Origin: Comamonas testosteroni
GTDB taxonomy: Bacteria; Pseudomonadota; Gammaproteobacteria; Burkholderiales; Burkholderiaceae_C
Reading direction: 5' to 3'
DNA length: 64,000 bases
NCBI GenBank assembly: GCA_008727115.1
Contig: CP044131.1
Coordinates: 3,348,001-3,412,000 of the forward strand
The position numbers were made by a program, and so were the translations under genes. The notes under the pieces were generated by a model. That model saw nothing but the letters and a program-made list of their open reading frames with translations, ran no database searches and was not told where the DNA came from. Positions 1-64,000 of this stretch are shown piece after piece; the first letter of the stretch is position 1, and each line of letters starts with the position of its first letter.

Positions 1-209
1 CAGACCATATGCACCGCCGTGGGCGCGCGCCGGTCTGGCTGCACAATCAGCTGCATGCCGTTCTTCAGCGTGAACTGCTGCACGGCAGGTGCAGCTTGCA
101 CGACCGCGGCAGACACAGGTTGAGACGATGCGCCCGGTGCAGCCAAGGCTGCCCCAGCGCTCAAACAGGCCATTAAGCCCAGTACAGGGAGTGCGCGTAC
201 ATGTTTCAT
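1..209 (-). CDS. M16 family zinc peptidase, N-terminal fragment (runs off the window)
   Basis: Only the first 69 codons are visible. The gene starts at the ATG at 209 and leaves the window at base 1. The N-terminus has a clear signal peptide (MKHVRALPVLGLMACLSAG, cleavage near ALA-AP), then a low-complexity Ala/Pro/Val stretch, then FTLKNGMQLIVQPDRRAPTA. That last segment matches the first strand of insulinase-like (M16) peptidases (xxLxNGlxvivxxdxraP). The catalytic HxxEH motif would lie beyond the edge. A periplasmic processing protease is likely. It is divergent from ftsY, with 28 bp between the start codons; M16 genes commonly neighbour ftsY in proteobacteria. Confidence 0.75.
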   Translation of the reverse strand, partial: MKHVRALPVLGLMACLSAGAALAAPGASSQPVSAAVVQAAPAVQQFTLKNGMQLIVQPDRRAPTAVHMV

Positions 210-237
210 AGAATGATGCGATTCTAAAAACCCGCCA

Positions 238-1401
238 ATGTTCAGTTTTTTCAAGAAAAAGCCCAATCCATCCGATGTGGTGGACTCCACGCCCGCAGCA
301 GAGACAGTTGCGGAGCCTGTTGCTGCTCAGCCCAAGCCTGCTCCACAGGATACGCCTGCAGTGCCTGCCGAAGGCGGCAGCAACTCCTGGTGGCGCAAGC
401 CTTTTGGAGGTGGTTCGGCGCCCAAGGATACCGAAAGCGCGCCTGTCACTCAGGATTTTGTAGCAGCCCCCGAGCCTACCGCAAAGCCTGAAGCGGAAAA
501 TGCCCGCCAAAGCTGGATGGAGCGCCTCAAAGCCGGGCTGCGCAAGACCGGCTCCAGCATCGCCACCGTCTTTACCGGCACGCAGATCAATGACACGCTG
601 TACGAAGAGCTGGAAGAAGCCCTGCTGATGGCCGACACTGGCGTCAAGGCCACGCAGCATCTGCTCGACGACTTGAAGCGCCGCGTCAAGGAAAGCAAGA
701 CCACCGATCCCGCTGCCGTCAAGGCGCTGCTGGCCGATGCACTGGCCGATTTGCTCAAACCTCTGGAAAAACCGCTGACGATTGGCGAGCACCAGCCCAC
801 CGTCATCATGGTGGCGGGCGTCAATGGCGCGGGCAAGACCACGTCGATTGGCAAGCTGACCAAGCACCTGGCCGACAGCGATCAATCCGTACTGCTGGCC
901 GCCGCCGACACCTTCCGCGCCGCCGCGCGTGAGCAGCTTGGCGTCTGGGCCAACCGCAACACGGTGGAAATCATCAGCCAGGAAGGGGGCGATCCCGCTG
1001 CCGTGAGCTTTGATGCGGTCAGCGCAGGCAAGGCCCGCAAGAAAGATGTGGTGCTGGTCGATACCGCCGGTCGTCTGCCCACGCAGCTGCACCTGATGGA
1101 AGAGCTGCGCAAGATCAAGCGCGTGGTCAACAAGGCCGATGGCACGGCGCCGCACGAGGTGCTGCTGGTCATCGACGGCAATACCGGCCAGAACGCGCTG
1201 GCCCAGGTGCGTGCCTTTGACGATGCGCTGCAGCTGACCGGCCTGATCGTGACCAAGCTGGACGGCACCGCCAAGGGTGGCGTACTGGCCGCGATTGCGC
1301 AGGAGCGCCCCATTCCCGTGTACTTCATCGGCGTGGGCGAGAAGATTGAAGACCTGGAAACCTTCAGTGCCAAGGAGTTTGCGCAGGCGCTGCTGTCCTG
1401 A
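238..1401 (+). CDS. ftsY: Signal recognition particle receptor FtsY
   Basis: SRP-receptor GTPase that docks ribosome-SRP complexes at the inner membrane and passes them to SecYEG. The 387 residues divide into an acidic, Pro/Ala-rich A domain (about 1-90), the N helical bundle (about 90-180) and the G domain. G-domain motifs are visible: P-loop GVNGAGKTT at 194-202, DTAGR at 275-279 and TKLDG at 339-343. The C-terminal GVGEKIEDLETF motif is typical of FtsY rather than Ffh, and there is no M domain. Length is normal. The gene stands alone on the plus strand and is followed by an intrinsic terminator. Confidence 0.97.
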   Translation: MFSFFKKKPNPSDVVDSTPAAETVAEPVAAQPKPAPQDTPAVPAEGGSNSWWRKPFGGGSAPKDTESAPVTQDFVAAPEPTAKPEAENARQSWMERLKAGLRKTGSSIATVFTGTQINDTLYEELEEALLMADTGVKATQHLLDDLKRRVKESKTTDPAAVKALLADALADLLKPLEKPLTIGEHQPTVIMVAGVNGAGKTTSIGKLTKHLADSDQSVLLAAADTFRAAAREQLGVWANRNTVEIISQEGGDPAAVSFDAVSAGKARKKDVVLVDTAGRLPTQLHLMEELRKIKRVVNKADGTAPHEVLLVIDGNTGQNALAQVRAFDDALQLTGLIVTKLDGTAKGGVLAAIAQERPIPVYFIGVGEKIEDLETFSAKEFAQALLS

Positions 1402-1410
1402 CGAACTATG

Positions 1411-1468
1411 CATTTGATAGCTGCTTGCGCTTGATATATCAAAGAATCAAGAGAAAATAGCCATCAAA
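1411..1468. repeat. Copy of a short interspersed intergenic repeat (family 1)
   Basis: The block TTTGATAGCTGCTTGCGCTT followed by an AT-rich centre and AAATAGCCATCAAA has the core words of a recurring element: GATAGCTGCTxGCGCTT on one arm and (A)AxTAGCCxxxxxx on the other. Related copies lie near 11.8, 13.7, 22.9, 36.2 and 62.3 kb, and one sits inside the tamB coding sequence. Here it lies between ftsY and its terminator. Function unknown; the partly palindromic layout suggests a REP-like transcript-end element. Confidence 0.6.
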
Positions 1469-1474
1469 CCCAAG

Positions 1475-1503
1475 AAAGGAGCGCGCAAGGCGCTCCTTTT
1501 TTA
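1475..1503. terminator. Intrinsic terminator after ftsY
   Basis: The stem AAAGGAGCG / CGCTCCTTT closes a seven-base loop and runs into a T tract. It lies between the convergent ends of ftsY and cutA. The A-rich 5' side means it could serve both genes. Confidence 0.85.
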
Positions 1504-1518
1504 TTTAAGCCCGCGCTT

Positions 1519-1893
1519 TCAGGCTTGCACTTGTTGCTTGAGCCATTGGGCGTAATCACCCAGGCAACGTTCGGTGCGCATGGTGATCTGCGGAACCTCA
1601 TAGCTGTGCTGCTCACGCATGAGTTGCGTCAATCGCGGCAGTACCTCAGGTAATGTCTTGCAAACCAGCCGCCACTCGGCACTGGTCTGCAGTACCCCAT
1701 CCCACTCGTAATACGAGGTGATGCGCTCGGTCTGCACACAGGCCGCAACCTTCGCGGCCACCAGTGCCCGTGCCATGTCTTCGGCTTCCGCCGAATGCCC
1801 CACGGTCGTGGTCACCACGCACAGCGTGCTCCAAGGCAGATCCTGAGATGGAGAGGACTGGGAGGGTGCAATCTGGGTCAATGTGGTGTTCAT
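1519..1893 (-). CDS. cutA: CutA-family divalent cation tolerance protein
   Basis: Small trimeric cytosolic protein of the CutA1 family, linked to copper tolerance. The 124 residues include the family signatures TLCVVTTTV, the conserved VAACVQ turn, the SYYEWDG strand and a C-terminal VPQITMR-like segment. The N-terminal 20 residues are a Ser/Pro/Gln-rich extension, and an internal start is not obvious. It lies 42 bp downstream of panE on the same strand and is probably co-transcribed with it. A direct role in metal tolerance here is not shown by the sequence. Confidence 0.9.
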   Translation of the reverse strand: MNTTLTQIAPSQSSPSQDLPWSTLCVVTTTVGHSAEAEDMARALVAAKVAACVQTERITSYYEWDGVLQTSAEWRLVCKTLPEVLPRLTQLMREQHSYEVPQITMRTERCLGDYAQWLKQQVQA

Positions 1894-1935
1894 GTCGCCC
1901 AGTCTAGAACCAAGGCGGCCCAGATATTCCGAGCG

Positions 1936-2940
1936 TTACAACGGATACAAACCCAGTTGCTGCGCACGCAATCTGGATAGCCCCAGCAAGGCATCGGTAA
2001 ACGGAGTGGCAATGCCGCACATCGCCCCCATCTCCCGCACCGCGCCCACCAGCGCATCCAGCTCCACAGGCTTGCCCGCTTCCACATCTTGCAGCATCGA
2101 GGTTTTGAAACCACCCAGCTTGAGCGTGACCTGATGCCTGTCCTGCGGGCTGTCCTCAATAGGCAGGCCGATGCGCGCGCCGATTTCCTTGGCCTCCAGC
2201 ATCACGGCGGTGATGAAGTTGCGCACCAGCTCGTCGCCCAGAATTTTGTCCGTGGTCGCGCCCGTGATGGCACTGACGGGGTTCATGGTCATATTGCCCC
2301 AGAGCTTGTACCAGGCATCGCGCTGGATGTTGCCCGAGACCTTGACCTCCAGCCCGCCTGCACGCAGCAGCTCGGCCAGCGCCAGCAGACGTTCCGTGGC
2401 CGCATCGCCGGGCTGGGCCGTGGGCTCGCCCACGATGATGCTGTTGCCAAAGTGGCGGCGCACCACGCCCGGCGCATCGAGTGAGCAGCTGGCATGCACC
2501 ACCGAGCCAATCACCTGCTCCGTGGGAATGGAGCGGGCGATATCGCCCTGCGGGTCCACCGTCTTGAGCTGCAGGCCGCGCAGGCTGGCATCCACGCCAC
2601 CCGCCAGAAACCACCAGGGCACACCATTCATGGCTGTCAGTACCAGCGTCTGCGGACCAATCAGCGGCGCAATCTGCCGCGCCACATCGGGCATGGCCGG
2701 TGCTTTGACGGCTATCACCACCACATCCTGCACGCCCAGCGCAGCGGGGTCTTGCTGGGCGTTGACAGCCACGGTTTCGCGCGCGTCGCCATGCACCAGC
2801 GTCAGCCCGTTTTGCTGCAGTGCAGCCAGCGTCTGACCACGCGCCACGGCGCTCAACTCGCAACCTGCCTTGGCCAGCGCCACGCCCAGCCAGCCGCCAA
2901 TGGCTCCTGCGCCGTAAATACACACTTTTTCCGGATTCAT
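1936..2940 (-). CDS. panE: 2-dehydropantoate 2-reductase
   Basis: NADPH-dependent ketopantoate reductase of coenzyme A biosynthesis, or a close ApbA/PanE paralogue. Of 334 residues, the N-terminus is a Rossmann fold with the dinucleotide motif GAGAIG at 10-15. The C-terminal helical domain begins around DAWYKLWGNM, which holds the conserved Lys and Asn expected at the active site. Length is slightly above the E. coli enzyme. It is first in a two-gene panE-cutA unit. Bacteria often have several ApbA-like reductases, so the exact 2-keto acid is inferred. Confidence 0.85.
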   Translation of the reverse strand: MNPEKVCIYGAGAIGGWLGVALAKAGCELSAVARGQTLAALQQNGLTLVHGDARETVAVNAQQDPAALGVQDVVVIAVKAPAMPDVARQIAPLIGPQTLVLTAMNGVPWWFLAGGVDASLRGLQLKTVDPQGDIARSIPTEQVIGSVVHASCSLDAPGVVRRHFGNSIIVGEPTAQPGDAATERLLALAELLRAGGLEVKVSGNIQRDAWYKLWGNMTMNPVSAITGATTDKILGDELVRNFITAVMLEAKEIGARIGLPIEDSPQDRHQVTLKLGGFKTSMLQDVEAGKPVELDALVGAVREMGAMCGIATPFTDALLGLSRLRAQQLGLYPL

Positions 2941-3285
2941 TCTTGTCTCTCGTTCTAACTATCAAAGAAGCAGATGTCAGCTCAGTGCCAGCAGGCACTC
3001 AAAGGAACTACTCAGGCCCTCGTATCCTCAAACCCAGCACGGCCAGCATCTGCTCACCCCTCATCCAGGCGGCATAGGCTATTGAAAACGTCATCGTGCT
3101 TGATGCCCAGCCGAACTTGAAAAGTGAAAATAATCTATGGAGCTGAAAAATCGACAGCTGGGTCTTGAGTAATGGGAATGCTGCGCTACGTAATTTAATG
3201 GTTAATCTAAGTTCGGGAACTTTGTCTTTAGCACTCCCTCTAACAGAGTGCTAATATGAAGATCATGGAAGAAAGGAAACCTGCA
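2941..3285. other. Intergenic region between panE and rpoH
   Basis: A 345-bp divergent promoter region. The only signal I can identify with confidence is the CIRCE palindrome at its right end, followed by a strong ribosome-binding site. AT-rich blocks at 3115-3140 and 3190-3210 could hold promoters, but no -35/-10 pair has good spacing, so none is called. No credible small gene is seen. Confidence 0.6.
3228..3254. promoter_or_regulatory. CIRCE operator (HrcA binding site) upstream of rpoH
   Basis: The bases read TTAGCACTC, nine spacer bases, GAGTGCTAA: a perfect 9-9-9 match to the CIRCE inverted repeat bound by the heat-shock repressor HrcA. It ends 31 bp before the preferred rpoH start at 3286, within the likely 5' leader. 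This indicates that sigma-32 synthesis is itself under HrcA repression, linking the HrcA and RpoH heat-shock circuits. The operator is seen directly. HrcA is not in this window. Confidence 0.93.
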
Positions 3286-4230
3286 ATGAAAACTGCCTCC
3301 GGCTCCATTGCGACTGCCTTGGCGCCCGCGAACCCTTGGGCGCTGGTACCTCCGCTGGGCAACCTGGATGCCTATATCTCGGCCGCAAACCGTCTACCAA
3401 TGCTCACCCTTGAGGAAGAGCAGGACTACGCACGCAAGCTCAAAGAACACAACGATCTGGATGCCGCAGGGCGTCTGGTGATGTCTCACCTGCGCCTGGT
3501 GGTGTCTATTTCCCGCCAGTACTTGGGCTATGGCCTGCCTCACGGCGACCTGATCCAGGAAGGCAATGTGGGCCTGATGAAAGCCGTCAAGCGCTTCGAC
3601 CCCGATCAGGGCGTGCGTCTGGTGAGCTACGCCATGCACTGGATCAAGGCTGAGATCCACGAATACATCTTGAAGAACTGGCGCATGGTCAAGGTCGCGA
3701 CGACCAAGGCCCAGCGCAAGCTGTTCTTCAATCTGCGCTCGATGAAGCATGACATGAAGTCCGATGCCGCCATGGCAGACGGCGACGCCATCATGCGCGA
3801 GACGCTGACCGCTGGCGAAATTGACGCCATGGCTGCAAAGCTCAACGTCAAGCGCGAAGAAGTCATCGAGATGGAAACCCGCCTGTCGGGTGGCGATGTA
3901 CTACTGGACCCCTCGCCCAGCGATGATGGTGAGCAGGCTTATGGCCCCATCGCCTATCTGGCAGATGCCAACCACGAACCCACGGCCATGATCGAGTCGC
4001 GTCAGCGCGACCAACTGGCAACGGATGGGCTGTCCATGGCTCTGGAAGGTCTGGATGACCGCAGCCGCCGCATCGTGGAAGAGCGCTGGCTCAAGGTCAA
4101 CGACGACGGCTCCGGCGGCATGACGCTGCACGAGCTGGCGGCCGAGTACGGCGTGAGCGCTGAGCGTATTCGCCAGATCGAAGTGGCCGCCATGAAAAAG
4201 ATGAAAAAAGCGCTGGCCGAGTTCGCGTAA
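3286..4230 (+). CDS. rpoH: RNA polymerase sigma-32 factor RpoH
   Basis: Alternative sigma factor for heat-shock genes. From the ATG at 3286 it has 314 residues. Region 2 includes LTLEEEQDYARKL and the GDLIQEGNVGLMKAVKRFDP core. The diagnostic RpoH box QRKLFFNLR is at 143-151. Region 4 has the helix-turn-helix LHELAAEYGVSAERIRQIE. An upstream in-frame ATG at 3256 would add ten residues, but it begins one base after the CIRCE palindrome and has no Shine-Dalgarno. The ATG at 3286 is preceded by AGAAAGGAAA at good spacing. The CIRCE operator implies HrcA control. A terminator follows. Confidence 0.95.
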   Translation: MKTASGSIATALAPANPWALVPPLGNLDAYISAANRLPMLTLEEEQDYARKLKEHNDLDAAGRLVMSHLRLVVSISRQYLGYGLPHGDLIQEGNVGLMKAVKRFDPDQGVRLVSYAMHWIKAEIHEYILKNWRMVKVATTKAQRKLFFNLRSMKHDMKSDAAMADGDAIMRETLTAGEIDAMAAKLNVKREEVIEMETRLSGGDVLLDPSPSDDGEQAYGPIAYLADANHEPTAMIESRQRDQLATDGLSMALEGLDDRSRRIVEERWLKVNDDGSGGMTLHELAAEYGVSAERIRQIEVAAMKKMKKALAEFA

Positions 4231-4279
4231 ACGCTAACTTGCGCACCAGCGACTTAAAAGGCTGAAATGCTGAACCTCA

Positions 4280-4305
4280 AACCCGGATAATTTCCGGGTT
4301 TTTTA
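4280..4305 (+). terminator. Intrinsic terminator after rpoH
   Basis: The stem AACCCGG / CCGGGTT with a seven-base AT-rich loop (ATAATTT) is followed by a run of T. It lies 50 bp after the rpoH stop codon. Confidence 0.9.
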
Positions 4306-4372
4306 TTTTCTGGCGCTGATGCTGCTTGCATCTGCGCTGATCTCCATACCGATAAGACTCAAGAGACCTGAC

Positions 4373-5380
4373 ATGCCTATTTGCCACTCCCGCACTTCCA
4401 GCGTACTCAAAAAACTCTCCCGCCGAAGCGTGGTTGCAGTGGGCGCAGCTTTGATGGCTGCATCTATGGCACCCGCCGCCATGGCGGCTGACAACTGGCC
4501 CGACAAGCCCCTGCATCTGATCGTGGGCTTTCCCGCAGGCTCTTCGCCCGACCTGACGGCGCGAGCGCTAGCCGAGCCGCTGGAAAAGAAGTTGGGCCAG
4601 ACCATCATTGTGGAAAACCGCGTGGGCGCGGGCGGCAATATCGCTGGTGAATATGTAGCCAAGGCCGACGGCTACACCTTCAGCGTGATGATCAACGGCA
4701 ATATGACCATCGCCAAGCTGCTCAACCCTGCTGTGCGCTACGACCCCATCAAGGATTTGCAGCCTGTCAGCCTGATTGGCGTGGCACCGTTGGTGCTGGT
4801 GGCCCCTGCCTCTGCACCGCAAGGCAAGGCCTTTATCGACGCTGCCTCCAAGGCTGGTGACAAGTGGAGCTATGGTTCGCCCGGCGTGGGCACCGTGGGC
4901 CATCTGGGCATGGAGCTGCTCAAGAGCCGCTCTGCCATCAAGGCAGTGCATGTGCCCTATACCGGCTACCCACAGGTGTTCAATGGCATCCAGGGCGGCG
5001 ATCTGCAGCTGTCCATGCTGCCTCCAGCCCTCGCCATGGCCCAGATTCAGTCTGGCAAGCTGCACGGCATTGGCGTGACCTCAGCGGCCCGCAGCCCGCT
5101 GGCCCCCGGCCTGCCCAGCCTCAAGGACCTGGGCGTCAACAACTTTGATCTGGAAATCTGGAACGCCGTAGCAGCGCCCAAGTCCATGCCCAAGGCCCAT
5201 GTGGAGAAGCTGGCTGTGGCTGTGAGCGAGATTGTGCGTACGCCCGAAATGCGCCAGAAGCTGGCCATGCAAGGCTGGCAAGCCGTGGGCAGCTCACCCG
5301 AAGGCCTGCACAACCGCATTCAGCAGGATGTGAAGGCGCTGGGCAGCATCATTCGGGAGCAGCACATCACCGCGCAGTGA
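4373..5380 (+). CDS. Bug-family (TctC-like) periplasmic solute-binding receptor
   Basis: Substrate receptor of the tripartite tricarboxylate transporter type, which binds small carboxylates in the periplasm. From the ATG at 4373 there are 335 residues, with signal peptide RRSVVAVGAALMAASMAPAA cleaved near AMAAD. The family signatures are WPDKPLHLIVGFPAGSSPD, the P-loop-like VENRVGAGGNIAGEYVAK and the VPYTGYPQ segment. No TctA/TctB membrane genes are adjacent, as for most of the many orphan Bug genes in this group, so the ligand cannot be predicted. It lies between rpoH and the lipid cluster as an independent unit. In-frame codons upstream (from 4319) overlap the terminator region and lack a ribosome site. 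Confidence 0.9.
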   Translation: MPICHSRTSSVLKKLSRRSVVAVGAALMAASMAPAAMAADNWPDKPLHLIVGFPAGSSPDLTARALAEPLEKKLGQTIIVENRVGAGGNIAGEYVAKADGYTFSVMINGNMTIAKLLNPAVRYDPIKDLQPVSLIGVAPLVLVAPASAPQGKAFIDAASKAGDKWSYGSPGVGTVGHLGMELLKSRSAIKAVHVPYTGYPQVFNGIQGGDLQLSMLPPALAMAQIQSGKLHGIGVTSAARSPLAPGLPSLKDLGVNNFDLEIWNAVAAPKSMPKAHVEKLAVAVSEIVRTPEMRQKLAMQGWQAVGSSPEGLHNRIQQDVKALGSIIREQHITAQ

Positions 5381-5383
5381 TGG

Positions 5384-5460
5384 CTCCCCCCTGAGCCGCT
5401 TTGCGGCTTCCCCCCAGGGGGACGACAGCTTCGCTGCGCGGCGGCGCTTGCTGGCTATCT
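5384..5460. repeat. Copy of intergenic repeat family 2
   Basis: It starts with CCCCCTGAGCCGCTTTGCGG, continues with a CCCCCAGGGGGACGACAGC block and ends near GCGGCGCTTGCTGGC. The inner hairpin GAGCCGCTTTGCGGCTTC is evident. Inverted-orientation copies lie at 60846-60952 and 62358-62452, all directly after stop codons. I recognise this type from Comamonadaceae intergenic regions. Function unknown; it probably folds in the transcript. Confidence 0.75.
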
Positions 5461-5631
5461 CTCGCTTGAGGTGTGACGGTTTTTACGGCCGTCTCGCTCA
5501 CTGAAGCCCCTTTGGGTATCAGCTGATGCTACTGCGGCGTCCGCTATCATGCGCCCGACTGGCATGCGTTTACGCTATGCCTTTCGGGCGCATTGCTTTT
5601 GTCTGGCTGCGTCAATGTTTACGGAGCCTTC

Positions 5632-6375
5632 ATGGACGCAGGAACGTGGTTCACTCAGCTCAACGCCTGGCAGGTCATGGCGTTGGGACTGGTCTTTTTT
5701 GGCGGAATTTATGTGCTGGGTGCACTGGCCATGCTGGGCCTGACACGCCTGCTGGCCAGCGCAGGGATTGGCAAGCCGCTGGATACGCGCCCGCTCAAGC
5801 CCGATCAGCTGCAGCGCGAGTGGCGTCAATCGTTTCATTCCATTCTGGTTTTCGGTCTGGGCATGATCGTGCCCTGGGGCTTTCTGCAATTGGGCTGGGC
5901 GCATCTCACACCCAATGCCAGTGTAGGGCGCATTGCGCTGGAGATCATCGCCCTGCTGATCTGGAACGATGTGCATTTCTGGATCAATCACCGCCTGCTA
6001 CACACGCGCCGTCTGGTGCGCTATCACGGCGATCACCACCGCTCCGTTGTGACCACACCCTGGTCCACCTACAGCTTTCACCCCATCGAGGCGCTGATGC
6101 TGGGCAACATCATCTTGCTGCCCATGGTGGTGCATGACTTCTATTTCTGGTCGCTGGCATCCGTTCCGGTGCTGAGCCTAATGCTCAACCTGATCGGCCA
6201 CTCCAACTGGGACTTTTTCCCCAAGGTCTCTGATTCCCACCCGCTGGCCGCCAGCCGCCGTCACCATCTGCACCACGCGCGCCCTGCGGGCAACTATGGT
6301 TTTGCTCTGGCCTTTATGGACCAGATCATGGGCACCAAGGTCAAAACCACATCCACCCAGCCATCCAGCCACTGA
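5632..6375 (+). CDS. Sterol desaturase / fatty acid hydroxylase family membrane protein
   Basis: Integral-membrane diiron oxygenase of the fatty acid hydroxylase superfamily, 247 residues. Four to five hydrophobic segments carry the histidine clusters HFWINHRLLH, HGDHH and HHLHH that bind iron in this family. The ATG at 5632 is chosen because ACGGAG lies six bases upstream; a TTG at 5593 would add 13 residues with no ribosome site. It is the first gene of a four-gene cluster and its stop abuts the start of the next gene. It probably hydroxylates or desaturates a lipid chain made or modified by the cluster. The substrate is not known. Confidence 0.85.
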   Translation: MDAGTWFTQLNAWQVMALGLVFFGGIYVLGALAMLGLTRLLASAGIGKPLDTRPLKPDQLQREWRQSFHSILVFGLGMIVPWGFLQLGWAHLTPNASVGRIALEIIALLIWNDVHFWINHRLLHTRRLVRYHGDHHRSVVTTPWSTYSFHPIEALMLGNIILLPMVVHDFYFWSLASVPVLSLMLNLIGHSNWDFFPKVSDSHPLAASRRHHLHHARPAGNYGFALAFMDQIMGTKVKTTSTQPSSH

Positions 6376-7308
6376 ATGAGCAAGCACCCGAGTCAGCGCT
6401 TTCTTCCCACGCTGCGCCATTGGCGCGACTGGCAGTCTGTGCTTTATATGGTGGTGATGCCGCTCATCGTCTGGTGGCAGTGGACGCATGGCTTCAACTT
6501 CATTCTTTATAGCGTCGAGCTGTTTCTGACACTGGGCGTGGGCGTGATTCACCACAACCACACCCATGTGCGTATGTGGCGGGGCCGCTGGAGCAATCGT
6601 GCTACCGACTACTGGCTCACGCTGCTGCAGGGCCACCCCACTTTTGTGTTCTGGCCTGCCCATGTGGGCAACCACCATCGCTTTCGTCACGGGCCGCGCG
6701 ATATTGCGCGCACCTACCGGCCTGAGTTTGGTGGTGATACCAACCATCTCTGGGGCTATCTGGTTCACCCGATTCAAGCGGGCCTGAAGCTCTACCCTCT
6801 GTTCTTTCGCTGGCTGAACAACCTGCGCATTCACTGGCCCGGTGCGTTTCGCTACTGCATGGGGCAATACGCGCTGTGGCTAGGTAGCTGGGGATTTTTT
6901 CTGTGGCTGGACTGGCAGAAAGCGCTGCTCTTCATCATCGTCCCCCAGCTGCATGGCCTGCACTGGCTGCTGGCCACCAACTATCTGCAGCACGCCCATG
7001 CCGACGGCAGGCTGCTGACCAGAGCGCAGCGCAATACCCCAGGTATCGAGCTGAACTACGCGCGCAACTTCGAGGGGCTGGTCAATCCGCTTCTTTTTAA
7101 TATTGGCCTGCACACCGCGCACCATGAGTGCCCGCATGCGCACTGGTCCGAGCTAACAAACCTGCACGCTCAGACCTATCGCCAGCGAGTCACTCCCGCC
7201 CTCAATGAAGGCGGACTGTTGCCCTATATGGGGCGCGTGTTTGTATTGGGTCTGGTCTGGCCCGCGGCAAGAACCAAGCCGCAGATGCCTCCAGACGCTG
7301 TGAAATAA
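6376..7308 (+). CDS. Membrane fatty acid desaturase
   Basis: Diiron acyl-chain desaturase family, 310 residues. The three histidine boxes are present: HHNHTH near 58-63, HVGNHHRFRH near 95-104 and HTAHHECPH near 248-256. Hydrophobic segments lie between them. The ATG directly follows the TGA of the preceding gene with no spacer, so translational coupling is likely. It probably introduces a double bond into a lipid acyl chain. Together with the upstream sterol-desaturase-type protein and the downstream ketosynthase fusion it suggests an operon for a specialised lipid. Regiospecificity cannot be read from the sequence. Confidence 0.88.
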   Translation: MSKHPSQRFLPTLRHWRDWQSVLYMVVMPLIVWWQWTHGFNFILYSVELFLTLGVGVIHHNHTHVRMWRGRWSNRATDYWLTLLQGHPTFVFWPAHVGNHHRFRHGPRDIARTYRPEFGGDTNHLWGYLVHPIQAGLKLYPLFFRWLNNLRIHWPGAFRYCMGQYALWLGSWGFFLWLDWQKALLFIIVPQLHGLHWLLATNYLQHAHADGRLLTRAQRNTPGIELNYARNFEGLVNPLLFNIGLHTAHHECPHAHWSELTNLHAQTYRQRVTPALNEGGLLPYMGRVFVLGLVWPAARTKPQMPPDAVK

Positions 7309-7326
7309 GAAACCTGTTGAGAACAT

Positions 7327-9258
7327 ATGCCTGTTGCCTATTCAAACGTCTATCTGCAATCCGCTGGCATGTTTCTGCCCGGCGCTCCCGTGGACAACGC
7401 TGGGATGGATGCATATGTCGCGCCGCTGAATCGCATCTCCGAACGCATCAAGCGCCGCATCCTGGCCGAAAACGGCATCCAGAACCGCTACTACGCCATT
7501 GATGGCGAAGGCCAGACCGTCTTCAGCAACACGCAGATGGCGCAGAACGCCATCGAGCACACCTTGGCACTGGCGGGCAAGTCGCTGGCCGATGTGGGCT
7601 ATCTGTCCAGCGGCTCGTCAGGCGGCGATGCGCTGATGCCCGGCTTTGCCAGCATGATTCAGGGCGAGATGGCCGCGCCGCCCATGGAAACGCTGTCCGT
7701 GCATGGCGTCTGCGCCGCCAGCGTGGGCGCCATGCAGGCCGCCGCCATGGCGGTGGAAAGCGGCGCACATGATCTGGCCCTGTCCGTCGCCAGCGAAATG
7801 CCCTCGCGATTGTTCAAGCGCTCGCGCTTTGCCGCGCAGGGCTATGACACAGACTTTGATGCGCACTTCTTGCGCTGGATGTTGTCGGACGGCGCAGGCG
7901 CCGTGCTGCTGGGCGGCCCCAAGGCCTTGCCCCAGGCCAATGGCCTGCGCCTGAAACTCAAGTGGACGCACCAGCGCAGCTTTGCGGGCGACTACCCCGT
8001 CTGCATGCAACTGGGGTTGACAGCAGACCGCAAAAAAAGCCATCTGGACTTCCCCGCCTGGGGCGATGCCGAAGCCGCCGGAGCGCTATCGCTGCGCCAG
8101 GACATTCGTCTGCTGCCGCATCTGTTTGATGTCTGCATTCACGAATACGCCGACTTGGCCCACAAGGGCTGGGTACCCGAGCGCGGCATTGACCACTTTC
8201 TGTGCCATTACTCGTCTGAGCGCTTTATCCCCGTGGTGGACGATCTGCTCAACAAGGCCCAGCTGGCTATCCCGCGTGACCGCTGGTGGAGCAATCTGGC
8301 CTGGCGCGGCAACACGGGCGCGGCATCCATCTTCATCATGCTGTCCGAGTTCCTGCAAAAAGAAGGTCAACGCCTTAAAGCGGGTGACACCGTGCTGTGC
8401 TTTATCCCCGAATCGGGCCGCTTTACCGCTGGCTACATGCTATGGGAAGTAGAGCTGGATGCGCCCACCCAGCAATCGTTAGCGGCACATTTCCCTCAAA
8501 AATCTAGCGCAACTGAAACCATCGCCAACGACGCCCTGCCCGATGTCTCCACCATCGCCGCACCGCACGACCCGGCCACTGCGCCCCAGCAGCTCGCTCC
8601 GCTGCTGACCGAGCTGGCCAGCATCTGGCAGGACTACCGCAGCAATGTCTGGCGCACGCCGCTGCTGCGCCGCATTCGCACTCGCCAACTGCAAACGCAG
8701 GACTATGTGCGCTGGATGAGCCACTGGATTCCCCAGGTGCGCGAAGGCAGCCTGTGGATGCGCGAAGGTGCGGCATCGCTGACCGGCGACTACGCAACCC
8801 TTGCCAGTCTGATCGACCTGCATGCAGGTGAAGAGCAAGACGACTTCAAGATTTTGCACAGCGACTATCTGACTGCGGGCGGCACCGAAACCGACATCAG
8901 CAAGCTGCGCCGCAACCCCGGTGGCGAGGCACTCAACGCCTATCTGCACAATCTGGCGGCCACGCCCAACCCGATTGGCCTACTGGGAGCCATCTACATC
9001 ATCGAAGGCACGGGCCAGCGCATCGTACCCAGCTTGCTGCCGCTGCTGCGCGCCGCCCTGCCCTTGCCGCCCGAGGCCTTCCGCTTTCTGGAATATCACG
9101 GCGCCAATGATGAACACCACCTGGAGCGCTGGCTGATGGCGGTGCAGATGGCGCTGGACCTGGACAGCGAAGGCTCGGCCCAGCAGGCCATACTGCAGAC
9201 GGCGCGCAATACAGCGGCCATGTATCTGATGCAGTTCCAGCATGTGCTGGCGGATTGA
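7327..9258 (+). CDS. Ketosynthase III (StlD/DarB-like) fused to a haem-oxygenase-like diiron domain
   Basis: A 643-residue two-domain protein. Residues about 1-380 form a thiolase-fold ketosynthase III with the full catalytic triad: Cys129 (VHGVCAAS), His294 (FLCHYSSE) and Asn329 (WRGNTGAAS). After a Thr/Ala/Pro linker (about 385-420), residues about 425-643 form an all-helical domain of the iron-containing redox enzyme (haem-oxygenase-2-like) type. It has candidate metal ligands in LHAGEEQDDF (about 498-507), IIEGTG (Glu560) and YHGANDEHH (590-598). Such diiron domains include the fatty-acid decarboxylase UndA and N-oxygenases. The fusion suggests that a freshly condensed acyl or beta-keto product is oxidised in the same polypeptide. 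The start at 7327 follows a GAGAACAT leader. Confidence 0.82.
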   Translation: MPVAYSNVYLQSAGMFLPGAPVDNAGMDAYVAPLNRISERIKRRILAENGIQNRYYAIDGEGQTVFSNTQMAQNAIEHTLALAGKSLADVGYLSSGSSGGDALMPGFASMIQGEMAAPPMETLSVHGVCAASVGAMQAAAMAVESGAHDLALSVASEMPSRLFKRSRFAAQGYDTDFDAHFLRWMLSDGAGAVLLGGPKALPQANGLRLKLKWTHQRSFAGDYPVCMQLGLTADRKKSHLDFPAWGDAEAAGALSLRQDIRLLPHLFDVCIHEYADLAHKGWVPERGIDHFLCHYSSERFIPVVDDLLNKAQLAIPRDRWWSNLAWRGNTGAASIFIMLSEFLQKEGQRLKAGDTVLCFIPESGRFTAGYMLWEVELDAPTQQSLAAHFPQKSSATETIANDALPDVSTIAAPHDPATAPQQLAPLLTELASIWQDYRSNVWRTPLLRRIRTRQLQTQDYVRWMSHWIPQVREGSLWMREGAASLTGDYATLASLIDLHAGEEQDDFKILHSDYLTAGGTETDISKLRRNPGGEALNAYLHNLAATPNPIGLLGAIYIIEGTGQRIVPSLLPLLRAALPLPPEAFRFLEYHGANDEHHLERWLMAVQMALDLDSEGSAQQAILQTARNTAAMYLMQFQHVLAD

Positions 9259-9281
9259 GACGACCCACGCAGGACAAGAAG

Positions 9282-10241
9282 ATGAAGAACGAGTTCAACG
9301 ACCATGTCTGGGACGAGAGAGACCCCAGCCCCTGGCTGGCCCTTTATCTCGACCAAAGCACCCCGCTGCCCGACGAGGTCAAAGCAGCCTGGCTGCGTGA
9401 CTGCAGCAGCGGCTCACGCCAGTTCTTTCTGCCTGCCATACGCCCATTGGCCCGGCTGTCGATGATCATCATCCAGGCGCTGAAGATTTTCTTGCCCAAG
9501 CGCTGGTCGCATTCCATGCTGTTGCACCGCTTGCTGGCCTTTGGCATGAAGAAGTTTCTTTCGCCCGAGGCCAACTGGCTCATCATGCGGCACTTCCACC
9601 TCGGCTCTCAGGTGCTGCAGTTTGTGGCTGCCAATGCACCCACCAAAGTCAGCACCGCGCCACTTACCCCGATGGAAATTGATGAGGTCAAGGACGAGCT
9701 GTTTCTCAAGCATGACCTCAATCTCTTCAACTTCGTCATCCGCCTGAACAAGGCGCTGCGCGAGAACAATCAGGAGCTGGTGCCCGTACCCGAGCCCGAC
9801 TTTTCAATGATTTGCGAGCCAGACTTGAAGCTGGAAGACATGCCGCGCGGACGCTTCAATGTGATCGACCTGCAAAGCGCCATCGAGATATACACACCGG
9901 TCTATCAGCTGCTGCTGACCGACAACGACTTCTGGCGCGCCAGCAACTCGCTGCAGCTCGATGAGACCATTGCCATTTACTGCGCCAAGATTCTGGCCTC
10001 TCCCGAGCATCTGGTGCTGCTCAACAACAAGCACCCGATGGTGCCGCTCTCCACGCTGTATGCAGCTTACCGTCTGGTGCTGCATGGACTGTCCACCGAA
10101 ATGCTTCACTCCCTGCTGACGCGCATGGCCCAGGGAGAACATCCTGTTCCCGCGCGCGAGCTGGCCAAGATGAAAAGCTCAGCCACGAGCAAGGTGGCCG
10201 ATGACAAAGAGGGCGAAACGCCCTCTTCACACCAGCCCTGA
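9282..10241 (+). CDS. Unknown protein encoded last in the lipid cluster
   Basis: I do not recognise this family. From the ATG at 9282 (AGGACAAG upstream) there are 319 residues. The protein is acidic at the N-terminus (DHVWDERDPSPW). An amphipathic/hydrophobic helix lies near 45-70 (RPLARLSMIIIQALKIFLPKRW), followed by LSPEANWLIMRHFHLGSQVLQF. A charged C-terminal tail holds many Lys and Ser. It lacks a signal peptide and is probably helical and membrane-associated. An in-frame start at 9255 overlaps the previous stop codon. Its tight position after the ketosynthase fusion suggests a role in the same pathway, for example as a helper or acyl-handling protein; this is inference only. Confidence 0.7.
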   Translation: MKNEFNDHVWDERDPSPWLALYLDQSTPLPDEVKAAWLRDCSSGSRQFFLPAIRPLARLSMIIIQALKIFLPKRWSHSMLLHRLLAFGMKKFLSPEANWLIMRHFHLGSQVLQFVAANAPTKVSTAPLTPMEIDEVKDELFLKHDLNLFNFVIRLNKALRENNQELVPVPEPDFSMICEPDLKLEDMPRGRFNVIDLQSAIEIYTPVYQLLLTDNDFWRASNSLQLDETIAIYCAKILASPEHLVLLNNKHPMVPLSTLYAAYRLVLHGLSTEMLHSLLTRMAQGEHPVPARELAKMKSSATSKVADDKEGETPSSHQP

Positions 10242-10248
10242 AGCGCCT

Positions 10249-10854
10249 TCAACCCAGCAGGATCTTGACGTCCTGCGTCAGCACCTGCGGGCCCGCACCG
10301 TAGCGCTCATACACGCGCAAGCGGCCCTGGGGGTCAAAGAGATAGGTGCCTGCCGAATGGTCCAGCGTATAAGTGCCTTCGACCTTGCCCGGAACCTTCT
10401 TAAAAAAGATCTTGAAGTCCTTGGCCACGGCGGCAATTTCTTCAGGCGTGCCACTCAGGCCCACAAAGCTCTCGTCAAAGTTGGCCAGATACGCCTTGAG
10501 CACTTCGGGCGTGTCACGCTCAGGGTCGAGTGAGACAAACACGGGCTGTAACTTGTCACCATCGGCTCCCAGCGCCTGCTTGACTTCAAGCAGCTCCTGC
10601 AGCGTGGTGGGGCAGACATCCGGGCACTGGGTATAGCCAAAGAACACGGCGACGACCTTGCCGGAGAAATCCTTGAGGCTGCGCTTGTTGCCGTGGACAT
10701 CCGTCAACGGAATGTCCTTGGCGTAGTCAGCACCTGTTACATCCACGCCCTGAAACTTGGGCTTGCCATCGTCTTTGCAGGCCGTCAATGTCAATGCGGC
10801 CGTGCAGGCCAATGTTGCAGCGCCCAGAATGCGCAGCGCACCTCGTTTATCCAT
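10249..10854 (-). CDS. sco: SCO1/SenC family copper chaperone
   Basis: Membrane-anchored thioredoxin-fold protein that delivers copper to the CuA site of cytochrome oxidase subunit II. It has 201 residues and an N-terminal hydrophobic segment ending in a lipobox-like LTLTAC (Cys26). The copper ligands are Cys77 and Cys81 in GYTQCPDVCP and His166 in YTLDHSAG. It is last in the minus-strand assembly cluster, six bases after ctaB, and it ends convergently to the lipid cluster, with only seven bases between the stop codons. Confidence 0.93.
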   Translation of the reverse strand: MDKRGALRILGAATLACTAALTLTACKDDGKPKFQGVDVTGADYAKDIPLTDVHGNKRSLKDFSGKVVAVFFGYTQCPDVCPTTLQELLEVKQALGADGDKLQPVFVSLDPERDTPEVLKAYLANFDESFVGLSGTPEEIAAVAKDFKIFFKKVPGKVEGTYTLDHSAGTYLFDPQGRLRVYERYGAGPQVLTQDVKILLG

Positions 10855-10860
10855 GGTCAG

Positions 10861-11784
10861 TCAAGCTAGGTAGTGATCCACCAGCAGTGCGGCGAACAGC
10901 AGGCTCAGATGGATCAGGGAAAAGCGGAAGGTCTTGCGTGCCAGCGCATCCGAGTAGTTGCGCAGCAGTGTCCAACCATAACCGCAAAAGCCCAACCCCA
11001 GGATCACTGCGGCAAAGAGGTAAACATAGCCGCTCATGCCCACGACAAAGGGCAGCAGGCAGCCAGCAAACAGTACCAGCGTGTAGAGAAACACCTGCAG
11101 CCGCGTGAAGGCATTGCCGTGCGTGACCGGCAGCATGGGCAGTCCGGCGCGGCGGTAGTCCTCCACCCGATACAGCGCCAGCGCCCAAAAGTGCGGTGGC
11201 GTCCACAGAAAGATGATGAGAAACAGCAACAAGGCCTCATGCCCCACCTGCCCTGTCATCGCTGCCCAGCCCAGCACCGGTGGCATGGCCCCCGATGCCC
11301 CACCGATGACGATGTTCTGCGGCGTCAGCGGCTTGAGCACCAGTGTGTAGATCACGGCATAGCCGACAAAGGTGGCCAGCGTCAGCCACAGCGTCAGAGC
11401 ATTGACTGCCAGCAGCAAGATGGCCGCCCCCGCAGCGCACAGCAAGGCTGAAAACAGCAGCGCCTGTGAATGCGACAGCTCGCCACGTGCCGTGGGCCGC
11501 CATGCTGTGCGCTTCATGCGTGCATCAATCGTGCGCTCTACCAGGCAGTTGAAAGCCGCCGCCGCTGCCGCCACCAGCCAGATGCCCGCACAGGCCACCA
11601 GCATGTGTCCCCAGTCCTGCCAGGTAGGCACACCGGGCACAGCCAGCACCATGCCGATAAAGGCACAGAATACGATGAGCTGTACGACCTTGGGCTTGGT
11701 CAGCGCGTAGTACTGAGACCAGCGTGAGGCAGCCGCCGGTGCGGCTGAAGCAGCGCTTTCCAGTTTCGAGATTTCTGCTTGCAT
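10861..11784 (-). CDS. ctaB: Protoheme IX farnesyltransferase (heme O synthase)
   Basis: UbiA-superfamily prenyltransferase that converts heme B to heme O for the haem-copper oxidase. It has 307 residues with about eight or nine hydrophobic helices. Both Asp-rich/polar motifs are visible: [15 protein letters not shown] (first, NxxxDxxxD-like) and [19 protein letters not shown] (second). It lies in the cox assembly cluster between sco and the Sco-like membrane protein. In related genomes ctaA (heme A synthase) normally lies upstream of ctaB; here 71 bp of repeat sequence takes its place. Confidence 0.95.
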
Positions 11785-11795
11785 ACAGCCCTCCC

Positions 11796-11850
11796 AGCTA
11801 TGAGTTCAGTAGCTACTTGCGCTTTACAGTAAAGCGCCACAAGGCAATTT
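11796..11850. repeat. Family 1 intergenic repeat between ctaB and the Sco-like gene
   Basis: Contains GCTATGAGTTCAGTAGCTAC, TTGCGCTTTACAGTAAAGCGCC and AAGGCAATTT. The hairpin GCGCTTTAC AG TAAAGCGC is nearly perfect. Family 1 words (AGCTAxTTGCGCTT) are retained. It occupies almost the whole 71-bp gap, exactly where ctaA would be expected. Confidence 0.6.
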
Positions 11851-11855
11851 GACTC

Positions 11856-12608
11856 TTACTTCGGCAGCTCGCCCATATCGCTGCGGCCCGCCTCATCCCA
11901 GGAAGAAGATGCGCGCAGCAATCGCTCCAGATCGCGCTTGGCCTTGCCTGCCGTGGCTTTGTTCATGTTGGCTGGAAAGCGCATCATCCAGTGGCCTTGC
12001 GGATCGACGACATATAGATGTTCGTCCAATTCGTGTCCCTCCCCGGCCTTGAGCCAGCCGCTGATAACGTCAGCAGGCACACGCAGCGTGGCGGCCTGCT
12101 CTGCGGCGGGCAGGATTTTTGCGGGCACGGCTTGCTGGTCGTTGATCAGCCAGACCCAGTCCAGCCGCTCTTTTTCCCGCCCCAGGGTTTCGCGCAGCTG
12201 GCGCTGCAGGTACAGATGATCCTGGCAGCGCTGCTCGCAAGCCCCAGCACTGGTGCTGACCAGCAACCACTGACCTTTGAGGCTGCTCAGATTCACAGTG
12301 CGCCCGTCCAGCGTCTGCGCCTGCACATCGGGCAGGCCGGGCTGCTCGGCAATCAGCTCGCCATAGCTGCGCTGCTGCGTGGGTCGCAGCACGTAATAAG
12401 TGAAGTAGGAGGCGACCACGGGAGCTGCGCAGACCAGCAGCACGGCCAGCATCTTCCAGCGGCCACTGCGCGCTTGCGCTGCCTGGTTTTTCGCCGGATC
12501 AGGCAGGCTGTGAACGGAAAAGCTCAGCGGCTCATCACTGCGGTTGTGCTGCGCTGTCTGCAGCGCGGCGGGAGGGGTAAAAGCGTCGGACGAGTTGAAA
12601 CCAGACAT
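11856..12608 (-). CDS. Membrane-anchored Sco-like thioredoxin-fold protein of the cox cluster
   Basis: A 250-residue protein with one transmembrane helix (about 51-72: WKMLAVLLVCAAPVVASYF) and a periplasmic thioredoxin-like domain. The domain has a CxxxC pair (Cys124, Cys128 in GACEQRCQ) and His197 in DEHLYVVDPQG. This Cys-Cys-His set echoes the copper ligands of SCO1, so it may be a divergent Sco paralogue in oxidase assembly. In related genomes this gene sits between SURF1 and ctaA. The ATG at 12608 is inside the SURF1 gene and gives a 74-bp overlap; a start at 12452 (198 residues) is possible but would begin at the helix. Confidence 0.75.
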   Translation of the reverse strand: MSGFNSSDAFTPPAALQTAQHNRSDEPLSFSVHSLPDPAKNQAAQARSGRWKMLAVLLVCAAPVVASYFTYYVLRPTQQRSYGELIAEQPGLPDVQAQTLDGRTVNLSSLKGQWLLVSTSAGACEQRCQDHLYLQRQLRETLGREKERLDWVWLINDQQAVPAKILPAAEQAATLRVPADVISGWLKAGEGHELDEHLYVVDPQGHWMMRFPANMNKATAGKAKRDLERLLRASSSWDEAGRSDMGELPK

Positions 12609-13368
12609 AGAGCAACACCACCAAGACACTGAGTCCGAACCACTGAAACGCGTAGCCGTAATGCTTTTGCACACCGGCGTTGATCTGCGGCCAGTCGCGC
12701 AGCAAACCTTCGCTGGCTGCGCCGCCCTGCACCACGCTCAGGCCCAGCAGCGGCAAGCCGCTTTGCTGCGCCCATTGGGCAATGTCTGCATTCTGTCGGA
12801 TGCGCGACTTTTGCTCATCAGGGTCTGCCCCGCCATGAGATGCTTCCAGCTCCATCAGTTTGGAAGGCGGGGCCTCCAGCCTGCCGCCGATGGTGACAGT
12901 GCCTGCAGGCGTCTGTACCTCGGGCAGTACCGTGCGATCCATGAAGTTGCGCGGCGCCCAGCCGCGCTGCACGATCACGACGACACGCTCATAAGGAGCG
13001 TTCAGCCTGAAAGGCGTGAGCACATAAAAGCCGGCCTTGCCCTGCATCTGACGGTTGTCGAGAAACAGGGTCTGCTCGGCCAGCCACTTCCCTTGCAATT
13101 GCACCGGCCTGTGCAGTAGATCGGCTTGCTGCACTTCACTTATAGGCTCCGCAATCACTGGCACCTGGGCAGCCAGTTGCGCGTTATGCCAAGGCTGCTG
13201 CGCCTGCTGGCGTGTGATGGCATCAAAGACGGCCTGCTTCTGTGCTGCGCGATCGAGCTGCCAAAATCCCAGCGATGCCGTAATGAGCACGCCAATCAAC
13301 GCAGCCACAGAGATCAGTAGAAACCGCCAGAAGTCTGGAAATCGGGAAGTGGGCACCAGATAATCCAT
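12535..13368 (-). CDS. SURF1-family cytochrome oxidase biogenesis protein
   Basis: Inner-membrane factor for haem insertion into oxidase subunit I. It has 277 residues, two terminal transmembrane helices (about 14-36 and 240-260) and a central periplasmic domain. Typical SURF1 signatures are LGFWQLDRAAQK near the N-terminus, FLDNRQMQGKAGFYVLTP, VVVIVQRGW and the C-terminal HYGYAFQWFGLSVLV. Its start codon lies two bases from that of the divergent twin-TM gene. It overlaps the next gene downstream, indicating translational coupling. Confidence 0.92.
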   Translation of the reverse strand: MDYLVPTSRFPDFWRFLLISVAALIGVLITASLGFWQLDRAAQKQAVFDAITRQQAQQPWHNAQLAAQVPVIAEPISEVQQADLLHRPVQLQGKWLAEQTLFLDNRQMQGKAGFYVLTPFRLNAPYERVVVIVQRGWAPRNFMDRTVLPEVQTPAGTVTIGGRLEAPPSKLMELEASHGGADPDEQKSRIRQNADIAQWAQQSGLPLLGLSVVQGGAASEGLLRDWPQINAGVQKHYGYAFQWFGLSVLVVLLYVWFQLVRRFYPSRRAADSAAQPQ

Positions 13369-13370
13369 TC

Positions 13371-13613
13371 ATGAAATTCGTCATCATTCTCGCTTTTCTA
13401 GCCATTTTGGCGAGCCTTGGCAGTGCGCTTTTCTTCATGATGCGCAAGGGCGATGGCAGCGCCAGCTCTGCTGCCGATGATGCCGAACGCAGCCGCAAGA
13501 TGTTTCGCGCTCTGGCGCTGCGTGTGGCCTTGTCCGTTGCGCTTTTCCTCTGCGTGCTGCTGGCAGCCAAGCTCGGTTATATACAGCCCACAGGGTGGCA
13601 GCCAGGTCAGTAA
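13371..13613 (+). CDS. Twin transmembrane protein (DUF2909-like) of the cox cluster
   Basis: An 80-residue protein with two hydrophobic helices (about 3-24 and 48-67) flanking a short polar loop rich in Ser, Ala and Asp, then RSRKMFRALALR. Small proteins of this type are a constant part of betaproteobacterial cox loci between coxC and SURF1. The plus-strand orientation against all other cox genes is notable. The start codon is only two bases from the SURF1 start, so the promoters must lie inside the opposite gene. Function unknown; possibly an oxidase assembly or accessory subunit. Confidence 0.75.
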   Translation: MKFVIILAFLAILASLGSALFFMMRKGDGSASSAADDAERSRKMFRALALRVALSVALFLCVLLAAKLGYIQPTGWQPGQ

Positions 13614-13648
13614 ATAGCGCAGCAGCCCATACATCAGCTCTCAAAAAC

Positions 13649-13728
13649 AAAGCGCCTTGCGCCTGTCCATTCTTGATTTCAGCATCAAAAATAGCTGAAA
13701 CCCTTGAGAGACAAGCGCAAGGCGCTTT
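13649..13728. terminator. Bidirectional terminator / long inverted repeat between twin-TM gene and coxC
   Basis: A perfect 14-bp inverted repeat, AAAGCGCCTTGCGC at 13649-13662 and GCGCAAGGCGCTTT at 13715-13728, encloses 52 bp containing AAAATAGCTGAAA. It lies between the convergent ends of the twin-TM gene and coxC. It could fold in either transcript, and the flanking A/T stretches fit termination in both directions. The inner words relate it to repeat family 1. Confidence 0.7.
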
Positions 13729-13759
13729 TAGTTTGATAGTGATATATAGAGATGGTGAC

Positions 13760-14644
13760 TTACATCCAGTACACCAGGATGTAAAGAAAGACCCAGACCA
13801 CGTCCACAAAGTGCCAGTACCAGGCCGCGCCTTCAAAGCCGAAGTGGCTCTTGTCGGTAAAGTCCCCCTTCATCAGACGAATAGTGATGAAGAACAGCAT
13901 CAGCATGCCCACCAGCACGTGAAAGCCGTGGAAGCCCGTGAGCATGTAGAAGGTGGAGCCAAACACGCCCGAGTTGAGCTTGAGGTTGTAGTCGTTGTAG
14001 AGATGGTGGTACTCATAGCCCTGCACGAACAGGAAGATGACACCCAGAATCACCGTCATCCACATGAAGCTGATGCAGCGTGCGCGCTTGTTCGCCTGCA
14101 GCGCATGATGGGCAATGGTGAGCGTCACGCCCGAGGTCAGCAGCAGCGCTGTGTTGATGGTGGGCAGCCAGAACGGGCCTACGGTCTTGAACGGCTCGAC
14201 GATATGAGCGGGCGATGCCGTGGCTCCCGCTGCGACACTGGGCCAGACCGCCTGAAAGTCAGGCCAGAGCAGACTGTTTCCCAGGTCTCCCAGCGCTGGC
14301 ACCGAATGCGCTCTCGCCCACCACAAGGCCGTGAAAAAAGCGCCGAAAAACATGACTTCGGAAAAAATGAACCAGCTCATGCTCCAGCGATAGGACAGGT
14401 CAATTTTGCGACTGTTCAGCCCCGCCTCGCTCTCGCGCGCAGCGTCGCGGAACCAGAAAAATAGGATGGATAGCCACCAGATCAGGCCGAAGAACAGGGA
14501 GTACATTCCCCATTCATGACCATTGATCCAGGTACCGGCACCCAAGATCATGAAGAACAAGCCGATGGCTGCCATCACGGGATGACTGGACTCGGCCGGC
14601 ACATAGTAGTAAGGGGCTGCGCCCTGTGGGGTTGCACTCATCAC
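13760..14644 (-). CDS. coxC: Cytochrome c oxidase subunit III
   Basis: Third core subunit of the aa3-type oxidase, 294 residues with seven hydrophobic helices. Typical stretches are WINGHEWG near the N-terminus, the glutamate-bearing FIFSEVMFFGAFF and the C-terminal GFHGFHVLVGM followed by WHFVDVVWVFLYILVYW. A loop insertion at about 130-165 (WPDFQAVWPSVAAGATASP) matches the longer betaproteobacterial form. It is downstream of ctaG and DUF2970 in the same operon. Confidence 0.95.
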   Translation of the reverse strand: MMSATPQGAAPYYYVPAESSHPVMAAIGLFFMILGAGTWINGHEWGMYSLFFGLIWWLSILFFWFRDAARESEAGLNSRKIDLSYRWSMSWFIFSEVMFFGAFFTALWWARAHSVPALGDLGNSLLWPDFQAVWPSVAAGATASPAHIVEPFKTVGPFWLPTINTALLLTSGVTLTIAHHALQANKRARCISFMWMTVILGVIFLFVQGYEYHHLYNDYNLKLNSGVFGSTFYMLTGFHGFHVLVGMLMLFFITIRLMKGDFTDKSHFGFEGAAWYWHFVDVVWVFLYILVYWM

Positions 14645-14730
14645 TCGGCTCCTGACACTGTTGATCGTTGTTTTTACCGACGCTCCACTATCACTTGCAC
14701 TTCATTCGCTGCACCTGTCTTCTGCCAAGG

Positions 14731-14928
14731 CTAAACGACAAGATTGACGATCCATATCAACGCTAATACCAAGACAAAAATCGCCACCAGCCCCACGGCA
14801 ATCACATGCAGCGGCGTGATGCTGGCAAAGTCTTTTTCATATTCCTTGCCCTTGCGAACCCCCAGCATGGCCCAGGCAACAGCCACCATGCTGCGCCAGA
14901 AGCCACCTTTCTTGGGGTCCTGTGTCAT
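14731..14928 (-). CDS. DUF2970 small membrane protein
   Basis: A 65-residue protein with a polar N-terminus (MTQDPKKGGFWRSMVAVAWA), the motif GVRKGKEYEKDF and one C-terminal transmembrane helix (about 42-64). This matches the DUF2970 proteins found beside ctaG in Burkholderiales cox operons. Its start overlaps the ctaG stop by four bases (ATGA), so the two are translationally coupled. Role unknown; presumed oxidase assembly or stability. Confidence 0.85.
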   Translation of the reverse strand: MTQDPKKGGFWRSMVAVAWAMLGVRKGKEYEKDFASITPLHVIAVGLVAIFVLVLALIWIVNLVV

Positions 14929-15539
14929 GAGTTCTCTCCGGGGGCAGCTACGGCAGCCGTATTGCCAGCGGGTGCTGCAGGTGTCTTGCCACCCACTTCA
15001 AAAAACGTGTATGACAACGTGATGGTTTTCACATCCTTGGAGATGCGCGGATCAATCACAAAAGCCACCGGCCATTCGCGCTTTTCTCCAGGATCCAGTG
15101 TGTATTGCGAAAAGCAGAAGCACTCCATCTTGTTGAAGAAGGCCGTGGCCTGGCGCGGCGCATAGCTGGGAATGGCCTGAGCAGCCATGCGCCGGTTCTG
15201 CACGTTCTGAAACTCGTACATCACCGTGGCCAACTCGCCGGGATGCACCTGAACCGAGCGCTTGGCAGGCTTGAAGTCCCAAGGGCCACGCGCATTGGCA
15301 TCAAACTCCACGGTGATGGTGCGGCTGGTATCGATCTGGCTGTTGGGCGGCACTTTCACATCGCGCCCTGCCACACCTGCACCTGGAACCTGCTTTTCGG
15401 ACAACGACAGGATGTTGATGCCCGTCAGCTCGCAGATGTGCTTGTAGATGGGAATGAGCACATAGCCAAACGCGAACATGCCGAAGGCAACAATCGCCAG
15501 CTTGCCCACCATCTTTGCATTTTCCTTGGCGATGCTCAC
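14925..15539 (-). CDS. ctaG: Cytochrome c oxidase assembly protein CtaG/Cox11
   Basis: Copper chaperone for the CuB centre of subunit I. The 204 residues form one N-terminal transmembrane helix (about 13-32) and a periplasmic immunoglobulin-like domain. The copper-binding motif CFCF occurs in KMECFCFSQYTLDPGE, and the VDPRISKDV-type C-terminal motif is present as VIDPRISKDVKTITLSYTF. A Pro/Ala tail ends the protein. It lies between the small 40-residue gene and DUF2970, the canonical position. Confidence 0.95.
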   Translation of the reverse strand: MSIAKENAKMVGKLAIVAFGMFAFGYVLIPIYKHICELTGINILSLSEKQVPGAGVAGRDVKVPPNSQIDTSRTITVEFDANARGPWDFKPAKRSVQVHPGELATVMYEFQNVQNRRMAAQAIPSYAPRQATAFFNKMECFCFSQYTLDPGEKREWPVAFVIDPRISKDVKTITLSYTFFEVGGKTPAAPAGNTAAVAAPGENS

Positions 15540-15574
15540 ATTCGTCTCCTTGCTTCAAACTCCCGCCTGCCGCT

Positions 15575-15697
15575 TCAATGCAGCCAGGTCATCTTCACCA
15601 CAAAGCCGATAAAGAATGCTGCGGCTGTCGAAGCCAGAATCAGCCCCAGCTTAAGGTTTGCCTTGCGCTGCTCTCGCTGCCTGGTTTGTGCTGTCAT
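15575..15697 (-). CDS. 40-residue cytochrome oxidase small assembly protein
   Basis: Translation of the gap between coxA and ctaG gives MTAQTRQREQRKANLKLG, then a single transmembrane helix (LILASTAAAFFIGFVVKM) and TWLH, 40 residues in all. The gene has a basic head, one helix and AGGCCT upstream of its ATG. It starts ten bases after coxA ends and stops 35 bases before ctaG begins. Proteins of this size and layout occupy the same slot in other Burkholderiales cox operons, where they are called small assembly or hypothetical proteins. Confidence 0.7.
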   Translation of the reverse strand: MTAQTRQREQRKANLKLGLILASTAAAFFIGFVVKMTWLH

Positions 15698-15707
15698 AGG
15701 CCTCTCC

Positions 15708-17351
15708 TCAGCCGATCACCTTGGTTGCCGTCTCGTCGAGCTTGGGAGGGTTCTCGAAGGTATGGAAGGGTGCTGGCGAAGGCACTTCCCACTCCAGACC
15801 TTCCGCAGCTTCCCAGGGCTTTTGCGGCGCTTTTTCTCCATGGCCGCGCATAGCGGGCACCACGACGAACAGGAAGAAGTACACCTGCATCAGACCGAAG
15901 CCAAAGCCGCCAATGGAGGCAATCATGTTGAAGTCGGCAAACTGCATGGGATAGTCTGCGTAACGACGAGGCATGCCGGCCAGACCCAGGAAGTGCATGG
16001 GGAAGAAGGTGATATTGAAGGTGATCAACGAACCCCAGAAGTGAATGCGACCACGGGTTTCGGAATACATCACGCCCGTCCACTTGGGCGCCCAGTAGTA
16101 GTAGCCGGCAAACATCGAGAACAGCGAACCCGCCACCAGCACATAGTGGAAATGCGCTACCACGTAGTAGGTGTCCTGCAGCTGAATGTCGATGGGGGCC
16201 ATGGACAGAATCAGGCCAGTAAAGCCGCCCATGGTGAACACGAAGATGAAACCCACTGCAAACAGCATGGGCGTCTCAAACGTCATGGAGCCGCGCCACA
16301 TGGTGGCCGTCCAGTTGAACACCTTCACCGCCGTCGGCACCGAGATCAGCATGGTCGCGTACATGAAGAACAGCTGTCCCGTGACCGGCATGCCGGTGGT
16401 GAACATGTGGTGTGCCCAGACGATGAAAGACAGGATGGCAATGGCCGCCACGGCATAGACCATGGATGTATAGCCAAACAGCTTCTTGCGGCTGAAGGCA
16501 GGCACGATCTGGCTGACGATGCCGAAGGCCGGCAAGATCATGATGTAGACCTCGGGGTGGCCGAAGAACCAGAAGATGTGCTGGTACATGACCGGGTCGC
16601 CGCCGCCCGCAGGGTTGAAGAAGCTGGTGCCGAAATGACGGTCCGTCAGCGTCATGGTGATGGCACCGGCCAGCACGGGCATCACGGCAATCAGCAGGTA
16701 GGCGGTGATCAGCCAGGTCCAGGCGAACAGCGGCATCTTCATCAACGTCATACCCGGTGCGCGCATGTTCAGAATGGTCACGATGATATTGATCGCGCCC
16801 ATGATGGAGCTGGCACCCATGATGTGCATCGCAAAGATGCTGGTGTCCATCGATGGCCCCATCTGCAGCGTCAGCGGCGCATACAACGTCCAGCCCGCAG
16901 CAGGTGCGCCGCCGGGCATGAAGAACGAGCCCACCAGCATGATGGCGGCAGGAATCAACAGCCAGAAGCTGAAGTTATTCATGCGCGCAAACGCCATGTC
17001 GGAAGCACCGATCTGCAGCGGCAGCATCCAGTTCGCAAAGCCCACAAAGGCCGGCATGATGGCGCCGAACACCATGATCAGGCCGTGCATGGTGGTCAGC
17101 TGGTTGAAGAGTTCAGGATTGACGATCTGCAGGCCGGGCTGGAACAGCTCGGCTCGGATCAGCATGGCAAGGACTCCCCCAATCATCAGCATGGTGAAGG
17201 AGAACAGCAGGTACATCGTTCCGATGTCCTTGTGATTCGTGGCGAACAGCCAGCGGCGCCAGCCAGTGGGAATGGCGTGGTGATGGTCGTCGTGCCCATG
17301 GTCATGACCATGGGCCTCATGGGTGTGGACGGGAGGAACTACGACGCTCAT
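15708..17351 (-). CDS. coxA: Cytochrome c oxidase subunit I (aa3-type)
   Basis: Catalytic haem-copper subunit, 547 residues with twelve helices. The key features are [14 protein letters not shown] (heme a ligand His89), [14 protein letters not shown] (CuB His with the cross-linked Tyr and the K-channel), [10 protein letters not shown] (CuB histidines) and the VVAHFHYVL pair of histidines (heme a3 and a). The N-terminus has a His/Asp-rich tail with nine histidines in residues 9-25. It follows coxB by 35 bp. It needs heme A, whereas ctaA is not in the cluster. Confidence 0.97.
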
Positions 17352-17386
17352 ATTCTTGTCTCCAATCTGTCTCTATACCCAGGGAC

Positions 17387-18961
17387 TTATTTCGCAGCCG
17401 TGATGTCTACACGGCGGGCCTGCTGGTCGGCTCCTTCGGCAGCCGTGATGGTCTCGGGCTTGCGCAGCTCGATGCGATCAGCGGCAATGCCACTGTCCTC
17501 CAACAACTTGGCTACTGCCTTGGCTCTTTCCTTGGCCAGCTCGGCGTTCTTGTCGGCGTTGCCGGTGGAGTCCACAAAGCCGGACAAGGCAATCTTTGCG
17601 TCCTTATGAACCGCCCAATATTCGGCAGCTTTCTTCACCGCAGACTGAGCCTGCTCGTCCAAGGTGCTCTTGCCGGTTTCGAAGAAAACCTGCTGCGTAG
17701 CGATTTCCTCAGCTGCAGCAGGTGCACTCTCAACGACAGGTGCAGCCGCTGCAGCAGGAGCTGCACTACCGCCACCTTCCGGAAATTTTCCACCACGTGC
17801 TGCTACGAACTGAGCAGGCTGGACCAAGGCTCCGGTCTGGTTGCTCCAGTGATTTTTTGCAAAGGTCACCACTGCAGCCAGATCGGTATCGCTCAATTGT
17901 TTCCATGCAGGCATGGCTCCATTGGCTCGCCCCTCCAATACGGCATGCATCATGTCTGCAATGGGGCCCAGCACCACGGCGCTACCGTCCAATGCTTTGA
18001 TCGGCCCGGCACCTTTGCCGTTGGCCTGGTGACAGGCAGCGCAGTTGGCGGCATAGACTTTCTCGCCTCGCGCGACCAGATCGGCCAGCGCCCAGACCTT
18101 GTTCGGGTCATCGGCCTTGGCCGCCAATTTCTTCTTTTCTCCCTCTACCCATGTGCTGTAGTTCTCGGCAGACAGCACCTTCACATGGATGGGCATATAG
18201 GCATGCTCCTTGCCACACAGCTCTGCACACTGACCGTAGTAGTCGCCGGTCTTCTCTGCCTTGAACCAGGTGTCGCGCACAAAGCCCGGAATTGCATCCT
18301 GCTTGATGCCAAAGGCTGGGACCATAAAGGAGTGAATCACATCATTGGCCGTGGTGATGATGCGAACCTTCTTGCCAACAGGAACAACCAAAGGGTTGTC
18401 TACCCTGAGCAGGTAGTCATTGGGCGCATTGCTCACATCTCCGCTGTTGGACATCTGGCGCTGAGCACTGTCCAGTGTGGAAATGAATGCCAGCCCTTCT
18501 CCCTCGCCGCTCAGATAGTCATAGCCCCACTTCCACTGGTAGCCAGTGGCCTTGATGGTGAGGTCGGCGTTGGTCGTGTCTTTCTGTGCCACCAGCACCT
18601 TGGTGGCAGGCAGAGCCATCAGGATGACGATGATGAAAGGGGCAACCGTCCAGGCCACTTCCACCTTGACCGACTCATGAAAATTCGCAGCCTTGGCACC
18701 CTGGGATTTGCGATGCTTCCAAATGGAATAGAACATCACCCCAAACACCGCAATGAAGATCACCGTACAGATGATGAGCATCATCCAGTGCAGCCAGTGC
18801 TGCTCCACGGCAATGCGGGTCACAGGCGGATGCAGATTGAGTTGATTGACGGCAGGTCCTCCCGGCAGATCCTGCACGGCATAAGCCATGGAGCTACCCC
18901 ACGCAGCCAAGGTCAGACTCAAGGGAACCAGCTTGGTGGAAAATTTTTTCATCGTTTTCAC
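17387..18961 (-). CDS. coxB: Cytochrome c oxidase subunit II with cytochrome c and OmpA-like domains
   Basis: A 524-residue fusion. It has a signal peptide (to about 28), two transmembrane helices (about 58-80 and 103-125) and a cupredoxin CuA domain with ligands His210, Cys245, Glu247, Cys249, His253 and Met256 (QCAELCGKEHAYM). A class I cytochrome c domain follows, with CAACH at 307-311 and Met350. After an Ala/Pro linker (about 398-420) comes an OmpA/MotB-type peptidoglycan-binding domain (about 424-524; VFFETGKSTLDEQAQ, ELAKERAKAV, RRVDI). The caa3-like electron entry fused to a wall-binding module is unusual. First gene of the cox operon; an alternative ATG lies three codons in. Confidence 0.95.
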   Translation of the reverse strand: MKTMKKFSTKLVPLSLTLAAWGSSMAYAVQDLPGGPAVNQLNLHPPVTRIAVEQHWLHWMMLIICTVIFIAVFGVMFYSIWKHRKSQGAKAANFHESVKVEVAWTVAPFIIVILMALPATKVLVAQKDTTNADLTIKATGYQWKWGYDYLSGEGEGLAFISTLDSAQRQMSNSGDVSNAPNDYLLRVDNPLVVPVGKKVRIITTANDVIHSFMVPAFGIKQDAIPGFVRDTWFKAEKTGDYYGQCAELCGKEHAYMPIHVKVLSAENYSTWVEGEKKKLAAKADDPNKVWALADLVARGEKVYAANCAACHQANGKGAGPIKALDGSAVVLGPIADMMHAVLEGRANGAMPAWKQLSDTDLAAVVTFAKNHWSNQTGALVQPAQFVAARGGKFPEGGGSAAPAAAAAPVVESAPAAAEEIATQQVFFETGKSTLDEQAQSAVKKAAEYWAVHKDAKIALSGFVDSTGNADKNAELAKERAKAVAKLLEDSGIAADRIELRKPETITAAEGADQQARRVDITAAK

Positions 18962-19533
18962 TTACCTCAAAGCCTCAGTTGTCCACTCTCTCACACCACT
19001 TCCGCCGCAATGACCGGAAGGCTGTGTACTCACACTACCTCGCGAACTTCGACACAGCATGCCCCAGAATTTGATAGCAATGTCTGCGCGCATTCACTAA
19101 TACATGTACCGAAAGTCCATGCCAATCCATCCGACTTGGGCAGGCTCCACCGGAGCTTGAAACTATTGCGGGCAAGCTCGCGCCACAGACAGCACACAGA
19201 GTGTCTGCAACGGGTTTGGAACCCAGAGCAAAAGAAGAAAAGCTCAAATGTCCGCATGCCGCTGCCCAAGCCTGATTCACAGAGAGAGGCTTGCGCACAG
19301 CATGGATCTGGCTTGTAGAGATGATGAAATACGAAAACCGGCCGCTGTTCTACCCGCTGGCCAGTCCCCTTGGCAAAGCGAAACACCCGATATCTCCCCT
19401 GCGGTTGAAGCCGCACTGTCTTGTTTTCTTCAAGCTGGAGAGAAGCCCGAAGAAATGCTGCTTTCTATGAAATAACCTGAAGAAATTGTAGGCAGCTTTG
19501 TGTCGAATCAATGACTGGAAAGCGACAGATGCG
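18962..19533. other. Intergenic region upstream of coxB
   Basis: 572 bp separating the cox operon start from the end of the methyltransferase-like gene. It presumably holds the cox promoter, but I see no convincing -35/-10 pair, known operator or hairpin. Short open frames exist on both strands (for example 19035-19298 and 19248-19475) but have no recognisable product or good ribosome site. Confidence 0.5.
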
Positions 19534-20442
19534 CTATCGCAAACCCGCGTTACGAGGCTGCTTGAGCATGGCCTTCATATCTTCCAGTGACACCGCACTA
19601 TTGGCTTCCAGGCGCACCTTGGGCTGAGGCTTGTACGCATGGCCATAGACGATCTCGAAGGTCAACGAAAGCTGTCCGTCCGCCTGCTTGTCCGCCCAGC
19701 AGTCGGCCATCTTCTGCAGCAGGTCTTCTCTCCAAGCTCGTCCACGCAGACCTGCAAAACGTGCTGGATGCAGATTGCGCCCCAGCTCACGCAACTCTTG
19801 CAGCAGGCGCTGCGGCGTCGCGAAGGTCAGGGTAATGCGCTCCATGTCCATCACCGGCTCCGCAAAGCCGGAATGCACCAGCATGTCACCCCAGTCATGC
19901 ATGTCCGTAAATGCATGTCCTGCAGGCCCCAAACCCAACTCGGCATACAGACGGTGCAACTGCTGTACGGTGTCCGGCCCCAGAGCGGAGAACATGACAT
20001 AGCCATCAACCTTGAGAGCCTTATGCCAGCGCTCGATCAAGGTCTGCGGATCGCCTGCGGTATGCAGCAGCATATTGGCCCAGAGCATGTCCATGCTGCC
20101 GTCCGCCGGCTCCCCAACCTGCGCTGCAGCCCCCTTCCAGCGCGAGAGTTGCCACCAGCGACTGCCCAGCTTCTCCTGAGCCACAGCCTCCCGCTTCGCC
20201 ACCGGCTCATACATCGTACATTCGGCTTCGGGATAGCGCTCACGCAGCAAGCTGTGCGCCTTCATCCCGCCACGCACAGGCTCCCAGTGACACCATTTCT
20301 CGGGCGGTTTCACGATCCAGTCCAATCGCTGCTGCATACGTTCTGCCACCTCTTCATGCAGCCACGGCGATTCAGCCGGAGCGTTTACATGCCAATGATT
20401 GGCGGCAACAGAATCAATAGTGGGAGGCAGAGCGTGAGACAT
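19534..20442 (-). CDS. BioC-like SAM-dependent methyltransferase family protein
   Basis: A 302-residue protein with the outline of the BioC (malonyl-ACP O-methyltransferase) family. It has an N-terminal helix set (ERMQQRLDWIVKPPEKWCHW), a region resembling motif I that lacks the usual GxGxG (EPVRGGMKAHSLLRERYPEA), then MYEPV and DMLWANMLLHTAGDP (motif IV-like) and VDGYVMFSALGPDTVQQL, which is close to BioC. The degenerate glycine motif makes SAM binding uncertain. Upstream in-frame codons to 20571 overlap comF, so the ATG at 20442 is used. It is divergent from comF with 26 bp between starts. Confidence 0.7.
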   Translation of the reverse strand: MSHALPPTIDSVAANHWHVNAPAESPWLHEEVAERMQQRLDWIVKPPEKWCHWEPVRGGMKAHSLLRERYPEAECTMYEPVAKREAVAQEKLGSRWWQLSRWKGAAAQVGEPADGSMDMLWANMLLHTAGDPQTLIERWHKALKVDGYVMFSALGPDTVQQLHRLYAELGLGPAGHAFTDMHDWGDMLVHSGFAEPVMDMERITLTFATPQRLLQELRELGRNLHPARFAGLRGRAWREDLLQKMADCWADKQADGQLSLTFEIVYGHAYKPQPKVRLEANSAVSLEDMKAMLKQPRNAGLR

Positions 20443-20468
20443 GGGCAGACAAGGCAGGCAGAGGATCA

Positions 20469-21239
20469 ATGCGCCGCGAGTATATTGATTCCATGGCCCA
20501 CCTTCATGCGACATGGCTTTCGCACTTGCTACAGCGCTTGCACCGCCAGCAGCAGCATTGGCTGGACGCATTGCCCAGCCAATGCGCAGTCTGCAGGCGC
20601 TGGCCGGGGCCTCGCATATGCAGTGATTGTCAGGCCCGCTGGGCTCGCCCTAGACACCGCTGTCAAGGCTGCGCATTACCGCTACCAGCCCTGGTCAGTC
20701 TCTGTGGCAACTGCCTCAAGAAGCCCTCCCGCCTCAAGCGCTGCACTGCCGTCTTGGACTACGGATACCCTTGGCAGGATCTCATTGCCAGCTACAAGTT
20801 TCGGGCCGATCTGGGCCTGGTTCGCGGCTTGTCCAAACTTATGATCCAGCACCCAGAAGTCAGAGAGCAATTGCGCTTTTGCGAAGCTCTGCTACCCATG
20901 CCATCCTCAGCTCAGCGAGTACGCGAGAGAGGGTTTGACCACATCTTGTTGCTGGCGCAGTCGGTCTCAGATCAGTACGGAACCCCACTGCTGAACAACG
21001 CCCTACAGCGCGAGCACTTGAAGCTGCCTCAGCACGCCTCCAGCCGAGAGCAACGCCTGCGCCAGCTGCGTGGCATGTTCCATCTTGCCCCTGAGCAAAA
21101 GGTAGGCATTGAGGGAAGACACCTTCTACTGCTCGACGATGTGATGACTACGGGAGCGACTTTGAATGCCGCAGCCGACTGTCTGCTTTCAGCCGGAGCC
21201 GCCTCTGTCAGCGCCGTGGTGCTGGCACGCACAGCTTGA
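20469..21239 (+). CDS. comF: ComF family phosphoribosyltransferase-like protein
   Basis: ComF proteins are linked to DNA uptake and recombination. The 256 residues have an N-terminal zinc-finger region with cysteine pairs (CAVCRRWPGPRICSDC and CQGC...LCGNC) and a C-terminal PRTase domain. The PRPP-binding motif LLLLDDVMTTGAT is near 218-230, and the family signature RVRERGFDHILLLA is present. GAGG lies eight bases before the ATG at 20469; a second ATG at 20493 is possible. The promoter must lie in the short gap shared with the divergent methyltransferase gene. Confidence 0.9.
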   Translation: MRREYIDSMAHLHATWLSHLLQRLHRQQQHWLDALPSQCAVCRRWPGPRICSDCQARWARPRHRCQGCALPLPALVSLCGNCLKKPSRLKRCTAVLDYGYPWQDLIASYKFRADLGLVRGLSKLMIQHPEVREQLRFCEALLPMPSSAQRVRERGFDHILLLAQSVSDQYGTPLLNNALQREHLKLPQHASSREQRLRQLRGMFHLAPEQKVGIEGRHLLLLDDVMTTGATLNAAADCLLSAGAASVSAVVLARTA

Positions 21240-21309
21240 CCCATATTCGCCAGTCTGGAAATGCAGTGCCCGCTGCGCGCAGGCAGCCCGAAATGCACAA
21301 TAGCGCCCC

Positions 21310-21804
21310 ATGTTTCATATCGTTCTTGTGGCGCCCGAGATTCCCCCCAATACGGGCAACGTCATCCGCCTGGCGGCCAATACAGGCTGCAGCCTGCACC
21401 TGATCGAGCCACTGGGCTTCTCCATGGAGGACCGGCACATGCGCCGTGCCGGCCTGGACTACCACGAGTACGCCAATGTGGCCCGCCACGCCAGCTGGGA
21501 CGTCTTCCTCGAAACCTGTCAGCCGCAGCGCGAGCGCATGTTCGCCATGACCACGCATAGCAGCAGTCCGGCCCATGCCATGGAATTCAAAGCAGGTGAC
21601 TGGCTGGTATTTGGTTCTGAAAGCAAGGGTCTGCCACCAGAGGTGCGCGCCCAGTTCCCCAACGAGCAGCGCCTGCGCCTGCCCATGCTGGCATCTCAGC
21701 GCAGCCTGAACCTGTCAAATGCCGTGGCAGTGACAGTCTTTGAAGCCTGGCGCCAGCAGGGCTTCGCGGGAGCTGCCCTTGCGGAGCCCAAGACAGCTCT
21801 TTAA
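21310..21804 (+). CDS. trmL: tRNA (cytidine(34)-2'-O)-methyltransferase TrmL
   Basis: SPOUT-class methyltransferase that 2'-O-methylates the wobble base of tRNA-Leu isoacceptors. The 164 residues contain the three SPOUT motifs: PPNTGNVIRLAANTG near the N-terminus, WLVFGSESKGLP and LPMLASQRSLNLSNAVAV forming the trefoil knot. Length matches the minimal single-domain TrmL family. It lies 70 bp after comF on the same strand. Confidence 0.95.
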   Translation: MFHIVLVAPEIPPNTGNVIRLAANTGCSLHLIEPLGFSMEDRHMRRAGLDYHEYANVARHASWDVFLETCQPQRERMFAMTTHSSSPAHAMEFKAGDWLVFGSESKGLPPEVRAQFPNEQRLRLPMLASQRSLNLSNAVAVTVFEAWRQQGFAGAALAEPKTAL

Positions 21805-21956
21805 GTTCCCGCTTATTGTCTCTATTTTCGGAACAATAAGTTGCGCAACAAGGGGTTTTTCTCGCAATTAGATCGTCCTAAAGTACTCCCATGGACTTGC
21901 AGCCAACCGACGATATCCGCCAGGACTGCAGGCCCGATGCACCCAAAGGACGAATC

Positions 21957-22265
21957 ATGAAATATGCCAACAGCCTCGCCATCGTTGCCACCCTGGCCAT
22001 GTCCGCCGCCGCGGCACAGGCCGCAGGCTTTGACTTCACCGGCAATCACTACCCTCCCGAAGTGGCCTCTCAGTCCACCCTGACCCGTGCCCAGGTCAAG
22101 GCTCAGGTGCAGGACGCCATGGCCAAGGGTCAGCTGCAACCCGTTGGCGATGCCTATCTGCCTCTGTCCCAGCAACAGCAATCCAGCAACCTCAGCCGTG
22201 AGCAAGTGCGCCAGGAAACCATTGCCGCAGGCCAGGCCGGTTTGCTGGACAACTATGGCGAATGA
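21957..22265 (+). CDS. DUF4148 secreted small protein
   Basis: A 102-residue protein with signal peptide MKYANSLAIVATLAMSAAAA cleaved after AQA. The mature part holds the DUF4148 pattern LTRAQVKAQVQDAMAKGQL and LSREQVRQETIAAGQAG. AAAGGA precedes the ATG at 21957 by seven bases, fixing the start. Such proteins are abundant in Burkholderiales and usually of unknown periplasmic function. An intrinsic terminator follows. Confidence 0.88.
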   Translation: MKYANSLAIVATLAMSAAAAQAAGFDFTGNHYPPEVASQSTLTRAQVKAQVQDAMAKGQLQPVGDAYLPLSQQQQSSNLSREQVRQETIAAGQAGLLDNYGE

Positions 22266-22310
22266 CGGCCTCTGCGAAGCACCCTGCTGTGCAAGGTGCG
22301 GCTCAATAAC

Positions 22311-22342
22311 AAAGCCCCAAGGCCGATGCCAAGGGGCTTTTT
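22311..22342 (+). terminator. Intrinsic terminator after the DUF4148 gene
   Basis: AAAGCCCC and GGGGCTTT form the stem around a 14-base loop, followed by TTC. It lies between convergent genes (DUF4148 and the MaoC-family gene) and could serve both. Confidence 0.8.
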
Positions 22343-22367
22343 CATGGCTTGAAGATTACGCCGCGAA

Positions 22368-22832
22368 TCAGGCCACAGCACCGAAGCTGCGCGCCAGCGA
22401 CTCGGCCACGCACACAGGCTTGTCGCCACCTTCGCGCTCCACTGTCACCAGCCAGGTCATCTGTATGCCATCGGGCTCTATGCGCTCAGCCGCCTGCAAG
22501 GTCATGCGTGCGCGCAAGCGACTGTTGACGGGCACCGGGGCCATGAAGCGCACCCGGTTGAGCCCGTAGTTCACGCCCATCTTGGCGCCTTCAATCTCGA
22601 AAGTGCTCTCAAAGAACTGCGGCAGCAGCGCCAGCGTGAGAAAGCCATGAGCAATCGGCGTACCAAACGGCCCTTTGGCGGCCCGCTCGGGGTCGGTATG
22701 AATCCATTGCTGATCGCCGGTGGCATCGGCAAACATCTGGATCTGGGCCTGGGTGATGGTGATCCAGTCGCTGACCGCGACTTCCTGCCCAATCGAGGCC
22801 AGCACTTCGGAGTAGGAATGAAAGGTTTTCAT
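22368..22832 (-). CDS. MaoC family (R)-hydratase-like protein
   Basis: Hot-dog-fold protein of 154 residues from the ATG at 22832. It has the hydratase 2 motif: FADATGDQQWIHTDPERAAKG holds the catalytic Asp and His, followed by GTPIAHGFLTLALLP. This identifies an (R)-specific enoyl-CoA hydratase or dehydratase-like enzyme. The natural acyl-CoA is not determined. Upstream codons to 22883 have no ribosome site. A family 1 repeat separates it from the LysE gene. Confidence 0.88.
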   Translation of the reverse strand: MKTFHSYSEVLASIGQEVAVSDWITITQAQIQMFADATGDQQWIHTDPERAAKGPFGTPIAHGFLTLALLPQFFESTFEIEGAKMGVNYGLNRVRFMAPVPVNSRLRARMTLQAAERIEPDGIQMTWLVTVEREGGDKPVCVAESLARSFGAVA

Positions 22833-22904
22833 GCCTGCCACTGTAGAAGCAGCCATCGCACCCGCTTGTCTGGCACGAGACAAGGGTTAGCCCATAGAAA
22901 AAAG

Positions 22905-22960
22905 TATGAAAACAGCCTCTAGCGCTTATGGATAAAGCGCTGCAAGCTATCTTTTTTAAA
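22905..22960. repeat. Family 1 intergenic repeat between MaoC and LysE genes
   Basis: AACAGCCTCTAGCGCTTATG, then GATAAAGCGCTGCAAGCTATC and a T/A tract. The arms GCGCTTAT and ATAAAGCGC pair. It shares AGCCTCTAGCGCTT and AGCTATC with the copies at 36.2 and 62.3 kb. Confidence 0.7.
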
Positions 22961-22964
22961 AAAA

Positions 22965-23597
22965 TCAGGCTTCAGACGATCGCTGCACAAAGAACAAGCC
23001 CGCCCCCACCGCCATCAGCAACCCACCAAACACACGGTTCTGATTGCGCATGGCGCGTGCACTGCGCATCAGTCCACGCAAGGCGCTGGCACCTGCGGCA
23101 TAACTGTGCATCACCGTGGTATCCACAGCCAGCATGGTCACCGCCAGAATCGCCAGTTGCGGTGCCAGCGGGCGACTGGTGGTCATGAACTGAGGCAGCA
23201 CGGCCACCATGAAGATGATGCCTTTGGGGTTGGTGGCATTGGTCAGAAAACCAGTCAGCACCCGTTTTTTGACACTCACCTCAGCCATGGTTTCCTGGGC
23301 CGCCAAGGGAGATCCGCTGGATCGCCACTGGCTGAAGCCCAGATAGATCAGATAGCAGGCACCGACGATCTTCACCACATTAAAGGCCCACTCAGACGCC
23401 ATCAGCAGCGAGCCCACACCTGCACCCGCGATCAACAAAATGGCCAGCAAACCGATTTGCAACCCCAGGATGGTGGCCGAGGTCTTGCGCACACCATAGG
23501 ACAGGCCATGACTCATGGACAGTACCGCCCCAGACCCCGGTGAGACGGCAATGATCCAGGAAGCCACAAAGAACGCCAACCATGTATGCCAGTCCAT
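22965..23597 (-). CDS. LysE/RhtB family amino-acid exporter
   Basis: Inner-membrane exporter of 210 residues with six hydrophobic helices. Signatures are the N-terminal AVSPGSGAVLSMSHGLSYG and the central FLTNATNPKGIIFMVAVLPQF, which defines the RhtB branch (homoserine, threonine and related amino acids). The substrate is not determinable. It is a single gene on the minus strand, divergent from the antiporter gene. Confidence 0.9.
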   Translation of the reverse strand: MDWHTWLAFFVASWIIAVSPGSGAVLSMSHGLSYGVRKTSATILGLQIGLLAILLIAGAGVGSLLMASEWAFNVVKIVGACYLIYLGFSQWRSSGSPLAAQETMAEVSVKKRVLTGFLTNATNPKGIIFMVAVLPQFMTTSRPLAPQLAILAVTMLAVDTTVMHSYAAGASALRGLMRSARAMRNQNRVFGGLLMAVGAGLFFVQRSSEA

Positions 23598-23792
23598 CAG
23601 AAACCCCGAAATGCTTGAAAGCCTGAAAGGTCACCATCTTAAAAGTTGCGCCCAAGGCTTGCAGGCGCCGCAGGGACAAGTCGATATAAGCGTTCAGTAA
23701 CGATTCATTGAAATTTCTGGCCTGTCAAAAATCTGACACTCATTACAAAGTGCCAAAATGGTTCTGACCAGGGTTAACACCAAACATCCTCC

Positions 23793-25688
23793 ATGGAACA
23801 CAGCACCCCCATCTGGCTGAGCTACGGCTTTATCTACCTCACCGCAGCCGTACTCGCCGTACCCATTGCCCGCGCTCTTGGCTTGGGCGCCATCATTGGT
23901 TACCTGGGTGCAGGTATTGCCATGGGTCCCTGGGGCTTGGGCCTGGTCAAGAACGTGGACGACATCCTGCACTTTGCCGAGTTCGGCGTGGTGCTGATGC
24001 TGTTTGTCATCGGTCTGGAGTTACAGCCCAAGCGGCTGTGGGAGCTGCGACGCCCTATTTTTGGCTGGGGCATGGCGCAGATGCTGGTCTGCACCGGGAT
24101 TTTGTTTGTCGCCTCCTGGGGCTTTGGCTTTTCCTGGCGCGTAAGCCTGATTGCCGGCATGGGCCTGGCGCTGTCGTCCACCGCCATCTGCCTGCAGGTG
24201 ATGGCAGAGCGCAACCTCATGCGCACACCCAGCGGCCAGGCTGCGTTTTCGATTTTGCTGTTTCAGGACGTGGCAGCCATTCCCATCCTGGCGCTGATTC
24301 CCATTCTGGGCGCCTACAAGGCCGCCAACGCCACTCATACCGATAGCCATATCTGGATTGCCATCTTCAAGACCGTGGGCACAATTGCCGCCGTCATCAT
24401 CGGCGGACGCCTGCTGCTGCAACCTGTGCTGCGCTGGATTGCACGCAGCAAGACACCTGAAATCTTTACCGCCACATCCCTGCTGCTGGTGGTGGGTATT
24501 GCCATGCTGATGATTCAGGTGGGTCTGTCCATGGCGCTGGGGGCTTTTCTGGCAGGCGTACTGCTGGCTGACAGCGAATACCGCAGCGAACTGGAAACCA
24601 ATATCGAGCCGTTCAAGGGGCTGCTGCTGGGCCTGTTCTTCATGGCTGTGGGCATGAGCATTGACTTTGGCGTCATTCTCAAATCGCCCTGGGCCATGGC
24701 TGCCATGGTGATTGGCTTCATCAGCCTCAAGGCTCTGATGATTTTTGGCCTGGCCAAGTTCATGAAGCTGCCCTGGCGTGAGCGCCCCGTCTTTACGCTG
24801 ATGCTGGCCCAGGGCGGCGAATTTGCCTTTGTGGTGTTTCAGACCGCCGCCCAATACAAGGTGTTCCGCCACAACGTCTCGTCCATGCTGGTAGCTGCAG
24901 TGGCGCTGTCCATGCTGCTGGGCCCGCTGCTGCTGGTGGCGCTGGACAAGTTGCTGCTGCGCCGTTTCTCCACCATCAAGGAAGAAGATGGCGAGACAGA
25001 AAAAGCCCGCGAGATTTCAGAGCCACAAGAGTCCCCCATCATCATTGCGGGCTTTGGCCGCTACGGCCAGATCGTGGCCCGCGTGCTGCTGGCTCAGGGC
25101 CAGCGCCCCACCATCCTGGACCACAGCGTGGAAATGCTGGAGGCCGCCCAGACCTATGGCTATCGCGTCTTTTATGGCGATGCCACTCGCGTCGATCTGC
25201 TGCGCATTGCCGGAGCAGCCTCGGCCCGCGTATTGGTCATTGCGGTAGATTCGCCCGAGCAGTCCATCAAGATTGCAGCCCAGGTACGCAAGCATTTCCC
25301 CAATCTTGAGATCGTGGCCCGTGCCCGTGACCTGGATCACTGGTTCCGCCTGCGTGATTTGGGCGTGGAGCATGCCGAGCGCGAGGTCTTCGAGTCCAGT
25401 CTGGTGTCGGCCCAATCCGTGCTGGAACTGATTGGTGAAAGCCCTGCCGAAGCCAAGCGCATGACGGAGCGCTTTCGCGACCACAACCAAGCCTTGGCCG
25501 AGCGCATGTATCCCCACTACAAAGACCAGAACCAGCTGATTGCCGTAGCCAAGCAAGGCCGCCAGCAACTGGTGAAGCAAATGGCCAAGGAGCGTGCCTC
25601 CCTGCTGGAAAAGCTCGAAGATGATGGGCAACCGGCAGTTCCTTCAGCCGCGCAAAACCACAGTGCTGCTGGCTCGCGGCAGCCGTGA
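23793..25688 (+). CDS. CPA2 family cation:proton antiporter with TrkA-N domain (KefB/KefC/YbaL type)
   Basis: A 631-residue protein. About residues 1-390 are a twelve-helix Na+/H+ exchanger-like domain (ALGLGAIIGYLGAGIAMGP, LALSSTAICLQVMAERN, QDVAAIPILALIP). A Rossmann TrkA-N domain follows (about 412-530; AGFGRYGQIVARVLL, YGDATRVDLLRIAGA) with an acidic linker between, then a charged C-terminal coiled region. It probably exchanges K+ or Na+ for protons under nucleotide or redox control. No ancillary KefF/KefG gene is adjacent. The DUF1841 gene begins 16 bp after its stop. Confidence 0.92.
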   Translation: MEHSTPIWLSYGFIYLTAAVLAVPIARALGLGAIIGYLGAGIAMGPWGLGLVKNVDDILHFAEFGVVLMLFVIGLELQPKRLWELRRPIFGWGMAQMLVCTGILFVASWGFGFSWRVSLIAGMGLALSSTAICLQVMAERNLMRTPSGQAAFSILLFQDVAAIPILALIPILGAYKAANATHTDSHIWIAIFKTVGTIAAVIIGGRLLLQPVLRWIARSKTPEIFTATSLLLVVGIAMLMIQVGLSMALGAFLAGVLLADSEYRSELETNIEPFKGLLLGLFFMAVGMSIDFGVILKSPWAMAAMVIGFISLKALMIFGLAKFMKLPWRERPVFTLMLAQGGEFAFVVFQTAAQYKVFRHNVSSMLVAAVALSMLLGPLLLVALDKLLLRRFSTIKEEDGETEKAREISEPQESPIIIAGFGRYGQIVARVLLAQGQRPTILDHSVEMLEAAQTYGYRVFYGDATRVDLLRIAGAASARVLVIAVDSPEQSIKIAAQVRKHFPNLEIVARARDLDHWFRLRDLGVEHAEREVFESSLVSAQSVLELIGESPAEAKRMTERFRDHNQALAERMYPHYKDQNQLIAVAKQGRQQLVKQMAKERASLLEKLEDDGQPAVPSAAQNHSAAGSRQP

Positions 25689-25704
25689 TACGCTGCGCGC
25701 CATC

Positions 25705-26157
25705 ATGTTCAACCCCAGTCAAGCCGACGTACGGCGATTTTTTTGCGGTGTACGCACCAAGATGATCAGCGGCGCCCCTATGGAGGCTATCGAGACGCTG
25801 GCCAGCCTGTGGATAGAAGAGCACCCCGAGTATTTCGATGAGCTCGCCGATGTAGAGGCTGCCGTTGCCCGCAACTACGACGAGGAGCCTGAGCGTACTA
25901 ACCCGTTCCTGCATCTGTCCATGCATCTCTCCATCAGTGAGCAGTGCAGCGTGGACTCGCCCCGTGGCATTCGCCAGGCTGTGGAACTGCTGGCCAAGAA
26001 GCAGGACTTGCATGATGCCCACCACGCAGCCATGGAATGCCTTGGCCAGATGCTCTGGGAAAGCCAGCGCTCGGGCCGTCAGCCGGATGGAGAAGCCTAT
26101 GTCGCAGGTGTTCAGCGCATGGCTACCACGGACGGACGCTTCAAAAGCGCGTCCTAG
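25705..26157 (+). CDS. DUF1841 family protein
   Basis: A 150-residue soluble protein beginning MFNPSQADVRRFFCGV. It has an acidic middle (EEHPEYFDELADVEAAV) and the HLSMHLSISEQ and DLHDAHHAAMECLGQMLWE motifs, which match DUF1841 proteins of beta- and gammaproteobacteria. The His-rich conserved segments suggest metal binding, but no function is established. The start at 25705 is chosen because codons upstream to 25594 read through the antiporter C-terminus. A strong terminator follows. Confidence 0.85.
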   Translation: MFNPSQADVRRFFCGVRTKMISGAPMEAIETLASLWIEEHPEYFDELADVEAAVARNYDEEPERTNPFLHLSMHLSISEQCSVDSPRGIRQAVELLAKKQDLHDAHHAAMECLGQMLWESQRSGRQPDGEAYVAGVQRMATTDGRFKSAS

Positions 26158-26221
26158 CGCCTGCTTTCCATCAGGTCTCTTCTGGTGCCTCACCTCCTGA
26201 CGGCTTCATTTCATGCCCGAT

Positions 26222-26248
26222 AAAAAGCCCGCTATTGCGGGCTTTTTT
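26222..26248. terminator. Bidirectional intrinsic terminator
   Basis: AAAAAGCCCGC, loop TATT, GCGGGCTTTTT: a perfect 11-bp stem between the convergent DUF1841 and cytochrome c4 genes, with T tracts on both strands. Confidence 0.93.
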
Positions 26249-26261
26249 CTTGCAGCAGCTC

Positions 26262-26930
26262 TTATTTCTGCCCTAGCCGGAAGTGCGGCTGTGTCACGGT
26301 CTGCAGTTCCGTATCCAGGCTACCAAGGTATTTGGACAGTTGTCGCAGCTCATCATTGCTGAACTGCTTGACCATGCCCGCCATGATCCCGTTGCTGCGC
26401 CCTATGAGCCGGTTGTCGGCACCGTTTTGATAGGACTTGAGCGTGGCATACAGATAGTCTGAGTACTGGCCAGCCAGTTTGGGATATGAAGGGTCAATCG
26501 ATTTGGAAAAGCCTTCGCCGTGACAAGAGATGCAAGCACCTTTTTGCAGCAAGGCTGCGACTGCTGCCGAGGGCTCCTTGGCTTTGCTGGCTTCCTGCTT
26601 CTTGCCATGACCTGCATAGAAGGCAGCGACATCGGCAATATCCTGCTCACCCAGCGGCTCTGCAACAGCGCGCATGCTCGGGTGCTTGCGCTCACCTTTT
26701 TTATAGGCCTGCAGCGCAGCGACGATATAGGCCTCGTTCTGCCCCCCGATCATGGGAACCTTATAAACCTGAGGAAAGCTGGCCTGATAGCCGGGAATGC
26801 CGTGACAGCCTATGCACATGTCAACCTTGCTCTCGCCGGCCTTGGCATCTCCCTTGACGGTCTGAGCATTTACCATGCAGGTCACTGATGCGACAGCCAC
26901 TGCCAATATCGTTGTCCAAGTCTTTGTCAT
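26262..26930 (-). CDS. Diheme cytochrome c4-type protein
   Basis: Periplasmic electron carrier with two class I cytochrome c domains. From the ATG at 26930 there are 222 residues. The signal peptide is cleaved near VNAQT. Haem sites are CIGCH in the first domain and CISCH in the second. Conserved Met-containing segments (HPSMRAVAEPLG, GIMAGMVKQFS) give the sixth ligands. It probably feeds electrons to the terminal oxidase. It is divergent from the MoxR gene, and the upstream frame to 27026 overlaps that gene's promoter. Confidence 0.9.
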   Translation of the reverse strand: MTKTWTTILAVAVASVTCMVNAQTVKGDAKAGESKVDMCIGCHGIPGYQASFPQVYKVPMIGGQNEAYIVAALQAYKKGERKHPSMRAVAEPLGEQDIADVAAFYAGHGKKQEASKAKEPSAAVAALLQKGACISCHGEGFSKSIDPSYPKLAGQYSDYLYATLKSYQNGADNRLIGRSNGIMAGMVKQFSNDELRQLSKYLGSLDTELQTVTQPHFRLGQK

Positions 26931-27046
26931 TTTGCGCGCACAATCCTTCAAAAGTTCAGACGGGTGCTCAAATGCCTTGCTGCAGTGCAAATGATTATGG
27001 CAGTGAGAATTTGGCACGTTTATCAATACTTACGCTGATACCGCCC

Positions 27047-27901
27047 ATGAAGTTTCAAGGTTCCGACAAATACGTGGCCACGCAAGATCTGATGCTGGCC
27101 GTCAACGCTGCAGCCACACTGCAGCGCCCTTTGCTCATCAAGGGCGAGCCTGGCACAGGCAAGACCATGCTGGCCGAGGAAGTTGCATCTGCCCTGGACA
27201 TGCCTTTGCTGCAATGGCATATCAAATCCACCACCAAGGCTCAGCAAGGCCTGTATGAATACGACGCCGTAAGCCGCCTGCGCGACTCGCAAATGTCGGA
27301 CGTGGATGGCGGAGAGCGTGTCAAGGACATCAACAACTACATCGTCAAGGGCGTGCTCTGGCAGGCTTTCACCGCAGACCGCCCAGTGGCGCTGCTGATC
27401 GATGAAATCGACAAGGCAGACATCGAGTTTCCCAACGACTTGCTGCGCGAAATCGACCGCATGGAGTTCTATTGCTATGAAACGCGCGAAATGATCCGCG
27501 CCAAGCACAGACCTCTGGTCTTCATCACCTCGAACAACGAGAAAGAGCTTCCCGACGCATTCTTGCGCCGCTGCTTCTTCCACTACATCAAGTTCCCCGA
27601 AGCGGAGACCATGCGCCAGATCGTGGCCGTGCACTTCCCCAAGCTACAGGGCGAGCTGCTGAACGCAGCGATGAAGGTCTTCTACGATGTGCGTAATTTG
27701 CCAGGCCTCAAGAAAAAGCCTTCGACGAGCGAGCTGATTGACTGGCTCAAGCTGCTGATCGCCGAGGAAATTCCGGCTTCCTCGCTGCAGGACATCGACG
27801 GCAAGGTCAGCGTGCCGCCCATGGTGGGGGCGCTGCTCAAGAACGAGCAGGACATGAGTCTGTTTGAAAAGCTGGTTTTCATGAACCAGCGCAACCGCTG
27901 A
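27047..27901 (+). CDS. MoxR-family AAA+ ATPase
   Basis: A 284-residue AAA+ chaperone-like ATPase. It has Walker A GEPGTGKT near 36-43, Walker B ALLIDEIDKAD, sensor 1 FITSNNEKELPDAFLRRCFF with the arginine finger, and a C-terminal lid. These proteins act with VWA-domain partners to mature metal or cofactor enzymes (the CoxD/NorQ branch). The VWA partner is encoded three genes downstream. The start at 27047 (MKFQGSDKYVAT) matches the family; the longer frame from 26888 would overlap the cytochrome gene. Confidence 0.92.
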   Translation: MKFQGSDKYVATQDLMLAVNAAATLQRPLLIKGEPGTGKTMLAEEVASALDMPLLQWHIKSTTKAQQGLYEYDAVSRLRDSQMSDVDGGERVKDINNYIVKGVLWQAFTADRPVALLIDEIDKADIEFPNDLLREIDRMEFYCYETREMIRAKHRPLVFITSNNEKELPDAFLRRCFFHYIKFPEAETMRQIVAVHFPKLQGELLNAAMKVFYDVRNLPGLKKKPSTSELIDWLKLLIAEEIPASSLQDIDGKVSVPPMVGALLKNEQDMSLFEKLVFMNQRNR

Positions 27902-27938
27902 GTCCGCAACACTGCACACGACCGAGGAGGCCCAAGCC

Positions 27939-28163
27939 ATGAGCACTGCACGACAACTGCTGCTGGAAGGTGGCTCCGATGCCATCGGCTTTGTGGCTGG
28001 AGCCCTGCTGGGCTGGGGCCTGTCTCATGTGCTGGGCTTTGACCTGTTTGCCCAGGGGTACGGAGCCGGCAGCATTGCTGCCATCGCCCTGGTGGGACTG
28101 GGCGGAGGCGTAGGTCTCAAGCTGGCCCGCCTGTGGCGGAGCAAAAACCATACAGTGGAGTAA
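27939..28163 (+). CDS. Small membrane protein of unknown function
   Basis: A 74-residue protein with two glycine-rich hydrophobic segments (about 15-35, GFVAGALLGWGLSHVLGFDL; and 43-63) and a basic C-terminus (LARLWRSKNH). GAGGAGG lies ten bases before the ATG. It lies between the MoxR and GNAT genes in a same-strand run with short gaps, and is probably co-transcribed. Not recognised. Confidence 0.7.
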   Translation: MSTARQLLLEGGSDAIGFVAGALLGWGLSHVLGFDLFAQGYGAGSIAAIALVGLGGGVGLKLARLWRSKNHTVE

Positions 28164-28169
28164 CGCACC

Positions 28170-28772
28170 ATGTCTTTTGTCACCCCCGTCACTTTGCGCG
28201 ACCGCGGTGTGCGTCTGGAGCCGCTGGCACTGAGCCATGAGCCGGGCCTGGCGGCTGCCGCTGCCGATGGCGAGCTGTGGAAGATCCGCGTGACCTCCGT
28301 GCCAGAGCCAGGCGAGGTACACAGTTATATCGAAACCGCGCTGCAGGGCCGTGAGCAAGGCCACCGCTTTGCCTTTGCCGTGGTCGATGACAACAGCGGC
28401 AAAGTTCTTGGCACCACCAGCTATCACGACATCGCCCCGTCAGTGCGGCGCCTGGAGATCGGATACACCTGGTATGCCAAGAGCGTGCAGCGCACCCATG
28501 TCAACACCTCGGCCAAGCTCCTGCTGCTGGCCCATGCTTTTGGCACCCTGGGTTGCCATGTGGTGGGCTGGCGCACGGACAACTTCAACTTCGCCAGCCA
28601 GCGCGCCATCGAGCGCCTGGGAGCCAGGAAAGACGGCGTGCTGCGCGGCCATGCACTGCGGCGCGACGGCACGATTCGCGACACGGTGATGTATTCCATG
28701 CGCAGTGGCGAATGGCCCGAAGCCCGTGCGCAATTGCTCTATCTTTTAGAGCAGCATGCGCCCACCACATAA
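28170..28772 (+). CDS. GNAT family N-acetyltransferase (RimJ/RimL-like)
   Basis: A 200-residue acetyltransferase. The acetyl-CoA-binding region is RTHVNTSAKLLLLAHAFGTLG. It is followed by VVGWRTDNFNFASQRAIERLGARKDGVLRGH, which is typical of the RimJ/RimL group acting on protein N-termini or small amines. It begins six bases after the previous gene and is part of the MoxR-VWA transcript. The substrate is unknown. Confidence 0.88.
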   Translation: MSFVTPVTLRDRGVRLEPLALSHEPGLAAAAADGELWKIRVTSVPEPGEVHSYIETALQGREQGHRFAFAVVDDNSGKVLGTTSYHDIAPSVRRLEIGYTWYAKSVQRTHVNTSAKLLLLAHAFGTLGCHVVGWRTDNFNFASQRAIERLGARKDGVLRGHALRRDGTIRDTVMYSMRSGEWPEARAQLLYLLEQHAPTT

Positions 28773-28790
28773 GCGCCAGAGGCTGATTTC

Positions 28791-29978
28791 ATGCTGATTG
28801 ATTTTTTCTACACCCTGCGCGCCGCCAAGCTGCCGGTCTCGGTCAAGGAGTTTCTGGCCCTGCTGGAAGCGCTGGACGCAGGCATCATCGGCCCCAAGAG
28901 CGAAGACCGCTGGAGCCTAGATGACTTCTATCACCTGGGTCGCACGATTTTGGTCAAGGACGAGAAGCACTACGACAAGTACGACCGCGCGTTTTCCGCC
29001 TACTTCAAGGGCGTGGAAATGCTGGCCGATCTGACCAAGGAAATTCCCCAGGACTGGCTGCAAAAACTGCTGGAGCGCGAGCTCAGCCCCGAGGACAAGG
29101 CCAAGATCGAAGCCATGGGCTGGGACGAGCTGATGGAGACGCTCAAGAAACGCCTGGAGGAGCAGAAAGAGCGCCACGAAGGCGGCAACAAGTGGATTGG
29201 CACGGGCGGCACCAGTCCCTTCGGCCATGGCGGCTACAACCCAGCAGGCATACGCATTGGCGGGCCGGGACGCAACAAGAGCGCCGTCAAGGTCTGGGAG
29301 CAGCGCGCCTACCGTGACTATGACGACACCCAGGAACTGGGCACGCGCAACATCAAGGTCGCTCTGCGCCGCCTGCGCAAGTTTGCGCGCCAAGGCAGCG
29401 AGCTGGAGCTGGATCTTCCCGACACCATCCGCTCCACGGCAGCCAATGCCGGGTATCTGGACATCAAGATGATTCCCGAGCGGCACAACAATGTGAAAGT
29501 GCTGCTGCTCATGGACGTGGGCGGCACCATGGATGAGCATGTGCAAAAGGTTGAAGAGCTGTTCTCAGCCGTCAAAAGCGAACTCAAGCACCTTGAGTTC
29601 TATTACTTCCACAACTGTGTCTATGACTTCATGTGGAAGAACAACCGCCGCCGCTTTGCCGAGAAGTTTTCAACCTGGGACATCATTCGCAAGTACAACA
29701 AGGACTACAAGCTGATTTTTGTAGGGGATGCCACCATGAGTCCCTACGAAGTCCTACAGCCTGGTGGCTCGGTTGAGTATATGAACGAGGAAACCGGCGC
29801 CGAATGGCTCCAGCGACTGACCAACGCCTTTCCTCACTTTGCCTGGATCAATCCAGAGCCTCAGGGAGTGTGGCAATATCGTCAAAGTATCAGCATCATC
29901 CAGCAACTCATGAGCGATCGTATGTATCCGCTATCGCTCAAAGGCCTCGAGGATGCCATGCGTATGCTGTCAAAATAA
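28791..29978 (+). CDS. VWA domain protein (CoxE-like), partner of the MoxR ATPase
   Basis: A 395-residue protein. The N-terminal half is charged and helical, followed by a Gly-rich linker (about 135-165). A von Willebrand A fold begins at VKVLLLMDVGGTMDEH, with a MIDAS variant DxGGT in place of DxSxS. Later come EFYYFHNCVYDFMW and FVGDATMSPYEV, which supply the Thr and Asp of the metal site. It works with MoxR ATPases in assembly of cofactor enzymes. The target enzyme is not obvious here. An inverted repeat follows just inside tamA. Confidence 0.88.
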   Translation: MLIDFFYTLRAAKLPVSVKEFLALLEALDAGIIGPKSEDRWSLDDFYHLGRTILVKDEKHYDKYDRAFSAYFKGVEMLADLTKEIPQDWLQKLLERELSPEDKAKIEAMGWDELMETLKKRLEEQKERHEGGNKWIGTGGTSPFGHGGYNPAGIRIGGPGRNKSAVKVWEQRAYRDYDDTQELGTRNIKVALRRLRKFARQGSELELDLPDTIRSTAANAGYLDIKMIPERHNNVKVLLLMDVGGTMDEHVQKVEELFSAVKSELKHLEFYYFHNCVYDFMWKNNRRRFAEKFSTWDIIRKYNKDYKLIFVGDATMSPYEVLQPGGSVEYMNEETGAEWLQRLTNAFPHFAWINPEPQGVWQYRQSISIIQQLMSDRMYPLSLKGLEDAMRMLSK

Positions 29979-29983
29979 TTGTT

Positions 29984-31891
29984 ATGCCCCAGACATTGCT
30001 TCCCCCAAAGCCGGCACTGAAGCCGGCTTTGTTTTTAAGCGCCGCATTGATACTCAGCGGCTGCAGCCTGCTTCCGTCCAAGGACAAAGATGTAGAAGCC
30101 ATGGGCATAGACTCCAGCGGCCCTCCTGCCTTCACTCTGGAAGTGGAGGCACCCAAGGAAGTTCAGTCACTGCTAGAGCAGCACCTGGAGCTCAAGCGCT
30201 TTCGTCACCAGCCCGACCTGCAGCGTCGGGAGCTGACACGGCTGCTGGGCGCAACCGATGCCAACGTACGAGAGTTGATCGGTACTCTGGGCTACTTCAG
30301 CCCCACGGTTACGGTGGAGCTGACGGAAACACCCGACGAAGAGGTTCCGCGCACGGTACTGGTCAAGGTTGACCCTGGCCCCCCTACTGTCATTGAAAAA
30401 TCCGAGCTTCGTTTCACCGGCATCAATGCCAACGACGAACTGGGCACCTCGCAGCGCCTGCAGATTGAGGAAACCTGGCCTCTGCAAACAGGAGAGCAGT
30501 TCTCCCAATCGGCCTGGAGCAGCGCCAAAAGCGGCGGCCTCAAAGAGCTGCAAAAGCGCCGCTATCCACTGGCTCGCATTGACACCAGCTTGGCCGATAT
30601 CGATGCAGATACCAACAAGGCGCAGGTCAGCGTCAGCTACGACCCCGGCCCTGCTTACACATTTGGCCCGTTGCTAATCGACGGTGCCGAGCGCTACGAC
30701 CCCGTGGGCACGGCCCGTATTGCACGGCTGCCGGAAGGCAAGGAATACGACCTGCAAAACATGCTCGACGCTCAGCAAAGGCTGGTCAGCAGCGGCTACT
30801 ACGACTCGGTCTTTTTGTCATTGGCAGACTCTCCACAGCAAGATGCCACTGAGGCCCAGCGCGACGAGCAGCGCAACAACCAAGGCGCCGCCATTACTTC
30901 ACCCGTCATCGCAAAGGTTCGCGAAGCCAAACTGCAAAAGTGGGTGTTTGGTGTGGGCGCCAGCACCGACACCGGACCTCGCCTGTCGATTGATCACATC
31001 TATAACAAGGTTCCAGGCCTGAACTGGCGTGCCACCAGCAAGCTGCAGCTGGACAAGAAAAATCCGCTGATCTCCACGCAGCTGGTCGGGCTTCCCGGTG
31101 ACGACCTCTGGCGCTGGTTTACCGGTGCCAAGTTTGAGCGCGCACCTGCCGGCGACTTCAACACCAACAGCGCACAACTGCGCTTTGGCCGCTCCAAGGC
31201 TGAAGACCGCATTGAGCGCAATATGTACCTGCAGTACGACTACGCCAAGACGCAAGGCGCAGGCGCACCTCCCGGTGCCTCGTCCCTGCTGGCCAACTAT
31301 GGCTGGACGGCTCGCTACTTCGACAACAACCTGCTTCCCTCATCCGGCTTTGGTCTGGCCCTGGAAGCCGGTGCAGGCACGACACTGACACCGCAGCGCT
31401 CGCCCTTTGGCCGCATCACCGGCCGCTGGCTGAGCCTGATCCCACTGGGCGAGCGCGATGAAACCACCCATCGCCGCAGCCGCCTGCAGATCAGGGCCGG
31501 TGCAGGTGCCGTCATCGCCAAAAAAGACGTGGACCTGCCCACCACCATCATGTTTCTCACTGGTGGTGACAACACGGTGCGTGGTTACGGCTATCAGTCG
31601 ATTGGTGCACGCACCGACAATGGCCGTGTGATTGCAGGCCGCTACATGGCCATGGGCAGCGTGGAGTGGCAGCGCCCCATCTCCATCAAGGGCAATACTC
31701 AGGATTTCGAGCACGCCATCTTCATTGACGCCGGTACCGTAGGTGACGACATCAACCACCTCTACACCCGCGTTGGCCTGGGTACCGGCATACGCTGGAA
31801 AAGCCCGGTCGGACCGATTCAAGCAGATCTCGCCTGGGGCGCACAAGAGCAGCGACTGCGCCTGCACCTGCGCCTGGGCTTCACGTTTTAA
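29984..31891 (+). CDS. tamA: TamA-like outer-membrane assembly protein (Omp85 family)
   Basis: Outer-membrane partner of TamB in the translocation and assembly module. From the ATG at 29984 there are 635 residues. The signal sequence ends in a lipobox, ILSGC (Cys27), so the N-terminus may be lipidated. POTRA domains span about 60-300 and a 16-strand beta-barrel the rest (LSIDHIYNKVPG, the Omp85 motif GGDNTVRGYGYQSIG, terminal LHLRLGFTF). It starts five bases after the VWA gene. An inverted repeat with a T run lies within its first 16 codons. tamB follows two bases later. Confidence 0.92.
   Translation: MPQTLLPPKPALKPALFLSAALILSGCSLLPSKDKDVEAMGIDSSGPPAFTLEVEAPKEVQSLLEQHLELKRFRHQPDLQRRELTRLLGATDANVRELIGTLGYFSPTVTVELTETPDEEVPRTVLVKVDPGPPTVIEKSELRFTGINANDELGTSQRLQIEETWPLQTGEQFSQSAWSSAKSGGLKELQKRRYPLARIDTSLADIDADTNKAQVSVSYDPGPAYTFGPLLIDGAERYDPVGTARIARLPEGKEYDLQNMLDAQQRLVSSGYYDSVFLSLADSPQQDATEAQRDEQRNNQGAAITSPVIAKVREAKLQKWVFGVGASTDTGPRLSIDHIYNKVPGLNWRATSKLQLDKKNPLISTQLVGLPGDDLWRWFTGAKFERAPAGDFNTNSAQLRFGRSKAEDRIERNMYLQYDYAKTQGAGAPPGASSLLANYGWTARYFDNNLLPSSGFGLALEAGAGTTLTPQRSPFGRITGRWLSLIPLGERDETTHRRSRLQIRAGAGAVIAKKDVDLPTTIMFLTGGDNTVRGYGYQSIGARTDNGRVIAGRYMAMGSVEWQRPISIKGNTQDFEHAIFIDAGTVGDDINHLYTRVGLGTGIRWKSPVGPIQADLAWGAQEQRLRLHLRLGFTF
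30007..30036 (+). terminator. Terminator-like hairpin inside the start of tamA
   Basis: AAAGCCGGC, loop ACTGAA, GCCGGCTTT, then GTTTTT. It looks like an intrinsic terminator for the VWA operon but falls in codons 8-16 of tamA. It also encodes a KPAL-KPAL duplication, so it may be coincidental. If functional it would attenuate read-through into tamA-tamB. Confidence 0.45.
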
Positions 31892-31893
31892 GC

Positions 31894-34800
31894 ATGGCAG
31901 AACAAGACTCCTCCCCCTCCTCTGCGACGGTCGCTGCTGCCGCGCCCGCTTCGCCTGTCAAACGCCGACGCTGGCTACGTGCACTCGGCTGGTTCTTTAC
32001 CGCTATTTTTCTCGCAGTTGCTCTGGCACTGGGCACGCTGCTGTGGTGGATAGGCCATGACGACTCCCTCAATCAGATCCTTCAGCGCGTCGCCGGATGG
32101 ATGCCGGCCAACCAGACGCTCGTAGCCAAGGATGTCACGGGCAGCGTGAAGAACGGCGGCCATATCGGCTGGCTGCAATGGCAAAGCCCGACCATGAAGG
32201 TCGAAGTCAAGAACGCCCAGATTGGCTGGCAGTTCCGTCCTCTGGTGCTGTCGCGCACACTCAAGCTGGGTGAGGTTCATATTGCCGAGCTGAGCATTGC
32301 CAGCACCCCGAACCCCGACAAGGAACCCAGCGACCCCATGCAGTCGCTGACCCTGCCAGTCAAAATTGAACTGCCTTTCAAGGTCGATCACATCACTTGG
32401 CAAGGGCCACCGCGAGCCGTGGTGCAAGACCTGAGCGGCCGCTATGAATACACGGGCACGCACCACGAACTGAAGGTCAGCAGCCTGCGTTTTGCGCAAG
32501 GCAACTACCAGGCTCATCTCAAGCTGGAAGGTGCAGCCCCCATGGCACTGCAGGCAGAAGCCAGCGGCGATGTACAAGTACCCAACCCACTGGGAAAGTC
32601 TGAAGAGCAGGACGCCACGATTGCCGTTCAAGCCAAGGTCAGCGCACATGGCACGCTGGCCACCGAGGCTGCAGCCCTGGAAATCAAGGCCAGCGCGCAA
32701 GCCCAGCCTCAAATCTCCAGCACCGAAAATATCAATGAAATTGACCTAAAAGCCTCTACAGACAAGGGCAAGCAGCTATCAAATTCAAAGTCCAGCAGTG
32801 ATGCTGCCACCGAGCCCATGCATGCCGATATTGAGGCCAGCATCATGCCCTGGCGCAGCCAGCCTCTGCTGGCTGCCAAGGCAGATCTTCACAACCTCGA
32901 TATCTCTGCCTTCTGGCCTCAAGGCCCACGCACTTTGCTGAGCGGTGAGCTACAGGCCGGCCCCGACAAGGCCTTGCCAGCAACAGACGATCTGGCGACG
33001 CAGCCCTGGGATCTGAACGCCCGTTTCCGTAACACCCTGTCCGGCCCTTGGGACAAGCAGCGCCTGCCTGTGGCCGACCTGCTGGCCCAGGTGCACTATG
33101 ACGGCCAGCAATGGGCTGTGTCGGACTCTCACCTTCAGGTTGGCAAGACGCAAGGCCAAGGCAAGATTGCGCTCAACGGCCACTTCACGCCCGCCACCCA
33201 GCTTTTTGAAGGCCAGGCCGTGGTTGAGCAACTCAACCCGGCAGACCTCTACAGCACTCTGGACGCCTCTCCGCTGCAAGGCGAAATCACTGCAAAGGCA
33301 GTACAGCCTGATGCCGACCACAACAGCAGCGACAACGCCGCGCCCAGCAAGATCGTGTTCGGTGTCAGCCTGCAGGCTGCTGCTGCCAGACGAGACAGCA
33401 AGGCATTGCGCATTCAGACTCTGGCCGCCCAAGGTCAATGGCAAGCGCCGCTGCTGCAACTCGACAAACTGCAACTGGAGGCCCTGCAAGCCAGCATCGA
33501 GGGCAAGGCCATTGAGTTCAACACTGAAACCCAACTGGCCAAAGCTCAGATCAAAGCAGCCGCGCCCGGTGCACAGCTGAGTTTTGATGGAAAGATCGGC
33601 CCCGACAGCGGCGATGCGCAAAGCCTGCTGAGACTGAACTCGCTCTCCACACTTTCACAGTGGCTGCGCAAACTGCCCGGCATCAAAGACCCGCTGGGTG
33701 GAGCCCAGCTGGATGGTCGTGCAGACTTGCAACTGGCCGTCAAAGGAGGCTGGGAGAACCTGCTCAAACGCCTGCATTCGGCTCATGGTCAAAGCATTCC
33801 CGCCAGCGGCATGCAGCTTCAAGCCAAACTGCAGGCCGAAAAAATTCGCTATCTTGCTGCGGGCTCCGCTGCAGATCAGGCCGCGGTTGTACCGTCGCTT
33901 GTGTTGAGCCTTAACGGTAGCCCCGAGAACGCCACCATCAGCCTGAGTGCTCAAGCCCAGCAAGCGGGCAAAAGCGCGCAGCTCGACACTGTTGTGCAGG
34001 CCGGTTTGGCAGGCGGTAAAGGCACTGCACCACTGGACTGGCAAGCCAGCTTCGAGAAGCTCCAGGCGCAGTTCACCCTCGATAAAGACAAGCCAGGCCC
34101 CTGGCTTGCGCAATTGCAACCCGGCGCTCCGCTTCAAATCAAGCAGCGCACCAGCGGCCAGACGGTGCTGAACACCGTCTATCAATTCAGCGCGGGCCAG
34201 CTACAGCTGATCCCCCCGAAACTGGGCATTCGCCGCACCAGCACTGAAGCGCTGAAGCCAGCCCAGCTCGTATGGGACAGTGGCTCCATCACTCACACCG
34301 GCAGCGGCCAATGGGGCGTGCAAAGCTCAGGTCAGGCCAAGGGCCTGCCCCTGGCCTGGGTCGATGCATTCAGCTTTGGGGATGATGAGCCGCCACTGGA
34401 GGCGGCAGGCCTGTCTGGCGACCTGAGCTTCAATGCCCGCTGGGATCTGGACACGCTGGGCAAGAAGCTCAAGGCCGATATCACCGTGGAGCGTGCTGAC
34501 GGCGATCTGCGATTGGCCGTCGATGATGGTTCCAGCACCACCGTCATTCACACCACCGGCCCCACCGCAAGCAAAGCCGGCCGCACACGTACCCGCAAGG
34601 TCGGTGGCACGGGCATGCGTGCGCGCATCAAAGACGTACGCCTGAACGTAAGAGCCGAAGGCTCACAGGTCAACGCCAAGCTTCTGTGGGATAGCGAACG
34701 TGCCGGCAAGCTCAGCGCCGATCTGCGCACCCAGCTCAGCTACCAGCAAGGCGCCTGGACACTACCCAGCACAGCGCCGCTGTCTGGCCAGCTCAATGCC

Positions 34801-36168
34801 AACATGCCCGATATTGGCCTGTGGACCTTGTTCGCACCTCCGGGCTGGCGCGTGCAAGGCACTTTGGCAGCCGACGCTGCTCTCAGCGGCACACTTCAAA
34901 ATCCGCAATGGCGGGGTGATCTCAGAGCCGATGGGCTTCATATTCAATCCCTGCTTGACGGCGTGGACCTGCGCGATGGCATTCTGCGTGCCAAGCTGCA
35001 GGGCACTCGACTGGATATCACCGAGCTACGCCTCAAAGGAGGCAAAGGAAGTCAGGCCCGTATTCTGGGCTACAGCGGCAACCTGACCCGTGCGCCTGAA
35101 GATGGTGGCCTGCTCACCGGCTCCGGCTATGCCCAGTTCACTCCCGGCACCGGCGCAGATGCTGGCCTGAGCATGAACCTGCAAGCCACAGCCAGCCAGC
35201 TACAAGTACTGGTTCGCGCCGACCGTCAGGTCAGTGTCTCCGGTGCTCTGCAGGCAAAACTGGAGCAAGGCCAGTTCACTCTGCGTGGCGATCTCGCCGT
35301 TGACCGAGCCTCCATCATTCTTCCGGAAGAGTCGGCCCCCTCTTTGGACAAGGACGTCGTAGTGCGCTCAGCCGCCTTGCGCAAAGCCGAAGAGGAAGAG
35401 CGTCAGCGCGCCGAGCGTGAAGCCCGCAAGGATCAGGCACGCGCCACACCCCGCAAGCTGCCAGACATTCTGGTCAAGCTGGATATGGGACGAGACTTTG
35501 CGCTGCAAGGCTTTGGCATCACGACACGACTGCAAGGGCAGCTTGAAGTGCGCGGAGCCAGTTATGCAGGCGGCCCGCCCAGCATTACCGGCGAGATCCG
35601 CACCGTCGAAGGCCGCTACCGCGCCTGGGGCCAGTCACTGAACGTGGAGACCGGGCTGATCCGCTTCAACGGCCCCTACAACAACCCCTCTCTGGACATT
35701 CTGGCTCTGCGTCCCAACATCGCCGTCAAGGCCGGTGTGCAGGTGCTCGGAACAGCCAGCGCGCCGCGTGTGCTGCTGTATTCCGACCCTGTCCTGCCGG
35801 ATGCAGAAAAGCTGTCCTGGGTCGTCATGGGCCGCGACCCTGCTTCAGGCGGCGCCAGCAGTGCACTGCTGCAGCAAGCGGCCATGGCGCTTCTGGCCGG
35901 CGGCAACAGCAGCAGCGGCAAGATTGCCGGCAGCCTGGGGCTGGATGAAGTGGGCTTCAAGGGAGGCGGTGATGGCGACGCCGAAGGCGCAGCCCTGACC
36001 ATGGGCAAGCGCATCTCGGACAAGCTCTACCTCACCTATGAGCAAAGCCTGTCGGGGGCCATGGGCATCATCTATATCTTCTACGACCTGTCCCGCAACC
36101 TCACGCTGCGCGCCCAGACCGGCGTAACCAGTGCCATGGATCTGGTCTATACCGTGAGAAAGGATTAA
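31894..36168 (+). CDS. tamB: TamB-like translocation and assembly module inner-membrane protein
   Basis: A 1424-residue AsmA-like protein bridging inner and outer membranes with TamA, now linked to phospholipid transport as well as barrel assembly. One N-terminal transmembrane helix (about 27-50) precedes a very long beta-rich periplasmic region. The C-terminal DUF490/TamB domain (about 1080-1424) includes GQSLNVETGLIRFNGPYNNP, SYVVM-like KLSWVVMGRDPASGG and the end LTLRAQTGVTSAMDLVYTVR. A Lys/Glu/Arg-rich stretch (RKAEEEERQRAEREARKDQ) interrupts the domain. An in-frame copy of repeat family 1 appears at residues about 285-297. It is coupled to tamA by a two-base gap. Confidence 0.93.
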   Translation: MAEQDSSPSSATVAAAAPASPVKRRRWLRALGWFFTAIFLAVALALGTLLWWIGHDDSLNQILQRVAGWMPANQTLVAKDVTGSVKNGGHIGWLQWQSPTMKVEVKNAQIGWQFRPLVLSRTLKLGEVHIAELSIASTPNPDKEPSDPMQSLTLPVKIELPFKVDHITWQGPPRAVVQDLSGRYEYTGTHHELKVSSLRFAQGNYQAHLKLEGAAPMALQAEASGDVQVPNPLGKSEEQDATIAVQAKVSAHGTLATEAAALEIKASAQAQPQISSTENINEIDLKASTDKGKQLSNSKSSSDAATEPMHADIEASIMPWRSQPLLAAKADLHNLDISAFWPQGPRTLLSGELQAGPDKALPATDDLATQPWDLNARFRNTLSGPWDKQRLPVADLLAQVHYDGQQWAVSDSHLQVGKTQGQGKIALNGHFTPATQLFEGQAVVEQLNPADLYSTLDASPLQGEITAKAVQPDADHNSSDNAAPSKIVFGVSLQAAAARRDSKALRIQTLAAQGQWQAPLLQLDKLQLEALQASIEGKAIEFNTETQLAKAQIKAAAPGAQLSFDGKIGPDSGDAQSLLRLNSLSTLSQWLRKLPGIKDPLGGAQLDGRADLQLAVKGGWENLLKRLHSAHGQSIPASGMQLQAKLQAEKIRYLAAGSAADQAAVVPSLVLSLNGSPENATISLSAQAQQAGKSAQLDTVVQAGLAGGKGTAPLDWQASFEKLQAQFTLDKDKPGPWLAQLQPGAPLQIKQRTSGQTVLNTVYQFSAGQLQLIPPKLGIRRTSTEALKPAQLVWDSGSITHTGSGQWGVQSSGQAKGLPLAWVDAFSFGDDEPPLEAAGLSGDLSFNARWDLDTLGKKLKADITVERADGDLRLAVDDGSSTTVIHTTGPTASKAGRTRTRKVGGTGMRARIKDVRLNVRAEGSQVNAKLLWDSERAGKLSADLRTQLSYQQGAWTLPSTAPLSGQLNANMPDIGLWTLFAPPGWRVQGTLAADAALSGTLQNPQWRGDLRADGLHIQSLLDGVDLRDGILRAKLQGTRLDITELRLKGGKGSQARILGYSGNLTRAPEDGGLLTGSGYAQFTPGTGADAGLSMNLQATASQLQVLVRADRQVSVSGALQAKLEQGQFTLRGDLAVDRASIILPEESAPSLDKDVVVRSAALRKAEEEERQRAEREARKDQARATPRKLPDILVKLDMGRDFALQGFGITTRLQGQLEVRGASYAGGPPSITGEIRTVEGRYRAWGQSLNVETGLIRFNGPYNNPSLDILALRPNIAVKAGVQVLGTASAPRVLLYSDPVLPDAEKLSWVVMGRDPASGGASSALLQQAAMALLAGGNSSSGKIAGSLGLDEVGFKGGGDGDAEGAALTMGKRISDKLYLTYEQSLSGAMGIIYIFYDLSRNLTLRAQTGVTSAMDLVYTVRKD
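32747..32785. repeat. Family 1 repeat remnant inside the tamB coding sequence
   Basis: AAAAGCCTCTACAGACAAGG followed by GCAAGCAGCTATCAAATT. It matches the 36.2-kb copy outside a missing central GCGCTTTTATG part. It keeps the reading frame and encodes a low-complexity Lys/Ser/Asp stretch in the periplasmic part of TamB. Confidence 0.55.
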
Positions 36169-36170
36169 GC

Positions 36171-36222
36171 ATGAAATCAGCCTCTAGCGCTTTTATGACA
36201 AGCGCTAGCAGCTATCGTTTCT
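36171..36222. repeat. Family 1 intergenic repeat after tamB
   Basis: AATCAGCCTCTAGCGCTTTT, ATGAC, AAGCGCTAGCAGCTATCG. The arms CTAGCGCTT and AAGCGCTAG form a perfect stem. This is the best-preserved copy in the window and lies three bases after the tamB stop. Confidence 0.8.
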
Positions 36223-36225
36223 GAT

Positions 36226-36534
36226 ATGTCTGCCACACACACGCCACAGCAAACTGCAGCGGGCCAGCTTGTCTCTGCCATTCAAAAAGAATGGATCGCC
36301 GAGATGGGTGAGGCCGCTGCGGCGCACAGCGAACAAGCCATGGATCGGGCCCATGAAATACTGCAGGCAGTCACACAAAATCGCCTGCACGAGTTGCTAC
36401 AAGAACGCAGCATTGAGGAGTTTCTGGATAACGACTGGGTCACGGCGCACACCAAAGTGATGCCAGCCATCAAGGCGCTAAAGCAATACGCCCGACCTCG
36501 ACATCCTGCATCAAAGCCCGGAGAGGCAGGCTAA
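36226..36534 (+). CDS. Small hypothetical protein upstream of tRNA-Arg
   Basis: A 102-residue, mostly helical soluble protein (GQLVSAIQKEWIAEMGEAAA, HEILQAVTQNRLHELLQ) with a basic Pro-rich tail. There is no signal peptide or recognisable motif. It begins three bases after the family 1 repeat, which leaves no clear ribosome site, so expression is not certain. I do not recognise the family. Confidence 0.55.
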   Translation: MSATHTPQQTAAGQLVSAIQKEWIAEMGEAAAAHSEQAMDRAHEILQAVTQNRLHELLQERSIEEFLDNDWVTAHTKVMPAIKALKQYARPRHPASKPGEAG

Positions 36535-36555
36535 CGCAGTTAGAATCCAGCGTCC

Positions 36556-36630
36556 CTCCCCGTAGTTCAATGGATAGAACGGTCGCCTCCTAAGCGACAA
36601 ATACAGGTTCGATTCCTGTCGGGGGGACCA
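36556..36630 (+). tRNA. tRNA-Arg (anticodon CCT)
   Basis: A complete cloverleaf: acceptor CTCCCCG with CGGGGGG (one G-T pair), D arm GTTC/GAAC, anticodon arm GTCGC-CTCCTAA-GCGAC giving anticodon CCT, T arm ACAGG-TTCGATT-CCTGT, discriminator A and an encoded CCA. It reads the rare AGG codon. Its 3' end is the left end of the integrated element and is partly duplicated at 46172. Confidence 0.96.
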
Positions 36631-36669
36631 AATTCAAGGCCGCGAAGGTGCATAACCTTCCGGCCTTTT
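36616..36669. other. attL: left direct repeat of the integrated element
   Basis: It runs from CTGTCGGGGGG in the tRNA-Arg 3' end through the downstream terminator hairpin to CGGCCTTTT. It is nearly identical to 46172-46224 (one extra G and one C/T change). This is the expected footprint of tyrosine-integrase insertion into a tRNA gene; the tRNA remains whole on this side. Confidence 0.92.
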
Positions 36670-36672
36670 TCT
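36636..36672 (+). terminator. Intrinsic terminator of tRNA-Arg (part of attL)
   Basis: The outer stem AAGGCCG/CGGCCTT and inner GAAGG/CCTTC around TGCATAA are followed by TTTTTCTTTTT. It is duplicated in attR at 46191-46224. Confidence 0.85.
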
Positions 36673-36733
36673 TTTTCCCCTCGACAGAGGCAATTTTATT
36701 GTCCACCGTCGTTCACTGAAGTGCACGGCAATC

Positions 36734-36787
36734 CGGGGGTATCTGGGGGTACATCTGGGGGTATATTTTTCAAAACTGGGGGTACAT
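36734..36787 (+). repeat. Direct repeats TGGGGGTAcAT near attL (candidate integrase arm sites)
   Basis: Copies at 36734-36741 (CGGGGGTA), 36744-36754, 36756-36766 (TGGGGGTATAT) and 36777-36787, all in the same orientation. The identical word recurs at 46090-46100 and 46102-46112 beside attR. Confidence 0.75.
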
Positions 36788-37096
36788 CGCAAACAAGGGC
36801 ATAGCAGTACCACTAGCACCAGGCAGTGACACCCCCACCCCTCCAAAACCTGCGCACGCAAAAATTTCACTAGGCGCTCGGTTTCCGCTGGCATCGCGTT
36901 GAAGTTTTGCCCCACCCCTGCCCCATGGCAGCAAGCCCCCTCCCCCCATTTTTCCCGCATTTTGCGAGCGCACTGGGAGGCTCGGTCTTGAGCTATTCAG
37001 CTTTCAACAATTTCATCCCCCTGCCCTATTGATTCATTTCAGGAATGAATCACGAACGCCGCGCCGCGCACTTTCTTCGGGGTATCGTTCAAAAAT

Positions 37097-37215
37097 CTTG
37101 GGGACATTGGGGACAAATGCAAAAACAACACCTAACCCATTGTCATCATTAGACAAAACTGTCCCCAAAAAGTTTGGGGACAAACGGTTTTGGCTTGGGG
37201 ACATTGGGGACAAAT
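37097..37215. repeat. Iteron-like TTGGGGACA repeats, left cluster
   Basis: CTTGGGGACATTGGGGACAAAT occurs twice (from 37097 and from 37194), each itself a tandem of TTGGGGACA. Between them, GTCCCCAAA-AAG-TTTGGGGAC (37161-37181) forms an inverted pair. The same words lie in the opposite sense at 44588-44715, near the other end of the element. Confidence 0.8.
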
Positions 37216-37563
37216 CGCCAGTTTTTGGGGGCGGAGCGCATTAAAAGCTACTCATGAGGCGCATTCATGCAGTAGAGCAAGCGCGGCACCTGTTTTTCTT
37301 GGTGCGGCTTTCTCGCTGGCTTTCGCGCACTCACACCGAATTATTTATTCCATCGCGGAATTAAATCCCCCTGCGCCCCACACGGCGCGCCCGTCCTCGC
37401 ACTTAGCTGCATTGCCGTCTGGCTGCTGGGTCAGAATCGCAAAAGCTGGCCATGCCATGCAGACCCATAGACAGGCCCGGCCACAGCCGGGCAATGCAAC
37501 GAGGGGGAGCCTGTTGCTACGCACAGGCACCCAGGCCATGCCGTGCCTGCCGCAGATAACAAA

Positions 37564-37590
37564 AGGCCCAGGGCTATGAACCTTGGGCCT
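37564..37590 (-). terminator. Intrinsic terminator of the primase operon
   Basis: On the minus strand AGGCCCA and TGGGCCT pair across a short GG/CC-extended loop, followed by TTTTG. It lies 28 bp beyond the primase stop codon. Confidence 0.75.
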
Positions 37591-37618
37591 ATGTCTATGT
37601 GCTGGCGCTGGGGGCTGG

Positions 37619-40573
37619 CTATATGTCCAGCTCCATGATGGCGGGGCTGATGCGATAGCACCAGGTAGGCCCCATGCCAGGCAGGCGCGGCTTGGCATCG
37701 ACCTCGCGGCCTTTGTCGGGCTTGAGGCAACCATGCTGCAGCAGCACCTTGCACACCGCCTTGTGGTCAAAGCCCCGGCATATCTCGGTGCGGAACACTT
37801 CGGGCAGCACAAAGTACTCAATGCGGGTCTGCTCGCCATCAATGGCCGTCAGCTCGTCGTATATCTCTTTATCGGCGCGCGGCGTGTAGACCGTCTTCTG
37901 CACCTTGATGGGCTGCCCCTCTTCATCAATCAGACGCCGGAATCCGGCCCGCATCAGCGTCTTGGCATTGTGGTCATCCATAGCTCTGTGCCACCAGGTA
38001 AAGCGCCCTTCTCCGTGCGCCTCTAGGAAGCCGCGCACCTGGCGCAGCATGGCCTTGACCTCACCATTTCCAGCACCACCACGGGCCTGCAACCAAGCAT
38101 CAAAGCAAGCCTTTGCCGCGTCCTCGCTCTCGCCCTCATCCCAGCCCGTCAAGCCCGCCTCAGTGGCCAGTGCACCCGCCACCCCAACCAGAGCAAAGCG
38201 CGCGGCCACGCGGGCCACCTGACCACTGGCACCGCTGGGCACCCAGGCATAGGAAAGAACCGCAGTCGCATCACGTACACGCCGAGCCAAGGTATCCGAA
38301 TGCTGGGCAGCCCACTGCAGGAAGGCATGCCCTACAGCGCCATGACAAAGCCCCGCCTCACGCGCCAGATGCGAAGAGAAGGCCGCCCCATCACCCAAGC
38401 TGTGCAGGCATTCAAACGCCCCCATACCTGCGCCAGCATCAGCGGGAATATCAGCCATGCGCACCTCTTGCCCAGTGCGCGTGCGCTTGCCGCCTTCGGC
38501 CATGTGGTCAGCCAGGCCCAGCTCGCCCGCACTCAGAAACAGCAAGCGCCAGGAAAGGCGTGGGCGCGCAGCCACATTGCGTGTGGCGCGCGCCTTACTT
38601 TGCTCATTGGCCAGCATGTAGGCACACTCGCCCGCCACCTTGCCCTCAACCTGCGCCAGCTCGTCCAGGATCAGCAGGCTATCGCAGTGCTGTGCAGCAA
38701 TGACCTCCAGCGCGTTATCGGTCGTGCGCCAGCGCTGCATGTAACTGGGACCACCGTACACACTGGCGGCCAGGCGCAGCGCCGTGGTCTTACCGCTGGA
38801 GCTATCACCCCGCAAGTGAAACCCGCCAGACTCCATACCCGCAGGGCGCAGCAGCGGCCCCGCAAAGGCACAGGACACAGCAAACACCAGGCGGCTATTG
38901 CCAGCGCACAGGCGACCTATGCGGTCTGTCCAGTCCTGCACCTCACGCTTGATGCGGAACGTGTTCTCCATCTGGTTTTCAGACTGAAACACGATGCGCT
39001 CGGCATCATCGCCAATGGTTTCATGCGGTAGCACAAAGGCGCGACCATGCCAGCCTATGCGGTCTGTGCAGCTCGCAAACTCTTCGGGCTTGCGTGTCTG
39101 TATGTACTCGGTCAGCCGGTTGCGCGCTGCAGGCGCTGTGGCAATGCGCAGACCCATATTCAGCAGCGCGGCGCGGTACTCGCCACCATCACCGCTCAAC
39201 ATGCGCGCGGGCATGGCCCACTGCTTGGGCACGCCCAGTGGGTCAGCAAAGGTCAGCAGATAACCCCACCCCGCGCCCTCTTGGTTGCGTGTCAGCGCCT
39301 CCACATGCAACGCAGAGCACAGCCACAGCGCGCGGGCCGGGTTGCCATCCTTGTCACGGCCATGGAACCACACGCCGCCTTCATCAAGGGTGAATGGGTC
39401 ATCCCAGCCAGGCGCATCATCAGGATCGTTTGCCGGGCCTTTGCGCTTGCCGCCGCGCCCGCCGCCATTGCCACCGCCTGAACCCGCACCACCAGCACCA
39501 GAAAAAGGCAGGCCAGCGCTACCCCCTTGACCAGCGCCAGCATCATCGCGGCCCGTCCTGGCATGCAATGCATCAATGGCTTGCTGTACACACGCCTGCA
39601 CGGCCTCCAGGCCGCACGCTTGGTGCATATCGTTGAAGTCTTTGCCGCCATCCGGCAGATCAATAGGGAACACAGCCACACCGCCCACAGCGCGCGCCAC
39701 GGCTTCGGCTTTGTCGCGGCCAGGGTTGCGGCCTGTACGGGCTTGCGTGTCCGTATCGTCATCACCGCACACCACCACCAGCGCGCCCGCATGCAAGGCC
39801 TGCAGCGCCTTTGCCACATGCATCAGATTGCCCGCATCAAACGCCACCACCACCGGCCAGCCCGTGGCCATATGCAAGCTGGCTGCAGTGGCATAGCCCT
39901 CGGCCACCAGCACCACAGCAGCGCCTGCCAGCTCACCTAGCACATGCCACAAGCCCGACTTGCGCCCACCCTTGCCCAGAAACTTATCTGTGCCCTTGGC
40001 TGGCTTGACCGGCGCAATGCGTTGCACATTCCACAGCCTGCCATCACCATCGCGCAGCGGCACCAACAGCCAGCCATCAGCCCCGTAGCGCACGCCAAAG
40101 CCTTGCACACCCTTGCGCTCCAGGTAAGCACTGGAGCCGGTTTCGCTGGCGCTGGCCCAAAGTGCTGCAGCCTCACCCGCTGCTGCCTCTTGCGTGGCCT
40201 GTATCGCGGCATCCTCGGCTTGCTGGCGCTGCCTGCGTTCATCGTCCTGGCGCTGACGCTCTGCAGCGCTCACGGGCTTGGATTCTTGCCCCTGGCGCGG
40301 CAGCTTGAAGCCGTGCTGCTTGGCCAGGTAGAGCAAGGTTGACACACCCACACCGCCCCCGGCCTTGATGCTGCGCCAGGTGGCACCCACAGCGCCAACA
40401 TCAAAGCCGCCGCTGGCCGCGCTCCAGTCGCTAAAGAGCTGCAGGCCCGTGTCGTCGGGATACTCGCTCTTGATAGCCATGCCCACACGCGCCCATTCAT
40501 CGCGCGGTAGATTGGCCGGGACAAAGCTCAAGGCATTGCGCAGCAGCTCGGGGGTGATTGTGGTTTGAGACAT
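37619..40573 (-). CDS. Primase-helicase (PriCT-2, Toprim, DUF927) of the integrated element
   Basis: A 984-residue replication protein. PriCT-2-like domain at about 10-90 (NALSFVPANLPRDEWARVGM); charged coiled linker 100-140; Toprim at about 215-315 with Glu225 (VAEGYATA) and Asp271-273 (CGDDDTD); Gly-rich hinge 345-376; DUF927 ATPase domain about 395-720 with Walker A GDSSSGKTT (589-597) and Walker B-like LLILDELAQ; and a C-terminal helical part. The layout parallels P4 alpha (primase plus helicase). It is last in the minus-strand operon and three bases after the preceding gene, and it has its own terminator. It should let the excised element replicate autonomously. Confidence 0.9.
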   Translation of the reverse strand: MSQTTITPELLRNALSFVPANLPRDEWARVGMAIKSEYPDDTGLQLFSDWSAASGGFDVGAVGATWRSIKAGGGVGVSTLLYLAKQHGFKLPRQGQESKPVSAAERQRQDDERRQRQQAEDAAIQATQEAAAGEAAALWASASETGSSAYLERKGVQGFGVRYGADGWLLVPLRDGDGRLWNVQRIAPVKPAKGTDKFLGKGGRKSGLWHVLGELAGAAVVLVAEGYATAASLHMATGWPVVVAFDAGNLMHVAKALQALHAGALVVVCGDDDTDTQARTGRNPGRDKAEAVARAVGGVAVFPIDLPDGGKDFNDMHQACGLEAVQACVQQAIDALHARTGRDDAGAGQGGSAGLPFSGAGGAGSGGGNGGGRGGKRKGPANDPDDAPGWDDPFTLDEGGVWFHGRDKDGNPARALWLCSALHVEALTRNQEGAGWGYLLTFADPLGVPKQWAMPARMLSGDGGEYRAALLNMGLRIATAPAARNRLTEYIQTRKPEEFASCTDRIGWHGRAFVLPHETIGDDAERIVFQSENQMENTFRIKREVQDWTDRIGRLCAGNSRLVFAVSCAFAGPLLRPAGMESGGFHLRGDSSSGKTTALRLAASVYGGPSYMQRWRTTDNALEVIAAQHCDSLLILDELAQVEGKVAGECAYMLANEQSKARATRNVAARPRLSWRLLFLSAGELGLADHMAEGGKRTRTGQEVRMADIPADAGAGMGAFECLHSLGDGAAFSSHLAREAGLCHGAVGHAFLQWAAQHSDTLARRVRDATAVLSYAWVPSGASGQVARVAARFALVGVAGALATEAGLTGWDEGESEDAAKACFDAWLQARGGAGNGEVKAMLRQVRGFLEAHGEGRFTWWHRAMDDHNAKTLMRAGFRRLIDEEGQPIKVQKTVYTPRADKEIYDELTAIDGEQTRIEYFVLPEVFRTEICRGFDHKAVCKVLLQHGCLKPDKGREVDAKPRLPGMGPTWCYRISPAIMELDI

Positions 40574-40576
40574 TAC

Positions 40577-40957
40577 TTAATCCAACTCAGAGGCAGCACC
40601 AGGAATAGCCTGGCCTGCATCATTGGCCGCTGGCTGGCGCACAGGGCACAAGCATTGGCAGTTCGTGAGGCGGGCTAGAGCCGCTGTATTTCTGTCGATT
40701 GCAGCGCTCAAGGTTTGCGCCGCATCCAAAGTCGCATGCGCTTGCAGAGCTGCTGCACTCAGGGCACAGACACCGTGAAAGAAGTCAGCGCCTTGCACCT
40801 CAACACCATCCGCAGCGTTCACCACGTTGCAGCAAGCCGCCGCCATATCGGCACCGTATTCAAGGACTGCACGATCAATGTCATTCAATCCATCAGACTC
40901 AGTGGCCTGAGAGAGCAAGACTTTCTCACCCATGGAAAGTTTGCGAGATTTGCTCAT
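40577..40957 (-). CDS. Element protein of unknown function between AlpA and primase
   Basis: A 126-residue protein with a basic N-terminus (MSKSRKLSMGEKVLLSQATE), a long Ala-rich helical middle (LSAAALQAHATLDAAQTLSAAIDRN) and a CQCLCP cysteine cluster near the C-terminus. It overlaps the AlpA stop by four bases (ATGA) and is followed three bases later by the primase gene. That coupling suggests a replication or regulatory accessory. No family recognised. Confidence 0.7.
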   Translation of the reverse strand: MSKSRKLSMGEKVLLSQATESDGLNDIDRAVLEYGADMAAACCNVVNAADGVEVQGADFFHGVCALSAAALQAHATLDAAQTLSAAIDRNTAALARLTNCQCLCPVRQPAANDAGQAIPGAASELD

Positions 40958-41175
40958 GCTTGGGCACCTCCGATACGCTCTTGCACCCAGGTCAGCACAG
41001 CCGACTCAGGCCATGCCACCATGCGCGTCCCCAAGCGAACAGCCGCAGGAAATTTCCGCTCTTTCATCAACCGATAAATGGTGCTTTTCTTCATGCCAGT
41101 CAGGCCCTCAACACCAGCCAGGCGCAACAGGCGATCACGGGGCACCGCAGGGCGGGCAGAATGAACAACTTGCAT
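40954..41175 (-). CDS. alpA: AlpA-family excisionase/transcription regulator
   Basis: A small winged helix-turn-helix regulator of the AlpA/MerR-like class, which controls integrase and satellite excision. Its 73 residues contain the diagnostic GMKKSTIYRLMKERKFPAAVRLG followed by VAWPESAVLTWVQERI. The ATG at 41175 is preceded by AAAGG with eight bases spacing; a GTG one codon earlier is less likely. It is the first of the three-gene block alpA-orf-primase. Confidence 0.93.
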   Translation of the reverse strand: MQVVHSARPAVPRDRLLRLAGVEGLTGMKKSTIYRLMKERKFPAAVRLGTRMVAWPESAVLTWVQERIGGAQA

Positions 41176-41384
41176 CACACGAACCTTTCAACATCACTGC
41201 CACCAGCGCCAGCGCACCGAATGGAATGCTTTAAAAACGCGGGAGACATTGAGGGAAATGCTCTTTGATTCGACTACTAACAAGCGCTAACAGCCTTCCA
41301 GGAATTGCCCGCACGAATGAAGGTCGGCTCATGTAGTCCCCGCCCTTGTCAGCGTTGTTAGTCGGGCCGTTAGCACCAAGGCCA

Positions 41385-42431
41385 TTACCCGGCAGCACGC
41401 CGCCCAGAAAATGGATTACTGGCAGCAGCGTTATCTGCCATCCGCTGCTTTTCACGCGCCATAACCGCATCTTTCAGCTTTGTCATTTCCTGCACGATGG
41501 ACGAGCGACCAATACCAAGGCACACACCTACCCAGTCACCGGCCTGGCTGATACCCATGCCGCCCGCCTCCAATGCATCCAACCGGGCGCGCACCACCTG
41601 GCGCATATCAAATGTCCACTTCTGAGGCGTCAGAACCACCTTGCGGCCTTGCTGCAATGCCGCCGACTGCACAGCATGGGCTGCATCCGTCAGCAGCGCC
41701 TCAAGCTCTTGCACGGTCTTGGGTCTGCTCGCAATGGCTGGTGCTGCATCAGCCACCGCATCCGGTAGTGCCACAGCAGCCGCAGCATGGCCCCAACCCC
41801 AAAGCTCATGAGCTACCGATACAGGCACTGCAAGGCGGCCCAGAGACCGGACGTACCGTTCACACCGCTCCTTCCAATCCCCAAGGTTGATGTAGTAGTC
41901 CTCGCGGTATTTCTGCTCCCAAAGGATCGGCAACTCATTGGCCTTCGCCACCCTCTTCATCGCCTTGCAATACGCCACCCAGCCAGCACGGTAAAAAGGC
42001 TCTGCATTCGCTACATACCCTGGCCAGGAGTCGCGCCATGCTTCAGCAATCTCCCTCACCGTGCACATGGAGTAGGTGTGAGCGTATGAAAACGGCAAGT
42101 CCCCCCAAGCATCAACAGCCGCAGGGTTCAACCTGTCACCAAGAGATAGTGGATATGCATAGCCTTCATGGTTGAGCAAATACAGCACTTGTCGCCGGTA
42201 CTTAGAGTCAGCCTCATCCCATTGAATCAATGGACTGAAAACGGCATACAGCGACTTATCCCTCGGCCATTCTTTTTTGAAAGCCATCCAATGCAGCGCC
42301 TCATCAAGGCGCAAGAGTCGATCATTCACACCAGCGCCGCAACGCTGTAGGCCGTAAGGGCCAACGGCCTGAAACCCTTCTTCCGGCTCAATCTCTGCAC
42401 TACCCGCGTCGTGTTCAGCGCCAGCACCCAT
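41385..42431 (-). CDS. Unknown 348-residue element protein
   Basis: GAGG lies seven bases before the ATG at 42431. The N-terminal half contains aromatic-rich segments (ALHWMAFKKEWPRD, FSYAHTYSMCTVREIAEAW, YREDYYINLGDWKERC). The Ala-rich middle has KTVQELEALLTDAAHAVQ. The C-terminus (LDALEAGGMGISQAGDWVGV and GIGRSSIVQEMTKLKDAV) looks like a DNA-binding helix-turn-helix. I do not recognise a family. It could be a regulator or the element's accessory or interference protein; no phage structural signature is visible. It lies upstream of alpA on the same strand, with a 209-bp gap. Confidence 0.7.
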   Translation of the reverse strand: MGAGAEHDAGSAEIEPEEGFQAVGPYGLQRCGAGVNDRLLRLDEALHWMAFKKEWPRDKSLYAVFSPLIQWDEADSKYRRQVLYLLNHEGYAYPLSLGDRLNPAAVDAWGDLPFSYAHTYSMCTVREIAEAWRDSWPGYVANAEPFYRAGWVAYCKAMKRVAKANELPILWEQKYREDYYINLGDWKERCERYVRSLGRLAVPVSVAHELWGWGHAAAAVALPDAVADAAPAIASRPKTVQELEALLTDAAHAVQSAALQQGRKVVLTPQKWTFDMRQVVRARLDALEAGGMGISQAGDWVGVCLGIGRSSIVQEMTKLKDAVMAREKQRMADNAAASNPFSGRRAAG

Positions 42432-42496
42432 TTGCACACCTCTTCAAAAAGGAAAGCGCCAGCCCGTGCACACGCATGCACAGTGCTGGCGCTGGT

Positions 42497-42871
42497 TTAT
42501 TGCTGCGCTTGAGCCATCCTCAGCCGCCGCGCAGCAGCATCAATCACGCACTGCAGCCCGCCCAGCAAACTAGCCTGATGACTCAGAAAGAACAGCAAGT
42601 TTGAGCATTCACCAGCATCCTGAAAACTGCCAATGTGACCCGAGCCAGGCCCGTCATTCACCACCAGACATCCAATACCCTCGGTTAAATGCGCCAGGTA
42701 TGAGGCCAGATCCCCTGCCATGTCAGAACTTCCATTAGTCAGCCAATGCAGCTCATGCAGCGTCAAATTCGGTACGGCACGCTCCATCAACACTTCCAAC
42801 AGGGTACGCAGGCCAAAAGCGGGCAGACGCTCTGCCTCATTGGCCTGCTGCACAGGTGCTTTCTTCGTCAT
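42497..42871 (-). CDS. Small unknown element protein A
   Basis: A 124-residue protein beginning MTKKAPVQQANEAERLPAFG. It contains LTLHELHWLTNGSSDMAGDL and a hydrophobic C-terminal helix (LLFFLSHQASLLGGLQCVIDAA). It is third in a run of overlapping genes (43412 to 42497), each overlapping the next by four bases (ATGA), so it is made as one translation unit. Function unknown. Confidence 0.65.
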   Translation of the reverse strand: MTKKAPVQQANEAERLPAFGLRTLLEVLMERAVPNLTLHELHWLTNGSSDMAGDLASYLAHLTEGIGCLVVNDGPGSGHIGSFQDAGECSNLLFFLSHQASLLGGLQCVIDAAARRLRMAQAQQ

Positions 42872-43137
42872 TGCACACCCCCTTGCATGGCACCAGAGAC
42901 ATGCGCATCAGCACAAGCCAACAACTCAGCCGCCAAAGCCCGCGCCTGCTCAGGCGTGAACGCCATAAAGGTCTGATGAGAGACAAGATCGGTAGAGCAG
43001 GACAAACCCAGCTCCACCAGGCCCGTGCTGCGGGCCGCGTTGACGGTCAAATAACGCCCGCCTGATAGGTCAGTTTCAGAACTGAGCACGCAGCGCGAAT
43101 GCTCATCCATGCGCCGGGTAAAGGTGGTTTTGCTCAT
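42868..43137 (-). CDS. Small unknown element protein B
   Basis: An 89-residue protein, MSKTTFTRRMDEHSRCVLSS. It has a strand-rich centre (GGRYLTVNAARSTGLVELGL) and a C-terminal helix (TPEQARALAAELLACADAHV) like those of small phage-encoded proteins that bind DNA or other regulators. It overlaps its neighbours by four bases at both ends. Function unknown. Confidence 0.65.
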   Translation of the reverse strand: MSKTTFTRRMDEHSRCVLSSETDLSGGRYLTVNAARSTGLVELGLSCSTDLVSHQTFMAFTPEQARALAAELLACADAHVSGAMQGGVQ

Positions 43138-43412
43138 GCTGCAGCCCCTGCCTTTTCAAAGCCTTGACCACAGTGCCAAACGCCCACGCTGCCAATGATT
43201 TCACCGCCCGTAGCCTGATCGGCCAGGCAGCCCACGCCCTGCGCCAGCGCCTGTGCAGCATCGACCAGGCGGGCACGCTCCCAATCCTCCTCACAGGTCT
43301 GCGCAACCAGCAGCAGGCCATTGAGTGCCGCCATCTGGGTTGCGATGCTCTGCATGAGCATCTGCAGTTGCACCAAGTTGTAGCCGTCACGGCCTTTGCT
43401 TTGCATCGTCAT
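43134..43412 (-). CDS. Small unknown element protein C
   Basis: A 92-residue, mostly helical protein (YNLVQLQMLMQSIATQMAAL, ERARLVDAAQALAQGVGC) ending in a Gly-rich tail. It overlaps the next gene by four bases and begins three bases after protein D ends. It resembles small coiled adaptor proteins of satellites only in size. Function unknown. Confidence 0.65.
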   Translation of the reverse strand: MTMQSKGRDGYNLVQLQMLMQSIATQMAALNGLLLVAQTCEEDWERARLVDAAQALAQGVGCLADQATGGEIIGSVGVWHCGQGFEKAGAAA

Positions 43413-43415
43413 GGC

Positions 43416-43631
43416 TCAGCCCTCCATGCTCAAGGACAAGCCACGCAGCGCGGCCAGGGCCTGTACGGCTTTGCGGCGTGCACCGGACACATTGGCTTGC
43501 GGCTGGCGCAGGTAGAACACGGCCATGCTCAGCGCGTTATGCGCATCAGCATGCAGCTGGATAGGGTCAGGGGTGCCCGTAGTGGGCAAGGTGGACGCAG
43601 CTTTGTGGCTGGCCAAGGTAATAGCGGTCAT
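43416..43631 (-). CDS. Small unknown element protein D, first of the minus-strand operon
   Basis: A 71-residue protein from the ATG at 43631 with AGGAA upstream, beginning MTAITLASHKAASTLPTTGT. It has a helical end (ALSMAVFYLRQPQANVSGARRK). The frame stays open upstream to a GTG at 43865 (149 residues), but that part coincides with a structured RNA candidate and has unusual composition, so the short form is preferred. It opens the D-C-B-A gene run. Confidence 0.6.
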   Translation of the reverse strand: MTAITLASHKAASTLPTTGTPDPIQLHADAHNALSMAVFYLRQPQANVSGARRKAVQALAALRGLSLSMEG

Positions 43632-43690
43632 GGTCTGGATTCCTGCGTGAATCAAGCGAACCACCACTTGCGTTTTCAAGCGCAGCAGGT

Positions 43691-43755
43691 GGACGGGATG
43701 TTGAAAACACGCACGCAGGCGTGCGGCCATCCTTACGGGTAGGCCCATCCCGCCC
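43691..43755 (-). ncRNA. Candidate C4-type antisense RNA (phage/satellite immunity RNA)
   Basis: On the minus strand a clean three-way junction can be drawn. Closing stem GGGCGGGATG (43755-43746) pairs with CATCCCGTCC (43700-43691), with one G-T pair. Inside it are hairpin GGCC..GGCC with the loop CTACCCGTAAGGAT, and hairpin GCACGC-CT-GCGTGC. It lies in the leader of the operon that leads to alpA and the primase, the same place as the CI/C4 RNA of P4 and P1. The fold is seen in the sequence; the family assignment is from memory. Confidence 0.6.
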
Positions 43756-43865
43756 ATAACCATGGGGGAGCGATGCAGGCGCACCAGTCCCCAGAATTTG
43801 GGCGTGACAAAACCCCGCTTATCGGTGGGGGTTGCAACCTCTGCGTGTTTGGTGTTTTCAAGCAC

Positions 43866-43983
43866 CGGGCCTCTCGGCTTGCCGCGATTGTGCCATGAAG
43901 TGCGGCAGGGGCGTCAAGCCTTGATTTGGCTTTTTTGTTCAGTTGTCCACTTTGTCCATGGATTTTCTATAGGAGTAGAACGC
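43866..43983. promoter_or_regulatory. Divergent control region of the element
   Basis: Short region between the leader of the minus-strand operon and the plus-strand gene at 43984. It contains TGTTCAGTTGTCCA (43936-43949) and then TTGTCCA, part of a larger inverted pair (see findings), plus a T-rich tract. It probably holds opposed promoters and repressor operators; -10/-35 boxes are not clear. Confidence 0.5.
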
Positions 43984-44155
43984 ATGGACTCGCAAGCACC
44001 CGCGCCCGTGCTTATGCGCCTCTGCATGCCTGGCGCGCGCTTAAAGATCAATGAAGTGGACGCCAGGGAATGCTGCAGCCTCAACCCTGAAAAGGGTCAA
44101 AAGCATATTGTTGGTGAACTCAGTGGAAATGCTGGACACCCTGGACAACTGAACA
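43936..44155. repeat. Perfect 14-bp inverted repeat pair flanking the plus-strand gene start
   Basis: TGTTCAGTTGTCCA at 43936-43949 and its exact reverse complement TGGACAACTGAACA at 44142-44155. Each continues into a second TGTCCA half-site three bases further. The first copy lies upstream of the gene at 43984 and the second within it. This looks like distal operators for a looping repressor. Confidence 0.7.
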
Positions 44156-44220
44156 CTACATGCAGCAAAAGGCTCACCATTCCGGCCACTGCATCACAAG
44201 CTAGGTGCACCATCACCTAA
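43984..44220 (+). CDS. Possible small divergent element gene
   Basis: AGGAG eight bases before an ATG gives a 78-residue frame (MDSQAPAPVLMRLCMPGARL then KINEVDARECC). It has several cysteines and a Thr/Ala-rich end. It is the only plus-strand candidate in the element and faces away from the replication operon, where satellites keep their repressor. However, no helix-turn-helix is recognisable, and an operator-like repeat lies inside it, so it may instead be non-coding. Confidence 0.4.
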   Translation: MDSQAPAPVLMRLCMPGARLKINEVDARECCSLNPEKGQKHIVGELSGNAGHPGQLNTTCSKRLTIPATASQARCTIT

Positions 44221-44587
44221 GCCACTGTACGGCAGCGAATCGCGCCTCCAGACGTACAGGCAATGCAGCGCAATTCAGGCGCGCCGCCGTTTAAAAACAA
44301 GCGCCTATTACACCAGAAACCGCAGCCGGTACGGGGCACCAGGGGAATGCCTTTCGCGTGCTTTTCCCGCACTGTCCACCCACATGCACCACCGTGCAGA
44401 CCAGCGCCAGCACAGGCCAGCCAGGCACAGCCGCGCGCCCCTTGGCCCAAGCCCCATCACCCAGGCTTTGCCATGCCATTTTCTGGAGCCATGCGCGCCC
44501 CCAAAAGCTAGATGCAACAGAAGCAAGCAAGAGGCTAAAAACAAAGAGAAAAGAGTAAATATTTCATATCAAGAAAAAACTCTCTAT

Positions 44588-44715
44588 ATGTCCCCAACTT
44601 GACCCCACTTTGACCCCAAAATGTCCCCAAACTATTTGATAGCGCTAAATCCTTTATTCATCAGTGTTTCAAGGACATAGCATTTTCAGAAAACGCCGTG
44701 TCCCCATGTCCCCAC
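44588..44715. repeat. Iteron-like TGTCCCCAA repeats, right cluster
   Basis: TGTCCCCAACTTGACCCCAC, TTTGACCCCAAAATGTCCCC, AAAC and, 60 bp on, GTGTCCCCATGTCCCCACGG. These are the same nonamers as the 37.1-kb cluster in the opposite sense, lying beside an AT-rich stretch. In a circular form the two clusters would be about 2 kb apart, with the integrase and att between them. Confidence 0.75.
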
Positions 44716-44785
44716 GGAAAATCATCTCCTACGCGAGTTGATTTGCCTTGCGGGCCGCGCCGCAGCCTGGCTTACAGGCACAAAA

Positions 44786-44807
44786 AAGCCGCCTCGGTGG
44801 GCGGCTT
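44786..44807 (-). terminator. Intrinsic terminator of the integrase gene
   Basis: On the minus strand AAGCCGCC and GGCGGCTT close a six-base loop, followed by TTTTTTG. It lies 57 bp beyond the integrase stop codon. Confidence 0.88.
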
Positions 44808-44863
44808 GTGAACCAGGTGCAGGCGTGTGGCTGGCGCTGCCGGTCGGGCCTGACTTGGCCAGA

Positions 44864-46069
44864 CTACCCAGCGCGCTGGCGCAGGTGCAGTACCTTGCCG
44901 CTTTTGCAGCCCTCCAGGTAATCGGCCCACCACTGCAGTAGCTTGGTGCGCTCGGCCATGTAGGTGCTGCGGTGATATGCGGCCCGCACTTCGTTGCGCT
45001 CCTTGTGGGCCAACTGGCGCTCAATCACATCAGGCCGCCACCCGGTTTCATTGGCCACAGTAGAGAACAGCGCCCGAAAGCCGTGGGCCGTGGCCAGGTT
45101 TTTGTAGCCCATACGGGCCATGGCTGAGTTGAAGGTGTTCTCGCTCAGCGGTTTGCTGGGATAGAAGGGGCTGGGAAAGACCAGTTCACGCCCGCCGCTC
45201 AGGGCCTGCATGGACTGCAGCAGCTCCAGAGCCTGGCTGGACAAGGGAATGCGGTGCTCTTGCCGCATCTTCATGCGCTCGGCAGGGATGGTCCACATGG
45301 CTGCATCCATATCCACTTCATCCCAGCGTGCGCCGCGTATCTCGCCGGGTCGTGTGGCCGTCAGCATCAGCAGACGCAGTGCGTGCACGGTGTGGAGGTC
45401 ACCGTCGTAGGCGTCCAGTTGCGCCAGGAAGGCAGGCAAGTCTTTCGCATCAAGCGCGGCACGGTGCTTGACTTCACGCGGCTTGAGGATTTCGGCGGGC
45501 ATCAGATCCAGCATAGGGTTGCTGTCCACACGGCCATGGATAACAGCCCAGCGAAAAATCGCCTTGACCCGCTGCAGCACGCGCCCGGCTTGCTCGCCTG
45601 CACCGCGCGCCTCAATCGCCTTCACTGCATTCATCACCTCCAGCGGCTTGATGCTGGCCAGCGGGCGCGCGCCCATGGTCTTGAGAATGTCAGTCTCCAG
45701 CGATGCATGAATGCGCTCTCGCGTCTGCTGCTCCCACTTGGCCGACTGGTGCTCCATCCACTCCAGGGCCACGGCCCGGAAGGTATTGACAGACTCATGC
45801 ACGGCTTTGGTCTTGGCGGCCTTGCGCTGCTCGGCGGGATCATCCCCCGACTGGATGGCCTGGCGTGCTTGGCTGGCCAGCTCTCGCGCATCCTTCAGGC
45901 TCACTGCTGGATAGACCCCCAGCGCCAGCAGCTTTTCTTTTCCGGCAATGCGGTACTTCAAGCGCCAGTAGCGGCCACCGGCAGCGGTCAGTTCCAGGTA
46001 CAGGCCACCGCCGTCAAAGTGTTTGCCGGGTTCGGACAGGGTTCGCAGCTTGGCGTCGGTCAGCTTCAT
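44864..46069 (-). CDS. int: P4-type tyrosine recombinase (integrase)
   Basis: A 401-residue site-specific integrase of the DUF4102 arm-binding class. The N-terminal MKLTDAKLRTLSEPGKHFDG and YWRLKYRIAGKEKLLALG form the DUF4102 domain. Residues 95-190 are the SAM-like core-binding domain. The catalytic domain has Arg240 (TATRPGE), His329-Arg332 (HGFR), His355 (LAHKE) and the nucleophile Tyr365 (RAAYHR). It lies at the right end, 100 bp inside attR, reading inward, as in P4-like elements. It should mediate insertion into tRNA-Arg(CCT). Confidence 0.97.
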   Translation of the reverse strand: MKLTDAKLRTLSEPGKHFDGGGLYLELTAAGGRYWRLKYRIAGKEKLLALGVYPAVSLKDARELASQARQAIQSGDDPAEQRKAAKTKAVHESVNTFRAVALEWMEHQSAKWEQQTRERIHASLETDILKTMGARPLASIKPLEVMNAVKAIEARGAGEQAGRVLQRVKAIFRWAVIHGRVDSNPMLDLMPAEILKPREVKHRAALDAKDLPAFLAQLDAYDGDLHTVHALRLLMLTATRPGEIRGARWDEVDMDAAMWTIPAERMKMRQEHRIPLSSQALELLQSMQALSGGRELVFPSPFYPSKPLSENTFNSAMARMGYKNLATAHGFRALFSTVANETGWRPDVIERQLAHKERNEVRAAYHRSTYMAERTKLLQWWADYLEGCKSGKVLHLRQRAG

Positions 46070-46112
46070 GGGGGGTATCCTCGACAGTCTGGGGGTACAT
46101 TTGGGGGTACAT
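46069..46112 (+). repeat. Direct TGGGGGTACAT repeats near attR (candidate integrase arm sites)
   Basis: TGGGGGGTATCC at 46069-46080 and two exact TGGGGGTACAT copies at 46090-46100 and 46102-46112, overlapping the integrase start and its upstream region. They have the same word and orientation as the attL cluster. A role in integrase self-regulation is plausible. Confidence 0.75.
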
Positions 46113-46171
46113 TTCTAAATCACATCCAGACTATCAAGCATTCATGCGGGTTTCAAGCCTAAGTGTGAGTT

Positions 46172-46224
46172 CTGTCGGGGGACCAAATTCAAGGCTGCGA
46201 AGGTGCATAACCTTCCGGCCTTTT
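46172..46224. other. attR: right direct repeat of the integrated element
   Basis: CTGTCGGGGGACCAAATTCAAGG-TGCGAAGG..CGGCCTTTT, nearly the same as attL with one G fewer and a T for C. It carries only the tRNA 3' tail and the terminator hairpin. Chromosomal sequence resumes after it, 14 bp before the GGDEF gene's stop codon. Confidence 0.92.
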
Positions 46225-46237
46225 CTGTTGGCGAGTG

Positions 46238-47293
46238 CTAAAAGCCAGTGTGGCGTGATTCATCCGCCCCGGCGCTTCTCTCGGATGCATGCTTGCGAAC
46301 CGATTTGATCTGATACATGGCTGCATCGGCTTTCTGCAGTGCATCATCCACATCGGTCTCATCTGGGTTCAGGCCGACCAAGCCCACGCTTGCACCCGGG
46401 TAAGCAATGCGGCGGCCATCGGCTAATTCAACACAGGTAACGGACACGCTAGACAAGCGTCTCTGCAGCTCTTGGAGTGTGGGGGAGCAATCCTGCGTCA
46501 ATTGAGGGCCCACGCCCACCATGACAAATTCGTCGCCACCAAACCGTGCCAGCATGTCGCTTCCGCGCAAGGCAGTACGCAATTTTTCGGCCTGCGAGCG
46601 CATCAATGCATCTCCTGCTTCATGCCCAAAATGGTCGTTGATCTGCTTGAAGTCATCCAGGTCAATAAATCCGACCAGAACCCACTCACGCGTACGCCGG
46701 CAGTGTGCAATGACGCGTTGCAACTCCTCTGTGACACAGCGCCGGTTAGGCAAGCCCGTCAACGCATCCAGCATGACCAGCGATGACAGTTCCTCATTGG
46801 CTTTCTGCAAGGATCTCAGCAACTGTTCGCGCTCTGCAAATCCTCCAATGATCGTGGCAAACAGTCGCAATGTGTCTTTGGCCTCATCGCTCAGAGACTG
46901 CGACTTTGTGCTGGCTGCACACAGCGTTCCATAGAGTGATCCATCCGCAAATCTGACGGGGGTGCTGACATAGGTCTTAATCCCCAGCTTTTGGGCAGCG
47001 CCCGAGTCAGCCCAACATTCCGTCACGTTGTTCACGTAATTGCGACCTTCATCCAGCGCTCTTTTGCACAAGGTGTCGGCCCAGGGAACTTGCAGCCCTT
47101 CGGGAATATTCATCTTGCCCTTGTTGAGTGAATACAGAACGCTCTGGACGCCGCGCGACTCATCCACGGTCGTGAGGTAGGCCGACTCTAATTCGGTCAC
47201 CTCGATCAATATCTCCAGCAAGGGTTGCGTGAATGCGCACAGCGTCTGGGAAGAAGTCACAGAGCTGGAGAGGCGCTGAACTATCGATGGCAT
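46238..47293 (-). CDS. GAF-GGDEF diguanylate cyclase-like protein
   Basis: A 351-residue cytosolic protein. An N-terminal GAF sensor domain (about 15-165; YVSTPVRFADGSLYGTLCAAS) and a short coiled linker lead to a GGDEF domain with the intact active motif ARFGGDEFVMVG, preceded by DALTGLPNRR and DLDDFKQINDHFGHEAGD. It should make cyclic di-GMP. The I-site RxxD five residues before GGDEF is present as RGSD. The ATG at 47293 matches the start of the GAF helix. It is next to attR but belongs to the chromosome. Confidence 0.9.
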   Translation of the reverse strand: MPSIVQRLSSSVTSSQTLCAFTQPLLEILIEVTELESAYLTTVDESRGVQSVLYSLNKGKMNIPEGLQVPWADTLCKRALDEGRNYVNNVTECWADSGAAQKLGIKTYVSTPVRFADGSLYGTLCAASTKSQSLSDEAKDTLRLFATIIGGFAEREQLLRSLQKANEELSSLVMLDALTGLPNRRCVTEELQRVIAHCRRTREWVLVGFIDLDDFKQINDHFGHEAGDALMRSQAEKLRTALRGSDMLARFGGDEFVMVGVGPQLTQDCSPTLQELQRRLSSVSVTCVELADGRRIAYPGASVGLVGLNPDETDVDDALQKADAAMYQIKSVRKHASERSAGADESRHTGF

Positions 47294-47428
47294 CGGGCAA
47301 CCTTTGATGAAGTAGAGGTGGCGGAGAGAAAAACACAGGCGAGGTCTGCATGTCTCGTGAGTACAGAGTCTGAGTGTGCGTTGCACATCATGCAAAGTTT
47401 TGCAGGCCTTGCCAGGCGCCACTCCATG

Positions 47429-48811
47429 TCAATGTCTGTAAGACGATTTCTTCGGCCACCGTACCCTGACTCTCAGTCCACCCAACTGGGGGGAAGCATC
47501 GAGTAGCAACTCGGCTCCACTCGCTTGAGCGATGCTTTGCACGATGGCCAGTCCCAGCCCACTGCCTCCAGCCTTGCCTGCAGCATCACTTCCCCGAACA
47601 AAGCGCTGCAATACACGCTGACGCTCGGACACTTCAATACCCGCACCTGAGTCCTCAACCACCAGCGAACGCCCTTGGGCATCGCTGTGCCAGCCGATAT
47701 CCACGCGCCCCCCAGCGGGAACGTATTTAACAGCGTTATCCAGCAGGTTGCGCAATAAAACCTTCAGCGCCTGTGCATCAGCATCGACGGTGAATGCGCT
47801 TTGCTGTTGAGGGTCTTCGCTCAGCCCCATATCAATGCCCTTGGCATGGGCTGCGGGGGCTGCATCGGCCAGCGCCTGCTCCACAAGCTGGCGTAAATCC
47901 ACCCGTGCAGTTGAGGCTGCCTGCTCAGCACTCTCTTGCCTGGCCAAATCCAGCAATTGCTCGACCAGTCTGCTCGCTCTTTCAATGCCTTGTGCCAGAT
48001 GCATCTCGGCAGCTGCTTGCTCATCTTGGTCTTGCGCTTTGTGCAGCAGCTGCAGTTGCAGTTTCAAAGCGGCCAATGGCGAGCGCAGTTCATGGGCTGC
48101 ATCTGCTACAAAATTCTGCTGCGCCTCGAATGCCAGACGTACACGCAGCAACAGGCTGTTGAGCTCTTGGACTAATGGACGTATTTCATCGGGCAAGCCT
48201 TCTTCTGCCACAGGCGCCAAGTCCTGCGGTTGGCGCAAGGCCAGCTCGCGCCGCACCCGCTGCACCGGCATCAATGAATGGCGAATCACCCACCATACGA
48301 TCAGCGCCAACAACGGCAGCAAGAGCACCACCGGCAGCAAGCTGCGCCAGGCCGCCTCACGTGCCAGCGCCTGACGTACGCGCATATCCTGCGCAATCTG
48401 GATAACCTGAGATCTTGTTTGCAGAGAGAACACTCTGTATACCGTGCCCCGTACCGGAATATTGGCAAACCCCAGCACCGCCATCTGAGGCAAAGCATCC
48501 CCCAGTGCCGACTCAAAAATTCTCAGCCCTTCATTCGTCCAGACCTGCACGATGAATTCATGGTTCTCATCTTCAGGCGGTGTTCCCTGCGGCCTGCCCT
48601 TGGCATCCACAGGCAGGCCCGCGCGCAATGCAAATGCTGTTTGCTGCATCTGATAGTCGAACAGTGTGTCCGTCTGCTCCAGCGCATTGCGATAGGCAAA
48701 TACGCCTTGCAGCACCATGATGCCCCAAATGGCCATGCCTATCAGTGACAGCAAGCGCCCCCCCAAGGAGCCTGGAAGTCGGAATGCGCCGGGCACTTTG
48801 AAACCCCTCAT
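47429..48811 (-). CDS. Sensor histidine kinase (QseC/TctE-like)
   Basis: A 460-residue inner-membrane kinase. TM1 is at about 18-36, followed by a periplasmic region of about 120 residues, TM2 at 158-177 and a short linker. The dimerisation box AHELRSPLAAL has phospho-acceptor His240. The ATPase domain has the N box LLRNLLDNAVKYV, G1 DSGAGI and G2 GGSGLGLAIV. It overlaps the upstream response-regulator gene by four bases. The stimulus is unknown; related systems sense tricarboxylates or quorum signals. Confidence 0.93.
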   Translation of the reverse strand: MRGFKVPGAFRLPGSLGGRLLSLIGMAIWGIMVLQGVFAYRNALEQTDTLFDYQMQQTAFALRAGLPVDAKGRPQGTPPEDENHEFIVQVWTNEGLRIFESALGDALPQMAVLGFANIPVRGTVYRVFSLQTRSQVIQIAQDMRVRQALAREAAWRSLLPVVLLLPLLALIVWWVIRHSLMPVQRVRRELALRQPQDLAPVAEEGLPDEIRPLVQELNSLLLRVRLAFEAQQNFVADAAHELRSPLAALKLQLQLLHKAQDQDEQAAAEMHLAQGIERASRLVEQLLDLARQESAEQAASTARVDLRQLVEQALADAAPAAHAKGIDMGLSEDPQQQSAFTVDADAQALKVLLRNLLDNAVKYVPAGGRVDIGWHSDAQGRSLVVEDSGAGIEVSERQRVLQRFVRGSDAAGKAGGSGLGLAIVQSIAQASGAELLLDASPQLGGLRVRVRWPKKSSYRH

Positions 48812-49467
48812 GGCCTGGGCACCATATAGCCAAGACCACGCACATTGAGTACCGCCGAGGCTCCCAGCTTTTTACGCAGCCCGTGGATGTAGACCTCTAC
48901 GGCATTGCTGCTGACCTCATCGCCCCAGCCATAGAGCTTGTCTTCGAGTTGCTGACGCGACAAGGTAGCCCCCGGCCTGGCCAGCAATGCCTGTAAAACA
49001 GCCCACTCACGCCCTGAAAGACTGACCGCCTGCCCTCGAACACTGGCCTCCCGTGTATGAGGGTTGAGCACCACTCCGTCATATTCATAGATGGCATCGA
49101 GCTGGCCGTTGGCCCTGCGTGTCAGCGCACGAATACGGGCCAGCAACTCATCCATGTCGTAAGGCTTGATGACATAGTCATCGGCCCCCGCATCCAGCCC
49201 GGCAATCCGGTCACGCACTGCATCACGCGCAGTCGTGATCAAGACCGGCGTTGTGATCTTGCGAGCCCTCAGCTGTCGCAGTACCTGCAGGCCATCGACT
49301 TTGGGCAAGCCAAGGTCCAGTAGCACTAGGTCGTACGTATGGGCAAGCAAAGCGGTATCCGCCTGAGCGCCGTCCTGCACCCAGTCCACCACATAGCCAT
49401 CGGTACGCAACAGCGCCTGTACGGCCTGGCCGATCATGGTGTCATCTTCAACAAGCAGCAATCGCAT
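48808..49467 (-). CDS. OmpR-family response regulator (QseB/TctD-like)
   Basis: A 219-residue regulator. The receiver domain has phospho-acceptor Asp51 (LVLLDLGLPKVDG), the acidic pocket EDD at 7-9 and Lys in YVIKPYDMDEL. The winged-helix DNA-binding domain is typical of OmpR (SLSGREWAVLQALLARPG, SSNAVEVYIHGLRKKLG). It is first in the two-gene regulator-kinase operon. A start at 49467 fits the family; the frame continues to 49536 without support. Confidence 0.94.
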   Translation of the reverse strand: MRLLLVEDDTMIGQAVQALLRTDGYVVDWVQDGAQADTALLAHTYDLVLLDLGLPKVDGLQVLRQLRARKITTPVLITTARDAVRDRIAGLDAGADDYVIKPYDMDELLARIRALTRRANGQLDAIYEYDGVVLNPHTREASVRGQAVSLSGREWAVLQALLARPGATLSRQQLEDKLYGWGDEVSSNAVEVYIHGLRKKLGASAVLNVRGLGYMVPRP

Positions 49468-49740
49468 GTCAGAAGAATAGCGCCTCCTGAACGATTGCGC
49501 GCTACCGCGCTCTGAAGAAAAAGGCGATGCCAGCACAGCAGGAATACTTGCGAAGGGTGATCTTCAAGCCACTGTCATATGCTCTCTCAACACAGTCCTT
49601 CAAAAATAAAGGCGCGCCGCTTTTAACGGCACGCCTTCATGCTCAGGAGTGTCAGGCAAGAGCAGCCTCGCAGAAAAGCTGCTGCCTCCATCGCTCACGA
49701 GAGAGAAAAACTCAGCGCCATGCGCCTCAAAAAATCACGG
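49468..49740. other. Intergenic region upstream of the two-component operon
   Basis: 273 bp without a gene, between the response regulator's start and the end of the Roadblock-like gene. It contains the hairpin GGCGCGCCG-CTTTTAA-CGGCACGCC (49611-49635). No sequence motif identifies a regulator. Confidence 0.45.
49611..49635 (-). terminator. Probable terminator hairpin after the Roadblock-like gene
   Basis: GGCGTGCCG and CGGCGCGCC (one mismatch) with loop TTAAAAG on the minus strand, followed by TTTATTTTTG. It lies about 105 bp past the stop codon at 49741. Confidence 0.55.
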
Positions 49741-50145
49741 TCACACTGCAGCTTCCAGACCTGGCATGGCCATGCGGGCCTTTGTCAAAGCCATGCCCAG
49801 ATTGGCTGTGCGGCGGCAGACAAAAACGGCTACATAGTCAGGCACCGCCTTGCTGCGCAGAAAGACGTGAATCAGGTTGTCGCTGTTGATAATGATTTCC
49901 TGAAAATAATGATGGTCGTCCGTATTGACGCCTCGCGAGCGCTTGAACAGTGTCTCGATCATGGAAACATTGGGACCGTTGAACAAGTCGGCTGTGGCAG
50001 CTGCCACGAGGTCAATGACTTCACGCGGATGGGAGTCCACGGTACGAATAGACAGCAACATGCCCGAAGCAGCATCCACATAACCGGCAGCCAGACATTC
50101 GGGCACAGAGGCCACGGCCTGCGTCAACACAGCATCCAAACTCAT
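49741..50145 (-). CDS. Roadblock/LC7-like small protein
   Basis: A 134-residue protein of probable Roadblock/LC7 fold: helix VLTQAVASVPECLAAG, strand pair YVDAASGMLLSIRTV, central helix REVIDLVAAATADLF, then strands IIINSDNLIHVFL and VAVFVCRR and a final helix. Bacterial Roadblock proteins bind small GTPases such as MglA or act in motility and polarity switches. It lies 89 bp downstream of the ABC-phosphatase fusion and is probably co-transcribed. No GTPase gene is nearby. The fold assignment is from pattern reading only. Confidence 0.65.
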   Translation of the reverse strand: MSLDAVLTQAVASVPECLAAGYVDAASGMLLSIRTVDSHPREVIDLVAAATADLFNGPNVSMIETLFKRSRGVNTDDHHYFQEIIINSDNLIHVFLRSKAVPDYVAVFVCRRTANLGMALTKARMAMPGLEAAV

Positions 50146-50234
50146 TACATACTCACTTTCTTTTTACAGGACCCGCACGTCACCTGCCTCGGACTCGAAG
50201 CAGGTATCGCACGTTTCATCGTTATCTTGAAAGC

Positions 50235-51791
50235 TCAGCCCATCTTCTGGAGCAGAGCGTTTTCGAATTCATGCAACAGTGCTTCCTGGGCATCGGACTG
50301 CACATACTGCGCATCAATCAGTCGCACACGGCGCAAGGCCTCTTCTGCCGTCAAGCCTTCGCGCACCAACCAGGCCGCCAGTACTGTTCCTGTTCGACCC
50401 AGACCCGCCAGGCAGTGCACAGCAAGCACCTCTCCTCGTCGCAAAGCGCCAGACATGCGAGCCAGCAGCATCTGCATCTGGGCTACGGTTGGCGGCTCTT
50501 GGTCATAGACCGGCAAATGGAAGTTCTTGAGACCATGGCGAGCCAGCGCATCCTGCGGAAAATCTTTTTCCGTCAACGTGATCAGCATGGTGATGCCGCA
50601 GCGACTCAAGGCCTTGAGGTCTGCATCCATGTCATGGACTACGCCAGGCCAGGGGGTTCCTGCCAGTCTCCCCGGAACCAGCCAGGAAAATCCATTGGGG
50701 CCACGGCTTGCCGCCACTGCATTGTCAGCAGCCACAAGTGGCTGCATTTCCATCAACACAGCAGCATTGACTGGCCGAGGTTGATAGGCAGCAGGAGCAG
50801 AGTCGGCCAAGACAGCCACAGGCTCAAGCGCCACTTCTGGGCTCTCGGACACTGGATGCGCATCAGCTGGAACTGAATCAACAGCCACCTTTGGCGCATC
50901 CACGACAACGACTGCGGGGCTTGCAGGCACTGCTTCAACAAACTCAGCAATCGCCGCCAGTGCAACTTCTGGCAGTGGTGGTGGAGGCAGGACGTCATCC
51001 GCCAACTCATAGATGGGCGTTCCTGGCATGGGCACGGCACAGCTTCCAGTACGCAAAAACTGCTGTCCGGCAGCGCTGACCGGGCGCTGAGTAAAAGCGG
51101 CCATGCTGGCCGCCTCCTGAATACGTCCACCCGCAAGCAGCAGCATCTGTTCGGCTGCCGCCTGAGCGTGCTGTTGCTGGTGCGTCACCAGCAACACACT
51201 GCTGTGCTGACCAATTTGCTTGATCACATCCAGCAGCAAAAAAGCTTCGTAGCCTTCCAGATCAGCCGTTGGCTCATCCACCATCAAGACTGCAGGCTTG
51301 GCCCATGCCTCTCGCAAGATGGCAACAGCACGCTGCTGCACCGTGCTCAGCAACATGGTCGGACTGTCCAGCACCTGGGCAAGCTCGGCAAAGCCAAACC
51401 GCTGCAGTTGCTCTGTCACCCACTGGCGCCACTCCAGTGGCGACCGGCTTTCGGTCTGGCGCCCCATCTCGATCAGGGCATCCAGCGTATTGGCGCGCAT
51501 GAGACGAGCGTGCTGCTGCACCAGTCGTGGCAAGGCCTGGCTGCTGTCTGCACTCAGCGGCATATCCAAGGGCTGGCCTGTGTAAGACACCTGACCCCAA
51601 GTGCGAAAACGTGGATTGGCGGCATTCAGACCGGCCAGAGTGCGCAGCAGCGTAGACTTTCCTGTGCCTGCCGGGCCCAGCAGGGCCGTAATACCGGTGG
51701 TAGGCAAGACAAAGTCCACCTCGGCCAAGACAACACGCGGGCCATACGATGCCCCCAGGCCTTGCACCTGCAGACTGTTTTGCTGTTCCAA
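50235..51791 (-). CDS. ABC-type ATPase fused to a dual-specificity protein phosphatase
   Basis: Counted from the GTG at 51830 (531 residues), the domains are as follows. An ABC ATPase domain at about 18-240 has Walker A GPAGTGKST (52-60), Walker B VLMVDEPTAD (181-190), H-loop His217 and a degenerate LSTVQ signature in place of LSGGQ. A long Pro/Ala/Val linker spans 265-355. A dual-specificity/tyrosine phosphatase domain at about 375-531 has the CX5R loop HCLAGLGRTG (Cys473, Arg479) and general acid Asp443. A TTG at 51791 has a strong GAGGGGG site and is preferred; it gives 518 residues. No membrane permease is adjacent. It may be a signalling ATPase rather than a transporter. Confidence 0.8.
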   Translation of the reverse strand: MEQQNSLQVQGLGASYGPRVVLAEVDFVLPTTGITALLGPAGTGKSTLLRTLAGLNAANPRFRTWGQVSYTGQPLDMPLSADSSQALPRLVQQHARLMRANTLDALIEMGRQTESRSPLEWRQWVTEQLQRFGFAELAQVLDSPTMLLSTVQQRAVAILREAWAKPAVLMVDEPTADLEGYEAFLLLDVIKQIGQHSSVLLVTHQQQHAQAAAEQMLLLAGGRIQEAASMAAFTQRPVSAAGQQFLRTGSCAVPMPGTPIYELADDVLPPPPLPEVALAAIAEFVEAVPASPAVVVVDAPKVAVDSVPADAHPVSESPEVALEPVAVLADSAPAAYQPRPVNAAVLMEMQPLVAADNAVAASRGPNGFSWLVPGRLAGTPWPGVVHDMDADLKALSRCGITMLITLTEKDFPQDALARHGLKNFHLPVYDQEPPTVAQMQMLLARMSGALRRGEVLAVHCLAGLGRTGTVLAAWLVREGLTAEEALRRVRLIDAQYVQSDAQEALLHEFENALLQKMG

Positions 51792-52033
51792 AGAAGTCCC
51801 CCTCGCAGCGCCTACTTCGGAGGCTCTCACGTTTGATGGCAGTCACGCCCTGCTGCTCTCGCTGGCAGTCAACAGGCAAATGAGTGAATTGACCAGTCTA
51901 TTTCATTACACCTTTGTGAATCTGACAGCTAATAAAACGTGACAAATCCATGGGGAGATCCCGATTTATCCCCGCAATTAAGCATCCTTTTGCGATAAAT
52001 CAAGGCAATCGAGGCTTTTCACAAGGATTCATC

Positions 52034-52065
52034 AAAAAGCCGCTTTTGTCTAAAGCGGCTTTTTT
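52034..52065 (-). terminator. Intrinsic terminator after the Do-type protease gene
   Basis: AAAAAGCCGCTTT and AAAGCGGCTTTTT form a 13-bp stem around a five-base loop, with T tracts on both strands. It lies 13 bp after the protease stop on the minus strand. Confidence 0.9.
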
Positions 52066-52077
52066 GGAAGGCCTCAC

Positions 52078-53619
52078 TCAGCCCAGTCTCACCGGCACAA
52101 AGATCTTGTTGCCATCACGCCAGATCAAGATGGCCACCGTCTTATCTGCCTGAGCCACCGCAGCACGAACTGCATCGATATTGCTGACAGACACTCCGTT
52201 GATGGACAAGAGCACATCCCCTTGGACAATTCCTGCGCCTGCCGCCGGCCCAGAAGACTGGGCCACCAACAAGCCTGAGTCCAAGCCAAGCTGAGCCTTC
52301 TCCTCAGGCTGCAAAGGCCGCAAGGCTAGCCCCAGCTTGCCCTTGTCTGAATCTCGGGCAGCTGCGCTCTCTTTCGCTGGCTTGTCGCTAGCATCTCCCA
52401 AGGTTGCACTCAAGGTCTTGGCTTCACCTTTGCGCCAGACTTCCAGCGTCACCTTCTGCCCCGGCAAAGCCTGGCCTATCAATGCAGGCAGGTCTCCTGA
52501 ACCCACGATAGGCGAGCCATCAACCTTGCGCACCACATCGCCGGGCTCCAGGCCCGCCTTGGCAGCAGGCCCATTCTTTTCGACACTGGCCACCAAGGCG
52601 CCTTCCGGCTTGTCCAGCTTGAAGGAGTCGGCAAAAGCCTGATTCACCTCCTGCACACTCACCCCCAGCTTGGCGTGCTGCGCCTTGCCTGTGGACTGAA
52701 TCTGTTGCTGCACACGGGTTGCAAGATCAATCGGAATCGCAAATGACACGCCTTGATAACCACCCGAGCGGGTGTAGATCTGGCTGTTGATTCCTACCAC
52801 CTCTCCTTGCGCATTGAAAAGCGGCCCCCCTGAGTTGCCGGGATTGATGGCCACATCCGTTTGCAGGAAAGGCACAAAGGAGTCATCCGGCAAAGAGCGC
52901 CCCTTGGCACTGACCACACCTGCCGTCACGCTGTTTTCAAAACCGAAGGGCGAGCCGATGGCCAGCACCCAGTCACCGACACGCAACTGGCTGGTCTTGC
53001 CCAGCTTGACGACCGGCAAGTCCTTGGCCTCAATCTTGAGCACGGCCACATCCGTCTTGGGATCACTCCCCAGGACCTTGGCCTTGAACTCGCGGCGATC
53101 CGTAAGCTTGACCGTGACCTCATCAGCACCATGAACGACATGGGCGTTGGTCAGAATGACGCCATCGCTGGAGACGATGAAGCCTGAACCCTGGCCTCGC
53201 ACGGGGGCCTCTGGCTGTGGCTGCAACTGCCTTCCTGGCCCCATCCCCGGCATACCAGGAATACCGAATCGACGGAAAAACTCAAAAAAAGGATCATCGG
53301 GATCCATCTGTGGCGATCCACCATGGGGACTTTGCCGATCCGCAGTCGACTCACCGTCGCCATCCACCATGGAGCGCGAAGTACCGACCACGCTGATGTT
53401 GACCACCGCAGCACCATTGCGCGCTGTGATATCCGCAAAATTAGGAGCACCAACCGCAGGCAGATTGCTTGGCGCCATCGTGCTCAAAGGCGCAACTTGG
53501 GCCGTCGCCGTGCTGCGGCTGCCAACTAGCCCAGCCCCGGTAGCTCCAAGCGCACCAATGGCACCTGCAGCCACTAAAGCCATAACCAGACGACGCGGCG
53601 TAGAAAGAAGTGTGTTCAT
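52078..53619 (-). CDS. degP: Do-family periplasmic serine protease (DegP/MucD-like)
   Basis: Periplasmic quality-control protease and chaperone, 513 residues from the ATG at 53619. The signal/anchor region (RRLVMALVAAGAIGALGATG) precedes a low-complexity Met/Pro/Gly loop. The trypsin-like domain has the triad His (ILTNAHVVHG), Asp (PKTDVAVL) and Ser (NPGNSGGPLF). Two PDZ domains follow (GALVASVEKNGPAAKAGLEP; GLLVAQSSGPAAGAGIVQGD). The two-PDZ layout and length fit DegP/MucD. It is a single gene with a strong terminator. A GAAAGG site precedes the start. Confidence 0.95.
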   Translation of the reverse strand: MNTLLSTPRRLVMALVAAGAIGALGATGAGLVGSRSTATAQVAPLSTMAPSNLPAVGAPNFADITARNGAAVVNISVVGTSRSMVDGDGESTADRQSPHGGSPQMDPDDPFFEFFRRFGIPGMPGMGPGRQLQPQPEAPVRGQGSGFIVSSDGVILTNAHVVHGADEVTVKLTDRREFKAKVLGSDPKTDVAVLKIEAKDLPVVKLGKTSQLRVGDWVLAIGSPFGFENSVTAGVVSAKGRSLPDDSFVPFLQTDVAINPGNSGGPLFNAQGEVVGINSQIYTRSGGYQGVSFAIPIDLATRVQQQIQSTGKAQHAKLGVSVQEVNQAFADSFKLDKPEGALVASVEKNGPAAKAGLEPGDVVRKVDGSPIVGSGDLPALIGQALPGQKVTLEVWRKGEAKTLSATLGDASDKPAKESAAARDSDKGKLGLALRPLQPEEKAQLGLDSGLLVAQSSGPAAGAGIVQGDVLLSINGVSVSNIDAVRAAVAQADKTVAILIWRDGNKIFVPVRLG

Positions 53620-53804
53620 GGCAAACCTTTCATAGATACACCCAACCGGTGTCATTGAAAGCAAGTTTGAACCTTCACACTTAGGCCAGACTTAGGAGGA
53701 GCAAGATCAGTGCTTGTGTCTCAAAAACTCCTAAAAGAAGTGCTTCATGCCCTTCCCCTATAAGGGGTAGGAGGCAAATTCACTCAAAAAAAACTTTCAC
53801 GTTA

Positions 53805-54185
53805 TCAAAGCAGATCCAGCACCAGCTCTGGCGGGCGGCACAGCTTCGCGCCCTTGGGAGTCACCACGATGGGGCGATTGAGCAGCACCGGATGGGCTGC
53901 CACTGCCTCAATGATTTGTGCATCGCTCACGGCCTCATTGTCCAGACCCAGCTCCTTGTATTGCGACTCCTTGGTGCGCAGCAGCTCACGCACAGGCACG
54001 CCCAGATGCGCAATCAACTCTGCCAGCTCAGGCGCTGTCAGCGGCGTAGCAAGATACTCGACGATATTGGGTTCAATGCCACGTTCGCGCAGCAGGGCCA
54101 GCGCGCCGCGCGAATTGCTGCAGCGGTTGTTGTGGAAGATGGTGATATCGGGGCGGTTCACGGGGGCTTCAGTACTTGTAGTCAT
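53805..54185 (-). CDS. arsC: ArsC-family glutaredoxin-type arsenate reductase
   Basis: A 126-residue thioredoxin-fold enzyme. The catalytic Cys is in FHNNRCSNSRGAL. The conserved LATPLTAPEL helix, LRTKESQYKELGL and HPVLLNRPIVVTPKGAKLCRPPE match the ArsC/YfgD group. That group includes arsenate reductases and redox proteins of unknown role. No ars operon surrounds it, so arsenate detoxification is possible but not proven. The ATG at 54185 is used; earlier codons to 54233 have no support. Confidence 0.88.
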   Translation of the reverse strand: MTTSTEAPVNRPDITIFHNNRCSNSRGALALLRERGIEPNIVEYLATPLTAPELAELIAHLGVPVRELLRTKESQYKELGLDNEAVSDAQIIEAVAAHPVLLNRPIVVTPKGAKLCRPPELVLDLL

Positions 54186-54404
54186 GGCTGCAGTGTAGCC
54201 ATGCCAGTCACCAGTGGCCCCGTGCAGGCCCATGCCTGGGTGAGCTGCGGCCAGGTCGTTCCTACCCAGTTCGACAGCGCACCGACAAGGCGCTTTCAGA
54301 CCACGCTGAACCCTGAGCTTGGGCGCACAGCGCGGCCTTGTAACCGCACCCTTTACGTTGAGCGCATCAGGTGCCCTTCAACAGCACTGCAGACCTGATC
54401 TGCA

Positions 54405-55907
54405 TCAGGCTCCGGCCAAGACATCTCCCACGCACAGGTACTTGATTTCCACATAGTCATCAATCCCGTGATGCGATCCTTCACGGCCCAGGCCCGACTG
54501 CTTGACACCACCGAAAGGCACATGTTCGGTGGCCAAAATACCGACGTTCACGCCCACCATGCCGAACTCCAGCTCTTCACCTACGCGGAAGATGCGGCCC
54601 ACATCACGGGTATAGACATAGCTGGCCAGGCCAAACTCGGTCGCATTCGCTGCGGCAATGACTTCCTGCTCGGTATGAAAGCGCAACACCGGAGCCAGCG
54701 GCCCAAAGGTTTCCTCACGCGCACACACCATACCGGCCGTGACATCGGCAAGAACGGTTGGCTCGAAGAACTGACCGCTACCCAGGCTACTCAGTCGGTT
54801 ACCACCCGCCACCACGCGCGCACCGCCCGCCAGTGCATCGTCAATGTGACGCTGCACCTTCACCAGCGCGGCTTCCTCAATCAGCGGCCCTTGCACCACC
54901 CCATCCTCAAAGCCATTGCCCACACGGGCCTGACGGACACGCTGCGCAAATTTTTCGACAAATGCCTCATACACACCGTCCTGCACATAAAAACGGTTGG
55001 TGCAGACACAGGTCTGTCCCGAGTTGCGAAACTTGCTCGCAAACGCTCCTTCCACGGCGGAATCCAGGTCTGCATCGTCAAAGACGATGAAGGGAGCATT
55101 GCCACCCAGCTCCAGCGACAGCTTCTTGACCGTAGGTGCGCACTGGGCCATGAGAATGCGGCCCACTTCCGTGGAGCCAGTAAAGCTCAGATGACGCACG
55201 GTGTCGCTCGCACAAAGCAGGCGACCAATGGCAATGGAATTGTTGCTGTCGGCACACAGCACGTTGATCACACCGGCAGGAATGCCAGCGCGCACGGCCA
55301 GCTCGGCCGCTGCCAGGGCAGTCAATGGCGTCAGCTCTGCCGGCTTGACCACCACGGTACAGCCCGCAGCGAGCGCCGGAGCAACCTTGCGGGTAATCAT
55401 GGCCAGAGGAAAGTTCCAGGGCGTGATCGCTGCACACACGCCAATAGCCTGGCGCAACACCAGCAAACGGCGGTTGTTATCAAAGGTGGGTAGCGTCTCG
55501 CCGTTGATGCGCTTGGCTTCTTCCGCAAACCACTCCACAAAACTGGCTGCATAGGTCACTTCACCACGTGCCTCAGCCAAGGGCTTGCCTTGCTCGGCCG
55601 TCATGATGCGGGCCAGATCATCCGCGTTTTGCTGCAGCAGATCGAACCAGCGACGCAGCAGCTGACTGCGCTCCTTGGCAGTCTTGCGACGCCATTCCAA
55701 GCCTGCTGCTTCGGCGGCATCAATGGCCTGCTGGGCCTGCTCTACTCCAAGGTTCGCTACATCGATCAGATGCTCGCCCGTCGCAGGGTCATACACAGCA
55801 AAGCGCGAAGGGCCAGAAAGCCACTGCCCGTTCACTAGTGCATCGGCACGCAGCAAAGAGGGGTCTTTAAGCGCCAGCAGAGGGCGTGAAGCATTGTTTT
55901 GAGTCAT
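54405..55907 (-). CDS. gabD: NAD(P)-dependent succinate-semialdehyde dehydrogenase-like aldehyde dehydrogenase
   Basis: A 500-residue ALDH. The cofactor fold has SFTGSTEVGR, the general base Glu is in LELGGNAPFIVFDD and the catalytic Cys in SGQTCVCTN. The closing motifs PFGGVKQSGLGREGSHHG and YVEIKY are typical of the GabD/SSADH branch. It oxidises succinate semialdehyde or a related aldehyde to the acid. It is the last gene of a four-gene minus-strand set with the URO-D-like protein, a Bug receptor and a PLP lyase, although 160 bp separates it from the URO-D gene. The substrate is inferred from sequence class. Confidence 0.85.
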   Translation of the reverse strand: MTQNNASRPLLALKDPSLLRADALVNGQWLSGPSRFAVYDPATGEHLIDVANLGVEQAQQAIDAAEAAGLEWRRKTAKERSQLLRRWFDLLQQNADDLARIMTAEQGKPLAEARGEVTYAASFVEWFAEEAKRINGETLPTFDNNRRLLVLRQAIGVCAAITPWNFPLAMITRKVAPALAAGCTVVVKPAELTPLTALAAAELAVRAGIPAGVINVLCADSNNSIAIGRLLCASDTVRHLSFTGSTEVGRILMAQCAPTVKKLSLELGGNAPFIVFDDADLDSAVEGAFASKFRNSGQTCVCTNRFYVQDGVYEAFVEKFAQRVRQARVGNGFEDGVVQGPLIEEAALVKVQRHIDDALAGGARVVAGGNRLSSLGSGQFFEPTVLADVTAGMVCAREETFGPLAPVLRFHTEQEVIAAANATEFGLASYVYTRDVGRIFRVGEELEFGMVGVNVGILATEHVPFGGVKQSGLGREGSHHGIDDYVEIKYLCVGDVLAGA

Positions 55908-56067
55908 TTTTTATGATCAGTTCTGCGGAAAGAATGCCGCTGACGCGGCAAAAAAGTACAGGCGCAAGGCGCTGCGGCAAACAGCAGCGGCCATCAAACA
56001 GTAGCCAGGCATCGCCCGACATTGCCAGCACGAACGTTTACCCGCTCGCGCTGGCAACGGCCGGACA

Positions 56068-57003
56068 TCAGGCCTGCCCGCTGGTGTAGTCGCGCAGGAA
56101 ATGCAGATTGCGCTGCGAGGTGAAAGACGGAATGGTGCAGCCAGGAGCCAGAATGAAATTCTGGCTGCCCACCTGCTGCAGGCAGTCATCGATCTCTGCG
56201 GCGATTTCGGGCAGAGTGCGCTCCTGAATGCGCGTTTCGTCAATACCGCCCATCAGACACTTGTCGGTCATGGCGCGCAGTTGGGACAGGCTGGGGTTGG
56301 TAGGCAGACGATCCGAGACGCTGAGCACTTCAAAGGGGTAGCCGTCGATGCGTTCCATCTCCAGCGCACTTCCATGCACGTGCAGCACACGTGCCATGCC
56401 TTCGGCAGCCTTCAGCACGGCCACCGTAAAAGGCTTCTGGAATTGTTCATGCTGCTCCTCGGTGGCACCACGCGCCATATGCGCAGGCATGGCTCCGTTG
56501 ATGGACAGGAACATGCCCTCGATACCCAGTGCCTTGACGGCAGCCATGTACTCGCACATCACCTCGGTCACGACTTCCAGCGCAGCCAGCGCCTCACCGC
56601 GATGGGCATACATGCGAGGGCCTTGAGAAAAGCCAATATTGCGCACGATCTGCTGGAAAGGCTCGAAACCAGTCTCCAGCAGCGGTGTCTCCGGGCAGGC
56701 ATCCTGAATGCGCTGCAAACATTCGAGCTGGGCCACAAAGCCCGGATCCTTGAGCGAGATACGCGTATAGGCACGCAGGCTCTCGGCGCTGTCCAGTGTC
56801 TGCACACCCGCCGGCACGGGATAGCGATAGTCATTCATGACCTTGAGCACATCCCATTGGTACTCGCGCAGAAACTCGATATGCAGGTCGGCGGACCTGC
56901 TGCCGCTGAGGTGGTCGGAGAGAAAGTGCACCCATGCCGTGACAGGTGCTCTATCGACAGGCTGGCCTTTAACTGCAGCAAGAAAGCGTTGACGTTTATT
57001 CAT
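56068..57003 (-). CDS. Uroporphyrinogen decarboxylase (URO-D) family protein, probably a methyltransferase-like enzyme
   Basis: A 311-residue TIM-barrel protein of the URO-D superfamily. It keeps a HVHGSALEM motif and a late APGC, reminiscent of the zinc-binding His/Cys of MtaA/CmuA corrinoid methyltransferases. The MGGIDETRIQERTLPEIAAEI segment is typical. It lacks the N-terminal features of HemE, so a heme role is unlikely. It lies between a Bug receptor and an aldehyde dehydrogenase, which suggests part of a catabolic route, perhaps demethylation or decarboxylation. The ATG at 57003 fits. Exact chemistry unknown. Confidence 0.75.
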   Translation of the reverse strand: MNKRQRFLAAVKGQPVDRAPVTAWVHFLSDHLSGSRSADLHIEFLREYQWDVLKVMNDYRYPVPAGVQTLDSAESLRAYTRISLKDPGFVAQLECLQRIQDACPETPLLETGFEPFQQIVRNIGFSQGPRMYAHRGEALAALEVVTEVMCEYMAAVKALGIEGMFLSINGAMPAHMARGATEEQHEQFQKPFTVAVLKAAEGMARVLHVHGSALEMERIDGYPFEVLSVSDRLPTNPSLSQLRAMTDKCLMGGIDETRIQERTLPEIAAEIDDCLQQVGSQNFILAPGCTIPSFTSQRNLHFLRDYTSGQA

Positions 57004-57078
57004 GTTCTGGGGAAATCTCAAAAAGGAAAAGCAGGCAGCGTGAAGCCGAAAAAAGCGCTATGAGCCATGTGCTCGCGT

Positions 57079-58074
57079 TTACTGAGGTTGCACATTCGCA
57101 CCGCGCAGCAACTCACCCACCGTGGTCATGCTGTCTTGCAGACGCTTTTGGTAGGCCGCTGGCGATGCGCTGGGTGCTGGGAACATGGCCTGGCCTTCCA
57201 CCGCAGTACGAAACTCAGGATCCGCCACAACCTTGTTGATCTCGGCATACAGCTTGTCCAGGATGGGCTGGGGCGTACCACCGGGCGCTGCCACACCAAT
57301 GCGGGTCACAAAGCGATAAGAAGGAAAGCCTGCTTCGGTCGTCGTGGGCACTGCAGACAGCATGGGAAGACGCTGCGCCGATGTCACCGCCAGAGCCTTG
57401 AGCTTGCCGGCCTGAATATGAGGCAGCGGTGTCTGTGGCAGGTCGAACATGACCTGAATGCGCCCTGCCAGCAAATCCAGGATCGCCTGCGATGCGCCCT
57501 TGTACTGCACGTGGTTGAGTTGCACCCCGGTCTGGCGCGAGAAGTTCTCGCCTGCCAGATGCAGGGTATTGCCCAGCCCGGCCGAGCCGAAGTTCACCTC
57601 TCCTGGATGAGCCTTGGCATAGTCCACGAACTCTTTCAGGGTGGACACCGGGAACTGCTTGGGCACGGAGATCACCAGCGGCGACTCCACCAGGTTGGTA
57701 ATGCCGGAGAAGTCCTTGACCGGGTCAAAAGGCAGCTTCTTGTTGAGAGCCTGCAGCGAAGCATGGGTCAGCTCACCAATCAGATAGATGGTGTAGCCAT
57801 CTGGCTTGGCCTTGGACACATGCTCGGCCGCAATGATGGTGTTGCCACCGGGACGGTTGTCCACAACAAAGCTGTGCTTCATGTTGTCACCCATCTTGCG
57901 TACCAGCAGTCGTGCAACAAAGTCGGATGAGCCTCCGGCTGCGTACGGAACCACGATGCGAATCGGCGTATTGCCAGCGGGGTAGCTCCCAGCCTGGGCC
58001 TGCGACAAAGCCGGAGCTCCAGCCAGCAAAGCGGCTGCACCCCATGCAAAGCTGCGACGTGTAATCGAGGACAT
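57079..58074 (-). CDS. Bug-family (TctC-like) periplasmic solute-binding receptor, second copy
   Basis: A 331-residue receptor. The signal peptide (RRSFAWGAAALLAGAPALSQ) is cleaved near AQA. Family signatures are PIRIVVPYAAGGSSDFVARL, VVDNRPGGNTIIAAEHVSK and VQYKGASQAILDLLAGRIQ. It is between the PLP lyase and the URO-D-like gene, so its ligand probably enters that pathway. No TctAB genes are adjacent. It is clearly different from the copy at 4373 in the ligand loops. Confidence 0.9.
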   Translation of the reverse strand: MSSITRRSFAWGAAALLAGAPALSQAQAGSYPAGNTPIRIVVPYAAGGSSDFVARLLVRKMGDNMKHSFVVDNRPGGNTIIAAEHVSKAKPDGYTIYLIGELTHASLQALNKKLPFDPVKDFSGITNLVESPLVISVPKQFPVSTLKEFVDYAKAHPGEVNFGSAGLGNTLHLAGENFSRQTGVQLNHVQYKGASQAILDLLAGRIQVMFDLPQTPLPHIQAGKLKALAVTSAQRLPMLSAVPTTTEAGFPSYRFVTRIGVAAPGGTPQPILDKLYAEINKVVADPEFRTAVEGQAMFPAPSASPAAYQKRLQDSMTTVGELLRGANVQPQ

Positions 58075-58131
58075 GCTTGTCTCCTTGGTGTTCGTTAAAA
58101 GTTATTCAAGGGTCGTTCGAGCAGTCGGCGT

Positions 58132-59352
58132 TCATCCAACTGCAACTAAGGCCGGCTCTGTATCCGGAATCAGCCGCGAGGCTGCCTCCAGCGCCTGACA
58201 CAGATCAGCGGCCAGATCACCGGCATCCTCCAGACCCGCATGGATGCGCACCAGCGGCCCCTTCAGATCCCAGGTCTGGGTATTGCGCCTTGGTGCATCC
58301 ATGGGCAGCACCAGGCTTTCATAACCGCCCCATGACAAACCAATACCAAACAGCTGCAAGCTGTCGATGAAGGTCGCCAGAGCCTGGCGTTCCATAGGGC
58401 GCAATGCCATCGAAAAAAGTCCACTGGCACCGGTGAAGTCACGCTTCCACAAGGCATGGCCTGGGTCATGCGGCAGCGCAGGGTGCATGACACGCTCCAC
58501 CAGCGGGTGCTGCTGCAGCATCTGTGCCAGGTGCAGCCCTGTGGCCCAGTGCTGCTGCATGCGCAATGGCAGCGTACGCATGCCACGCAGAGCCAGAAAA
58601 ATGTCGTCCGGCCCAATGGTCTGGCCAAAGTCCTGCACGCCCTTTTGCAGCAGGGGCCAGGCCCGCTCGTTGGCCGTGGCCACACCAAGAATGGCATCCG
58701 AATGGCCCACGATGTACTTGGTTCCCGCCTGCACCGAGACATCCACACCATGCTCGAAAGGCTTGAAGAACAACGGTGTGGCCCAGGTGTTGTCCATCAC
58801 CACATAGGCACCCACGGCATGGGCCTGCGCGGCAATGGCCGGAATATCCTGCATCTCGAAGGTGCCCGAGCCTGGAGCCTCTACAAACACAACCCGCGTG
58901 TTCTTTCGCATCTGCGTGGCAATGCCCGCACCGATACAGGGATCGTAGAACTCGGCCTCGATTCCAAAACGTGCCAGCACGCGTTCGCTGAAGGCGCGGG
59001 TCGGACCGTACACACTGTCGGGCAGCAAGACATGATCTCCTGTACTGACAAGTGCCAGGATGGCATGCGTGCAGGCGGCCAGACCGGAGGGCAGAACGAT
59101 GGAGCGAAAGCCGCCTTCCGCTTCTGCCATCGCTTCTTCCAATGCGCCCGTTGTCGGCGTTCCAAAGCGCCCATAGGAGGCATAGGGGTTGTCAGGCCGC
59201 TTGCGACTCTCCCACTGCTCAAGGCTTGTCGAGATGATGGTGGAGCCTCGGTAGATCGGCGTATTCACCATCCCATGGTGAAGCTCTGGCCGGCGCGCGG
59301 CATGCGCCAAGAGAGTGGAGGCCTGGTGTGCAGTGGACATGTAAGAGGGCAT
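58132..59352 (-). CDS. metC: PLP-dependent Cys/Met metabolism lyase (cystathionine beta-lyase-like)
   Basis: A 406-residue fold-type I PLP enzyme of the trans-sulfuration family. The Schiff-base Lys is in QAGTKYIVGHSD (residue 212), the PLP-stacking Tyr in PLPDSVYGPTR, and the Asp of the cofactor ring in VVMDNTWATPLF. The YGRFGTPT segment is shared with cystathionine beta-lyases. It is divergent from an Lrp/AsnC regulator and opens a catabolic-looking gene set, so it may act on another sulfur amino acid. The start at 59352 is the first ATG; a later ATG at 59340 is possible. Confidence 0.85.
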   Translation of the reverse strand: MPSYMSTAHQASTLLAHAARRPELHHGMVNTPIYRGSTIISTSLEQWESRKRPDNPYASYGRFGTPTTGALEEAMAEAEGGFRSIVLPSGLAACTHAILALVSTGDHVLLPDSVYGPTRAFSERVLARFGIEAEFYDPCIGAGIATQMRKNTRVVFVEAPGSGTFEMQDIPAIAAQAHAVGAYVVMDNTWATPLFFKPFEHGVDVSVQAGTKYIVGHSDAILGVATANERAWPLLQKGVQDFGQTIGPDDIFLALRGMRTLPLRMQQHWATGLHLAQMLQQHPLVERVMHPALPHDPGHALWKRDFTGASGLFSMALRPMERQALATFIDSLQLFGIGLSWGGYESLVLPMDAPRRNTQTWDLKGPLVRIHAGLEDAGDLAADLCQALEAASRLIPDTEPALVAVG

Positions 59353-59481
59353 CAATTAAGTCTTGTAATGCCTTCCAGTCTAGGAACTAGCCGTTAGAAA
59401 AGGGATTTAATTTTCAGGCTGTTTTTTCCAATTCATGCAAAATATTCCTAAAAATATTTCTTTTTTGAGTGAAAATTTTTC
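59353..59481. promoter_or_regulatory. AT-rich divergent control region between metC-like gene and Lrp regulator
   Basis: 129 bp, strikingly AT-rich in its right half, with AAATATTCCTAAAAATATTT as an interrupted palindrome near 59440-59460. This composition is typical of Lrp/AsnC operators. Divergent promoters are expected; exact boxes are not called. Confidence 0.55.
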
Positions 59482-59955
59482 ATGGACCGCATAGACATAA
59501 AAATCCTATCCCTGCTTCAAGAGGATTCCAGCCTCTCCTTGCAGCAACTGAGCGAAGCTGTTCACCTCTCATCCACACCGTGTTGGCGGCGACTGCAGCG
59601 ACTTGAGCAAGAGGGCTATATCCAAAAGCGCGTGGCCCTGCTGTCACCACAAAAGCTCAACTTAGGAGTCACGGTCTTTGTCTCCATTCGCACCACCCAG
59701 CACAACGATCAATGGATGCACGAGCTCACGCGAGTGATTGACGACATTCCCGAAATCGTGGAGTTCTATCGCATGAGCGGCGACATCGACTATCTGCTGC
59801 GAGTGGTCGTGCCCGATGTCCAGAGTTATGACGCCGTGTACAAGCGCCTGGTCAAAGGCATAGAACTCTCCGGTGTGTCGTCGAGCTTTGCCATGGAGCA
59901 AATCAAGTGGACTACCGCCCTGCCGCTGGACTACATTCCGCTGTCCAAATCCTGA
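59482..59955 (+). CDS. Lrp/AsnC-family transcription regulator
   Basis: A 157-residue feast/famine regulator. The N-terminal winged helix-turn-helix is LSLQQLSEAVHLSSTPCWRR, followed by LEQEGYIQKRVALL. The C-terminal RAM ligand-binding domain has the MSGDIDYLLRVVVPD core and the final SSFAMEQIKWTTALPL. It probably controls the divergent metC-like operon in response to an amino acid. The conserved position next to PLP amino-acid enzymes supports this. Confidence 0.92.
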   Translation: MDRIDIKILSLLQEDSSLSLQQLSEAVHLSSTPCWRRLQRLEQEGYIQKRVALLSPQKLNLGVTVFVSIRTTQHNDQWMHELTRVIDDIPEIVEFYRMSGDIDYLLRVVVPDVQSYDAVYKRLVKGIELSGVSSSFAMEQIKWTTALPLDYIPLSKS

Positions 59956-59999
59956 AGGCAGCAGGGCCTGCAAAAAGCTTCTCAGGCTGTCTTAAGCCA

Positions 60000-60761
60000 T
60001 CATGCGCGGCGCAGGCGGTCCACCTCGGTGTGCAAATCCTTGGCCCAGATGCGGCGATCCCGGCCCTGGGCTTTTTGCGGCAGCCCATAGTGCACAACGG
60101 CTGTCAGCTTCTCGGCACAAAGTACCCGCCAGATGGAGCCCAACAGCGTCTCATCCCCCACATAAGTGGCCGCATAGCTGGTCTGACCGGTTGTTCCATC
60201 CACAAAGCTCAGCCCCACGGGTACAACGGGCACATCGGACTGAACAGCGGGCTCCAGCAAGTTGGAATGAAACGAAAGCAGCTCTCGGCCATCGCCCGTC
60301 GTTCCTTCGGGGAAGACCGCCAGAATTTCGCCGCGCTGAAAAGCCTGGGTCATGGCTGAAACCATGCGCACAGCATCCCGACGTGAGCTGCGCTGGATAT
60401 ACAGCGTGCCCGCTGCCGTGGCCAGCGTGCCGATGATGGGCCAGCCCTTGACATCGGATTTCGAGATAAAGCGGCAATGTCGCGCCGCATGCAGCAGCGG
60501 GATATCGAGCCAGGAGATATGGTTGCTGACGATCAGTACCGGCCCGCTGGCAGGCGGCTGCCCCTTGATCTCCAGCTGAACACCGGCCCGCACCAGCAAG
60601 GTTGCAGCCCAGGCCTGCACATGTTCATGCTGCTGCAAGTGATGCAACTGGGGAAAGCGGAAGGCCACAGTCCACGCGCCTTTGGCCACATGGGCCAGCA
60701 GCCGCAGCCCGCGCCAGACCGCGCGCAAGCTGGTTTTGATTTTGTGCAAGCCGTTTGCCAT
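60000..60761 (-). CDS. plsC: 1-acyl-sn-glycerol-3-phosphate acyltransferase (PlsC family)
   Basis: A 253-residue membrane-associated acyltransferase. Catalytic motif I is NHISWLD (HX4D). Other blocks present are the CRFISKSDVKGWPIIGTLA region, the phosphate-binding FPEGTTGDG (motif III) and VVPVGL (motif IV). One hydrophobic N-terminal segment anchors it. It acylates lysophosphatidic acid or a related lysolipid. It follows pyrC' with a family 2 repeat between them, an order I recall from related genomes. Confidence 0.9.
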   Translation of the reverse strand: MANGLHKIKTSLRAVWRGLRLLAHVAKGAWTVAFRFPQLHHLQQHEHVQAWAATLLVRAGVQLEIKGQPPASGPVLIVSNHISWLDIPLLHAARHCRFISKSDVKGWPIIGTLATAAGTLYIQRSSRRDAVRMVSAMTQAFQRGEILAVFPEGTTGDGRELLSFHSNLLEPAVQSDVPVVPVGLSFVDGTTGQTSYAATYVGDETLLGSIWRVLCAEKLTAVVHYGLPQKAQGRDRRIWAKDLHTEVDRLRRA

Positions 60762-60845
60762 GATTCCCAGGAAGTTTAGCGACTCAACTCAGAGGAGATG
60801 CAGCAACTTGAAACGGCTAACGCCTAAAACAGACGCACCCTAACA

Positions 60846-60952
60846 AAGTGACAGCGAGCAAGGGCCGCCCCGCAGCGATGCTGTCGTCCCCCTCCCGCAG
60901 CGCGAAGCGCGTAGAGAAAGGAGGAAGGCGCAAAGCGCCTCAGGGGGTGCTT
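60846..60952. repeat. Family 2 intergenic repeat between pyrC' and plsC
   Basis: GTGACAGCGAGCAAGGGCCG, then CCCCGCAGCGATGCTGTCGT, CCCCCTCCCGC and GGAAGGCGCAAAGCGCCTCAGGGGG, in inverted orientation to the 5.4-kb copy. The hairpin GGCGCAAAGCGCC is evident. It abuts the pyrC' stop codon. Confidence 0.85.
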
Positions 60953-62243
60953 ACCTCTGATACGCCACAGCCCCATCAACAATAGTCGCAACCACCCGGG
61001 CAGGAAGCTCGTAGCCGCTGAAAGGCGTGCTCTTGCCCTGGCTTTGCAGCGCCGCGGGCTCCACCGTCCATTCGGCATCGGGGTCAACAATGCACAGGTC
61101 GGCCACACCGCCCACCTTCAACTGGCCCAGCAACGACTGCTGCTCGCCCAGCGCATTACCCAGCACCGCAACAGGAGCCGAAGTGACGGCAGCCAGTGCC
61201 CGGCTCAGGGATACGTTGTGGTCACGACTCCACTTCACGGCCACGGACAGCAGCAGCTCGACACCGGTCGCACCAGGCTCGGCTTCGGCAAAAGGCAGCA
61301 CCTTGGCATCGGCATCCACAGGTGTGTGATCGGAGACCAGCGCATCAATCGTGCCGTCGGCCAGCGCAGCGCTCAGCGCATCGCGGTCGCGCTGCTGGCG
61401 CAGCACGGGCACCACGCGGGCGTTGCTGTCGAAGTAGCCGATGTCGTTTTCAGTCAGCAGCAGCGAGTTGATGGACACGTCGGCCGTCACGTTCAGGCCT
61501 TCGGCCTTGGCGCGGCGCACCAACTCCACGCCCGCAGCGCTGGAGATGCGGCACAGGTGCACACGAGTTTGCGAACCACGAATCAGCTCGAAGATGGTGT
61601 GCAGCGCAATCGTCTCAGCCGCCACGGACACGCCTGCCAGACCCATGCGGGTGGCCAGCGCACCGCTGGCGGCCACGCCCTTGCCCAGATCCTTGTCCTG
61701 CGGGCGCAGCCACACGGCATAGCCAAAGGTGTTGGCATAGGCCAGTGCACGGCTGAGCGTGGTGATGCTGGGCAACGGAACCTCTGCCTGACCAAAGGCC
61801 ACGCAGCCGGACTCCGTCAGTTCGGCCATCTCGGTCAGCGTCTCGCCCTTGAGGCCCACGGTCAGCGCGCCCATGGGGAACAAACGCGACTTGTGCCGCT
61901 TCTCCGCACGGAACTTGAGCATTTCCACCAGGCCCTGCTCGTCCAGAACAGGGTCGGTATCGGGCAGGCAGACCAGGCTGGTCACGCCACCAGCGACAGC
62001 AGCAGCCATCTCGGACTGCAGCATGCCTTCGTGCTCATGCCCTGGCTCGCGCAGGCGCACAGCCAAGTCCACCAGACCGGGCAGCACCCACTGGCCAGCC
62101 GCGTCAATTTCACGCTCGGCCACAAAACCGGCAGGCACAGAGCCAATAGCGGCAATTTTGTTGCCATCGATGGCGATATCGGCCTGCTGGTCGAAACCGC
62201 TTGCCGGATCCATCACCCGGCCATTGCGAATCAAAATCTTCAT
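60951..62243 (-). CDS. pyrC': Dihydroorotase-like protein PyrC', probably non-catalytic
   Basis: A 430-residue amidohydrolase homologue. The zinc-binding HxH of active dihydroorotase is replaced: the usual PGLVDxHVHLREPG reads PGLVDLAVRLREPG. The later HISS-type His is Arg (VHLCRISS), and the TDHAPH block reads SDHTPVD. The protein is therefore unlikely to be catalytic; in Pseudomonas the equivalent PyrC' stabilises the PyrB holoenzyme. A separate active pyrC should exist elsewhere. It lies next after pyrB, separated by repeat copies of families 1 and 2. Confidence 0.9.
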   Translation of the reverse strand: MKILIRNGRVMDPASGFDQQADIAIDGNKIAAIGSVPAGFVAEREIDAAGQWVLPGLVDLAVRLREPGHEHEGMLQSEMAAAVAGGVTSLVCLPDTDPVLDEQGLVEMLKFRAEKRHKSRLFPMGALTVGLKGETLTEMAELTESGCVAFGQAEVPLPSITTLSRALAYANTFGYAVWLRPQDKDLGKGVAASGALATRMGLAGVSVAAETIALHTIFELIRGSQTRVHLCRISSAAGVELVRRAKAEGLNVTADVSINSLLLTENDIGYFDSNARVVPVLRQQRDRDALSAALADGTIDALVSDHTPVDADAKVLPFAEAEPGATGVELLLSVAVKWSRDHNVSLSRALAAVTSAPVAVLGNALGEQQSLLGQLKVGGVADLCIVDPDAEWTVEPAALQSQGKSTPFSGYELPARVVATIVDGAVAYQR

Positions 62244-62254
62244 GGTTTGGCACC

Positions 62255-62310
62255 AAATTGGCTTCTAGCCCTTAATGGATAAGTGCTAGCAGCTATCAAA
62301 ATATCTATAA
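62255..62310. repeat. Family 1 intergenic repeat upstream of pyrC'
   Basis: AAATTGGCTTCTAGCCCTTA, then ATGGATAAGTGCTAGCAGCTATCAAAAT. It matches the 36.2-kb copy with point differences that weaken the stem. Confidence 0.7.
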
Positions 62311-62357
62311 ACATCACCACTTCTACCAACTGCGACTTGCTTCGTCGACTTTCGCGC

Positions 62358-62452
62358 GAGACACCAAGCTAGGGCCGTCCCGACGCGAGGGTGTCGTCCC
62401 CCTCCCGCTTGCGAGAGAGGGGGAAGCCGCGCAGCGGCTCAGGGGGTGTTTA
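62358..62452. repeat. Family 2 intergenic repeat between pyrB and pyrC'
   Basis: ACACCAAGCTAGGGCCGTCC, CGACGCGAGGGTGTCGTCCC, CCTCCCGCTTGCGAGAGAGG, GGGAAGCCGCGCAGCGGCTC and AGGGGGTG. The same orientation as the 60.9-kb copy. It ends at the pyrB stop codon. Confidence 0.85.
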
Positions 62453-63412
62453 AGCTTCATTCCCCGCGACGATAGACATAACCGCCATACGCACCGCAAT
62501 ACCGAATGTCACCTGCGACAAAATCACGGCCTGTGGGCCATCGACCACAGCGGAGTCGATCTCCACGCCGCGATTGATAGGGCCGGGGTGCATGACGATG
62601 GCATCGGGCTTGGCCAGCTCCAGGCGCTTTTCGGTCAGGCCGAAGCTCTTGAAGTATTCTTGGCTCGAAGGCAGCAGCGCGCCACTCATGCGTTCGTTTT
62701 GCAGTCGCAGCATGATGATGACGTCGCAGTCCTTGATGCCCTCTTCCAGGTTGTGGAAGACGCGCACGCCCATGCTGGCCATGTCGGCAGGCACCAGGGT
62801 GCGGGGGCCGACCACGCGCACTTCGGCGGCGCCCAGAGTGGTCAGAGCATGGATGTCCGAGCGTGCTACGCGCGAGTGCAGCACGTCGCCCACAATCGCC
62901 ACGCGCAGGTTCGAGAAATCCTTTTTGTAGTGGCGGATGGTGTACATATCCAGCAGACCCTGTGTGGGGTGTGCGTGGCGGCCGTCACCGGCGTTGACCA
63001 CGTGGACATGGGGCGCCACATGCTTGGCGATCAGATACGGCGCGCCTGATTCGCTGTGACGCACGACAAAGATGTCGGCAGCCATGGCGCTCAGGTTGTC
63101 GATGGTGTCCAGCAGGGTCTCGCCCTTGGCTGTCGAGCTGCGCGAGATGTCCAGATTGAACACGTCAGCCGACAAACGCTTGGCCGCGATTTCAAAAGTG
63201 GTGCGGGTGCGCGTGCTGTTCTCGAAGAACAGATTGAACACGCTCTTGCCACGCAGCAGCGGCACTTTTTTCACTTCGCGGTCGTTGACGCTGACGAAGT
63301 TGCTGGCCGTGTCGAGGATCTGGGTCAGGATGTCCTTGGACAGACCTTCGGTGGTGAGCAAGTGGATCAGCTCGCCATTCTTGTTGAGTTGGGGGTTGCG
63401 CTTGTACAGCAC
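62450..63412 (-). CDS. pyrB: Aspartate carbamoyltransferase catalytic chain
   Basis: Second step of pyrimidine synthesis: carbamoyl phosphate plus aspartate gives carbamoyl-aspartate. The 320 residues include the carbamoyl-phosphate motif [19 protein letters not shown], the HxxQ-like [12 protein letters not shown], the aspartate domain motif LRLQNERM and the closing [11 protein letters not shown]. It belongs to the class B type that associates with a PyrC' subunit. It follows pyrR by two bases and is probably under its control. Confidence 0.96.
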
Positions 63413-63414
63413 GA

Positions 63415-63945
63415 TCAGGCCTCTTGAATGCGGAAGTGGAAAACGCCGCTCTCATCGCGCGCCAGCGCGAGAGACCGGTCGGCCGGCAGCGCCACGCGCG
63501 CTGCGGCAAAGTCGGCCTGGATAGGCAGCTCGCGCCCACCCCGGTCCACCAGAACGGCCAGTCGCACGCAAGCGGGACGGCCGTAGTCATAGAGCTCATT
63601 GAGCACGGCGCGCACGGTGCGGCCCGTGTAGAGCACATCGTCCAACACCAGAATGTCGGCGCCATTCACATCAAAGTCGATCTGAGTCTGCGCGCTGCTG
63701 GACATGCCACGCTGCGAGAAATCATCACGGTGCAGCGAAGACGACAGCACGCTGGGCTTGCCCGCCAGGTCCAGGTCCTTGTGCAGACGCTCGACCAGCC
63801 AGGCACCACCCGAGGTAATGCCCGCCAGACGCGTGCTGGGCCCCATGAGGCGCTGCACGCCGCGCAGCAGCTCGCTGTACAGAGCTTCGGCATCCAGAAT
63901 CAGGCTACCCTGCCCCGACTGGTTTCCTGCAATGGTTTCACTCAT
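63415..63945 (-). CDS. pyrR: PyrR bifunctional regulator / uracil phosphoribosyltransferase
   Basis: A 176-residue PRTase-fold protein. The PRPP-binding loop [17 protein letters not shown] (about 95-111) and the GGAWLVERL and SLHRDDF segments match PyrR. In Bacillus it attenuates pyr transcription by binding mRNA; in pseudomonads and related bacteria the role is less clear. No obvious pyr anti-terminator stem is seen in the visible upstream bases, because ruvX overlaps the start by four bases (ATGA). It is first of the pyrR-pyrB-pyrC' run in this window. Confidence 0.92.
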
Positions 63946-64000
63946 GGAAGACTCCTCAAAAACTGTTCAAGAATGATGCAGGCCGAAGCCGCGTCGGCGT
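63942..64000 (-). CDS. ruvX: C-terminal fragment of a RuvX (YqgF)-like protein (runs off the window)
   Basis: Only the last 19 codons are visible, reading [18 protein letters not shown]. This resembles the C-terminus of the YqgF/RuvX Holliday-junction-resolvase family (DxxxAxxILxxFL). It overlaps pyrR by four bases (ATGA). The gene order ruvX-pyrR-pyrB-pyrC' is the usual one in this bacterial group, which supports the call despite the short sequence. Confidence 0.6.
   Translation of the reverse strand, partial: ADAASACIILEQFLRSLP

Follow-up and report, generated by a model that had tools for sequence, protein, structure and literature searches.

The tRNA-Arg(CCT) gene of Comamonas testosteroni carries an inserted element of 9.56 kb, with direct repeats of ~53 bp on either side (Table 1). 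All positions refer to the window, the whole stretch of 64,000 nucleotides that was analyzed. The preliminary description had placed such repeats around ~9.5 kb at this gene, and both the repeat search and an ARAGORN call bore this out: the 48-bp copies at 36622-36669 and 46177-46224 differ at a single position (98% identity, spacing of 9,555 bp), and the repeat reaches ~53 bp once a one-base gap is allowed. The insertion is supported by empty sites, which were seen in three relatives among the 13 best loci compared, one of the 13 being the source genome's own. In these relatives (L213, L214, and L216, from genomes G430, G412, and G399), tRNA-Arg(CCT) has the left flank on one side and the GGDEF gene on the other, all within ~4 kb. 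Comparison thus places the element at tRNA-Arg(CCT). For the related element L144, no attB was found in its own draft genome.

Table 1. Features of the element and its integration site (window positions).
Feature	Position	Strand	Basis
tRNA-Arg(CCT), integration target	36556..36630	+	ARAGORN, Rfam tRNA
attL-side direct repeat (tRNA 3' end and terminator-like hairpin)	36617..36669		Repeat search; empty site in three relatives
Arm-type repeats (CTGGGGGTACA), replicase side of att	36735..36790		D3 repeat family; kept in relatives
Predicted cos site of BgVeeders33 type; core GCGTGCGCAGGTTT at 36846-36859	36829..36890	-	Motif and matrix comparison with phages
Iteron cluster 1, 6 copies of TGGGGACA/TGTCCCCA, probable origin	37089..37218		Block kept in 23-28 matches among 94 regions; count
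Replicase, 984 aa, PriCT_2-Toprim_3-DUF927	37619..40573	-	Pfam
126-aa ORF, function unassigned	40577..40957	-	ORF list; Pfam and PHROGs scans
AlpA-type regulator, 74 aa	40954..41178	-	Pfam 4e-18
350-aa protein	41385..42437	-	Related ORFs in 12 loci (cluster, alignment); model pLDDT 55
124-aa ORF	42497..42871	-	Related ORFs in 3 loci, present one counted
89-aa ORF	42868..43137	-	Related ORFs in 4 loci, present one counted
92-aa ORF	43134..43412	-	Also in JL40 and L196
Likely 71-aa gene, 3' of structured RNA	43416..43631	-	Conserved C-terminal half, conserved start codon
Structured leader RNA (sRNA-Xcc1-type fold)	about 43665..43755	-	33-sequence alignment, covariation; sub-threshold Rfam match
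Non-coding segment common to phages with same cos	43996..44301	-	Sequence comparison
Iteron cluster 2, 4 copies	44589..44714		Count
Tyrosine integrase, 401 aa, Arm-DNA-bind_3	44864..46069	-	Pfam
Arm-type repeats, integrase side of att	46088..46119		D3 repeat family
attR-side direct repeat	46172..46224		Repeat search

Read from the integrase end, the gene order is int, cargo spot, RNA, small genes, alpA, replicase, iterons, and cos. Pfam upheld the first assignment of an integrase, AlpA, and a PriCT-Toprim-DUF927 primase-helicase, and the reported lack of head, tail, portal, and lysis genes also held, with no virion structural or lysis gene recognized when the ten element ORFs were compared to Pfam and PHROGs. 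A tape-measure gene is present in some relatives of the element. Structure prediction for the 350-aa protein (pLDDT of 55) did not resolve a fold. A 79-aa ORF at 41231-41470 is probably spurious, since it overlaps the 350-aa ORF and neither Pfam nor PHROGs gave a match at E ≤ 1. The two iteron-like clusters noted earlier were confirmed by count: the element has 10 copies of TGGGGACA/TGTCCCCA (6 at 37099-37212 and 4 at 44589-44714), and the other 54 kb of the window contain one. P4 likewise has a two-cluster iteron layout. The iterons make cluster 1 the probable origin.

The leader had been described as a C4-like RNA, but no Rfam match to C4 was obtained in the window at the gathering threshold or in 43400-44900 at E ≤ 5, and a different conserved structured RNA occupies the site. 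Its overall fold resembles sRNA-Xcc1 (RF02221), the whole model being matched, although it scores 35.8 bits against a threshold of 53. The window's leader had no match in the phage collection. Relatives of the RNA's frame were collected by tblastn/blastn (a regular-expression search had matched the window only), and the count of covarying pairs omits helices beyond alignment column 133. A 149-aa gene previously read at 43416-43865 is probably not a single gene, because its first half is the structured RNA and stops interrupt the aligned frames in at least 15 relatives. The ORF is probably for the most part covarying structured RNA ahead of a 71-aa gene, which is likely to be the actual gene within it. 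As a separate candidate, int-alpA RNA (RF02996) had no match in 40500-43700 at E ≤ 1; it is present in three of 12 loci searched (L089, L148, and L137).

The main new result is a near copy of the packaging site (cos) of one phage group, predicted to function as such, between the iterons and att. A search for cos/pac sites had been proposed in the preliminary description, which itself missed this one. Scored with a matrix built from phage sites only, the element reaches 55.9, compared with at most -5.2 in 200 shuffles. With the same matrix, 24 of 96 related loci exceed 10, against a maximum of 3.4 for 96 shuffled loci; all 24 sites lie on the replicase strand, and 21 are 0.2-1.6 kb past the replicase stop. 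The other 72 loci show no site of the BgVeeders33 type; some of them are truncated after the replicase, and some may use a different type of cos. Elsewhere in the source genome the motif was not found again: the pattern with at most one mismatch has three matches, one being the element and the other two lacking cos context.

Alternatively, the insertion could be a plasmid that has integrated, or an integrative element of another kind, with cos-like DNA left over from recombination with a phage and no longer packaged. Plasmids commonly carry DUF927 proteins, and the closed circular contigs found for some relatives, which also agree with a satellite, need no phage. However, the cos motif is kept in a single orientation and mostly the same place across diverged elements, and no relaxase family occurs among the Pfam matches of the ten window ORFs or of 70 family proteins. 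We consider such an origin quite unlikely.

Burkholderia phage BgVeeders33 (OK665841.1) and a number of prophages, two of them in Comamonas, have this motif immediately 5' of their terminase genes (TerS was named from its position ahead of TerL). In extended form, the motif precedes the terminase genes in 9/9 phage contigs, three of which end 8-12 nt from the core, as expected of linear phage ends. The motif came originally from satellites, and it was used to find this first phage set; prophage places found by TerL protein alone therefore served as an independent check, and the motif lies ahead of the terminase in 13 of 26 of these, as well as in 2 of 12 further places in the genus Comamonas. 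BgVeeders33 is a 32.9-kb phage with capsid, portal, and protease genes and a contractile, Mu-like tail, so that it shares the cos motif with the element but differs from it as a helper-type phage with structural genes. The cos match therefore suggests which phage the element hijacks for travel between cells, and packaging by a BgVeeders33-type helper is most likely. Among the sequences searched, a second segment of the element (43996-44301) recurs only in phages with this cos type. Its phage copy matched nothing in the phage collection, nor any Rfam family at E ≤ 1, and no structure is claimed for the segment because the folding z scores were 0.47 (window copy) and -1.61 (phage copy).

The search for a helper prophage found no BgVeeders33-type lysogen in the source genome. 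Of 399 genomes sampled from the host family, 46 contain a homologue of the replicase, and satellite and TerL prophage co-occur in 4 genomes where ~2.9 are expected (46 x 25/399), so there is no enrichment. The missing helper would fit a decayed remnant that is no longer mobile. In contrast, the main reading frames are uninterrupted, neither att copy nor the cos is damaged, and close relatives exist with other cargo, making decay hardly likely at all.

The earlier identification as a phage satellite is supported, and is strengthened by the packaging site. The label P4-like suits its lifestyle, in that it may work like P4, but not its membership. As portrayed in PMC8628076, P4-like satellites resemble the element in size, int, alpA, a primase-helicase, an RNA leader, and, in its relatives, a defense cargo spot adjoining int. 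Unlike them, the element gave no match to Psu (PF07455), Delta (PF04606), or epsilon/Ash (PF10554) (profile list from the same paper; E ≤ 1 for the ten window ORFs and E ≤ 1e-4 for 70 family proteins), Pfam assigns it PriCT_2-Toprim_3-DUF927 in place of an alpha primase-helicase with Pox_D5 (PF03288), and its cos follows the replicase rather than lying between int and psu. No Sid-like name appears among the Pfam and PHROGs matches of the ten ORFs, the published Sid profile being a custom one.

Another reading is a true P4-type satellite with a P2-like phage as helper, and such a helper looked promising: the source genome contains a P2-like prophage, with a capsid and a portal relative that shares 89% identity with the portal of C. 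testosteroni JL40, and in JL40 a closely related element and a P2-like prophage (GPA, Ogr/Delta, P2 capsid) are arranged in tandem, likewise at tRNA-Arg(CCT). However, a matrix from seven P2-type cos-like sites, identified by position after portal and by the P2 cos sequence, gave -2.8 for the element and -7.3 for the JL40 element, against a mean of -3.9 and a maximum of 6.9 in 50 shuffles. P2 capsid (19/399 genomes) and replicase (46/399) overlap in the source genome only, with ~2.2 expected. The P2-like helper was rejected because the element has no P2-type cos, and with the P4-type profiles also unmatched, this pairing is very unlikely.

In layout, the element is closer to Gram-negative PICIs, e.g., EcCICFT073. 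As described in PMC6092414, these share the order of int, AlpA-type regulator, primase-replicase, and origin (here inferred from the iterons), and lack virion genes and a TerS gene; of the PICI hallmarks of a helper cos or TerS gene, the element has the former as a predicted match. It differs in its Burkholderiales host, DUF927 replicase, leader RNA, and BgVeeders33-type cos, and in that its att site can also be taken by a prophage: the P2-like prophage of JL40 sits in tRNA-Arg(CCT), whereas att sites unused by prophages are stated for Gram-positive PICIs. PICMIs, as described in PMC10803314, likewise have int, alpA, a primase core, and no recognized capsid-remodeling gene, but are Vibrionaceae elements of about 6 kb with virulent helpers and integrate adjoining fis. 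Comparison establishes the combination of integrase, AlpA, replicase with iterons, BgVeeders33-type cos motif, and no recognized virion gene, and from its sequence the element is very probably a Burkholderiales cos-type phage satellite of PICI-like layout. The literature searched, which left out most subscription journals and bioRxiv, yielded no description of satellites of this kind in Burkholderiales or Comamonas.

We propose that the lytic cycle of the helper phage would switch this satellite on, with AlpA and the conserved leader RNA as the likely switch. Integrase and AlpA would then excise it, the replicase would copy it from the iterons into concatemers, and the helper terminase would cut its cos and pack it into helper particles. 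Because no capsid-shrinking gene is recognizable, a trimer (28.7 kb, 87% of the 32.9-kb helper genome) in a full-size head would be the simplest packaging mode. In our view, work on satellites is usually held up by the search for the helper; in this case the phage group can be named from a non-coding site, so that the pair of satellite and helper is directly testable. There is perhaps an even chance that the element belongs to a widespread, undescribed class of Burkholderiales cos-satellites united by their DUF927 replicase and by a leader RNA of their own. Members of such a class would exchange cos sites (the present copy also a second phage segment), and their cos type would track that of their helpers, so that helper range could be read from sequence. 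The proposed role in anti-phage defense stood in part: the cargo spot of the present element holds no recognizable gene, but three close relatives carry known defense systems between integrase and leader RNA.

Flanking repeats, an integrase, AlpA and a PriCT_2-Toprim_3-DUF927 replicase of 984 aa were all recovered (the three proteins by Pfam), in agreement with the satellite-like element claimed in the preliminary description, and the element's main genes lie on the minus strand. The remaining seven of the ten scanned ORFs had no Pfam match at E ≤ 1, and their PHROGs matches were weak at best (E of 0.06 or more). Of the 41 genomes of the genus, 35 gave right-flank matches, many of which were weak and located elsewhere. 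Among the 13 best loci, one of them this genome's own, three (L213, L214, L216) carried tRNA-Arg(CCT) between both flanks with no insert, and L215 had the tRNA and right flank.

Features of the element and its surroundings (window coordinates)
Feature	Position	Strand	Remark
tRNA-Arg(CCT)	36556-36630		integration target
Direct repeats	36622-36669 and 46177-46224		1 mismatch in 48; spacing 9,555 bp
Candidate cos site	36829-36890	minus	
Stretch 3' of replicase	37472-37533		63 bp
149-aa frame	43416-43865		
Leader RNA	~43665-43755	minus	
Second segment shared with phages	43996-44301		
Right flank	46225-47425		

Replicase homologues (E ≤ 1e-60) were found in 46 of 399 host-family genomes and at 51 IMG/VR loci; GTDB genomes held at least 434 relatives among at least 590 pattern matches, of which the best 80 loci were kept. 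The gene order integrase, variable region, AlpA, replicase recurs among relatives. Where the integrase was at least 64% identical (n = 24), the replicase-side tRNA was Arg(CCT) in 8 loci and Leu(CAA) in 7, the rest having Val, Thr, Leu(CAG) or Arg(TCT) tRNAs or none within the stretch. Two close relatives, L132 from a Comamonas sp. MAG and L133 from C. testosteroni JL40, have both ends in common with the element and a different middle. Four fetched contigs (L061, L093, L096, L174) have ends identical over 126-140 bp, as in a closed circle. L174, from the isolate Limnohabitans planktonicus, reads replicase, att, integrase, the order that an excised or tandem copy would show. On the chromosome of that isolate, 117 bp of L174's att side (98% identical) follow tRNA-Arg(CCT), and the 3.1-kb locus gave no further L174 match. 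L144 (7,880 bp) has the same order, and its ends do not overlap.

The search for a cos site that the preliminary description had proposed yielded a candidate scoring 55.9 by a matrix made from phages only, against a maximum of -5.2 in 200 shuffles of the element. When the DNA 3' of the replicase stop was compared with 94 related regions, three non-coding blocks proved to be conserved: the iterons, a second block and the arm/att DNA. A 16-mer of the second block occurred in 36 IMG/VR contigs, one being the JL40 satellite itself. Nine contigs carried an extended motif, and in all nine there followed homologues of the large terminase subunit (TerL) of Burkholderia phage BgVeeders33 (53-63%) and of the gene preceding TerL (31-54%), assigned as TerS by position. 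The motif lay ~105 bp or less from the terminase in eight of these and 0.5 kb away in L299, and three of the nine contigs terminate 8-12 nt before the core. In BgVeeders33, the motif sits between the holin and the gene preceding TerL. The other 26 contigs had the 16-mer without the extended motif, with terminase relatives in three (L290, L300, L307).

The 62-column matrix was built from these 10 phage sites (nine contigs plus BgVeeders33). Scores above 10 were obtained in 24 of 96 replicase loci, including L081, a second copy of JL40, compared to a maximum of 3.4 (mean -17.8) in 96 Markov-shuffled loci. All 24 sites are on the replicase strand, 21 of them 200-1,623 bp past the replicase stop and three far upstream of the replicase (L187, L198, L199). 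Both strands of ~134 kb from elsewhere in this genome scored no higher than -16.5. Because the motif was first noticed in satellites, phages were also sought without it, by TerL protein, which gave 28 hits spread over 25 of 399 genomes. With two of these left out, L323 for its identity to the query phage and L350 as a second piece of one gene, 13 of 26 places scored above 10, every one upstream of TerL. Within the genus, TerL was present in 11 of 53 genomes; among 12 new places, L351 (55.8) and L352 (44.1) had the site, each agreeing with the element's at 46 of 62 bases. By blastn, the element's site and the L351 prophage aligned at 77% over 91 bp.

A second segment is shared with phages. It matches the prophage of the Comamonas lysogen G409 in two pieces, 186 bp at 72% (E 2e-18) and 34 bp at 85% (E 0.001), directly after a 920-aa ORF judged by eye to be of replication type and ~1.7-2 kb before cos. 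Phage contig L296 also has the segment, as does G213 close to TerL, and the cos motif is present in each; in 299 family genomes the segment matched only this element and G213, and L132 and L133 lack it. Separately, the stretch 3' of the replicase, which L132 and L133 also conserve, has an 83% match in the region of the G409 prophage.

Packaging and transfer of the element by a helper are predicted from these sites, and the packaging range of phage lambda underlies the idea of three 9.56-kb units per helper head. A P2-like helper was attractive given this genome's P2-like prophage and a tandem arrangement in JL40, but is unlikely, as the element lacks a P2-type site. In that tandem (L133, L279-L281), a related satellite and a P2-like prophage occupy one tRNA-Arg(CCT), the prophage between tRNA and satellite. 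Speaking against the predicted packaging, a pattern search of the own genome (4.14 Mb) gave three one-mismatch matches, namely the element and two sites scoring -16.3 or less by the matrix, whereas the reversed pattern gave two. Nor were satellite and TerL enriched together, co-occurring in four genomes (G009, G087, G213, G313) versus ~2.9 expected. According to earlier reports, the Gram-negative PICI EcCICFT073 lacks TerS and has functional cos copies of its helper (PMC6092414), and a cos region common to satellite and helper has been reported (PMC10111431); the principle is therefore already known. The latter paper also lists DUF927 among PICI primase families, and PMC10803314 describes another satellite group, the PICMIs. 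Within the literature searched, neither the lineage nor the helper type nor the RNA appears to have been described before.

Other cos types were compared by eye. The cores of satellites L146 and L140 are of a CGTGCGG type that also occurs in phages L341 and L340 (TerL ~40% identical to the query), and a further type is common to L177, L211 and L174. The matching cores in satellites and phages suggest that cos types may be exchanged between them.

The 149-aa frame, interrupted by stops in relatives, was aligned as DNA over its upstream half across 33 sequences. Up to column 133, the RNA structure had 97.1% of cells paired and both-side changes in 16 of 28 pairs, with covariation of 0.436 versus 0.142 when shuffled, a value that none of 500 shuffles reached. 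Sliding the partners left 33-50% of cells paired, a control biased in the structure's favour since the structure was derived from the same alignment. The best Rfam match, sRNA-Xcc1, was sub-threshold (35.8 versus 53 bits, E 4e-4). Most sequences have a purine-rich stretch before a start codon downstream of the RNA; the conservation of this codon makes it likely, we infer, that the RNA controls the downstream operon. Three relatives (L089, L148, L137) have the int-alpA RNA (RF02996).

Between integrase and leader RNA, JL40 encodes IetA/IetS, L132 a helicase and DUF2290 pair, and L134 (C. terrae) a PARIS-like AriA/AriB pair. PADLOC was run on ten proteins from the 404 ORFs of 50 elements, these six and four others, the four without a match. 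In the window, this spot is occupied by the shared segment, by iterons and by small ORFs that have no relatives among the 404.

Some relatives have phage morphogenesis genes between AlpA and replicase. L137:6644-9940 encodes a tape-measure protein (TMP_3, 6e-55), PHROGs on 70 family proteins gave tape-measure matches and one head-maturation-protease match, and long TMP-like ORFs were seen by eye in L175 and L187. Such proteins could interfere with helper tails. A 10-kb Pseudomonas record (L032, PP003922.1) with an integrase, AlpA-type regulators, a DUF927-type primase and a capsid gene resembles a capsid-carrying satellite or a joined contig. In this genome, a second, N-terminal replicase-like stretch (L002, L074; ~2.65-2.67 Mb; 43% identical) near several integrase-like pieces would belong to another element or prophage. 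Finally, IMG/VR contigs L109-L111, L114, L116, L117 and L129 combine a distant replicase of 31-36% identity with a pair of integrase-like genes near tRNA-Arg(CCT); therefore, distant elements use the same site too.
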